Below are positions 1-34,550 of a stretch of DNA of 34,550 nucleotides, in pieces; position 1 is the stretch's first letter; each line of letters starts with the position of its first letter. Location of the stretch: assembly GCA_007121015.1 (NCBI GenBank), contig SKMN01000070.1, positions 1-34,550 of the forward strand. The letters run 5' to 3'. Source of the DNA: Coriobacteriia bacterium. GTDB taxonomy: Bacteria; Actinomycetota; Coriobacteriia; Anaerosomatales; SLCP01. The notes below the pieces were generated by a model. That model saw nothing but the letters and a program-made list of their open reading frames with translations. It did not search any database and was not told the DNA's origin. Both the position numbers and the translations under genes were made by a program.

Positions 1-82
1 AAGGTGGACTCGGGAGAGGATAGAACAGGGCGCGGAGCGCGCCGGGGTCACACGAGGCGGGGCGGAGGGCCCTGCCAGACCA

Positions 83-102
83 AGTGCAAGACCACTTGCA
101 CT
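83..102. repeat. 8-bp inverted repeat, possible operator
   Basis: AGTGCAAG (83-90) and CTTGCACT (95-102) form a perfect 8-bp inverted repeat around the 4-base centre ACCA. It lies about 45 bases upstream of the candidate -35 box of the amino-acid importer. It could be a regulator binding site or a short hairpin from an upstream transcript. No regulator gene is visible nearby. Confidence 0.4.
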
Positions 103-144
103 AACTTTGTCAATTCGCGGCAATCGACTGGTAGGCGGCACTCT

Positions 145-173
145 TTGCCACATCGCGGCGCTACAGGTAAAAT
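145..173 (+). promoter_or_regulatory. Promoter of amino-acid ABC importer operon
   Basis: A -35-like TTGCCA (145-150) and a -10-like TAAAAT (168-173) are separated by exactly 17 bases, which predicts transcription starting near 180. This leaves an untranslated leader of about 150 bases. In that leader, CCCGGTC (271-277) can pair with GACCGGG (309-315), which partly covers the ribosome binding site GGGAGG (313-318), so the leader could hide it. The rest of 1-328 holds no gene I can support. Confidence 0.55.
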
Positions 174-328
174 GTCGGTGTTCCCTTGTGATGTGGCCAG
201 GTTGCCTGCTGGCGCGTCTTGCTTGCACAGAAGGTCGTGCTCGATTCGCATAGCGAGGTGTGTGGCGGGTCCCGGTCGCCGACTGTGGGGACGATAGTAA
301 CCGGACAAGACCGGGAGGTCGCACACAC

Positions 329-1111
329 ATGAAGCGTACCTGGAAGTGGATCATACTGGCCGCCCTCGTGGTGGCTGCCCTCGCGCTGGTCGGCTGCAAC
401 GACGCCGACGGCGACGCAGCGGGTGACGCGGAGACGTTCGTCTTCGCCAACAGCGGGGCATACAAGCCCTTCAGCTTCGACCAGGGCGGCGAGATCGTCG
501 GGTTCGACGTCGACATCGCCAACGAGATCGCGGACCGTATCGGACGCACGCCCGAGATGGTCTCACCCGTCCCCTTCGACACCCTGATCCAGGGACTGCG
601 TGACGGTCGCTACGACGCGCTCGTCGCAAGCCACGGGATTACCGAGGAGCGACGCGAGCAGGTCGACTTCTCGCGTCCCTACTACCGCTCGGGCGCCCAG
701 ACGTTCGTAGCCGTCGACAACGACACGATCACGTCGGCAGCCGACCTCGAGGGCGCACGCATCGGTGTGGTCAAGGCCTCGACGTACCTCGCACTGGCCG
801 AGGACATCACCGGTGAGGGCAACGTGACGACCTACGAGAGCGACGTCGTCGCGCTCCAGGACCTCACCACCGGCAGGCTCGACGCCGTCATCACCGACAA
901 GCTCGTCGGCTTCATCGCGATGGAGGAGTCCGGTCTGGCGATCAAGGCCGTAGGCGACGTGCTCGAAGAGGACGAGATGGGCATCGCCGTCCAGAAGGGC
1001 GACACCGAGTTGCTCGACGCCATCAACGCCGCGCTCGAAGAGATGATCGCGGACGGCACGTACGAGGAGATCAGCTTGCGCTGGTTCCCTGAGAACATCC
1101 TCGGGGAATAG
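329..1111 (+). CDS. Polar amino-acid ABC transporter, substrate-binding lipoprotein
   Basis: This is the extracytoplasmic solute-binding protein of an amino-acid importer (family 3, HisJ/GlnH-like), 260 aa. A lipoprotein signal peptide ends in LALVGC, so Cys23 is the likely lipidated residue. The mature part shows family landmarks: a start like FVFANSGAYKPFSF, GFDVDIANEIA, then DALVASHGITEERREQVDFSRPYY and the closing LRWFP. The ATG at 329 is chosen over an in-frame ATG at 260 because it has GGGAGG 10 bases upstream and starts a proper signal peptide. The permease and ATPase follow on the same strand. The exact ligand (Gln, His, Arg or cystine) cannot be read from sequence. Confidence 0.93.
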   Translation: MKRTWKWIILAALVVAALALVGCNDADGDAAGDAETFVFANSGAYKPFSFDQGGEIVGFDVDIANEIADRIGRTPEMVSPVPFDTLIQGLRDGRYDALVASHGITEERREQVDFSRPYYRSGAQTFVAVDNDTITSAADLEGARIGVVKASTYLALAEDITGEGNVTTYESDVVALQDLTTGRLDAVITDKLVGFIAMEESGLAIKAVGDVLEEDEMGIAVQKGDTELLDAINAALEEMIADGTYEEISLRWFPENILGE

Positions 1112-1138
1112 ATAGTCGCTGACTCTCTATCGACTCTG

Positions 1139-1170
1139 ACGGGGTCGGCCGCACGCCCGGCCGGCCCCGT
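1139..1170 (+). terminator. Intercistronic stem-loop after the binding-protein gene
   Basis: ACGGGGTCGGCC (1139-1150) pairs with GGCCGGCCCCGT (1159-1170), a 12-bp stem with one G-T pair and an 8-base loop. Only a short TCTCTGT follows, so full termination is doubtful. Placed between the binding-protein and permease genes, it resembles the mRNA-stabilising or partly terminating hairpins that keep binding protein in excess in many ABC importer operons. Confidence 0.6.
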
Positions 1171-1191
1171 TCTCTGTAAAGGAGGCGTTCC

Positions 1192-1860
1192 GTGCTCGAA
1201 TCCCTCTGGGTCGTGCTCGACATGCACTTCCACGGCTTCCTGCGGGCGACAGGCGTGACCCTGCAGCTCACCTTCGTTTCACTCGTACTCGCAGTGGTCA
1301 TCGGCCTGATCTTCGCCTTCCTCAAGCTCTCACGTAACCCGGTCGCGAACCTTCTGTCGCACGCCTACATCGGCATCGTGCGAGGTACCCCACTCATCGT
1401 GCTTCTCATGTTCCTGTACTTCGGGATCTCCTCGATCGTGGTCCTCAGTTCGTTCTGGGCAGGGTCGTTCGCGCTCGCTATCCACGCGGGCGCCTACGTG
1501 GCCGAGATCTTCCGCGGAGCCATCCAGAGCATCGACCACGGCCAGCACGAAGCGGCTCGCTCACTCGGGATGGCGAGGCGGACCTCTATGCGGCTCATCA
1601 TCTTGCCGCAAGCGTTCCGGCGTGCGATCCCGCCACTGGGCAACCAGTTCATCATCGGCCTGAAGGACTCCTCGCTCGTGGCGTTCCTCGGCGTGTCCGA
1701 GCTCTACAGCTCGGCCATGACCGCCGCGGCAGCGAACTTCCGCCCCTTCGAGACGTACCTCATCGCGGGGTTGTACTACCTGGTCCTCGTGCTCATCTTC
1801 ACCGTGCTCGTCAACCAGCTCGAAATCAAGCTGTCGCCCGACAGGAGGACTGCGACGTGA
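1192..1860 (+). CDS. Amino-acid ABC transporter permease
   Basis: This is an inner-membrane permease of the HisM/GlnP family, 222 aa, which is the usual length. It has several hydrophobic segments, including [20 protein letters not shown] near the N-terminus and [19 protein letters not shown] near the C-terminus. The cytoplasmic EAA coupling loop ([12 protein letters not shown]...[15 protein letters not shown]) is intact, and the motif [14 protein letters not shown] is typical. The start is GTG at 1192 with AAAGGAGG (1178-1185) upstream. Its last four bases overlap the ATPase start (GTGA), which indicates translational coupling. One permease gene implies a homodimeric channel. Confidence 0.93.
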
Positions 1861-2594
1861 ACGTCATAGAGACGCGCAACCTGCATAAGCACTTCGATGA
1901 ATTGCACGTCCTGAAGGGGATCGACACCGCGATCGCCGAGGGAGAGGTGGTCGTGGTCATCGGGCCATCAGGGTCAGGTAAATCGACCTTCCTGCGCTGC
2001 CTGAACTTCCTCGAGATCCCCGACGAGGGTTCGGAGATCCTGCTCGACGGCGAGCCGATAGACCCGGCGCGCGACAACTTGGACAAGGTGCGCGAGCGCA
2101 TGGGCATGGTGTTCCAGCACTTCCACCTGTTCCCCCACAAGAACGTGCTCGACAACATCACCATCGCTCCGGAGAACGTCAAGGGTGTCCCGCGAAAGCA
2201 AGCCAAAGCGGCCGCGCGGGAACTGCTCGAGAAGGTCGGGCTGCCCGACAAGGAGAAGGCGTGGCCCTCACAGCTCTCCGGCGGCCAGAAGCAGCGTGTA
2301 GCGATCGCGCGCGCTCTCGCGATGGACCCGGAGATCATGCTCTTCGACGAGGTCACCTCGGCCCTCGACCCCGAACTGGTGGCCGAGGTACTACAAGTCA
2401 TGCAGGACCTTGCCGCTGGCGGGATGACGATGGTCGTCGTGACCCACGAGATGGGGTTTGCACGCGAGGTCGCCGACCGGGTCGTCATGATGGACGACGG
2501 GCTGATCATCGAAGAGGGTACGCCCGACCGTATCTTCTCCGAGCCCGCCGAGGAGCGGACCCAGGCGTTCCTCGGCCAGGTTCTTCACGCGTGA
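1857..2594 (+). CDS. Amino-acid ABC transporter ATP-binding protein
   Basis: This is the ATPase of the importer (HisP/GlnQ family), 245 aa. It shows Walker A GPSGSGKS (residues 36-43), a Q-loop in [13 protein letters not shown], the signature LSGGQKQR, Walker [13 protein letters not shown] and the switch His in [10 protein letters not shown]. It starts at GTG 1857, overlapping the permease stop by 4 bases, with AGGAGG just upstream inside the permease gene. All motifs needed for ATP hydrolysis are present. The gene ends the operon, followed by a hairpin. Confidence 0.95.
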
Positions 2595-2598
2595 TGTG

Positions 2599-2635
2599 AC
2601 CGAAAGGCCAGTGTTGCCCTGGACTGGCCCTCGGT
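2599..2635 (+). terminator. Hairpin ending the importer operon
   Basis: GGCCAGT (2606-2612) pairs with ACTGGCC (2623-2629), and the flanks extend the stem (ACCGA at 2599 with TCGGT at 2631-2635, small internal mismatch). There is no U-tract, so it is either a U-poor terminator or an mRNA-stabilising structure. It lies directly after the ATPase stop codon. Confidence 0.5.
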
Positions 2636-2782
2636 ACCGTGAGACCGCTCGTCAGCTGTCACGCCCCGCTTCGCGCGCACGGGGTATATCCTATTGGTAG
2701 GGCGCCGACGCGCCTCCGTGTCCGTCTGCCTGTCACGCGTGACGCCCTCGCCCGTTCAGTCGGCCTGGATCGGAGGTACCGC

Positions 2783-4561
2783 ATGACGAGAGACATCCTG
2801 CGCGTAGACATGGGTGATCTCAGCATCACCCGCCAGCCCCTCCCCGATGCGTGGCGGAGGTACGGAGGCCGAGCGCTCACCGATGCGATCGTGTACTCCG
2901 AGGTGCCTCCCGACGCAGAACCCCTCGGCCCCGACAACGTGCTCGTCTTCGCCCCCGGAATCCTCGGCGGCACGAGCGCCCCCAACGGCGGCCGCATCTC
3001 TGTAGGCGGGAAGAGCCCGCTCACGGGCGGTATCAAGGAATCGAACTCCGGCGGACAGGCCGCGCATGCCCTCGCCCGCAACGGTATCGCGGCGGTCGTG
3101 GTCACGGGTGCCGCAGCCGACCCGGACGCCCGCTACTGCCTCGTCATCGAGAACGACGGCTCGGCGTCGCTCGAACGCGTCGACGAGTGGGCCGGACTCG
3201 GCAATTACGACTTGGCCGAGGAGATCGCCGCCACGCGTCCCGAAGGCGACCGCTACGCGACCATCCAGACGGGACCGGCCGGTGAAGCCGGCGCGAAGGC
3301 CGCAGGCATCGCGTTCTCCGACCCCAAGGGCTACCCCAACCGTTTCGCCGGCCGAGGAGGACTCGGCGCGGTCATGGCGAGCAAGGGCCTCAAAGCGGTC
3401 GTCGTGTCCGACAAGGGCCACGGGTTCCTAGGCCACGCTGACAAGGAGGCATTCAACGCCTCGATGAAGCGGTTCGCCACGGCCCTCAAGGACCACGCCG
3501 TCACCGGCCAGGCACTCCCTGCCTACGGCACCAACGTCCTCACGAACATCCTGTCCGAAGCGGGTGGCCTACCGACCCGCAACTTCTCGCACGGCACGTT
3601 CGAGATGGCCGACGACATCGGCGGCGAGCGCCAGGCCGAGACGATCAAGGCCCGCGGCGGCGAGGAGCACCATGGCTGTCACACCGGGTGCACGATCCAG
3701 TGCTCGCGCTACTGGATGGACAAGGACGGCCACTACAAGACAAAGGGTCCGGAGTACGAGACCGCGTGGTCGTTCGGGGCGGACTGCGGGATCGGCGACC
3801 TCGACGAGATCGCCGAACTCGACCGCGCCTGCGGCGACCTGGGGCTCGACACCATCGAGATGGGCGCGACGATGGCCGTCTACATGGACTCGGGCGCGCT
3901 CGAGTTCGGCGATGCCGATGGCGCCCTCAAGGCGCTCATGAGCGGCGTCGAGGGTGGCACGCCCGGCCGCGTACTATGGAATGGCGCAGCTGCGACCGGC
4001 AAGGAGTTCGGTGTCGGCCGCGTCCCGACCGTCAAGAACCAGGCCATGCCTGCGTACGACCCGCGCTCGGTGATGGGCATCGGCGTGACGTACGCGACCT
4101 CGACGATGGGCGCCGACCACACCGCCGGATATACGGTGGCTACCGAGATCCTCAAGGTGGGCGGCGAGGCCGATCCACTCAAGCCCGAGGGCCAGGCCGA
4201 ACTCTCCAAGAACCTGCAGATCGCGACAGCGGCGCTCGACTCGCTCGGCTTCTGCATCTTCGTCGCGTTCCCGGTGCTCGACATCCCCGAGGCCTTCGCG
4301 GCGCTCCACGAGCTCGCGGCGGCGCACACCGGTGACGAGTGGGACGCCGATTCCCTCATGCAGGTCGGCAGGGAGGCACTCACCTTCGAGCGGCTCTTCA
4401 ACGAGAAGGCCGGCTTCACGGCCGCCGACGACCGCCTGCCGGCGTGGATGATGACCGAGAAGCTCCCGCCGCACAACGTGGTCTTCGAGGTCACCGACGC
4501 CGAGCTCGACAGCGTGTTCGACTTCGTCCCCGACACGGCCCGCGAGATGGGCCTGGCGTAG
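2783..4561 (+). CDS. aor: Aldehyde:ferredoxin oxidoreductase (tungsten/molybdenum AOR family)
   Basis: The family oxidises aldehydes to carboxylates, or reduces acids, with ferredoxin, using a bis-pterin W or Mo centre and one [4Fe-4S] cluster. This protein has 592 aa, typical for the family. The N-terminal domain shows NVLVFAPGILGGTSAPNGGR and KSPLTGGIKESNSGG, both hallmark pterin-site regions. Cluster ligands are probably Cys299, Cys303 and Cys307 (spacing CX3CX3C, rather than the common CX2CX3C) plus Cys491 in DSLGFC. ATG 2783 is chosen for its GGAGG at 2772-2776 and its alignment with the family start, over in-frame codons further upstream. A MoaD-like and a ThiF-like gene follow. The aldehyde substrate is unknown. 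Confidence 0.93.
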   Translation: MTRDILRVDMGDLSITRQPLPDAWRRYGGRALTDAIVYSEVPPDAEPLGPDNVLVFAPGILGGTSAPNGGRISVGGKSPLTGGIKESNSGGQAAHALARNGIAAVVVTGAAADPDARYCLVIENDGSASLERVDEWAGLGNYDLAEEIAATRPEGDRYATIQTGPAGEAGAKAAGIAFSDPKGYPNRFAGRGGLGAVMASKGLKAVVVSDKGHGFLGHADKEAFNASMKRFATALKDHAVTGQALPAYGTNVLTNILSEAGGLPTRNFSHGTFEMADDIGGERQAETIKARGGEEHHGCHTGCTIQCSRYWMDKDGHYKTKGPEYETAWSFGADCGIGDLDEIAELDRACGDLGLDTIEMGATMAVYMDSGALEFGDADGALKALMSGVEGGTPGRVLWNGAAATGKEFGVGRVPTVKNQAMPAYDPRSVMGIGVTYATSTMGADHTAGYTVATEILKVGGEADPLKPEGQAELSKNLQIATAALDSLGFCIFVAFPVLDIPEAFAALHELAAAHTGDEWDADSLMQVGREALTFERLFNEKAGFTAADDRLPAWMMTEKLPPHNVVFEVTDAELDSVFDFVPDTAREMGLA

Positions 4562-4566
4562 CGCTT

Positions 4567-4630
4567 GCAGTGGAGCGGGCGCGGCTCCCGCCTCTCGCGG
4601 GGCCCGCGCCCGCTCCGACACGCCCACTGC
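4567..4630 (+). repeat. Large intercistronic hairpin between aor and the sulfur-carrier gene
   Basis: A perfect 13-bp stem, 4572-4584 with 4604-4616 (GGAGCGGGCGCGG and its complement), encloses a second small hairpin (CCCGC...GCGGG). An outer pair, GCAGTG (4567-4572) with CACTGC (4625-4630), may extend it. There is no U-tract. It may attenuate or stabilise the message so that aor is expressed above the cofactor genes. Confidence 0.5.
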
Positions 4631-4688
4631 GCCCCGCCTCACCGCCGCACGTCCCTGCCGCCCTCGACATCACACGAGAGGACCGCCG

Positions 4689-4928
4689 ATGAAGGTGCAG
4701 ATCGCCCTCTTCGCCAGCCTCTCGCGGTACCAGCCCGATGGCGAGGGCGGCCGCGCCCCGCGCGAGTTCGAGCTCGCCGAGGGGACCACGATCGCCGACA
4801 TCATCCTGTCGCTCGGTCTGCCCGACGAGCCACGGGTGGTGTTCGTGAACGGCCGTCATGCGCCTGACGATCACGTGCTGGCCGAGGGTGAACGGCTCGC
4901 CATCTTCCCCCCGGTGGCGGGCGGCTAG
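4689..4928 (+). CDS. MoaD/ThiS-family sulfur carrier protein
   Basis: This 79-aa ubiquitin-fold protein ends in PPVAGG. The terminal Gly-Gly is adenylated and thiocarboxylated in MoaD and ThiS. It starts MKVQIALFASLSRYQP, as MoaD-like proteins do, and contains VVFVNGRHAPDDHVLAEGERLAIFPPVAGG-type closing strands. The ATG at 4689 follows a GAGAGGA ribosome binding site (4675-4681). Placed between the AOR gene and an E1-like adenylyltransferase, it most likely supplies sulfur for the tungsto- or molybdopterin used by the AOR. A role in thiamine synthesis is less likely, since no thi genes are present. Confidence 0.88.
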   Translation: MKVQIALFASLSRYQPDGEGGRAPREFELAEGTTIADIILSLGLPDEPRVVFVNGRHAPDDHVLAEGERLAIFPPVAGG

Positions 4929-4929
4929 C

Positions 4930-5568
4930 GTGCTCGACGGCGACGCCATCGGCTGCCAGCCTGCCGTCGGCCACCACGACGACGCAGCGGTCCGCGAGCG
5001 GCTCGCCGGCGCGCACGTGGCGATCGTGGGGTGCGGGGGACTCGGCAGCAACGCTGCGGTCATGCTCGTGCGCTCCGGGCTCGGACACGTCACGCTCATC
5101 GACTTCGACGTGGTCGAGCAGGACAACCTCAACCGCCAGCATTTCTTCCGCGAGCACATCGGCATGCGCAAGACCGAGGCGCTGGCTGACGTGCTCCGCG
5201 GTATCGAGCCGGACGTCGACATCCGGCTCGTGGATGCGTGCATGAACGCGGACAACCTGCTCGAGTCGGTAGACGGGGCCGAGGTGGTGATCGAGGCGGT
5301 CGACAGCGCCGAGGCCAAAGCGATGATCGCGAACGTGACGATGTGCCACACGCCGCACATCCCACTCGTGACCGCCTCAGGCCTCGCCGGGTTCTCGACC
5401 GCCAACGATGTCGTGACCGAGCGGATCGCCGAGAACTTCTACCTCGTGGGCGACTTGCACAGCGACGTGCGCCATGGGCTGCCGCTCATGGCCTCACGCG
5501 TGGCGATCGCCGCCGGCCACCAGGCACACATGACCATCCGCATCCTGCTCGGCCACACGGAGCCGTAG
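4930..5568 (+). CDS. ThiF/MoeB-family adenylyltransferase for the sulfur carrier
   Basis: This is an E1-like enzyme that adenylates the C-terminal glycine of a sulfur carrier, 212 aa. The nucleotide-binding loop GCGGLGSN is at residues 34-41, followed by the acidic strand end LIDFDVVEQDNLNRQHF with the conserved Asp and Arg, and AVDSAEAK. No CXXC zinc-binding pairs and no rhodanese domain are present, so it belongs to the short ThiF-like type. The GTG start at 4930 is one base after the upstream stop codon. Its partner is almost certainly the MoaD-like protein just upstream. The stop codon lies inside a 15-bp inverted repeat. Confidence 0.88.
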   Translation: MLDGDAIGCQPAVGHHDDAAVRERLAGAHVAIVGCGGLGSNAAVMLVRSGLGHVTLIDFDVVEQDNLNRQHFFREHIGMRKTEALADVLRGIEPDVDIRLVDACMNADNLLESVDGAEVVIEAVDSAEAKAMIANVTMCHTPHIPLVTASGLAGFSTANDVVTERIAENFYLVGDLHSDVRHGLPLMASRVAIAAGHQAHMTIRILLGHTEP

Positions 5569-5625
5569 GGAACAGGCACCTACCGCTTGCGCTTGCGCCT
5601 GCGCCTACGTCTGTTCCCTACGGCT
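5561..5625. terminator. Perfect 15-bp inverted repeat spanning both convergent stop codons
   Basis: AGCCGTAGGGAACAG (5561-5575) is the exact reverse complement of CTGTTCCCTACGGCT (5611-5625). The loop is 35 bases and contains short CTTGCG/CCTGCG iterations. The left arm includes the TAG of the adenylyltransferase gene and the right arm the TAG of the stress-protein gene. A bidirectional terminator or anti-readthrough structure is likely, though a U-tract is missing. Confidence 0.6.
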
Positions 5626-6466
5626 ACCGCTTGTCGGGTATGCGGACGTCTCCCGGCGGGACGAAAAGCACGGGTGCCGTGCTGTGCTTTGCGATCGTGC
5701 GCGCCGTCGAGCCCCAGAGCGCCCGGTGCAAGACCCCGTGCGTGCGCGGCGAGACGACGATGACCGTCGCGTCCCACGTTTCCGCCTCGGCCAGCAGTGC
5801 GCGCGCAGGGTCGGTCCCCGTCCTGAGCACCGTCTCACAGGGAGCGCTGCAGACGCGCCCCTCCGAGAGCGTGGCGAAGCGCCCTCTCAACTCGGCATCG
5901 TCACTCCCCGACTCGGCGACGTGAACGATCCGCATCTCCCCGAGTCCCGGGAGTCCGCAGACGAGCGCGAGCTGTGCGGGCAGCGAGGGGGAAAGGTCGG
6001 TTCCTACGAGCACCCTGCTGAACGGGTGGTCGCCGCCCATCCGGCACCACGTCCCCGCTTTCTCACGCACCCGCTCGATCATCACCGGGACCCTGCCCGC
6101 CGACGCGAGGCGCTCGGCGGTCGAGCCGAGCAGACGGCCGGTGACCGCGCCCCTGCCGAGGTTCGTCATCACGACGAGCTCCGCGCCCTCCTCGGCGGTG
6201 ATGCGCTCGATCACGTCGACCGCGGAACCCACGTCGACACGCACGGTCGTCTCGAACCCGGCCTCCTTGAGACGCGATGCGATCCGGCCGAGGTGCTCCT
6301 CTGCGTACTCGATCACCTCCGGGACGGTACCGCCGGCGGTGTAGAGGTCGAGGTCGACAGCGTGAACGAGCACGATGCCGCTGAAGTCGACCGGGTTGCA
6401 CGCGGTCATCGAGTCGACGGCTGCAAGACTTGCATCCGAAAGGTCGGTGGCGATGACGATGCGCAT
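5624..6466 (-). CDS. Tandem-domain universal stress protein in the arsenic operon
   Basis: This cytoplasmic protein of 280 aa has two UspA domains in tandem. Domain 1 starts MRIVIATDLSDAS and ends with the nucleotide-loop region GRLLGSTAERLAS; domain 2 starts RVLVGTDLSPS and ends HRALWGSTARTIAKHS. GST in both suggests ATP-type binding. Its ATG at 6466 overlaps the last base of the ACR3 stop (TGATG), so the two are translationally coupled. That makes it the third gene of an ars operon, an uncommon partner. The ligand and the link to arsenic stress are inference; regulation would follow ArsR. Confidence 0.9.
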   Translation of the reverse strand: MRIVIATDLSDASLAAVDSMTACNPVDFSGIVLVHAVDLDLYTAGGTVPEVIEYAEEHLGRIASRLKEAGFETTVRVDVGSAVDVIERITAEEGAELVVMTNLGRGAVTGRLLGSTAERLASAGRVPVMIERVREKAGTWCRMGGDHPFSRVLVGTDLSPSLPAQLALVCGLPGLGEMRIVHVAESGSDDAELRGRFATLSEGRVCSAPCETVLRTGTDPARALLAEAETWDATVIVVSPRTHGVLHRALWGSTARTIAKHSTAPVLFVPPGDVRIPDKR

Positions 6467-7593
6467 CAAACGGCCCTCCTGTCCGCCAGCGCCAACTCGC
6501 CGCTGCGGCGCATGACCGCCGTGCGCGTACGTTTGGCGATCCACACGAGCGAGAGCATGAGTGGCACCTCGACGAGCACGCCCACCACCGTGGCGAGCGC
6601 GGCTCCCGAGGTGAGTCCGAACAGCGCGATGGCGACCGCCACCGCAAGCTCGAAGAAGTTCGACGCGCCGATGAACCCGCCCGGCGCGGCCACCTTGAAC
6701 TCGATGCGCCACAGGTAGGCCCAGCCGTACGCGATCACGAAGATGAAGAGCGTCTGGATGATGAGCGGCACCGCGATGAGCCCGATGTGGAGCGGATTGT
6801 TGACGATGATCTCGCCCTGGAAGATGAAGATGGCCACGAGGGTGACGAGCAGCGCCGTGATGGTCACCGGGCCGAACTTGGGCAGGAGTTCCGACTCGAA
6901 CCACGGCAGGCCCCTGGTGGCGATGAGCCGCTTGCGCGTGAAGTAGCCGGCCACGAGCGGGACCACCACGAACAGAACGACCGAGAGCGCCATCGTCGCC
7001 CACGGTATCGGGATGCCGCCGATGCCGAGGAGCAGCGAGACGATGGGCACGAACGCCACGAGCATGATGAGGTCGTTCACGGCGACCTGGACGAGGGTGT
7101 AGGCAGGGTCGCCATCGGCGAGGTAGGACCAGACGAACACCATCGCCGTACATGGCGCGGCACCGAGAAGTACGGCTCCGGCCAGGTACTGTTGGGCAAG
7201 GTCGGGGGTGATGAGGTCTTTGAAGATGACGTTGAAAAAGAGCCACGCGAAGAAGAACATCGTGAACGGTTTGATGAGCCAGTTGACGACGGTGGTCACG
7301 ATGAGGCCGTTCTTGCGCTCCCCGACTCTGCGGATCGATGCGAAGTCGATCTGCAGCATCATCGGGAAGATCATGAGCCAGATGAGGATGGCGATGGGAA
7401 GCGAGATGGACGCGACGGTGAACTGGTCGAGCCACTCGGGCAACCCCGGCCATGTGTTACCGATGAGCGTGCCCGCAATGATACACAGCGCGACCCATAC
7501 GCTCAGGTAGCGCTCGAAGAAGCCCATGCGCTTCTTCTCGGGTCGCTGCGCCGCCGCCGCCGATCCCGCGGCCGCCGGTTCCTGCTCACTCAT
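6466..7593 (-). CDS. acr3: ACR3-family arsenite efflux permease
   Basis: This integral membrane arsenite/H+ antiporter of the BASS superfamily has 375 aa and about ten hydrophobic segments. The diagnostic ACR3 motif LLGAAPCTAMVFVWS carries the essential TM4 cysteine (Cys148), and further on NDLIMLVAFVPIV and GASNFFELAVAVAIALFG are typical. ATG 7593 is preferred over GTG three codons earlier because AAGGAG sits 8 bases upstream of it. The N-terminus has a soluble Ala/Gln-rich extension of about 20 residues before the first membrane segment. It follows ArsR in the same operon. Confidence 0.94.
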   Translation of the reverse strand: MSEQEPAAAGSAAAAQRPEKKRMGFFERYLSVWVALCIIAGTLIGNTWPGLPEWLDQFTVASISLPIAILIWLMIFPMMLQIDFASIRRVGERKNGLIVTTVVNWLIKPFTMFFFAWLFFNVIFKDLITPDLAQQYLAGAVLLGAAPCTAMVFVWSYLADGDPAYTLVQVAVNDLIMLVAFVPIVSLLLGIGGIPIPWATMALSVVLFVVVPLVAGYFTRKRLIATRGLPWFESELLPKFGPVTITALLVTLVAIFIFQGEIIVNNPLHIGLIAVPLIIQTLFIFVIAYGWAYLWRIEFKVAAPGGFIGASNFFELAVAVAIALFGLTSGAALATVVGVLVEVPLMLSLVWIAKRTRTAVMRRSGELALADRRAV

Positions 7594-7608
7594 CCGCTGC
7601 ACTCCTTT

Positions 7609-7938
7609 CTACGAGTCACACGCCGGAGCGTCCGCGACGAAATCGAGGGCATCGGTGAACGCGGCGATGCGCTCTGGTACGAGACAGTAGGTCATCGCGG
7701 TGCCGACAGGGTGGGACGATACGAGTCCAGCCTCTCTGAGCACCCGGAGGTGCTCGGAGATCGTCGACTGGGCGAGCGGCAGTCCCGAGAAGACCTCGGC
7801 GCCCTTGCATTCATTCTGCTCGGCGAGGAGTTGGAGTATGCGGATGCGGGCGGGATGAGAGAGGGCTCGCGCGATGCGGGCCATGTGCTCAGGGTCCGTG
7901 CCCACAGTGTCCGCGATCGCTCGATCGGACTGCGTCAT
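7609..7938 (-). CDS. arsR: ArsR/SmtB-family metalloregulatory repressor
   Basis: This winged-helix repressor of 109 aa begins MTQSDRAIADTVG and has the recognition region LAQSTISEHLRVLREAGLV. The classic ELCVCDL metal site is absent: the equivalent segment reads QNECKGAEV with a single Cys44. Further cysteines are Cys85 (TYCLVP) and Cys107 at the C-terminus. As(III) may therefore bind a differently built three-Cys site, as known for some other ArsR proteins. ATG 7938 has GGGGAG just upstream. It is first in the operon with ACR3 and the stress protein and probably controls the promoter at 8042-8070. Confidence 0.92.
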   Translation of the reverse strand: MTQSDRAIADTVGTDPEHMARIARALSHPARIRILQLLAEQNECKGAEVFSGLPLAQSTISEHLRVLREAGLVSSHPVGTAMTYCLVPERIAAFTDALDFVADAPACDS

Positions 7939-8030
7939 CGAAATGCTCCCCGCCACTCTGTCCCGGCCGCGCCGGCCCCGTCGACGACTGTCTCGGCGCC
8001 CCACAACGCATGGGCTCGTACTCGCACTTA

Positions 8031-8070
8031 ATCGTCTATCGACGATAAACGATGAATTATGCTGCGTCAA
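8031..8070 (-). promoter_or_regulatory. ars promoter with overlapping inverted-repeat operator
   Basis: On the minus strand, TTGACG (8070-8065) and TATCGT (8047-8042) are 17 bases apart. An inverted repeat ATCGTC-TATC-GACGAT (8031-8046) covers the -10 box and the expected start site. Another ATCGT-type half-site lies at 8048-8053. Such overlap is what an ArsR-type repressor would need. The leader to the arsR start is about 95 bases. Confidence 0.6.
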
Positions 8071-8128
8071 TGCGTCACAGGGGTGACTTCTCGCGCGCAC
8101 ATCACAGACCTCGCAGCCGTCGCACCGC

Positions 8129-8406
8129 TCAGACGCCGCCACGAGTTCGCACAGTGAGCGCGCGAGGGTGGTAAGGGTCGAGCTTGAAGTACCGCCTGCC
8201 TCCCCGCGCACTCGTACTGACGAGTCCCATACGCTTGAGTTCGAGCAGCTCACGATGCAGCACCCCATGCCGATGTGAAGATCCCGCCCGAGTTCCCTCA
8301 GGTAGGGTGCTTGTTCCGGATGCCTGGCGAACCGCTCGATCAGCGACGCGCGGGTCTTGTTGCCGATGAAGTAGTGGAACCTGCCTGGGTATGGGGGTCT
8401 GGCCAT
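8129..8406 (-). pseudogene. Frameshifted winged-helix transcriptional regulator
   Basis: The first half, from ATG 8406, reads MARPPYPGRFHYFIGNKTR and then ERFARHPEQAPYLRELGRDLHIGMG, a winged-helix/MarR-like start. After the G-run at 8263-8266 that frame loses similarity and runs on into unrelated sequence. The +1-shifted frame continues naturally as VLHRELLELKRMGLVSTSARGGRRYFKLDPYHP and stops at 8129. One missing G in the run (C-run on the plus strand) would restore about 92 residues. It is a recent pseudogene or a sequencing error in a homopolymer. Its wing ends with DPYHP as in family members, so the rest looks intact. Confidence 0.7.
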
Positions 8407-8485
8407 GGGGACCCGGTCCTTCTCGTGTCAGCGCTGTCCGAAGCGCGCGATCGCCTCTCACGAGTATATCCGGATGCTGCTGGGA

Positions 8486-8547
8486 ACCGTCGGGGTTATT
8501 GAGAACGATCGCACCCATTAACCCCGACGGTCACTCAGAGGACCTCG
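8486..8547. repeat. Intergenic palindromic element, copy 1
   Basis: ACCGTCGGGGTT (8486-8497) pairs perfectly with AACCCCGACGGT (8520-8531) around a 22-base centre containing CGATCG. The 46-base core aligns without gaps to 25826-25871 at 37 of 46 positions, and the right flank TCAGAGGACCTCG (8535-8547) matches its counterpart at 11 of 13. Both copies lie downstream of minus-strand genes. Confidence 0.75.
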
Positions 8548-8714
8548 GCACCCCGTCCTCACTCGCGGGATTCCACCGCGAGGGTCTTAGCCTCGGCTCC
8601 CCTGTCTTTCACCGCCGCACCGTACCTCGATCGCACAGGCGCACCGTAACGCACGCGGCCAAACAGGATGTGAACGCGGTCGAAATCCGGAACGGGGGCA
8701 GTGCGCACCCATGC

Positions 8715-8744
8715 GAGTGCGAGCGCGCCTGCGCGCTCGCACTC
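8715..8744 (-). terminator. Perfect 14-bp hairpin just after metF
   Basis: GAGTGCGAGCGCGC (8715-8728) and GCGCGCTCGCACTC (8731-8744) are exact complements separated by only two bases. It abuts the metF stop codon at 8745. No U-tract follows on the minus strand. It probably ends or protects the 3' end of the long methionine operon. Confidence 0.6.
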
Positions 8745-9617
8745 CTACGTGAGGCCGGCGCCTGCGAGGATCTCGGCCACCGCACCATCGACGCCAAGGG
8801 GCATGATGTGCACGCCGTCGGCTACCTCACGCAATGCACGCACCTGTTCGGTGGCGAGCGCGATGGACTCGGCCAGCGGGTCTGAAGCGGCCTCGATCCG
8901 CGCCCCGAGGTACTCGGGCACCATGAGACCGGCGAGACGCTCGTTGATGAACTTCACCACGCGAGGGCTCTTGAGCAGCAGGACGCCCGCGATGAGCTTC
9001 ACGCCTGACGGACGCAAGTCCTCTGCGGCGCGGGCGAACTTGTCGATGTCGAACACGGCCTGCGTCTGGAAGAACTCCGCGCCCGCCTCGACCTTGCGCA
9101 GTGCACGCTCGCGCTGCACGTCCCACGGCTCGGCCTCGGGGAACGCCGCCGCGCCCAGGAAGAACCCGGTGCCGCCAGTCATCTCGCGACCGAGCATGTC
9201 GCGCCCCTCGTTCATCCCGTGCGCGATAGCAAGCAGCTGTGTGGAGTCGATGTCGAACACACCCTTGGCCTCGGGATGATCGCCACTACGAGGGTCGTCG
9301 CCGGTGACCACAAGCAGGTTCTCGAGCCCGAGCGTCCAAGCGGCGAGCAGATCCGACTGTAGCGCGAGACGGTTCCGGTCGCGGCACGTCTGCTGGAAGA
9401 TCGGCTCGAACCCCATGTCGAGCACGGTCCGAGAGGCGGCCAGGCTCGAGAGGTGGAGCGTGGCGCCCTGGTTGTCGGTGACGTTGAGTGCGTGGCAGTG
9501 CGGTCCGAGTGTGGCAACCGCCTCGCGCATCGCGGCCATGTCGGTGCCGAGCGGCGGAGCCACCTCGCCGGTGATCATGAACTCGCCGCGGGCAAGCGCG
9601 TCGCGTAGGCGGCTCAT
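8745..9617 (-). CDS. metF: Methylenetetrahydrofolate reductase (MetF family)
   Basis: This flavoprotein of 290 aa is expected to reduce 5,10-methylene-THF to 5-methyl-THF. It begins MSRLRDALARGEFMITGEVAPPLGTD and shows HALNVTDNQGATLHLSS, LLVVTGDDPRSGDHP, GAEFFQTQAVFD and LIAGVLLLKSPRVVKFINE, the usual MetF barrel landmarks. ATG 9617 has GGAAGGGA upstream and overlaps the metV stop by 4 bases (ATGA), so an apparent N-terminal extension upstream is ignored. Coupling to MetV matches the MetV-MetF complex of acetogens and related anaerobes. It feeds methyl groups to the MetH-like protein in the same operon. Confidence 0.93.
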   Translation of the reverse strand: MSRLRDALARGEFMITGEVAPPLGTDMAAMREAVATLGPHCHALNVTDNQGATLHLSSLAASRTVLDMGFEPIFQQTCRDRNRLALQSDLLAAWTLGLENLLVVTGDDPRSGDHPEAKGVFDIDSTQLLAIAHGMNEGRDMLGREMTGGTGFFLGAAAFPEAEPWDVQRERALRKVEAGAEFFQTQAVFDIDKFARAAEDLRPSGVKLIAGVLLLKSPRVVKFINERLAGLMVPEYLGARIEAASDPLAESIALATEQVRALREVADGVHIMPLGVDGAVAEILAGAGLT

Positions 9618-10282
9618 CGGCGTCCCTTCCCGCGTTCGCCGCGCAGGTTCACGCTTCCGGGCTTGAGCTGCTTGCTGTGGTCCTTGGGCGCGAGCACGCC
9701 GGTGCCCTCTCGGGCCTGCTCGGCCAGGCGCCGACGGATGAGCACGTGGGTGCATTCGCGGTCAGTGACGACCTCGCAGTTGCCGTCCCACATCCCGCCG
9801 CACGGGCCGTTGAGCAGGCCCTTGGGGCACGTCGTGACCGGGCAGATGCCGGCCGTGAGGTCGAGTACGCACTCGCCACACATCTGGCAGCGCTCCTCGA
9901 ACACGCCGTGGCGCACCACATTACCGAGGAACACGCTCTCAAGGCCGGGAAAGACAGGTTTGGAGGTCGCGTCGGCGACGGTCTGGACGCCCGCGCCGCA
10001 GGAGAGGACGAGCACGGCATCGGCCTCTTCGATGCTGCCGGAATGGCGGCGGGTCTCCAAGCGCGTGCCCCCGGAATGGCAGGCGACCTCGCCCACCGCC
10101 CAGCCGGTGACCTCGATGTCTGCCGCGGCCAGACGCCGCCGCGCCTCGGCGATCTCGTCCTCGCCGCCGGTCCGCGCCACGGTGGCACACTGTCCGCAAC
10201 CCATGATGAATACCCGCCGGGCGTCCACCTCGGCCATGTTGGCGAGGATGCGGTCCCAATCGCGCGGCTTGGTGATGATCAT
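9614..10282 (-). CDS. metV: MetV, methylenetetrahydrofolate reductase C-terminal/zinc-finger partner
   Basis: This Cys-rich partner of short MetF proteins has 222 aa. It has VFIMGCGQCATVARTGG (Cys29, Cys32) followed by an AEARRRLAAADIEVTG domain. The cluster region has ERCQMCGECVLDLTAGICP, then CPKGLLNGPCGG and later Cys residues in NCEV and DREC. The pattern suggests Fe-S or zinc binding and is typical of MetV. In known systems MetV mediates electron transfer to the MetF flavin. ATG 10282 has GGAGG six bases upstream, and it overlaps a 14-codon mini-ORF following metH. Confidence 0.9.
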   Translation of the reverse strand: MIITKPRDWDRILANMAEVDARRVFIMGCGQCATVARTGGEDEIAEARRRLAAADIEVTGWAVGEVACHSGGTRLETRRHSGSIEEADAVLVLSCGAGVQTVADATSKPVFPGLESVFLGNVVRHGVFEERCQMCGECVLDLTAGICPVTTCPKGLLNGPCGGMWDGNCEVVTDRECTHVLIRRRLAEQAREGTGVLAPKDHSKQLKPGSVNLRGERGKGRR

Positions 10283-10323
10283 CGGGGGCCTCCGGAGATC
10301 AGGGAGTGGCGTGGGGCGCTCAT
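10279..10323 (-). CDS. 14-codon mini-ORF bridging metH and metV
   Basis: This ORF reads MSAPRHSLISGGPR and uses ATGA overlaps at both ends: its ATG overlaps the metH stop, and its TGA overlaps the metV start. The 15-base GGAGGCCCCCGATGA unit (ribosome binding site plus junction) occurs at both junctions (10279-10293 and 10320-10334, minus sense). The ORF therefore looks like a by-product of a small duplication that keeps ribosomes moving from metH to metV. A functional peptide is unlikely. Confidence 0.4.
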   Translation of the reverse strand: MSAPRHSLISGGPR

Positions 10324-12830
10324 CGGGGGCCTCCCTGCTCGACGGCGGCTGCCACCGCGCGGACGCACCCGGGGGCGTCGTCGGAGTAACCGGCGCCGAT
10401 GCTCACGGCCCACTCGCCCGTCACCACCGCGCCGCCCACGAGCACGGGCAGGCCGGGGCGCTCTTCGGCGAGTGCACGGACGGTCGCCTCCATCGCTCGC
10501 AATGTCGTGGTCATGAGCGCCGACAGGCACACAGCATCCGCCTCGGCGGCGGCTTCGATGACGCGCTCGGCGGGGACGTCGACGCCGAGGTCGTCGACGG
10601 CGAAGCCTTGGCTCTCGAGGAGCGAGACGCAGATGTCCTTGCCGATCGAGTGGATGTCGCCCTTGACGGTCGCGAAGACGACCCGGGCGGCGGTGTCGTC
10701 TTCGCCCTCGGGCAGGTACGTCTTCACACGCGCGACGGCGGACTTCATCGCCTCGGCGCCCACCATGAGTTGGGGCAGGAACGCCTCGCCGCGGCCGAAC
10801 GCGTCGCCGAGGGCCTGGATCGCTGGGGTGAGGACGTCGGCGATCACCCGATCGGGGGCGAGCCCGGCTGCGATGACCTCGTCGACGAGTGCGGGGGCGC
10901 CATCGGCGTCGCCGCGGGAAACGGCGGAGGCGAGGCGCTGGGTGGCGGGGGTGGCGGGCGGCGTGGAGGCTGCGGCGGTGGCGCCGGGAACCGCTCCGGG
11001 CGCGGTAGGGGTGGCCGGTGTGGCGGTGGCGTCGCGGGAGGTGGCTGCGGGGGAGGTGTCGAGTGCGCCGGCCTTCGCGAGTGCGCCGGCGAGCGCGCTC
11101 TCCCACGCGTCCCACGCGTCGCCGTGCGCGTCGAGGCTCGTGCCGGCGGCGCGCGCGGTGTCGGCGAGACGCATCGCGTCGCGGAGCACGGTGTCTTCCG
11201 GGTTGACGATCGCCGCGTCGAGCCCGGCGGCGGTGGCAAGCGCCGCGAAGGCGGCGTTGAGCGCGGGGCGATCGGGCAGACCGTGGCTCACGTTGCTCAC
11301 GCCCAGCAGCGTCGCGATGCCGAGCTCGCGCACACCCGCGAGCGCGGCGAGCGTGATGCGCGGGGCGTCGGAGTCCGTGGCGGCGGTCATCACGAGCGTG
11401 TCGGCGACCAGATCGCGGTCGCGCAGGCCGGCGGCGTGGGCGCGCGCGCGGATGCGCTCGACGATGCCCACGCGGCCCGCGACCGTCTCCGGTATCCCGT
11501 CATCGTCGAGTGCGAGCGCCACCACGGCCGCGCCGTAGCGGGCCGCGAGCGGCAAGACGGTCTCCATCGAGTCCCCGGTCCCGTTCACGGAGTTGATGAG
11601 GGCGCGGCCGGGGTAGACGCGCAGCGCCGCCTCGAGAGCATCTGCGTCCGTCGTGTCGAGTACGAGCGGCAGATCGGTGGTCCCCACGAGAGCGAGCACG
11701 GCGGCGCGCAGCGCGTCGCGCGCGTCCACGCCCGCCGCCCCGACGTTGACGTCGAGCGCGTCGGCGCCGGCCGCCTGCTGCTCGGCTGCGTACGCGCGCA
11801 CGACCGACATCGAGCCTGCCGTCAGCGACGCCGCGAGCTCCGGTTTGCCGGTCGGGTTGATGCGCTCGCCTATGAGGGCGACCGGCCCGCCCGCGCCGAT
11901 CGTGAGTACGCCCCGCGGCCCCGCGAGCACGGTGCCGGGCAAGGCCTCGCGTCCCTCGCGCACCGGCACCTCCTTAGCGAAGTCCACGATCGCGCCGGTG
12001 AACGACGGTGTGGAGCCGCAGCACGATCCCACGAGCGTCGCACCCGCCTCGACGAAGCGCGCCGCGTACATGCCCATCTCGTCGGCGGTGCCGGGAAAGA
12101 CGGTCGCGCCGTCGACCAGGCGCGGCATGCCCGCATTGGGCTGCACGATGACCGGCAGCGCGGTCGCCGCCGCCATCTCCTCGACCAGCAGCAGCATCTG
12201 CTCGGGCCCGAGCCCGCAGTTCATCCCTATCGCGCTAGCGCCCGCGGCCTCGAGCACGATCGCCGCGGTCACCGGGTCGGTGCCGGAGAGGTCCATCACA
12301 CCGCCCGCGCCGAACGTCACCGTCGCGAACACCGGCAGCTCGCACGCGCTGCGGGCGGCGAGCACCGCGCAGCGGGCCTCAGCGATATCCGTCATCGTCT
12401 CGACCAGTATCGCGTCGGGTTCCTCGGCAGCCAACGCCGCGACCTGTTCGGCGAAGATCTCGAAGAGCTCGTCGAACGTCGCTCCGCCAAGCGGTTCGAG
12501 TACGAGTCCGCTCGGTCCCACGTCGGCAAGGACGTGCTGGGCGCCCGCCTCCTTCGCCACGGCCACGGCCGCGCGGTTCAACCCCTCGACCTGGTCTTCG
12601 AGCCCGTACTCGGCGAGCTTCGTGCGCGAAGCGCCGAACGAGTTCGTCGTCACGCACTCGGCCCCTACCATGACGTATGCACGGTGGATGTCGAGCACGA
12701 CCTCGGGCGCGGTGACGTTGAGCTGCGCGGGGCACTGCTCGGGCGGGATGTCGGCGCGCTGCAGCATCGTCCCGAACCCGCCGTCGATCACGAGCACGTC
12801 GCGACCGAGCCTTTGTGCGATATCCGGCAT
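10320..12830 (-). CDS. metH: Corrinoid methionine synthase-like protein lacking the activation domain
   Basis: The protein has 836 aa and MetH modules in order. Residues 1-300 are the homocysteine S-methyltransferase barrel, with zinc ligands Cys205 (MNCG) and Cys270/271 (GSCCGS). Residues 310-590 are the pterin (methyl-THF) domain, with GERINPTGK and DALDVNVG. An Ala/Thr/Pro linker spans 592-630, then the four-helix cap to about 710 and the B12 Rossmann domain with GDIHSIG (724-730, His727 as axial ligand). The roughly 330-residue AdoMet reactivation domain of E. coli MetH is missing, so reactivation must come from elsewhere or not be needed. ATG 12830 has AGGAGG upstream. Confidence 0.93.
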   Translation of the reverse strand: MPDIAQRLGRDVLVIDGGFGTMLQRADIPPEQCPAQLNVTAPEVVLDIHRAYVMVGAECVTTNSFGASRTKLAEYGLEDQVEGLNRAAVAVAKEAGAQHVLADVGPSGLVLEPLGGATFDELFEIFAEQVAALAAEEPDAILVETMTDIAEARCAVLAARSACELPVFATVTFGAGGVMDLSGTDPVTAAIVLEAAGASAIGMNCGLGPEQMLLLVEEMAAATALPVIVQPNAGMPRLVDGATVFPGTADEMGMYAARFVEAGATLVGSCCGSTPSFTGAIVDFAKEVPVREGREALPGTVLAGPRGVLTIGAGGPVALIGERINPTGKPELAASLTAGSMSVVRAYAAEQQAAGADALDVNVGAAGVDARDALRAAVLALVGTTDLPLVLDTTDADALEAALRVYPGRALINSVNGTGDSMETVLPLAARYGAAVVALALDDDGIPETVAGRVGIVERIRARAHAAGLRDRDLVADTLVMTAATDSDAPRITLAALAGVRELGIATLLGVSNVSHGLPDRPALNAAFAALATAAGLDAAIVNPEDTVLRDAMRLADTARAAGTSLDAHGDAWDAWESALAGALAKAGALDTSPAATSRDATATPATPTAPGAVPGATAAASTPPATPATQRLASAVSRGDADGAPALVDEVIAAGLAPDRVIADVLTPAIQALGDAFGRGEAFLPQLMVGAEAMKSAVARVKTYLPEGEDDTAARVVFATVKGDIHSIGKDICVSLLESQGFAVDDLGVDVPAERVIEAAAEADAVCLSALMTTTLRAMEATVRALAEERPGLPVLVGGAVVTGEWAVSIGAGYSDDAPGCVRAVAAAVEQGGPR

Positions 12831-12843
12831 CCTCGGCTTCCTC

Positions 12844-13251
12844 CTAGAACCTGAGCGTCACAGCGCGGCGCGGGCACGCGACCACGCACGCTTCACAATA
12901 CACGCACGCGTCCTTGTCGAACACGAGCGCGGCGCTCTCGGCATCGAGCGCCAGCGCGCCCGGCCGACAGACCGCGGTACAGAGGCCACACACCACGCAG
13001 CGCTCCTCGTCGAGCTCGATGTCGCTCGCGGCGGGCGAGACGGTGAGCCCCTCGTCCTCGAGGAACGCTATACCCTCATCGATCGCCTCGCGCGGGCCGG
13101 AGACCTCGAGCAGCATCCGTCCCTGCTGGCCCGGCTGTATCTGGGCGCGCAGGATATTGGGAGTGAGGTCGAAGTCCTTGACGAGGTGGTACGTCACGGG
13201 CTTGGTGGCCTGCCGAGGAGGGAACGTCAGGTCGAGTCTCACGCGTGCCAT
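12844..13251 (-). CDS. NIL domain plus two-cluster ferredoxin protein (homocysteine pathway)
   Basis: This 135-aa protein has an N-terminal NIL domain (residues 1-75, MARVRLDLTFPP...QPGQQGRMLLEVSG) fused to a ferredoxin domain. The latter has two CX2CX2CX3C motifs, CVVCGLCTAVC and CVYCEACVVAC, for two [4Fe-4S] clusters. ATG 13251 has GGAGG nine bases upstream. It starts 2 bases after the DUF39 gene. The same pair (MA1821/MA1822 type) makes homocysteine from aspartate semialdehyde and sulfide in methanogens, where the ferredoxin partner is thought to serve electron supply. The same role is inferred here. Confidence 0.9.
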   Translation of the reverse strand: MARVRLDLTFPPRQATKPVTYHLVKDFDLTPNILRAQIQPGQQGRMLLEVSGPREAIDEGIAFLEDEGLTVSPAASDIELDEERCVVCGLCTAVCRPGALALDAESAALVFDKDACVYCEACVVACPRRAVTLRF

Positions 13252-13253
13252 CG

Positions 13254-14432
13254 CTAGATCGCCTCCTCGGTCCGGATCTCGAGCGGTTTGGGCGCAGGCG
13301 CGCCGGTGTCGGGCTGCGGCAGCGGCTCGAGCGGCGGGACGAGCGTGAAGCGGCGCTCGACGACCCATCGCTTGAGCTCGTCTGCGATGCGGCGTGCGGT
13401 CGTGAGCGAGGAGATGGGTCCGGTAGGCACCTGCTTGCCCTCGATCTCGATGGCACCGCTACGCAGCTGCGCATACGTGACGCGCCCGAGCGCTGGGCGT
13501 GAGCGGCGCGCCACGCCGTAGTCGAAGACGGTGGCGGTCAGGTCGGCGTCGGTGAGCGCGAGGGTGGCGGCGAGATCCTCGTCGAGCACGGGGATCGGGA
13601 TGCCGATGCCCACGAACGCCGAGACACCGTAACCGGTGAAGGTCGCTGCGCTGAAGAACTCGTGGCTTGCGGATTTCAGGTCGGCGATCACGGCGATCGT
13701 GCCGGCGGGCGCGACGGGGACGCCGTTGTCATCGCGCGCCTGGTCGGGGTTGTGCTGCGTGCCCTGCCACGCGACGTAGCCGGGCGCACCGGCCACGAAG
13801 CACCGCGTCCCCACCCCGATCGTACGGTAGAGCGGGTCGTTGAGCAGAGGCGAGAGCGCTCCTGCCGAGCAGTACGTCGCGTTGCCGAGCCGCGGCAGCA
13901 GTGGGCCGAGATAGGTGTTGATGAGCCGGTCGCCTGAGTTAACCGCCACCGCGTAGTTCTGGTAGGCGTTGCGTGGGTTGAAGAGGTAGGCCTGGTTGAG
14001 ATCGTCGAGCGTCACGTGCGTGTCGATCTCGATGCGCGGGTAGCAGTCGGTGCCCGGCCCGCTCGCGCGCAGACGCACCGCACGCCCGCGGATGAGGTCC
14101 TCGATGACGTGCGCGCCGCCGTATTCGATGCCGCGCGTGCGGCTCGGCTCGGTAGCGCCGAGGTACGTGTCGACCGCGGCGAGCCCTCCTGAGGCCGGCA
14201 CGTCGTTCATCGTGATCTCGCCCATCTTGATGGGCGGGTCCGAGTGGCCGAAGTTGAAGAACGCCCCGCTCGAGCACATCGGACCGAACGTCCCAGTGGT
14301 CACGACGTCGACGCGCTTCGCGGCGTGCGCGACACCTTCATCAGCGGCGAGCGCGGCGAACTCCTCGGCGGTCATCACCACCGCCTCGCCGGTCGCGATC
14401 TTGGCGTTGATCTCCTCGAAGCTCTTGGCCAC
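13254..14432 (-). CDS. DUF39 homocysteine biosynthesis protein (aspartate semialdehyde sulfurtransferase type)
   Basis: This protein of 392 aa belongs to the DUF39 family, whose methanogen members insert sulfur into aspartate semialdehyde to give homocysteine. It shows VVTTGTFGPMCSSGAFFNFG with Cys53 and GPGTDCYPRIEI with Cys130, candidates for the family's persulfide-forming cysteines, and NPRNAYQNYAVAVN. The start is GTG 14432 with GGAGGT nine bases upstream; the ATG at 14582 in the same frame is inside the T-box leader (its specifier codon). It is first in the operon with the NIL-ferredoxin, metH, metV and metF. A direct-sulfide homocysteine route is therefore inferred. Confidence 0.9.
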   Translation of the reverse strand: MAKSFEEINAKIATGEAVVMTAEEFAALAADEGVAHAAKRVDVVTTGTFGPMCSSGAFFNFGHSDPPIKMGEITMNDVPASGGLAAVDTYLGATEPSRTRGIEYGGAHVIEDLIRGRAVRLRASGPGTDCYPRIEIDTHVTLDDLNQAYLFNPRNAYQNYAVAVNSGDRLINTYLGPLLPRLGNATYCSAGALSPLLNDPLYRTIGVGTRCFVAGAPGYVAWQGTQHNPDQARDDNGVPVAPAGTIAVIADLKSASHEFFSAATFTGYGVSAFVGIGIPIPVLDEDLAATLALTDADLTATVFDYGVARRSRPALGRVTYAQLRSGAIEIEGKQVPTGPISSLTTARRIADELKRWVVERRFTLVPPLEPLPQPDTGAPAPKPLEIRTEEAI

Positions 14433-14441
14433 AGCCCTTGC

Positions 14442-14681
14442 ACCTCCATTAACGTACGGACGCCCTCCACCACTGACTCCTCGTGTCAGGGCGAAAGGCG
14501 TCTCGGTAGAGCCTTGCGCGGTACCACCCGACTTCACCCGCGTCGCGCGCGCCGCCGTTCCTCCGGAAGCCTCCGGGGCCATGTTCCGCAGCTTGTCAGG
14601 CGCCGGTTCGCAGCCGCCCCGGCTCTCTGAGGGCCCTACCGGGCCGCGTACTCATCCCCATCACAGGCGTTTGTTCTGTTG
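14442..14681 (-). promoter_or_regulatory. T-box riboswitch, methionine (AUG) specifier
   Basis: In minus sense the leader has stem I features: GATGAGTACG with the AGUA box at 14657-14650, the distal CAGAGAGCCGGGG, and GAAC followed by specifier ATG at 14582-14580, then GCCCCGGAG. The T-box GGGTGGTACCGCG is at 14529-14517. Its UGGU bulge pairs with the ACCA end of a tRNA with discriminator A, as tRNA-Met has. A long stem follows (GACGCC...GGCGTC, about 18 bp with one bulge, roughly 14491-14455) and ends 10 bases before the GGAGG. Uncharged tRNA-Met should raise expression of the homocysteine/methionine operon. Confidence 0.9.
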
Positions 14682-14687
14682 CCGAGG

Positions 14688-14717
14688 AGAATACGTCGCC
14701 GAGGTGGCGGGGGTCAA
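14688..14717 (-). promoter_or_regulatory. Promoter of the methionine operon
   Basis: On the minus strand, TTGACC (14717-14712) and TATTCT (14693-14688) are 18 bases apart. Transcription would start near 14681, right at the 5' end of the T-box leader. The stretch 14718-14825 between this and the kelch gene holds only small CG-rich hairpins and no gene. Confidence 0.65.
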
Positions 14718-14825
14718 ACGCCGAGGAGATCGTGTATCACGCAAGCCACTCGTACGTACGCGCCGAAGGCGATGCCACCCCCTCGCGAAGCTGACACCGC
14801 TTGCGGACATAGGCGCCAGACGGCC

Positions 14826-15848
14826 CTACGGGACCCCGCCATCCACCCCATCAAGCAGCTGGAACGCCCGCGCCCACGCGCTCGGCGAGAGCGCCCCGTG
14901 ACGGCCCGCGCCGCCCACGACTACCATCCGTCCCTCGAAGACCGTCCCGTCGGCACCGTGCACCGCGAGCGGGGGCGGCGGCACCGGCTCCCACCGCAGC
15001 TCCTCGGCGCGCGTGTCGAGCATCCAATGGCGGTCTATGACGCCGCCACCGAGCGTACTGGCGTCCTCACCGCCGATGACGTAGATGCGCCCGCCTAAGA
15101 CACCCTCGGCAGCGCCGCTCGTCGGCTCCGGCAGAGGCGGGCCGGGTCCCCAGCGGTCCGTATCGGGGTCGTAGATATCGACGCGCGCCGTGTTCTGCGG
15201 CCCCCTCCCGCCGATGGCCCAGATGCGCTCTCCGGCCACGACCACCGAGAGGTGGTCCCGCATCTCGGGGATCGGCGCTGCGGCCGCCCACGTATCGAGT
15301 GCGGGATCGAACACGTATGAGTCGGCGGTCTCGCCGTGCCCGCCCACGACGTACAGTCGCCCGCCGAACTCGACCATGCGATGCCCGTAGCGCTCCTCGG
15401 GCAGCGGCGGCATAGCGTACCACTCGGTGTCGCCGGGCTCCCATCGCCAGACGTCGCGACTGCCCGCCCACGGGGGCGCGAGCCCCTCGGCACCGCCGGA
15501 GAGCACGACCGCGCCGTCGAGCGCCGCGGCGGACGCGTGGTGGCGCGGCGCCGGCAACGAAGGTCCGCGGCTCCACGCTCCGCTCGCCGAGTCGTACGCG
15601 AACACGTCGTCGGCCACCCGAGCGAGGCCCGACAGGCCGGAGAGCACGACGAGCACCTCGGTGCCGTCGTCGCGGGTCACCGACACCGTCGCCAACTCGC
15701 CGAAGGCCATCGGAAGTTCGGGGCCGAGCGTCCATTCGTCGCGCTCCTGCGGGGCAGGCGCGGTAGCTAGCAACGCCACCACGACGAGCGCCGCCCCCAC
15801 GACGAGCGCCCCCACGACGACCGCTATCACGCGGAGCCAGTGCGGCAT
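14826..15848 (-). CDS. Membrane-anchored kelch-repeat protein
   Basis: This 340-aa protein has one N-terminal membrane anchor (LRVIAVVVGALVVGAALVVVA) and then an extracytoplasmic beta-propeller. Kelch signatures recur about every 45-50 residues: VVLSGGAEGL, YVVGGHGETA, WAIGGRGPQN, YVIGGEDAST and VVVGGAGRHG, each with a following W or Y and a PLP/PIPE turn. That is about six blades. No catalytic motif is visible, so a protein-binding or glycan-binding scaffold is likely. ATG 15848 has GGGAGGACTT upstream. It is the last gene on the minus strand after the zinc-ribbon cluster, 75 bases behind it. Joint transcription is possible but a hairpin lies between. Confidence 0.85.
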   Translation of the reverse strand: MPHWLRVIAVVVGALVVGAALVVVALLATAPAPQERDEWTLGPELPMAFGELATVSVTRDDGTEVLVVLSGLSGLARVADDVFAYDSASGAWSRGPSLPAPRHHASAAALDGAVVLSGGAEGLAPPWAGSRDVWRWEPGDTEWYAMPPLPEERYGHRMVEFGGRLYVVGGHGETADSYVFDPALDTWAAAAPIPEMRDHLSVVVAGERIWAIGGRGPQNTARVDIYDPDTDRWGPGPPLPEPTSGAAEGVLGGRIYVIGGEDASTLGGGVIDRHWMLDTRAEELRWEPVPPPPLAVHGADGTVFEGRMVVVGGAGRHGALSPSAWARAFQLLDGVDGGVP

Positions 15849-15913
15849 AAGTCCTCCCTCGACCCGATGTGCCGACACCTAGTCTCTACCGCATCCCCAC
15901 ACGTTCGACGCAC

Positions 15914-15935
15914 GGCGAGGGCGTCAGTCCTCGCC
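15914..15935 (-). terminator. Short hairpin overlapping the stop of the peptidase-like gene
   Basis: GGCGAGG (15914-15920) and CCTCGCC (15929-15935) form a 7-bp stem with an 8-base loop that includes the stop codon at 15924. No U-tract follows. It is a weak candidate for partial termination before the kelch gene. Confidence 0.35.
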
Positions 15936-18104
15936 CCTCCTGCGTCGTGGCCAGAGGAGAACCGCCACCCCGGCGAGCACGAGGAGAGCCGCGCCAACGA
16001 GGAGTGCCGTGAACTGGACGGCGGCTCCCAGCCCCGAGAACGGTATTCCCCGGTCACCACCGCTGCCAACGCCTTCCTGCAACGACACGACCTCGTCGAC
16101 CTCCCCATCGGAGTCACGGTCGACGGCGAGCGTCACGCCTGCCGTCGGAAGGTCGTCCCAGTCATCGGCGACGATCGTGTGCGTCTCGCCGCTGCCGATC
16201 GTCTGCTCGCCAGCGACGAAGAGCGCCCCGTCGTCGACCGCGAAAACCGGCACGTAGGTGCGCTCGCCAGCGCTGGCGTTGACGACGACCATTCCCTCGT
16301 CACCCTCGGATGCCGCAATGGAGAAGACGTCTCCAGCGACCAGTGCCGTGTCCTCGGTCCCCATCGTGCGAACGCTCTCGCCGACCGGGCGATAGAGAGT
16401 GAGGTCCACGTCGTCCCTGTCCGCCCCGGCGGCGTACTCGAGGACACCGCTATCGGCATCGACGCCCAGCGTGTCGCTCCCCGCCTCGCCGAAGACCTGC
16501 GCCACCACTATCCCCGCCTCGTCGGACACTGCGTAGGAGTATCCACCCTCCTCTGCCAATGCCGCAGTGCGCCTATAGTCGGCTCCCTCGGGGTGGAAGA
16601 ACACCCGCGCCACCGGTTCGGCCCAGATGTCGGGGTAGAAGAACTCGACATCGTCGATCTCCTCGTAGACTTCGCCATCGGCGAACCCGAACCGCTCGCC
16701 GGACTCGTTCTCGAGCAGTGGTTCGGCGGTGATGGACACCGAGGTGAACGGAGCCAACAGGCGCTGCACAAGACTCGGACGCTCCTCGGGGACGATGCTC
16801 GCCCCTCCGGGGGTGTCGTTCATGAGATCGACGATATCCGATGTAGGGACGTACCGTAGCGGTCCACCTTCTGCGGACGACCACGTCCGCGCCGCCACGC
16901 CCTCGAACTCGCCGTCACGCACAAGGTCGTACCGCCACGACCAAGCCGTGGTATCGATATAGACTGGGCGCGCCTGACCGGGATGGTTGTTGTCCCACAC
17001 CCAGATGACCGCCTCTCCGTCGGCAGGCCCTGCGATTGCAAACGGCGTGATGGCGTGACCGGCGCCACCGGGAGCACTGCGGATCACCAGGACCGGGATG
17101 TCGCGATCGCCGCTCTCGAACACGCCTTTCAGATGCCGGAATGTAGCCTCGGTCCCAACGCGACGGTGGTAACCGTTCAACCGCTGCGTGAGCTGGTAGC
17201 GCTGTATGAACTCGCGCACGACCTGGGGCTGCATGAGCCCGGATTCGCGGCCGTCGTGGCTGACGCGGACACCGAACACGGTCGCGGGTGAGCCGGGGAA
17301 TCCCGCCGCGTCGTTCGCGCCGTACCAGACGGTGCTGGCTGAGGAAGCGAAGCCCGAGCACATCCCGCCCTCGAACAAACCGCTGCCGGACGCGACGATG
17401 GAGTAGTCGAGACGCGATAACAGGCTGCCACCGAAGACGTATTTCCACACCCGCCAGTCATCGCTCTGGTCGGTGTCGCTGCCATTGCGAAACGCGTACC
17501 CATCCAGCGAGGGGCGGAACCCTGAGTCAGCCGCGTAGTCGTGATCGGGAACTCCCGTCCCCGGGACCTCGCCGGGGGTGCGGCCCGTGCGTGCAGTGAC
17601 CGTGATGCGTGCAAGCCCGCTCGAGCCCACACCATCGATCTCGGTCCTCGCCGCTATACTGCTCACGCCACGGTAGAGTACGCTGGCAGGAAGCGCCAAC
17701 TCCCACTCCCCCGTCTCCTCGTCGACGAGCGCAGTGCCTTCCGAGTACGGACGTGCGGTCGCGGCCGAAGCCGTGCGGTATCCGTCCGGCATCACGTACA
17801 CGCGGACACGTGCGATCGCGTCCGGGTCTTCCGACTTGTCGGAAGCCTTCACCGACCACCCTTTGACGACGAGGTCGTCGGAATCGAACGCGCTTCCGTC
17901 TTCGGGCTCGATAATCAACGGTATCCCGACCGTGTGAGCCGGCAGAGAGCCGATGGTGCGCAGCCAGTTCTCGTAATCTGTCTTCGTCTTGTTGACGGAC
18001 TCCTGCACCTGCTGAGTGCCGCCACCGACGCATGCGAGCGCGAACAGAAGAAGTAGGACAAGGGACGCCACGGCCCATGCGGTCCTGTTCGAGCGCGACC
18101 TCAT
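15924..18104 (-). CDS. Lipoprotein with putative papain-like peptidase domain and C-terminal membrane anchor
   Basis: This protein of 726 aa is not a known family to me. A signal peptide ends FALAC (Cys25), and residues 75-200 look like beta-sandwich domains. The central region has GGMCSGFASSAS (Cys249), GGAGHAITPFAI (His350) and VWVWDNNHPG (Asp371/Asn372), spaced as in clan CA cysteine peptidases (Cys, His, Asp/Asn); the Trp-Asp-Asn-Asn-His segment is typical of secreted C39-like or papain-like folds. More beta-rich sequence follows, with a DRDSDGEVDE calcium-loop-like stretch, then a membrane segment (AALLVLAGVAVLLW) and RRRR. ATG 18104 overlaps the upstream stop (ATGA). Activity is inference. 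Confidence 0.75.
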   Translation of the reverse strand: MRSRSNRTAWAVASLVLLLLFALACVGGGTQQVQESVNKTKTDYENWLRTIGSLPAHTVGIPLIIEPEDGSAFDSDDLVVKGWSVKASDKSEDPDAIARVRVYVMPDGYRTASAATARPYSEGTALVDEETGEWELALPASVLYRGVSSIAARTEIDGVGSSGLARITVTARTGRTPGEVPGTGVPDHDYAADSGFRPSLDGYAFRNGSDTDQSDDWRVWKYVFGGSLLSRLDYSIVASGSGLFEGGMCSGFASSASTVWYGANDAAGFPGSPATVFGVRVSHDGRESGLMQPQVVREFIQRYQLTQRLNGYHRRVGTEATFRHLKGVFESGDRDIPVLVIRSAPGGAGHAITPFAIAGPADGEAVIWVWDNNHPGQARPVYIDTTAWSWRYDLVRDGEFEGVAARTWSSAEGGPLRYVPTSDIVDLMNDTPGGASIVPEERPSLVQRLLAPFTSVSITAEPLLENESGERFGFADGEVYEEIDDVEFFYPDIWAEPVARVFFHPEGADYRRTAALAEEGGYSYAVSDEAGIVVAQVFGEAGSDTLGVDADSGVLEYAAGADRDDVDLTLYRPVGESVRTMGTEDTALVAGDVFSIAASEGDEGMVVVNASAGERTYVPVFAVDDGALFVAGEQTIGSGETHTIVADDWDDLPTAGVTLAVDRDSDGEVDEVVSLQEGVGSGGDRGIPFSGLGAAVQFTALLVGAALLVLAGVAVLLWPRRRRGED

Positions 18105-19576
18105 CGCTTCGACCTGTTCGTACGCCACGGATATGCGACCAGGCCGAAGGCGAACACGCCGAGCGCCACGCCGAGCGCCCAGTCGATGCCCGTTCTCCAC
18201 CCTTCGATGAGTTCGGGTGCGAGCGCTTCGGTCCGCGTACTCGCGCGGACGACCGACTCCGCGAAGAGCCGGTCCGCGTCACCTAGACCCACTCGCCACT
18301 CGGTGGTGCCGTCACGCGCTCCAAGCAGTGCCCCGGGCAACACGACCGACGACGAGAACACCACGTCCCGGCTGCGCGACTCCATCTCTTCGTAGACCCG
18401 TCCGTCCTCGTCGTAGACACCTTGCTCGGTCTCGAGTGAAGCGGTGTCGAGTAAACCGGCGAACACGAAGTGAGTGCCGTCACCCATAGGAATGGCCTGA
18501 AGGTACGACCAGCTCTCACCGGCGCGGTGCGGCACGTTGTTGAACTCGGCGCACGAGTCGAAAGCCCTTGTTATCCGCATCGTGCCTTCTCCGCGGGCCA
18601 CCGTCACGCCCTGCTCTTCGAGTTCGGCTGTCCACGAGTCGATAGATGCCTGGGCATTCGGCAGACCGAGGATCTCCTGCATCTGCTCTTCGCCCAACTC
18701 GATCTCGGTGACGACACTCCCCGATCCGTCCTGGCTCACAATCGTCATGGTCTTGACATCGCACCCTGTCAACACGAGCCCGAGCACGAGGGCGCCGGCC
18801 ACCCCTGCTGCGGGGAGCAACCTCCTGCGCCGCATGCGATCGATGCCGCCTCGGACACGCACGAAGACCGAGGCCAGGAAGAACCCACCCGAGACGAGGA
18901 GCGTCTGCCATGCGAGTCTGAGAAGATCGTCCTCCCGCTCCTGGGCGTGCTGGGAGAGCGCGAGGACGATCATGTCGGTCCCGGTCGGCGAGACGAAGCC
19001 GATCGCCGTGACCGCCTGGCCTACGCTCAGGTCGTTGCGGAGCGCAGGGTAGACGGCACCGATCACCTCGGTGCCTTCACCGATGCCCAGCGCGAGCTCG
19101 CGGCCATCCTCGCGCAGTCCGGCGAGGCGACCATCGACCCGCACGAGCCGGTCCTGGTACCGGTCCGGATGAGCTCCGAGTTGTACGACAGTGGCCGTCA
19201 CGACCCGCTCGTTGAGCGGAGGGGGTTGTACGAGGCGTTCCGTGTGCCACTCGGAGACGGTCGGCACGAACTCGACCGGCCCACCCTCCTCCGGTGCGAT
19301 GAGCGCTCTGAGCGCGGGCAACCCCGATCCGATGCCCACCACGATCGCCACACCCGCAGCGAACGCGAGCAGCCACCTCACGATCCGCCTTCGCCTTGAC
19401 GCTTGGGGGCGCGGCAGGTCGACTGTGCCCGCTTCACCGGTGGCGCCTCCGCCGCCGACCGCGACTTCAACGGCTGTGCCGCTCGCAGCCTCCGGCGCAA
19501 CCATGGTCTTCCCGCAGGACCCGCAGAACTGGTTCAGCTCCGGGTTCCGCGCATGACAGTGCGGACAGAGCGCCAC
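18101..19576 (-). CDS. Zinc-ribbon membrane protein fused to a lipoprotein-like domain
   Basis: This protein has 491 aa and is multidomain. It opens with a zinc ribbon (Cys4, Cys7, Cys18, Cys21) and a Gly/Ala linker, then a membrane segment (VRWLLAFAAGVAIVVGIGSG). An OB-like domain follows (VVTATVVQLGAHPDRYQDRLVRVDGR), then a second membrane segment. Next is an internal stretch, RRRLLPAAGVAGALVLGLVLTGCDV, that looks exactly like a lipoprotein signal with Cys272. After it comes a domain resembling LppM/DUF3153 (IVSQDGSGSVVTEIEL) and a final membrane segment. GTG 19576 is chosen because it puts the ribbon at the same position as in the paralogue at 21758. It looks like a gene fusion. Confidence 0.75.
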   Translation of the reverse strand: MALCPHCHARNPELNQFCGSCGKTMVAPEAASGTAVEVAVGGGGATGEAGTVDLPRPQASRRRRIVRWLLAFAAGVAIVVGIGSGLPALRALIAPEEGGPVEFVPTVSEWHTERLVQPPPLNERVVTATVVQLGAHPDRYQDRLVRVDGRLAGLREDGRELALGIGEGTEVIGAVYPALRNDLSVGQAVTAIGFVSPTGTDMIVLALSQHAQEREDDLLRLAWQTLLVSGGFFLASVFVRVRGGIDRMRRRRLLPAAGVAGALVLGLVLTGCDVKTMTIVSQDGSGSVVTEIELGEEQMQEILGLPNAQASIDSWTAELEEQGVTVARGEGTMRITRAFDSCAEFNNVPHRAGESWSYLQAIPMGDGTHFVFAGLLDTASLETEQGVYDEDGRVYEEMESRSRDVVFSSSVVLPGALLGARDGTTEWRVGLGDADRLFAESVVRASTRTEALAPELIEGWRTGIDWALGVALGVFAFGLVAYPWRTNRSKR

Positions 19577-19610
19577 GTCCCCCCCTACCAGTCGATACGT
19601 CCCGGGCTCG

Positions 19611-20975
19611 TCACCGGCGCGTCCCACACTCGGTGCAAAACGCGGCCGCCTCCCCCATCGCGTTTCCGCACTCCCGGCATGCATCCCGCGGGGCCTCCGT
19701 GCCACTCACTTGGCTGGCGGGAGCGTTCACTCCATCACCTTCTAGCGCCACCGCGAACTCCTCGGCCGGAGGCAAGAGCGGTTCGACGACCAGTGCCGGG
19801 ACCTTGCTGCGAACGCGCCGCCGGATGCGGCGCACCGAGAGCGTCACGCCGAGGAGCAGCAAGCCGAGCAGACCACCTCCCGAGCCGAGCGCGAGTGGCC
19901 AGTTGGGTACCCGCGACGATGTCCGGACCTCATCGGGCAGGCGAGTCTCGGTGCCCCCGAAGTGCCACGACGTCTCGGCGTCCGTGTCCACGAGCCCGGG
20001 CATGCGGATGGCGAGGATGATGTTCGCATCGGCGAGGGCCGACTCGTACGACGCCATATCGGCCGAGGTCGGCGAGCCCACGCCACCGCACGGTAAGCAC
20101 GCGTTGGAGCCTTGACCGTCGCAGGCGTGGCACGAGATCGAGGCGAACCCGGAACACTCGGAACACTCGACCTCTCCTTCGCCGTCACACCTGCGGCACT
20201 CGATCTCCCCGGTGTCATCGCACGACCAGCAGCCCAGGCGTCCGTCACCGCTGCAGCTGTAGCAGTCCCTGCGCCCGGACCCTCCGCACGACCAACACGA
20301 GTCTCCCCAGCTGTCGGTACCGCTGCCGCTGCAACTGAAGCACTCGCGCCAGCCACGGGAGTCGCACGAGTCACACTCGCGATACCCCGCACCCTCGCAG
20401 CTCTGGCACGTGTGGGAGCCCTGAGCTTCGCACTCGTCGCACTCGCGGACGCCTTCACCTGCGCATGCCGGACACGTGAGCGAGCCGGAGCGGTCGCACT
20501 CCTCACAGTCGTGACGGCCGTCCCCCTCGCACTCGAGACAGTGCGGCGGCCGGAAGTCGATCTCCGGCAAACGGTACGCGACCTCGACGGACTTGAAGAA
20601 CAGGTAGTCCTGCACGACGATGTCGAGCTTCGACCGGTCGAGGACGACCGGCGCGAACCCGATCTCGTCTGACACCGAATCCAGGATCACGGTGAGCAGT
20701 TCGGCTTCAGCCTCTGGAAGCGCGGAGGGATCGTCGAACGTGCGAGAGTACTCGGCGGTCGCGCTCGAGTCCTGTGTCCATCCCGGCGCACTGGCGTCGA
20801 CCTTCGCACCGCGAACGGAAACCCGCTCCTCGACCGACCCGTCAGACGCGAGATCGAGCTGGATGTCCACCCCCACACCAGAGCCCGAACATCCCGCCAT
20901 CATGACAGCGACGGCGGTGACGAACGTGATCGCCGATGCACGCCCCACCCTCCTGGACAGCCGTTCCGCACGCAT
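19611..20975 (-). CDS. Lipoprotein with 14-unit CxxC (DnaJ-like) cysteine array, membrane segment and zinc ribbon
   Basis: This 454-aa protein has a lipobox ending MAGC (Cys29), then an LppM-like domain (VDIQLDLASDGSVEE). Residues 146-296 hold fourteen CxxC units whose first Cys lie at 146, 157, 168, 179, 190, 201, 212, 227, 238, 249, 260, 271, 282 and 293. That is an 11-residue period with one 15-residue step; most read CxxCxGxG-like, as in the DnaJ zinc finger, which has only four. After a membrane segment (361-380) and a basic stretch comes a cytoplasmic C4 ribbon (Cys433, 436, 447, 450). The array is predicted outside the membrane. ATG 20975 has GGAGG upstream. Function unknown; metal binding or thiol chemistry is possible. 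Confidence 0.85.
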   Translation of the reverse strand: MRAERLSRRVGRASAITFVTAVAVMMAGCSGSGVGVDIQLDLASDGSVEERVSVRGAKVDASAPGWTQDSSATAEYSRTFDDPSALPEAEAELLTVILDSVSDEIGFAPVVLDRSKLDIVVQDYLFFKSVEVAYRLPEIDFRPPHCLECEGDGRHDCEECDRSGSLTCPACAGEGVRECDECEAQGSHTCQSCEGAGYRECDSCDSRGWRECFSCSGSGTDSWGDSCWSCGGSGRRDCYSCSGDGRLGCWSCDDTGEIECRRCDGEGEVECSECSGFASISCHACDGQGSNACLPCGGVGSPTSADMASYESALADANIILAIRMPGLVDTDAETSWHFGGTETRLPDEVRTSSRVPNWPLALGSGGGLLGLLLLGVTLSVRRIRRRVRSKVPALVVEPLLPPAEEFAVALEGDGVNAPASQVSGTEAPRDACRECGNAMGEAAAFCTECGTRR

Positions 20976-21029
20976 CAGGCCTCCACTCGTCGTTCGCGGG
21001 GGAGGTAGCTCCCGCCGTCGTGTCGCACG

Positions 21030-21758
21030 CTAGTAGCTGCCGTAGAAGCCTCGGCCTATGTCCCCGGGGATGTAGATGTCATCGGCGGCCCGGTAGAGAT
21101 TCTCGTACGCCCGCTCCGCACCCCTATCGCGCTGCTCGAAGTAGCGGACGATACGAGTATCGAGACGCTCTCCCGTCATCCCCGGCTCGACATCGTTGAC
21201 GAGTCTATCTGCGCCAGGAACGATATCGTCGAGGACGTAGGATGCGAACGCCTTCAGTCGGCGGTCGGCCGTCTTGTGCTCACCCGGCGCTCGCAGCGAG
21301 CGCAACCCCTTTGCGCCTCGCGAGGCCATCTTGATGCCGTCTTCGATGTCCTCGCGGTAGGTCGCGTACTCATCGGCTGTCATCTTCTCGTCGTACCCGT
21401 AGCTGTAGAGCCCGCTCACCCCTTGACCGATCAGGTTCAGGCCGTCAGATATCTCGAGGAGATGGTCTTCGGCCCTGGCCTCGTACGCCGAGGCACTCGC
21501 CGGCCTGAAGAACGCGATCCACGCGACGAGGAGCAGTGCGAGTGCGCCGACGCCAATCACGATCACCTTGTTGGAAGGCCGACGCACCCTCGCGATCGCC
21601 TCGGAGGTCTTCTTGACCGCAGCGGACATCTCGGTCGCAGCCTGCTGTGCAACCGGCTGTTGCGCGGGAGTCTCGGACTCCGCGAACCCGTGGCCGCACG
21701 ACTCGCAGAACTTGACGTTGTCCGCGTTCTCGTGCCCACACTCCGTACAGTACTTCAT
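21030..21758 (-). CDS. Zinc-ribbon, single-pass membrane protein with external helical domain
   Basis: This protein has 242 aa. It opens with a C4 zinc ribbon (Cys4, Cys7, Cys18, Cys21 in MKYCTECGHENADNVKFCES), a Gln/Ala linker and one membrane segment (VIVIGVGALALLLVAWIAFF). An extracytoplasmic helical domain rich in charged residues follows. That domain is clearly related to the one in the 22495-23583 protein: both share FF(R/K)PxS, YExxxED, SDG or ADG, LRAPxE and a LDD motif near the C-terminal third. ATG 21758 has AAAGGTGA upstream; the ATG five codons earlier lacks a ribosome binding site. Function unknown. Confidence 0.8.
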   Translation of the reverse strand: MKYCTECGHENADNVKFCESCGHGFAESETPAQQPVAQQAATEMSAAVKKTSEAIARVRRPSNKVIVIGVGALALLLVAWIAFFRPASASAYEARAEDHLLEISDGLNLIGQGVSGLYSYGYDEKMTADEYATYREDIEDGIKMASRGAKGLRSLRAPGEHKTADRRLKAFASYVLDDIVPGADRLVNDVEPGMTGERLDTRIVRYFEQRDRGAERAYENLYRAADDIYIPGDIGRGFYGSY

Positions 21759-21782
21759 GACGTCACCTTTCATCCGCTCGCA

Positions 21783-22466
21783 TCAAGAGACCATCGCCGA
21801 GCCGCACGAGCCACAGAAGCGCTCGCCAAGCTCGCCAAGGTGACCACAGGACGTGCAGGTCAGACCCTGCTCCGGGCCAGCCGATGCAGCCGTATCCGGC
21901 ACCAACGACGGATCGGAGTCGGTCTCCGCGAGCACGCTGCCCGGCTCGGGCTCCAGGCCATCATCGGGCGTCGGAGGGACACTCCGGTCTTCGACGGACT
22001 CGGGTGCCATTGCAGCATCCGGAAGCCCCACCTCGGTGCCGCATCGGCCACAGAACACGACATCGAGTCCGATCGCTGCGCCGCACGCCGGACAGGGTCG
22101 TGTCTCGATGTGCTCGACCGCCCTCCCACAACCGATGCAGAACTTAGCGTCGCTCGCGCTGAGCGTGCCACACGAGGCACACGTGTGCCGGTGCGCCTGG
22201 GTCCGCAATGCTTCGACCTGTCCTTCGAGCTTACCGAGGGCGATCTCCATCTCGCGTATCTGCTCGATGGCCGCACCGAACTCGGAACCGGAGAAGCGGT
22301 TCTCCCGGTGAGCCCTGTACACCGCTCTGCCGAGACCCGTGATGGCCTCGTCGCGCTGGCGCCCGACATGGTCCATCTGGGACTTCAGTCGCGAGAGCTC
22401 CAGCGCTCGCTCCGTCTGACTCAGACCCTTGACCACGCCCTCCTGCAACCTGTCGAACAACCCCAC
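21783..22466 (-). CDS. Soluble coiled-coil protein with three zinc ribbons
   Basis: This protein of 227 aa has no membrane segment. The first 90 residues form an amphipathic helical region beginning MGLFDRLQEGVVKGLSQTE, with LKSQMDHVGRQRDEAITGLG. Three C4 ribbons follow: CASCG...CIGCG, CPACG...CGRCG, and, after an acidic Pro/Asp-rich spacer, CTSCG...CGSCG at the C-terminus. It may be a cytoplasmic hub contacting the ribbons of its membrane neighbours. GTG 22466 has GGAG eight bases upstream. Function unknown; the role as hub is inference. Confidence 0.8.
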   Translation of the reverse strand: MGLFDRLQEGVVKGLSQTERALELSRLKSQMDHVGRQRDEAITGLGRAVYRAHRENRFSGSEFGAAIEQIREMEIALGKLEGQVEALRTQAHRHTCASCGTLSASDAKFCIGCGRAVEHIETRPCPACGAAIGLDVVFCGRCGTEVGLPDAAMAPESVEDRSVPPTPDDGLEPEPGSVLAETDSDPSLVPDTAASAGPEQGLTCTSCGHLGELGERFCGSCGSAMVS

Positions 22467-22494
22467 GGCTCAGTCTCCGTTCCGCCAAAGGCAA

Positions 22495-23583
22495 CTAGTC
22501 GAGCCAGTCGAGAACCGTGTATTCGCCCGTAGCGGCATCGACCTCGAACACATGCCATTCGTCTGCCGAGCTATCGAAGCTGACCCATCGCTCGCGCTCG
22601 ACCACCGCTCCAGTGGGCAGGGTCATAGCGACCGTCACATACACCTGGTCCCACGAGGTACCTGAGCGACTCGCGTAGTACGCGCTTATCCGATAGCGCC
22701 CGTGGCTCAAGTCCTGGCTCCCATGGTTCTCGAACACGATCGTCTCGCTCTGATCTCCCGGCCCGCCTGTGGCGTCGCGATCCTTGAGATTGCTGTAGGA
22801 GCTGCCGTTCACGTCTTTCACGAAAAGGTCGACGTCGACCGGCTGTTCCCAGGAAACGGTGACTGACACTGGCGACAGCGCAAGACCGGTCATCGGATCG
22901 CCGAGAAAGCCGAGGTGGAGCTCGTCCCGTATCGCGGAAAGACTCCTCTGCGCCGGTTCGGCCCTTTGCGCCGAACGTTCCGCGGCGCGCACGAGTCTGC
23001 GGCTGACCGCTTCGGCGTCATCGCCAGCGGACATCTCATTCATGGCAGCAGAGAACGAACTGAGTACGTCGTCGAGCATGAAACCCGCGAACCGCTCGAC
23101 ATCTCGGTGCACGCGCGCGTACTCCTCCGGGGCCCTCAAGGCGGCCAATACGACACTTGCCTCACGGGCCTGCCTCTCACCTTCGGCGAAGTCGCTTTGG
23201 TAGCGAGAGACGTCCGGTGTGGAAAGCCCGCCGCGCGCGTCGTTCACCAAGTCCCGGACAGCCTCGCCCATGATCCGGGTGCCATCGGCCATCTGGTCGA
23301 AGCCGTCCTCGACAGCCATCTCGTACTCGGCGACGGAGAGGGGCTTGAAGAAGAGGGTCCAGGCGGCGAACGCGGCGATTCCCACAATCACCAACGGGAT
23401 CGCGATCAGGAGAGCTGCGAGAGTCACGTTCTTCTTTGTGGGAGGACTCGTCTCTGGAGACTCGTCATGCCCAGCGGAGACAGGCAATTCCGATCCACAC
23501 GTACCACAGAACCGCTGATCACCAGTGCACGTCGTGCCACACGAAGGGCAGTTCAAGTCATCCTCCCCCACTTCGATTGACAA
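22495..23583 (-). CDS. Zinc-ribbon membrane protein with helical and C-terminal beta-sandwich domains
   Basis: This protein has 362 aa. A zinc ribbon lies at Cys12, Cys15, Cys26, Cys29, then a membrane segment (residues about 53-79, LAALLIAIPLVIVGIAAFAAW). A helical domain homologous to that of the 21030-21758 protein follows. A C-terminal beta-rich domain starts near VSVTVSWEQPVDVDLFVKDVNG and includes GDQSETIVFENHG, resembling secreted jelly-roll or PPC-like sandwich folds with an Asp-rich DVDLFVKD. The start is TTG 23583 with GGTAGG upstream, which is weaker than for other genes here. It is the first gene of the cluster. Confidence 0.78.
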   Translation of the reverse strand: MSIEVGEDDLNCPSCGTTCTGDQRFCGTCGSELPVSAGHDESPETSPPTKKNVTLAALLIAIPLVIVGIAAFAAWTLFFKPLSVAEYEMAVEDGFDQMADGTRIMGEAVRDLVNDARGGLSTPDVSRYQSDFAEGERQAREASVVLAALRAPEEYARVHRDVERFAGFMLDDVLSSFSAAMNEMSAGDDAEAVSRRLVRAAERSAQRAEPAQRSLSAIRDELHLGFLGDPMTGLALSPVSVTVSWEQPVDVDLFVKDVNGSSYSNLKDRDATGGPGDQSETIVFENHGSQDLSHGRYRISAYYASRSGTSWDQVYVTVAMTLPTGAVVERERWVSFDSSADEWHVFEVDAATGEYTVLDWLD

Positions 23584-23664
23584 CTACCTACCATAAGGGT
23601 GTGCGAGTGGCCTCATGAACCCAGGAGTGGCCGATGTACACACAGGAGCGCATCCTTGATGAAG

Positions 23665-23694
23665 ATTATCCGTGTATCGGCCTCCTCTCTGCAA
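23665..23694 (-). promoter_or_regulatory. Candidate promoter of the zinc-ribbon envelope cluster
   Basis: On the minus strand, TTGCAG (23694-23689) and GATAAT (23670-23665) are 18 bases apart. Transcription would begin near 23658, about 75 bases upstream of the TTG start. No inverted repeat for a regulator is evident close by. Confidence 0.45.
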
Positions 23695-23796
23695 GACTTT
23701 AGATGGATGTCCGTCTGCGTCCTTCTGGTAGAGGGGTGCAACGACCTGCGATCTCGTGATTCTCGTTCGACAGCTCCCTCAGGGTACCATCTTCCC

Positions 23797-25218
23797 ATGG
23801 ACCCCACGCCCCGCATCCCCCTCCCCGAGCCGGTCCTCGAGGTCGCACGTCGGCTCGCCGAGCACGGCCACGACGCGCTCCTCGTCGGCGGTGCGGTGCG
23901 CGACGCGCTCCTCGACCGCCCCGCCACCCTCGACTTCGACCTCGTCACCGACGCGCCCACACCCACCATCCGCGACATCGCTCGCGCCACCCCCGGCGTC
24001 CGCTCCACCTACGACGTGGGCGAGCGCTTCGGCACCCTCGGCATCGCGCTCGAGCCCGAAGGCCGCCTCGAAGTCAGTCGCTACCGCGCCACAGCGCTCG
24101 ACTCCGCCGCGCCCTCGGCCACCCGCTTCGCCGCCGATGCCCGCCTCCGCGACCTCACCGTCAACGCGATCGCCGTCGACCTCGCCAGCCACACCCTCCT
24201 CGACCCCGCGCACGGCCGCGCCGACCTCACCGCGAACATCCTCCGCGCGCCCGGCAACCCGCGCGAGCGCTTCGCCGAGGACCCCCTGCGCGTCCTCCGC
24301 GCGGCCCGCTTCGCCGCCGAGCTCGGCTTCGACCTCGATCCCGCCACTGCAGCCGCGTTGCCGGCCGCCGCCCCTGACCTCGCGCGCACCGCCGCCGAGC
24401 GCATCCGCGAGGAGCTCACGAAGTTGCTGCTAGCGCCCCACGCCCCCACCGGCCTCGAACTCCTCCACGAGTGCGGCGCTCTTGCGACCGTTCTCCCCGA
24501 GGTCGCCGCCCTCGACGGACTCACGCAGCCCACCTTCCATGACCTCGACGTGCTCGCTCACACGATCCAGGCGGTCGGCCTCGCGCCGCCCACGCCCACC
24601 CTCAGGTGGGCCACCCTCCTACACGATGTCGGCAAGGCCCCTACCCGCTCTGTCGATCCCAGCGGCCGCATCCGATTCCTCGGCCACGCGCAGGCCGGTG
24701 CCGACATCGCCGCCGCAGTCCTCGCCCGCCTCCGTTTCCCCGTCGCGGATGCGCGCGCCATCACCCATCTGGTGGCCACCCACATGCGCCTCGGCGAGAT
24801 CGACCTCGACAACCCGCGCTCGGTCGACCGCGCCGTCCGCAAGCTCGACCTACGCGCCGGTGGCCCCGAGCCGCATCTTCTCGCCACCACCGAGGACGCC
24901 GTCGAGCTCACCCTCGCCGACTTCGCCGCCACCGCCCACCGCGCAGAAGCCCCAGCCTTGCGCGAGCGACTCGAGACCGCGATCGCGGCGTCTCGGGAGC
25001 GCGGGACTCACCGCGCGGTCGTCTCTCCCATCTCGGGCGGCGACATCATGCGCGCCTTCGACCTTACCGAGGGCCCCTCCGTGGGAGTCGCGAAGCGCGC
25101 CGTCGAGCGCGCCGTCGAGCGCGGCGACCTCTCCGCCGGCGACATCGAGGGAGCTTACGCGGTCGCGGAAGCGGCACTCGCTGCTCGCAACCCCGGCGAC
25201 CCTGGCCGCGACGCCTGA
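23797..25218 (+). CDS. CCA tRNA nucleotidyltransferase / poly(A) polymerase family protein with HD domain
   Basis: This protein has 473 aa. The class II nucleotidyltransferase head shows GGAVRDALL (31-39), the catalytic carboxylates Asp46 and Asp48 in LDFDLVT, then RDLTVNAIA and ERFAEDPLRVLRAARFAAELGF. A C-terminal HD domain (LLHDVGK, His276-Asp277, later THLVATHMR) is typical of many bacterial CCA-adding enzymes. Substrate tRNA or RNA 3' ends; role in tRNA maturation is likely. ATG 23797 is preceded by TACCAT exactly six bases upstream, which fits a leaderless transcript; no good ribosome binding site is visible. It converges with the DUF454 gene. Confidence 0.92.
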   Translation: MDPTPRIPLPEPVLEVARRLAEHGHDALLVGGAVRDALLDRPATLDFDLVTDAPTPTIRDIARATPGVRSTYDVGERFGTLGIALEPEGRLEVSRYRATALDSAAPSATRFAADARLRDLTVNAIAVDLASHTLLDPAHGRADLTANILRAPGNPRERFAEDPLRVLRAARFAAELGFDLDPATAAALPAAAPDLARTAAERIREELTKLLLAPHAPTGLELLHECGALATVLPEVAALDGLTQPTFHDLDVLAHTIQAVGLAPPTPTLRWATLLHDVGKAPTRSVDPSGRIRFLGHAQAGADIAAAVLARLRFPVADARAITHLVATHMRLGEIDLDNPRSVDRAVRKLDLRAGGPEPHLLATTEDAVELTLADFAATAHRAEAPALRERLETAIAASRERGTHRAVVSPISGGDIMRAFDLTEGPSVGVAKRAVERAVERGDLSAGDIEGAYAVAEAALAARNPGDPGRDA

Positions 25219-25231
25219 GTGCCACGCCCCT

Positions 25232-25663
25232 CTACGCCGCCTCGTGCCCCTCGACCTTGACCTCGACGGGCAGCCGCATGAGGTAGACGCTGAACCCGAC
25301 CCCCACCGCAAGCAACAGCATCCAAGCCATCGCCACCAGCCTCACGCTCGAGACCTGGAACCACACCGCAGCCCCCGGGATGACCACACCGATCCACAAC
25401 AGCGCGAGCGCGATCCGCTTCACCCTCGCCGGCATCGGCGTTCCGTAGAGGAATCCACTGATGTACGGGCCGAGGAACCCGTGCGACAGCAGCCACGTAT
25501 GCAGCTTCTCCGAGGAGCGCGCGAACAAGAACGTGGCAGCCAACAGGAACGGCGTCGCCGGCAGGATCGGGAAGAACAATCCCGTGACCCCGATTGCGAG
25601 GCTGAGAAGGCCGACAGCCATCGATACCATTTTCGAGACTACGCTCACGCGAGGGGTCCTCAC
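25232..25663 (-). CDS. DUF454 (YbaN-like) inner-membrane protein
   Basis: This protein of 143 aa has four hydrophobic segments and the DUF454 signature: GVTGLFFPILPATPFLLAATFLFARSS, then KLHTWLLSHGFLGPYI and MPARVKRIALALLWIGVV. Function of the family is not firmly known. GTG 25663 is the longest start but its ribosome binding site is weak; GTG 25648, with GAGG upstream, is a plausible shorter start. The gene converges on the CCA enzyme with only 13 bases between the stops and no hairpin terminator there. Confidence 0.88.
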   Translation of the reverse strand: MRTPRVSVVSKMVSMAVGLLSLAIGVTGLFFPILPATPFLLAATFLFARSSEKLHTWLLSHGFLGPYISGFLYGTPMPARVKRIALALLWIGVVIPGAAVWFQVSSVRLVAMAWMLLLAVGVGFSVYLMRLPVEVKVEGHEAA

Positions 25664-25809
25664 AGGTCACGCCCGAGTAGTCCGACAAGTCTACCAGCAG
25701 GACGGTCCGTTCGGGCTCTGCTCTTGCTCACCCCCCGCAACTGCCTCGCCAACGTTTCCGCTGTGCGCGTCACCAGCGGCGATGAGGTCCGCCGAGGAAA
25801 CCAGCGACC

Positions 25810-25889
25810 CGAGGTGCCCTGACAGACCGTAGGGGTTGCTGGGAGCGATCGTTCCCAGTAACCCCTACGGTGACGCTGAGAGCACCTCG
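25810..25889. repeat. Intergenic palindromic element, copy 2
   Basis: A 19-bp stem, 25826-25844 (ACCGTAGGGGTTGCTGGGA) with 25853-25871, has one G-T pair and an 8-base loop, GCGATCGT. An outer stem, CGAGGTGC (25810-25817) with GCACCTCG (25882-25889), can form as well. The 46-base core matches copy 1 at 8486-8531 without gaps. It lies just downstream of the Nudix stop codon, so it could also act as its terminator. The remaining 25664-25809 has no gene. Confidence 0.75.
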
Positions 25890-25897
25890 CCGTCCGC

Positions 25898-26347
25898 CTA
25901 CCCGTTCATCGACGATGAACGAACAGCCGCAAGGATGTCGGCGTGATCGAAGGCCAGCGGGACCGGCACCGTACCGTCGTTGCCGAGCCGGTGCCACATC
26001 GCCTCGGCCGCGTCGTCCCCGCCGCACACCTCGACCAACTCGGTACCGACGTCGCCCCGGAACACCACGCTCACCGTCCACCCCCGAGGGTCGCGTCCCG
26101 GGTCGCCCCACGCCCCCACCTGCTCGAGTTCGCCCGCGAACGCCACGCAGGTCTCCTCGGCCAGTTCGCGCCGCGCCGCATCGACCAGCCGCTCTCCCTC
26201 GTCGACGAACCCGCCCGGCAGCGCCCACCACCCCGCGAACGGCTCGAACGCACGTCGCACGAGCAGCACCGAGCGCTCCTCTCTCGGACCGCCGAGGAGC
26301 ACGATATCGACCGAGACCGCAGGTCTGGGGAACTCGTACGTGTACAT
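25898..26347 (-). CDS. Nudix hydrolase
   Basis: This protein of 149 aa hydrolyses, by family, a nucleoside diphosphate linked to X. The Nudix box reads GFVDEGERLVDAARRELAEETCV, matching GX5EX7REUXEEXGU except that the late Gly is replaced by Cys. Preceding AFEPFAGWWALPGG and the start YEFPRPAVSVDIVLL are common in ADP-ribose or NAD-related members. ATG 26347 is chosen over the longer frame: TACACT lies exactly six bases upstream, suggesting a leaderless message. The substrate cannot be fixed; ADP-ribose pyrophosphatase-like or NrtR-like N-terminal domains are possible comparisons. Confidence 0.9.
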   Translation of the reverse strand: MYTYEFPRPAVSVDIVLLGGPREERSVLLVRRAFEPFAGWWALPGGFVDEGERLVDAARRELAEETCVAFAGELEQVGAWGDPGRDPRGWTVSVVFRGDVGTELVEVCGGDDAAEAMWHRLGNDGTVPVPLAFDHADILAAVRSSSMNG

Positions 26348-26428
26348 GCCGCAAGTGTACCCGATACCGACCGGCAGTCCACGCCCCACAACAAATCTAT
26401 AGTGCTTCTACCAGGGGTTTAGCTCGCC

Positions 26429-26480
26429 CGAGTGGTGGCAATATTACTCACGGGTCAGAGATATCTGACAATGTCATACT
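26429..26480 (+). promoter_or_regulatory. AT-rich control region upstream of hsp20
   Basis: The region is notably AT-rich for this genome. It contains CGAGT (26429-26433) and ACTCACG (26446-26452) as an imperfect dyad, the perfect small palindrome TGAC-AAT-GTCA (26466-26476) and a -10-like CATACT (26475-26480). No -35 box at proper spacing was found. The dyads do not match CIRCE or HAIR in spacing. Confidence 0.35.
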
Positions 26481-26529
26481 AAAATCTGCCAGGGAACAAG
26501 CGCCAGATAGGTCCAGGGAGGTGAACACC

Positions 26530-26991
26530 ATGGCAATCATGCGCTGGGACCCGTTCGGGGAGCTGCTGAGCATGCAGCGAGATACGGATCGGCTGCTCCG
26601 TAGGTTCGGTCTCGGGTCGGGCGGCAACGACGAGAGTGCACTATCGTGGCTGCCGCGCATCGACGTGAAGGCCGAGGGCGACGACATGGTCGTCTATGCG
26701 GAGCTGCCTGGCCTCGAAAGGGATGACATCGACGTCGAAGTGACCGAGGGCGTGCTCACCATAAAGGGCGAGCGCACGTCCGATTCCGAGAAGGAGGATG
26801 AGGGCTACATCATCCGGGAGCGCAGCTACGGCTCGTTCCACCGGTCGGTGGCGCTACCCGAGGGCATCGATCCCGGCTCCATCCACGCCGACTACACCGA
26901 CGGCGTGCTCGAGGTCCGCATCCCTAAGGCGGCCGAGGCGCTCACGCCAAAGACGCACCGCGTCGCACTGGGCGTCGGCTCGAAGGAGTGA
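26530..26991 (+). CDS. hsp20: Hsp20/alpha-crystallin small heat-shock protein
   Basis: This ATP-independent holdase of 153 aa begins MAIMRWDPFGELLSMQRDTDRLLRRFG, the usual N-terminal arm. The alpha-crystallin domain follows: PRIDVKAEGDDMVVYAELPGLERDDIDVEV, LTIKGER, ERSYGSFHRSVALPEGID and the closing A-DYTDGVLEVRIPK with the G-V-L motif. A short C-terminal tail lacks a clear I-x-I motif (the sequence reads THRVALGV). ATG 26530 has GGGAGGTGA upstream. It is a single-gene unit ended by a strong terminator. Confidence 0.95.
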   Translation: MAIMRWDPFGELLSMQRDTDRLLRRFGLGSGGNDESALSWLPRIDVKAEGDDMVVYAELPGLERDDIDVEVTEGVLTIKGERTSDSEKEDEGYIIRERSYGSFHRSVALPEGIDPGSIHADYTDGVLEVRIPKAAEALTPKTHRVALGVGSKE

Positions 26992-27026
26992 CACCCGGAT
27001 CGCCGGTCGGCCCCGGAGGAAGAACG

Positions 27027-27052
27027 AAGCCTCGCCACCAACGGCGAGGCTT
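27027..27052. terminator. Bidirectional intrinsic terminator
   Basis: AAGCCTCGCC (27027-27036) pairs perfectly with GGCGAGGCTT (27043-27052) around a 6-base loop. TTATCTATT follows on the plus strand and a T-rich CGTTCTT on the minus strand. It sits between the convergent hsp20 and two-CW genes and should serve both. Confidence 0.85.
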
Positions 27053-27102
27053 TATCTATTCGCGCACACACTTCCCGTGTCGCGCGCACTCCCGCGAGGC
27101 AC

Positions 27103-27402
27103 CTATCGCTGGGCGCGCAAGCGGTCGAGTAACTCTTCTTCGGACTCGAGCGTCAGCGTCTCCTCGATCTGGACGCGTGCGTAGAACGAGCACTTGCGGC
27201 ATACGTGGATCTTCTCCTCGTAAGGGCCGGAGGATCTCCCGTCGCACAGCGTGCCTTCGACCACCCAGCACGCTCGCCCACCCTTCGCTCCCCCGTTAGC
27301 GCCGTCGAGATACTCCTCGTCCGACGCGGGACACCGACCGCCGTTAGCCGACCGCGGACCGTCCGGCCCTCGGCCACATCCCTGGTAGTCCCAGCAGTTC
27401 AT
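27103..27402 (-). CDS. Two-CW domain protein (Cys-rich, about 100 aa)
   Basis: This protein of 99 aa matches my recollection of the small two-CW family of anaerobic bacteria. It shows NCWDYQGCGR, GGRCPASDEEYLDGANGG, GRACWVVEGTLCDG and VCRKCSFYARV, so eight cysteines including two Cys-Trp pairs. The pattern suggests a metal or Fe-S site, but no function is established to my knowledge. ATG 27402 is chosen because family proteins start just before the first CW; an in-frame ATG lies five codons earlier (27417). Its upstream neighbour EamA is divergent, and the 219 bases between them contain only unassigned promoter sequence. Confidence 0.8.
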   Translation of the reverse strand: MNCWDYQGCGRGPDGPRSANGGRCPASDEEYLDGANGGAKGGRACWVVEGTLCDGRSSGPYEEKIHVCRKCSFYARVQIEETLTLESEEELLDRLRAQR

Positions 27403-27621
27403 TTTACCGTTCTGCATGCGTGCCGGCGGTCCTCTCAGGGGCGCGCTGTAGCGTCGCCGCGTCAGCAAGTTACCAGTACGCAAGCATGCGACGTGCCAGG
27501 AAATCTCCCACAAACCTCCACGAGTAATCCACAAACCGATGACGAAACCGCTTCGCATGGTGCATCTCGGCCCGCACGGGAATATCCTGTGCTGATTCGC
27601 GCAGGAAAGAGGAGTCTCCCT

Positions 27622-28629
27622 GTGATCCACCGCAACCCGGCACTCAAGATCGTCGCGGCGTTCGCTGCGATGTACGTGATCTGCCTCGAGCACGCGATGC
27701 CGCCCACGCTTTTCACGGCCGTACGTCTCGTACTCGCCGGCACGGTCCTCCTCACCTTCGCACGACTACGCGGCTGGCGCATCCGGCTCTCGAGCCATGA
27801 CCTCAAGACCGTGGCCATCGTCGGCATCTTCCTACTCTGCGGCGGCATGTACTTCACCGTGCTGGCCCAGCAGTACATCCCCTCGTCCCTCTCGGCGCTC
27901 ATCGTCGCGCTCATCCCGCTGTGGGTCGCCGCCGCCGAGGGCATCCTGCCCAGCATGGAGCGCCCGACCGCGCGCGGCATCGTGGGGCTCGTGCTCGGCT
28001 TCGCGGGTCTTGGCCTGCTCCTATGGCCGAGGATCATCGGTGTCCACGGCTCGGGCGCCGAGTGGATCGGCGTGGGACTCCAGGTCCTCGCCACGCTGCT
28101 GTGGACCACCGGCTCACTCATCTCCAAGCGTCGGCCTGTGAAGGCCAATGCCATCGTGGCCACCGGCTACGAGCTCGCCATCGCGGGCGGTGTGCTGTTC
28201 GTGCTCGGCGTGCTCCTCAACGAGGCGCCCCGGCTCGCGCAGATCACGCCCGGCGGGGTGTGGGCGCTTGGCTACCTGACCATCTTCGGCTCGTGTATCG
28301 CGTTCACCGCGTTCGTGTGGCTCCTGCGCAACGTCACCACCTCGAAGGTCATGACATACACGTACGTGAACCCGGTCGTGGCGGTCTTCCTCGGCTGGGC
28401 AGCTGGCGTGGTGGGCCTCATCGCCGCACCCGAGCCGGTCGACGCGTGGGTGATCGCGGGCATGGTCGTCATCGTCACCGGTGTGGCGCTCGCCACGAGC
28501 GCGCCCGAACGACCGGCGGCGCCGACGTGCGAGCCGACTGCTTCGCCCACCCCCGAGCCCGCGGCGGTGCCCGCGCCTGCATCGCCACCTGTCCCCGTCC
28601 CAGGGCCCGCTCCCGCCCCCGTGCGGTGA
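27622..28629 (+). CDS. EamA/DMT-family transporter
   Basis: This membrane protein of 335 aa has about ten hydrophobic segments in two EamA repeats. The second repeat is canonical, with GVGLQVLATLLWTTGSLISKR and ALGYLTIFGSCIAFTAFVWLL and TYVNPVVAVFLGW. The first segment (LKIVAAFAAMYVICLEHAM) lacks the common WG motif, so that part is divergent. A soluble tail of about 40 residues, rich in Pro and Ala (PTPEPAAVPAPASPPVPVP), is unusual. GTG 27622 has AAAGAGGAG eight bases upstream. Such transporters export metabolites or amino acids; the substrate here is unknown. Confidence 0.88.
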   Translation: MIHRNPALKIVAAFAAMYVICLEHAMPPTLFTAVRLVLAGTVLLTFARLRGWRIRLSSHDLKTVAIVGIFLLCGGMYFTVLAQQYIPSSLSALIVALIPLWVAAAEGILPSMERPTARGIVGLVLGFAGLGLLLWPRIIGVHGSGAEWIGVGLQVLATLLWTTGSLISKRRPVKANAIVATGYELAIAGGVLFVLGVLLNEAPRLAQITPGGVWALGYLTIFGSCIAFTAFVWLLRNVTTSKVMTYTYVNPVVAVFLGWAAGVVGLIAAPEPVDAWVIAGMVVIVTGVALATSAPERPAAPTCEPTASPTPEPAAVPAPASPPVPVPGPAPAPVR

Positions 28630-28689
28630 CCTTGAGCAGGATACATCCGTTCTCCACATCCGATTCACGTCCCCTGCGCGCCGGACGGA

Positions 28690-28787
28690 CATACTTACAT
28701 CGAGAGTTGGACCCATGCAGCTGGTTGACCTCCTTCCTCTTCTCTGACGAGAACGGGCTCCCACCCCTCGGGGAGCCCGTTCTCGTC
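28690..28787 (+). promoter_or_regulatory. Possible leader-peptide attenuator or terminator before ABC exporter
   Basis: A 10-codon ORF, MQLVDLLPLL (28715-28747, five Leu), has its stop codon overlapping the start of a perfect 17-bp hairpin (28746-28762 with 28771-28787, loop of 8). A -10-like CATACT lies at 28690-28695. CCGTTCTC (28647-28654) is complementary to GAGAACGG in the left arm. The arrangement would suit ribosome-mediated attenuation, as in BmrB-BmrCD. Equally, the hairpin may simply end the EamA transcript; no long U-tract follows. TACAAT at 28806-28811 may be a separate promoter. Confidence 0.45.
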
Positions 28788-28878
28788 GTCTCACGGCAAC
28801 GCGGGTACAATCACCTCGACCCACTCCCGACCGTGCCGCCGCGATCATGGCCACACCTGGACCTGCCGAGGAGCCCTG

Positions 28879-30657
28879 TTGTCGAGAGCCCTCCTGCGCG
28901 CACTGCGCTTCATGCACTCCTACCGGCTCACCGCCGCCCTCGCGGTGCTCGCCGTGCTCGCCTCGGCCGCCGCGGGTCTCGTCTCACCCCAGATCCTGCG
29001 CCTCATCATCGACCGCGGTATCGCCGAGGCCGACATGGGCCTCATCGGCCTGGGCGCAATAGGACTTGTAGCTGCCGCGGCGGTGGGAGGCCTCGCGAGC
29101 TTCCTGCAAGGCTTCCTCTCGGCCAAGGCGAGCCACGGTGTGGCGTTCGACATGCGCAACGCCATCTTCGACAAGCTCCAGCGACTTTCGTTCTCCTACC
29201 ACGACCGCGCGAGCACCGGGCAGCTCATCACGCGCGTGACGAGCGACGTGGACCTCGTTCGTGAGTTCGTCGGTGGCGGGCTCGTGCAGGCGATCTCGGC
29301 GGTACTGTTACTCGTGGGCGCCATCGTGCTGCTGCTCGCGATGGACGTCATGCTGGCCCTCGTGGCGTTCGTGGTCGTGCCGGCCACGCTCGCCGTGCTG
29401 CTGTTGTTCGTCCGCAGACTCGGTCCGATGTTCCGCGAGTTCCAGGCGCGGCTCGCCACCCTCAACACCGTGCTGCAGGAGAACGTCGCAGGCGTGCGCG
29501 TCGTGCGTGCGTTCGCCCGCGAGGACTTCGAGACCGAGCGCTACCGCGCCGCCGACGAGGCGCTCCTCGAACAGGGCATGTCGGTGCGCCGCACCGTCGC
29601 CAACGCGTTCCCGCTGCTCTTTGGCGTAGGCACGTTCGGTGTGGGGGTCGTGACCGTTGTAGGCGCGACCCGCATCATCGACGGGTCGCTCACGGTAGGT
29701 CAGCTCGTCGCGTTCACCTCCTACCTCTTCTTGCTGCTACAGCCGCTCTTCATCATCGGCTTCGGCGCGCAACAGATCGCCCGGGCGAGTGCGAGCGCCG
29801 AGCGTCTGTTCGAGGTTCTCGACGCCCCGATCGAGGTGGCCGAGGACCCCGAGGCGATCCCGCTCCCCGAACCGACCGGCCGCGTGGAATTCCGCGATGT
29901 CCACCTACGCTACCCCGGCGATACCCGCGAGACGCTCGCCGGCGTGAGCTTCTCAGCCGAGCCCGACACGGTGGTCGCGGTCGTGGGCGCGACCGGCTCG
30001 GGCAAGTCGAGTCTCGTCAACCTCGTGCCCCGCTTCTACGACGCGACCGAGGGCGCCGTGCTCATCGACGGCCACGACGTCCGCGACGTCACGCTGTCGA
30101 GCCTGCGCAGCCGCATCGGCGTGGTCATGCAGGACTCTGTGCTCTTCTCGAGCTCCGTACGCGGCAACATCGCCTACGGCCGACCGGATGCCACCCACGG
30201 CGAGATCGAAGCCGCCGCACGTGCCGCACAGGCCCACGACTTCATCATCGCGCTCCCGGACGGTTACGACACGCGCGTAGGCGAGCGCGGCATCAGGTTG
30301 TCCGGTGGCCAGCGCCAACGCATCGCCATCGCCCGCGCGCTCCTCATCGACCCGCGCATCCTCATCATGGACGACTCTACCTCGAGTGTGGACGCCGAGA
30401 CCGAGGTCGCCTTGCGTGCGAACCTCGATGAGCTCATGGTCGGCCGCACCGTCTTCGTGGTCGCCCAACGTCTCTCGACGGTGCGCCGTGCCGACCTCAT
30501 CGTGGTTCTCGACGATGGCCGGGTCGTCGACACCGGCACGCACGACGAGCTCCTCGCCGCAAGCTGTACGTACGCCGAGATCGCCGCGAGTCAGCTCGCA
30601 GGCGGCGAGCGGATCGACGTCGCGGGCACGTGTGATGCCGAGGGAGGTGACGCCTGA
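28879..30657 (+). CDS. Heterodimeric ABC exporter subunit with degenerate catalytic site
   Basis: This half-transporter of 592 aa has an N-terminal six-helix membrane domain and a C-terminal ATPase. It shows Walker A GATGSGKS (about residues 370-377), signature LSGGQ (474-478) and Walker B ILIMDD, where the catalytic Glu position is Asp499. In heterodimeric exporters such as BmrCD and TM287/288 one subunit has this replacement. The start is TTG 28879, with GAGGAG upstream. It overlaps the next gene by one base (TGATG). Substrate, perhaps drugs or lipids, is unknown. Confidence 0.93.
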   Translation: MSRALLRALRFMHSYRLTAALAVLAVLASAAAGLVSPQILRLIIDRGIAEADMGLIGLGAIGLVAAAAVGGLASFLQGFLSAKASHGVAFDMRNAIFDKLQRLSFSYHDRASTGQLITRVTSDVDLVREFVGGGLVQAISAVLLLVGAIVLLLAMDVMLALVAFVVVPATLAVLLLFVRRLGPMFREFQARLATLNTVLQENVAGVRVVRAFAREDFETERYRAADEALLEQGMSVRRTVANAFPLLFGVGTFGVGVVTVVGATRIIDGSLTVGQLVAFTSYLFLLLQPLFIIGFGAQQIARASASAERLFEVLDAPIEVAEDPEAIPLPEPTGRVEFRDVHLRYPGDTRETLAGVSFSAEPDTVVAVVGATGSGKSSLVNLVPRFYDATEGAVLIDGHDVRDVTLSSLRSRIGVVMQDSVLFSSSVRGNIAYGRPDATHGEIEAAARAAQAHDFIIALPDGYDTRVGERGIRLSGGQRQRIAIARALLIDPRILIMDDSTSSVDAETEVALRANLDELMVGRTVFVVAQRLSTVRRADLIVVLDDGRVVDTGTHDELLAASCTYAEIAASQLAGGERIDVAGTCDAEGGDA

Positions 30658-32447
30658 TGCCCAAGGGCACTTCCCTCACCTCGCTCGCCAAGACCGAGAA
30701 GCCACGCTCCACCGTCGACGCGATCCGCCGTCTGCTCGGCTATCTGTGGCCCTACCGGCGCGACGCTGCATTCGCCATCGGGTGGCTCGTCGTCGCCTCC
30801 GCCGCTACCGCCGCACAACCGGCGCTCACCGGCCTCGTCATCGACACCGCTCTCGAAGCGGTCGAGACCGGCCAAGGCCCGGGCGTGCTCGCATGGCCCG
30901 GTGCGCTCCTGCTCACCGCGGCGGTCGTGGGCTGGTGGTCGCAGCGCGCGCAGATCCTCCTCCTCGGCACCGCGGGGCAGCGGGCGCTCTTCGACCTGCG
31001 CGAGGAGGTCTTCGCGACCGTCCAGCGCCTCTCGATCTCCTTTTTCGAGACGGTGGAGTCGGGCGACCTCATGAGCCGCCTCATCAACGACATCGAGACG
31101 GTGAACTCGTTCCTGTCGCAAAGCTTCCGCCGCGTGCTCGGCGCCGGCCTCGGCCTGCTGGCCACGCTGGCGGGCATGCTCATCGTCGACTGGCGCCTCG
31201 CACTCGCCACGCTCGTGATCGTGCCCATCATGCTCGGCGCGACGCGGCTGTTCGGAGCGGTCGCGCGCCGTGCGTTCCGGCGCCGCCAGGAGGCTATCGG
31301 CGACGTCTCGGCGACGCTTGCCGAGGAACTCGCCGGCATCCGCGTCGCCCAGGCGTTCAACCGCACCGAGTCCGACCGTGGTACGTTCGCCGAGCGTAAC
31401 GCCGCGAACCGCGACGCCAACATCACGGCATCCGCGGTATCCTCGGCGTTTCCGCCCACGCTCGAGGTCATCTCCGCGACCGCGACCGCGATAGTGGCGG
31501 CATTCGGCGGGTGGCTCGCGATGGGCGACCTCGTGACGGTGGGCGTGGTCGTCGCGTTCTTCGGCTACTCGCGCTCGTTCTTCAACGCGGTGAGCCAGCT
31601 CTCGAGCCTCTACGCCGAGACGCAGTCGGCCCTTGCAGGCTCCGAACGCGTCTTCGGCCTCATCGACATGCCCACACGTGTCGCCGACGCGCCCGACGCG
31701 ATCGAACTCGGCCGCGTGGGCGGCCGCATCGAGTTGCGGGGCGTATGCTTCGCCTACGACACCGGGCCGCAGGTGCTCCACGACATCGACCTCGAGGTCG
31801 AGCAGGGCACCACCCTCGCGATCGTGGGCGCCACCGGCGCGGGCAAGACGACGCTCGTCAACCTCGTGCCCCGCTTCTACGATCCGACCTGCGGCTCCGT
31901 GCACGTCGATGGCCACGACCTTCGCTCCGTGACGATGCGCTCGCTACGCCGCAACTTGGGTATCGTGCTCCAGGACCCGTTCCTGTTCGCGGGCACCATC
32001 GCCGACAACATACGCTACGGCCGCGCGGGCGCCAGCGACACCGACGTCCGCGCAGCCGCCGAGACAGCGCGCCTCACCGAGCTCGTCGAGCGGCTGCCCG
32101 ACGGTCTCGATACGGTGATCGCCGAGCGCGGCACGACCCTTTCTACCGGGCAGCGCCAACTCATCGCTTTCGCGCGCGCCATCCTCGCCGACCCGGCGAT
32201 CCTTATCCTCGATGAGGCGACCTCCTCGGTCGACACGCGCACCGAAGCGCTCATCCAGTCCGCGCTCCGCGAACTTCTCGCCGGCCGCACGGCGCTCATC
32301 ATCGCGCACCGGCTATCCACCGTGCGCGACGCCGACCGGATCGTCGTCATCGACGGCGGCACCATCGCGGAAGACGGGACCTACGGCGAACTCCTCGCCG
32401 CCGGAGGCGCGTTCGCACGCCTTCATCGAAGCCAGTTCATCGACTGA
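30657..32447 (+). CDS. Heterodimeric ABC exporter subunit with catalytic glutamate
   Basis: This half-transporter of 596 aa has an N-terminal region of about 30 residues before the first helix, six membrane helices and an ATPase. It shows Walker A GATGAGKT, signature LSTGQ (495-499, Thr in place of the usual Gly) and Walker B ILILDE with Asp519-Glu520. The altered signature would pair with the partner's degenerate Walker B, giving one inactive and one active ATP site, as expected of a heterodimer. ATG 30657 overlaps the partner's stop. A PadR regulator follows downstream. Confidence 0.93.
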   Translation: MPKGTSLTSLAKTEKPRSTVDAIRRLLGYLWPYRRDAAFAIGWLVVASAATAAQPALTGLVIDTALEAVETGQGPGVLAWPGALLLTAAVVGWWSQRAQILLLGTAGQRALFDLREEVFATVQRLSISFFETVESGDLMSRLINDIETVNSFLSQSFRRVLGAGLGLLATLAGMLIVDWRLALATLVIVPIMLGATRLFGAVARRAFRRRQEAIGDVSATLAEELAGIRVAQAFNRTESDRGTFAERNAANRDANITASAVSSAFPPTLEVISATATAIVAAFGGWLAMGDLVTVGVVVAFFGYSRSFFNAVSQLSSLYAETQSALAGSERVFGLIDMPTRVADAPDAIELGRVGGRIELRGVCFAYDTGPQVLHDIDLEVEQGTTLAIVGATGAGKTTLVNLVPRFYDPTCGSVHVDGHDLRSVTMRSLRRNLGIVLQDPFLFAGTIADNIRYGRAGASDTDVRAAAETARLTELVERLPDGLDTVIAERGTTLSTGQRQLIAFARAILADPAILILDEATSSVDTRTEALIQSALRELLAGRTALIIAHRLSTVRDADRIVVIDGGTIAEDGTYGELLAAGGAFARLHRSQFID

Positions 32448-32622
32448 CGAGGCACCTGAAGGCGCAACGACGCGTTTTTCGCCCACAGCCGCTCATGCTC
32501 GGGACTCGCTTAGCGCTGCCTTGAGCCGTCACGCTCCCTCAAGTAACAGTCTAGATGCCGTATGGACTATCTATCAGGCATTTTCTCGCTGAACCTCAAT
32601 CACAGCCTCAGACTTGTTCGGG

Positions 32623-32678
32623 TTGACTCCGTCCCTTGCGGTAATATATGTTCTGTCCTATACTTGTTTCGTCCTATA
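32623..32678 (+). promoter_or_regulatory. padR promoter region with direct-repeat operator
   Basis: Two overlapping promoters are readable: TTGCGG (32636-32641)-17-TATACT (32659-32664), and TTGACT (32623-32628)-16-TATATG (32645-32650). The octamer GTCCTATA occurs at 32655-32662 and again at 32671-32678, 16 bases apart, covering the -10 box and the expected start site. This is where an autoregulating PadR would be expected to bind. It is the most AT-rich stretch of this end of the window. The remaining part of 32448-32622 holds nothing clear. Confidence 0.6.
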
Positions 32679-32699
32679 TGCCTGGTGGGCTGGAAAGCG

Positions 32700-33332
32700 A
32701 TGTCGCTCGAGCACGCGATCCTCGGATTCCTCCGTGAGGGGCCGATGACGGGCTACGACCTCAAGAACGTCTGCTTCGACGAGTCCGCGTCCCACTACTG
32801 GACGGCGGATCAGTCACAGGTCTACCGCACCCTCGACCGCCTCGAATCACGCAAGCTCATCCGGGCCAAGCGCGAGCGTCAGACGACCCGCCCTGACCGC
32901 AAGGTCTACTCGATGACCGACGCCGGCACCGTCGAGCTCGACGCGTGGATCGCGCGCACCGACCCTCCCCCGCCCCTGCGCGACCCCTTTCTCATCCGTC
33001 TGCGCTTCGCCTCGGACCTCCCTGCAGACGACCTCCTCGGCCTGCTCCGCGATCGGCGCGGTGCCCTCCAGGAACGCCTCGAGTCGCTCCGCGTCCGCTC
33101 CGCCGAGGAACCCGCGGAGCCTCCCGACCGTGCCGCACTCCTGCACCGCCTCACCCTCGACGCCGCAGTGGCCGACGTGCGCGCCGGGATCGACTGGATC
33201 GACGACTCTCTCGAACTGCTCGAGGCCCGTATCGAGCAGGAGGACCCGACACCTCCTGGAGGCCAGAGTCGTCTGTTCTCCCCGACGCGCGGCGCACGTG
33301 GTACTGTCACGGATGAAGGGAGCGCGACATGA
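32700..33332 (+). CDS. PadR-family transcriptional regulator
   Basis: This protein of 210 aa has an N-terminal winged helix with the PadR start MSLEHAILGFLREGPMTGYDLKN, YWTADQSQVYRTLDRLESRKLI and the wing PDRKVYSMTDAG. A C-terminal helical dimerisation domain (Vir-type, residues about 95-180) follows, and the last 25 residues are low-complexity. ATG 32700 is chosen over the earlier in-frame ATG since the PadR fold starts there. Its stop overlaps the flavoprotein start (ATGA), so it is coupled to it. It may also control the ABC exporter upstream, as PadR proteins often do; the ligand is unknown. Confidence 0.92.
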   Translation: MSLEHAILGFLREGPMTGYDLKNVCFDESASHYWTADQSQVYRTLDRLESRKLIRAKRERQTTRPDRKVYSMTDAGTVELDAWIARTDPPPPLRDPFLIRLRFASDLPADDLLGLLRDRRGALQERLESLRVRSAEEPAEPPDRAALLHRLTLDAAVADVRAGIDWIDDSLELLEARIEQEDPTPPGGQSRLFSPTRGARGTVTDEGSAT

Positions 33333-33937
33333 GGGTCATCGCCATCGACGCGAGCAGAAGACGCGGGGTGGTGAGCCGCTCGGTCGAGGAGGCCGCGGCC
33401 GCCGCTGAGACCGCTGGCGCGACCGTCGAGCGCATCCGCCTCTACGACCTCGACATCCGGTCGTGCACCGGATGTGGCATGTGCAAGGTGACCGGCGCAT
33501 GCAAGATCGACGATGATCTCCCATGGCTTGCCGAGCGCATCGCCGCAGCCCAGGGCGTTATCCTCGGCACTCCTTCGTACTTCCGCAAGCCTGATGGCGC
33601 GACCGCGGCACTCCTCGAGCGCATCGGCGGCTTCTTCCCCGACTCCCGCCAGCTGCGCCTGCCGGACATGGGCCCGCGCCAGGTCCCCCACACCCCTGTG
33701 GCGCGCGAAGCCAGGCGTGCCGTACTCATCACCGCGTGCGGAGCGCCCGAACCGCTCGCTACGTTCTTCGGCTACACGACCGGGCCGATGCGTCACCTGC
33801 GCCAGGCACTCGGTTCCGGCGGGATCCGCACCATCGGGTCGCTCGCCGTGACCGACACGTGGCGTCACCCCGAGGTCCACCAGTGGGAGCGCGACAAGGC
33901 GCGCTCGCTCGGCCGGATCCTCGCGGGGAAGATATAG
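33329..33937 (+). CDS. Iron-sulfur flavoprotein (flavodoxin-fold, ISF-like)
   Basis: This protein of 202 aa has an NADPH-dependent FMN reductase/flavodoxin fold. It starts MRVIAIDASRRRGVVSRSVEE (FMN phosphate loop) and carries the compact cluster motif Cys46-X2-Cys49-X2-Cys52-X5-Cys58 (CTGCGMCKVTGAC), which binds [4Fe-4S] in archaeal ISF. VILGTPSYFRKPDGATAALLERIGG and the later AVLITACGAPEP fit the family. Known ISF proteins reduce O2, H2O2 or quinones in anaerobes. It is coupled to PadR by a 4-base overlap. Oxidative or electrophile stress response is a plausible role, inferred only. Confidence 0.88.
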   Translation: MRVIAIDASRRRGVVSRSVEEAAAAAETAGATVERIRLYDLDIRSCTGCGMCKVTGACKIDDDLPWLAERIAAAQGVILGTPSYFRKPDGATAALLERIGGFFPDSRQLRLPDMGPRQVPHTPVAREARRAVLITACGAPEPLATFFGYTTGPMRHLRQALGSGGIRTIGSLAVTDTWRHPEVHQWERDKARSLGRILAGKI

Positions 33938-33940
33938 GGG

Positions 33941-34550
33941 ATGACGCCCCGGGAACCGCAGACATCACCCACCGATCGGCGGAGGCGCGGATGGCGCATC
34001 GCCAGATGGGTGACGACCGGCGTGCTCGTCGCGCTCGTCGTCGTGCCCCTGCTGTGGCCGATCCCCCCGCTCGAGGACACCGTCGAACCCGCCGCGCTCG
34101 CCGGTCCCGATTCGCGCTTCGTGGAAGTCGAGGGAATCGACTACCACTACGTGCGCTCGGGCGAGGCCACGTGCGCGGTCGTCTTCATCCACGGCGCCGG
34201 CGCGTGGACGTTCTCGTGGGAACCGGTGCTCGACGACATCGCCCTGCGTTGCACCACCGTCGCGTTCGACCGCCCCGGATTCGGCCTCACACAGCGCCCG
34301 CTGCGGGGCGATTGGGAAGGTCCGAACCCCTACAGTCCCGCCACGCAGGCGGACCACACCATCGCGCTCTTAGACGCCCTCGGCATCGAGCAGGCAGTGC
34401 TCGTGGGCCACTCGGCGGGCGGGGGCATCGCGACGCTGGCCGCTGCGCGTCACCCCGAGCGGGTCATCGGGCTCGTGCTCGAAGCGCCCGCCATCTACGT
34501 CGAAGGCGGCCCGCCGCGGTGGCTCGCGCCGCTCCTGCGCACGCCGCAGG
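33941..34550 (+). CDS. Alpha/beta hydrolase, truncated by the window end
   Basis: The reading frame is open from ATG 33941 to the window edge (203 codons), so the C-terminal part is missing. It has an N-terminal membrane segment or signal (VTTGVLVALVVVPLLW), then the alpha/beta-hydrolase core: VVFIHGAGAWTFSWEPVLDD (oxyanion region), VAFDRPGFGLTQRP and the nucleophile elbow VLVGHSAGGG, with Ser as nucleophile. The Asp and His of the triad would lie beyond the edge. It starts 3 bases after the flavoprotein stop, so the same operon is likely. Substrate unknown. Confidence 0.85.
   Translation, partial: MTPREPQTSPTDRRRRGWRIARWVTTGVLVALVVVPLLWPIPPLEDTVEPAALAGPDSRFVEVEGIDYHYVRSGEATCAVVFIHGAGAWTFSWEPVLDDIALRCTTVAFDRPGFGLTQRPLRGDWEGPNPYSPATQADHTIALLDALGIEQAVLVGHSAGGGIATLAAARHPERVIGLVLEAPAIYVEGGPPRWLAPLLRTPQ

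Follow-up and report, generated by a model that had tools for sequence, protein, structure and literature searches.

Gene content, gene order, topology signals, and conservation set apart six adjacent minus-strand genes of a Coriobacteriia bacterium, g1 to g6, as a cassette: four membrane proteins with cytoplasmic C4 zinc ribbons, a soluble protein with three such ribbons (g2), and a membrane-anchored putative protease (g6) whose catalytic middle has been exchanged between relatives. From the sequences, it is quite possible that g1 to g6 make up one envelope complex, in which g2 gathers the ribbon tails and the lipid- and transmembrane (TM)-anchored g6 is the working end. The parts are of known kinds, but neither their combination nor a description of such a cluster was found in the libraries or literature searched, and a literature search joining zinc ribbon with LppM and lipoprotein returned no paper. 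The window (the whole stretch of DNA analyzed, 34,550 nucleotides) comes from a genome of 1.94 Mb, and the features in question are as follows.

14826-23583, minus strand: g1 to g7, numbered from 23556 downward
22495..23556, minus strand: g1, N-terminal C4 zinc ribbon, one TM segment, external helical domain, and C-terminal beta domain
about 22906-23349, minus strand: external helical domain of g1
21783..22466, minus strand: g2, soluble, with a coiled-coil-type N terminus and three C4 zinc ribbons
22212-22466, minus strand: coiled-coil-type N terminus of g2
21030..21758, minus strand: g3, N-terminal C4 zinc ribbon, one TM segment, and external helical domain
21063-21509, minus strand: external helical domain of g3, a paralogue of that of g1
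19611..20975, minus strand: g4, lipobox signal, external domain, C-terminal TM segment, and cytoplasmic C4 ribbon
20088..20540, minus strand: cysteine array of g4, 14 CxxC units with a period of ~11 residues, DnaJ type
18101..19576, minus strand: g5, N-terminal C4 ribbon, TM segment, small external domain, TM segment, internal lipobox, LppM-like domain, and C-terminal TM segment
18281..18763, minus strand: LppM-like domain of g5, from the invariant Cys of the internal lipobox onward
15924..18104, minus strand: g6, lipobox-like signal, constant N part, papain-like middle, and constant C part with a TM tail
16806..17528, minus strand: exchangeable catalytic domain of g6, papain-like in the window and M6 type in G043, G051, and G014
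14826..15848, minus strand: g7, TM-anchored kelch propeller with a Kelch Pfam match, adjoining the cassette

The preliminary description had seen here a seven-gene, same-strand system with tight or overlapping junctions, and all seven genes are indeed in place. Conservation among relatives favored probable starts at 23556 for g1 (a conserved TTG, rather than 23583), 21758 for g3, 19576 for g5 (a conserved GTG), 18104 for g6, and 15848 for g7. With the starts supported by relatives, the gaps from g1 to g6 are 28, 24, 54, 34, and −4 bases. The tight junctions therefore stand, including the 4-base ATGA overlap of g5 and g6, but the apparent 95-base overlap of g4 and g5 is an artifact of start choice, since the conserved g5 start is probably 19576. 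No terminator-like site was found within any g1-to-g7 junction. Because the gaps are short (−4 to 54 bases) and the junctions free of terminators, g1 to g6 look like a single operon. On sequence spacing, g7 is joined to them less tightly, lying 75 bases from g6 and 243 bases from the HcyBio (homocysteine-biosynthesis) gene at 13254-14582; the sole promoter-like site of the stretch falls in this 243-base interval. On the other flank, a CCA-tRNA nucleotidyltransferase gene starts near 23.8 kb on the plus strand.

Hydropathy and positive-inside charges place single cytoplasmic C4 ribbons at the N termini of g1, g3, and g5 and at the C terminus of g4, as had been proposed, and the soluble protein with three C4 ribbons and no TM segment is g2. 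A Zn_Ribbon_1 search of the whole genome gave 11 matches at an E value of <0.05, seven of them inside ~4 kb of the cluster (binomial probability, ~1e-12), which rules out a run of ribbons by chance. Another match is a stray ribbon-TM-helical paralogue on a different contig (L073:9045-9920).

The order of g1 to g6 is kept exactly in G002 (L007, record JAUVXE010000015, a Coriobacteriia metagenome-assembled genome), which represents a second genus of the same family, at 57 to 69% identity (57% for the g1 orthologue). The kelch gene g7 is missing from this syntenic cluster and was excluded as a cassette member, so the conserved set is g1 to g6 rather than seven genes. Related cassettes occur in two further families, with g2, helical protein(s), g4, g5, and g6 together. 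In three genomes of one genus of another family (G043, G051, and G065, whose cassettes are labeled L009, L010, and L042), g4, g2, two to five helical ribbon proteins, an Amidase_3 protein, g5, and g6 are accompanied by another ribbon-TM protein, and g6 of L042 runs off the contig. In a third family, G014 has its cassette parts split over two contigs (L008 and L076). Of g6, G002 has a complete copy and G003, from the same family, a copy cut by a contig end; G014, G043, and G051 gave partial matches.

Across the order, g5 was found in full or in half in 7 of 69 genomes and, outside it, in 0 of about 230 others (298 genomes drawn from the class). The g4 architecture is present in six of these seven genomes; the seventh has g5 alone in a cluster broken by contig ends. 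The sole other genome of the same genus, which is 85% complete, yielded no cassette. Homologues scattered singly and without order were looked for and did not occur. With g4 and g5 common to the same genomes, the order preserved in G002, and clusters of the same components in two more families, the earlier proposal of one operon and one system is supported.

The cassette, as a unit, occupies two different chromosomal sites. At 20 of 30 ntpD loci, tldE lies within 1.5 kb and convergent with ntpD, mostly with nothing between the two genes, which constitutes an empty site. The cassette lies directly downstream of ntpD in G043, G051, and G065, and tldE/tldD follows it in the two of these whose far side is readable, G043 and G051. 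Helical proteins alone remain at the ntpD site in G054 and G027, and in G059 the 1.5 kb read showed an accessory ribbon-TM protein alone. In the family of the window, the cassette is located elsewhere than the ntpD-tldE site: in G003, the cassette and an empty ntpD-tldE junction lie on separate contigs. In a further genome, this junction holds a HEPN/MNT-like pair. Occupancy of two sites suggests that the cassette moved or was rearranged as a group, or that it is frequently lost; both would fit a functional unit.

The best clue to cassette function is the exchangeable catalytic middle of g6, a feature beyond the view of the preliminary description. Compared with its relatives, the g6 protein of the window divides into three: an N part matching at E values of 1e-19 to 1e-21, a C part matching at ~1e-5 (L009 and L010), and a middle with zero similarity to that of the L009/L010 group. 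In the papain-like middle, C57, H158, D179, and N181 are invariant, in papain-like order, in eight sequences from several families, and other members of the phylum have the same domain family in stand-alone secreted proteins. The name "papain-like lipoprotein" given earlier draws its support from the lipobox-like signal and the invariant Cys/His/Asp-Asn order rather than from fold: the model of the middle had a pLDDT of 44.5, and the PDB fold search gave no significant match. The g6 proteins of L010 and L009 instead match the M6 model TIGR03296, both below its curated cutoff (E values of 3e-10, at 40 bits against a cutoff of 110.8 bits, and 8e-4, respectively), and L008 gave no match; an HExAH motif is invariant in all three M6-type relatives. 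That one slot holds two unrelated protease types is an argument for proteolysis as its function, and the exchange makes extracellular proteolysis the likely output of the cassette.

The other proteins would present different domains outside the membrane. A paralogous external helical domain had been noticed in two of them, and g1 and g3 do share one at 26 to 28% identity; its PDB profile matches (F-BAR and apolipoprotein type, E values of ≥0.004) were put down to composition. The cysteine array of g4 and, by fold, the LppM-like domain of g5 also stood, but the "beta-sandwich" of g1 corresponds to a PPC match below threshold.

The external domain of g4 is split by its 14-unit CxxC array; the counterparts in L009, L010, and L042 have 6-unit arrays. 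The array consists of repeated CxxCxGxG zinc-binding units of the DnaJ type, and its nearest PDB profile matches were the DnaJ cysteine-rich domain (1exk; E value, 0.007) and BSD2 (9ci1; E value, 0.03). A g4 profile run against a 296-genome sample of the phylum gave as its sole extra match a 154-position stretch of a CxxC-rich protein in one genome (L111/L117). Profile comparison of the g4 outer domain with the LppM-like domain of g5 produced a long colinear alignment with a probability of just 2.4%.

The LppM-like region of g5 had no match in a Pfam scan. Its structure model was of low confidence (mean pLDDT, 46.6), with the part after the lipobox better predicted (blocks of up to 76) and the small external domain modeled poorly, and its top match in the PDB was the Mycobacterium tuberculosis LppM domain, 2NC8 (probability, 0.85; E value, 0.02); a fold search against viral models gave none below an E value of 0.001. 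As in LppM, there is a lipobox with a TM segment downstream, here internal to the protein. Because the internal lipobox, like the TM segment, is kept in seven genomes, the second half of g5 may be released by cleavage as a lipoprotein in its own right. LppM binds phosphatidylinositol mannoside, a mycobacterial glycolipid (PMC6151718), so it is a reasonable guess, by analogy, that g5 binds lipid or glycolipid.

Gram-positive genomes commonly encode proteins with a zinc ribbon, a TM segment, and an ectodomain, most of which lack an explanation. We looked across the class for the family of g2 (A11), using a profile built from the coil only, with the ribbons left out. The family is present in 32 of 199 genomes. 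Within the order, all matches lie inside these cassettes or in the G054 ribbon cluster. Outside it, at least one ORF with a ribbon and a TM segment lies within 5 kb at 10 of 20 loci (28 ORFs), compared with 1 of 20 control loci (1 ORF; Fisher one-sided P = 0.0017), a first estimate because fewer genomes contributed controls than contributed test loci, contig ends shortened four of the test loci, and ORFs were counted crudely in six frames. The other 10 of the 20 g2-family loci have no such neighbor within 5 kb. The ectodomains of the neighbors include PASTA plus C-type lectin, DUF5050, DUF6273, and LRR or RHS-like domains. The difference between 10 of 20 and 1 of 20 loci supports the proposal that g2 is a cytoplasmic partner of ribbon-anchored membrane proteins, and this class-wide association makes assembly by ribbon-to-ribbon contacts, put forward in the preliminary description, plausible.

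For the complex itself, we infer physical assembly, ribbon-ribbon contact, the direction of signaling, and the substrate as follows. In the cytoplasm, g2 would use its three ribbons to draw together g1, g3, g4, and g5, each by the one ribbon on its inner tail. On the outer side, envelope lipids or substrates would be sensed or bound by the helical domains of g1 and g3 and by the LppM-like domain of g5, and unfolded substrate might be held for g6 by the DnaJ-type array of g4. The g6 protease would be displayed outside the membrane, probably for the turnover or processing of surface proteins. Since g6 has no ribbon, it is gene linkage that assigns it to the complex. The combination of ribbon proteins, g2, and an exchangeable protease suggests a role for the ribbons as a cytoplasmic docking code for envelope complexes, an idea that the presence of the g2 family in other Coriobacteriia families probably makes testable in cultured organisms.

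The spread of the g2 family also allows a wider reading, one that we regard as possible and put forward with some reserve: a surface-display platform of the Coriobacteriia, in which a g2-family protein gathers single-ribbon membrane proteins whose outer domains vary and of which the window would hold the protease-bearing form, with an exchangeable papain-like or M6 unit.

Wall remodeling or maintenance is a somewhat unlikely account of the cassette. The protease and, in relatives, an N-acetylmuramoyl-L-alanine amidase would act on peptidoglycan and its bound proteins, while the ribbon proteins report the state of the wall to the cytoplasm. In L009, L010, and L042, the gene immediately upstream of g5 is the Amidase_3 gene, which in L008 lies close to g5-g6, and the class-level neighbors of g2 include the PASTA plus C-type lectin protein. 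However, the versions of the cassette in the window and in G002 have no Amidase_3 gene, and Pfam and NCBIfam scans found no peptidoglycan-binding domain in g1 to g6.

Improbable in our view is that there is no complex and that independent surface genes, merely cotranscribed, share a cytoplasmic ribbon anchor as a tag for topology or stability. As such a tag would have it, membrane proteins that combine a ribbon anchor with unrelated ectodomains are common in the class, but the co-occurrence of g4 and g5, the retention of components across families, and the finding of a soluble multi-ribbon protein, g2, with ribbon-anchored proteins argue for a common assembly.

Equally improbable is envelope stress sensing of the PSP/Lia or TcaA kind, in which ribbon-TM-ectodomain proteins would sense damage or lipids and signal inward, with the protease as an output or processing step. 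PSP-linked operons such as ydjFGHL do include single-pass proteins with a zinc ribbon and a TM segment (PMC11237479), the predicted LppM-like fold of g5 would suit lipid sensing, and g1 and g3 match the TcaA model weakly. These matches, at 15.8 bits (g1) and 18.1 bits (g3) against a full-length cutoff of 550 bits, are nevertheless confined to the ribbon-TM part. Genes for PspA, PspC, Toastrack, a kinase, and a regulator are all missing from the cassette, and no PSP/Lia marker (PspA, PspC, LiaI/LiaF, or Toastrack) turned up when the seven proteins were scanned with Pfam and NCBIfam.

A biological-conflict cassette (defense or antagonism) with an exchangeable effector is very unlikely: such cassettes typically show patchiness (here, 7 of 69 genomes), more than one insertion site (here, two), and an exchange of domains like that of the proteases, and another genome has the HEPN/MNT-like pair at its ntpD-tldE junction, but PADLOC models match no protein (eight proteins at 0.01), which together with a search of phages and plasmids that did not find g5 led us to reject a defense system; no immunity-type gene was seen, and the effector is membrane anchored rather than released.

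The proposed envelope complex resembles several known systems in its parts. TcaA, YdjG of the Bacillus subtilis ydjFGHL PSP-type operon, and ZnR-PspC fusions likewise have cytoplasmic ribbon(s), a TM segment, an ectodomain, and an envelope role (YdjG and PspC from PMC11237479; TcaA from the NCBIfam model). In contrast to these, the cassette has no sequence match beyond the ribbon-TM part and no PspA or regulator, and it combines four ribbon-tailed proteins, a soluble partner with several ribbons, and a protease. With the second half of g5, LppM (Rv2171 of M. tuberculosis) shares the lipobox, the outer domain by a low-confidence fold match, and the C-terminal TM segment, whereas the g5 domain is fused behind a ribbon-TM-external domain-TM half, lacks a Pfam-level match, and belongs to a multigene cassette. 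The CxxCxGxG repeats of g4 are those of the DnaJ/BSD2 cysteine-rich domain, but they form tandem 11-residue units (6 or 14) outside the membrane and within another domain, and g4 has no J domain. The g6 proteins of L010 and L009 share the HExxH motif and a model match, below the curated cutoff, with the M6 family (TIGR03296), their catalytic unit differing in its position between a lipobox and a TM tail common to the papain-like version. For the exchange itself, the comparable case is a patescibacterial operon in which structurally distinct peptidases are swapped on a constant anchor (PMC12419801); the genes of the window differ from it, with no VanZ domain found among them, and so does the phylum.

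In G036 a two-gene pair judged by eye to be HEPN/MNT-like (L173:2191-2902) occupies the ntpD-tldE junction, where other genomes carry the cassette (window genes g1 to g6); this site seems to be a hot spot for insertions. The window's own genome also encodes, away from the cassette, a ribbon-TM-helical paralogue of g3 (L073:9045-9920, G000:C54), with none of g4, g5 or g6 nearby.

The papain-like domain of g6, the protease candidate, was also found in secreted proteins of other actinobacterial groups (L077:5924-7909 and L078:5344-7029). In a Pfam scan neither protein received a Pfam name, and the former had no NCBIfam name either.

Other features outside the cassette:

Window 25870-26991: 373-aa ORF with a C-terminal Hsp20 domain
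L028:1006-1851, L029:1063-1845, L034:1495-2250: stand-alone lipoproteins that combine a KTSC-like part (by eye) and a long CxxC array of the DnaJ type

The long N-terminal part of the Hsp20 ORF may reflect a wrong start. The lipoproteins are encoded in genomes of the same order that lack the cassette. In another actinobacterial group (G537, L117:902-7511), a CxxC-array protein adjoins ribbon proteins, an ABC transporter of the MacB-like kind and proteins judged by eye to be FHA-like.

Elsewhere in the Coriobacteriia, in another family (G184 and G176), a gene of the family of g2, the soluble three-ribbon protein, is clustered with five surrounding ribbon-TM proteins (L115, L128 and L129). The L115 cluster also contains an ABC transporter gene and, by eye, FHA-like and protein-kinase-like genes.
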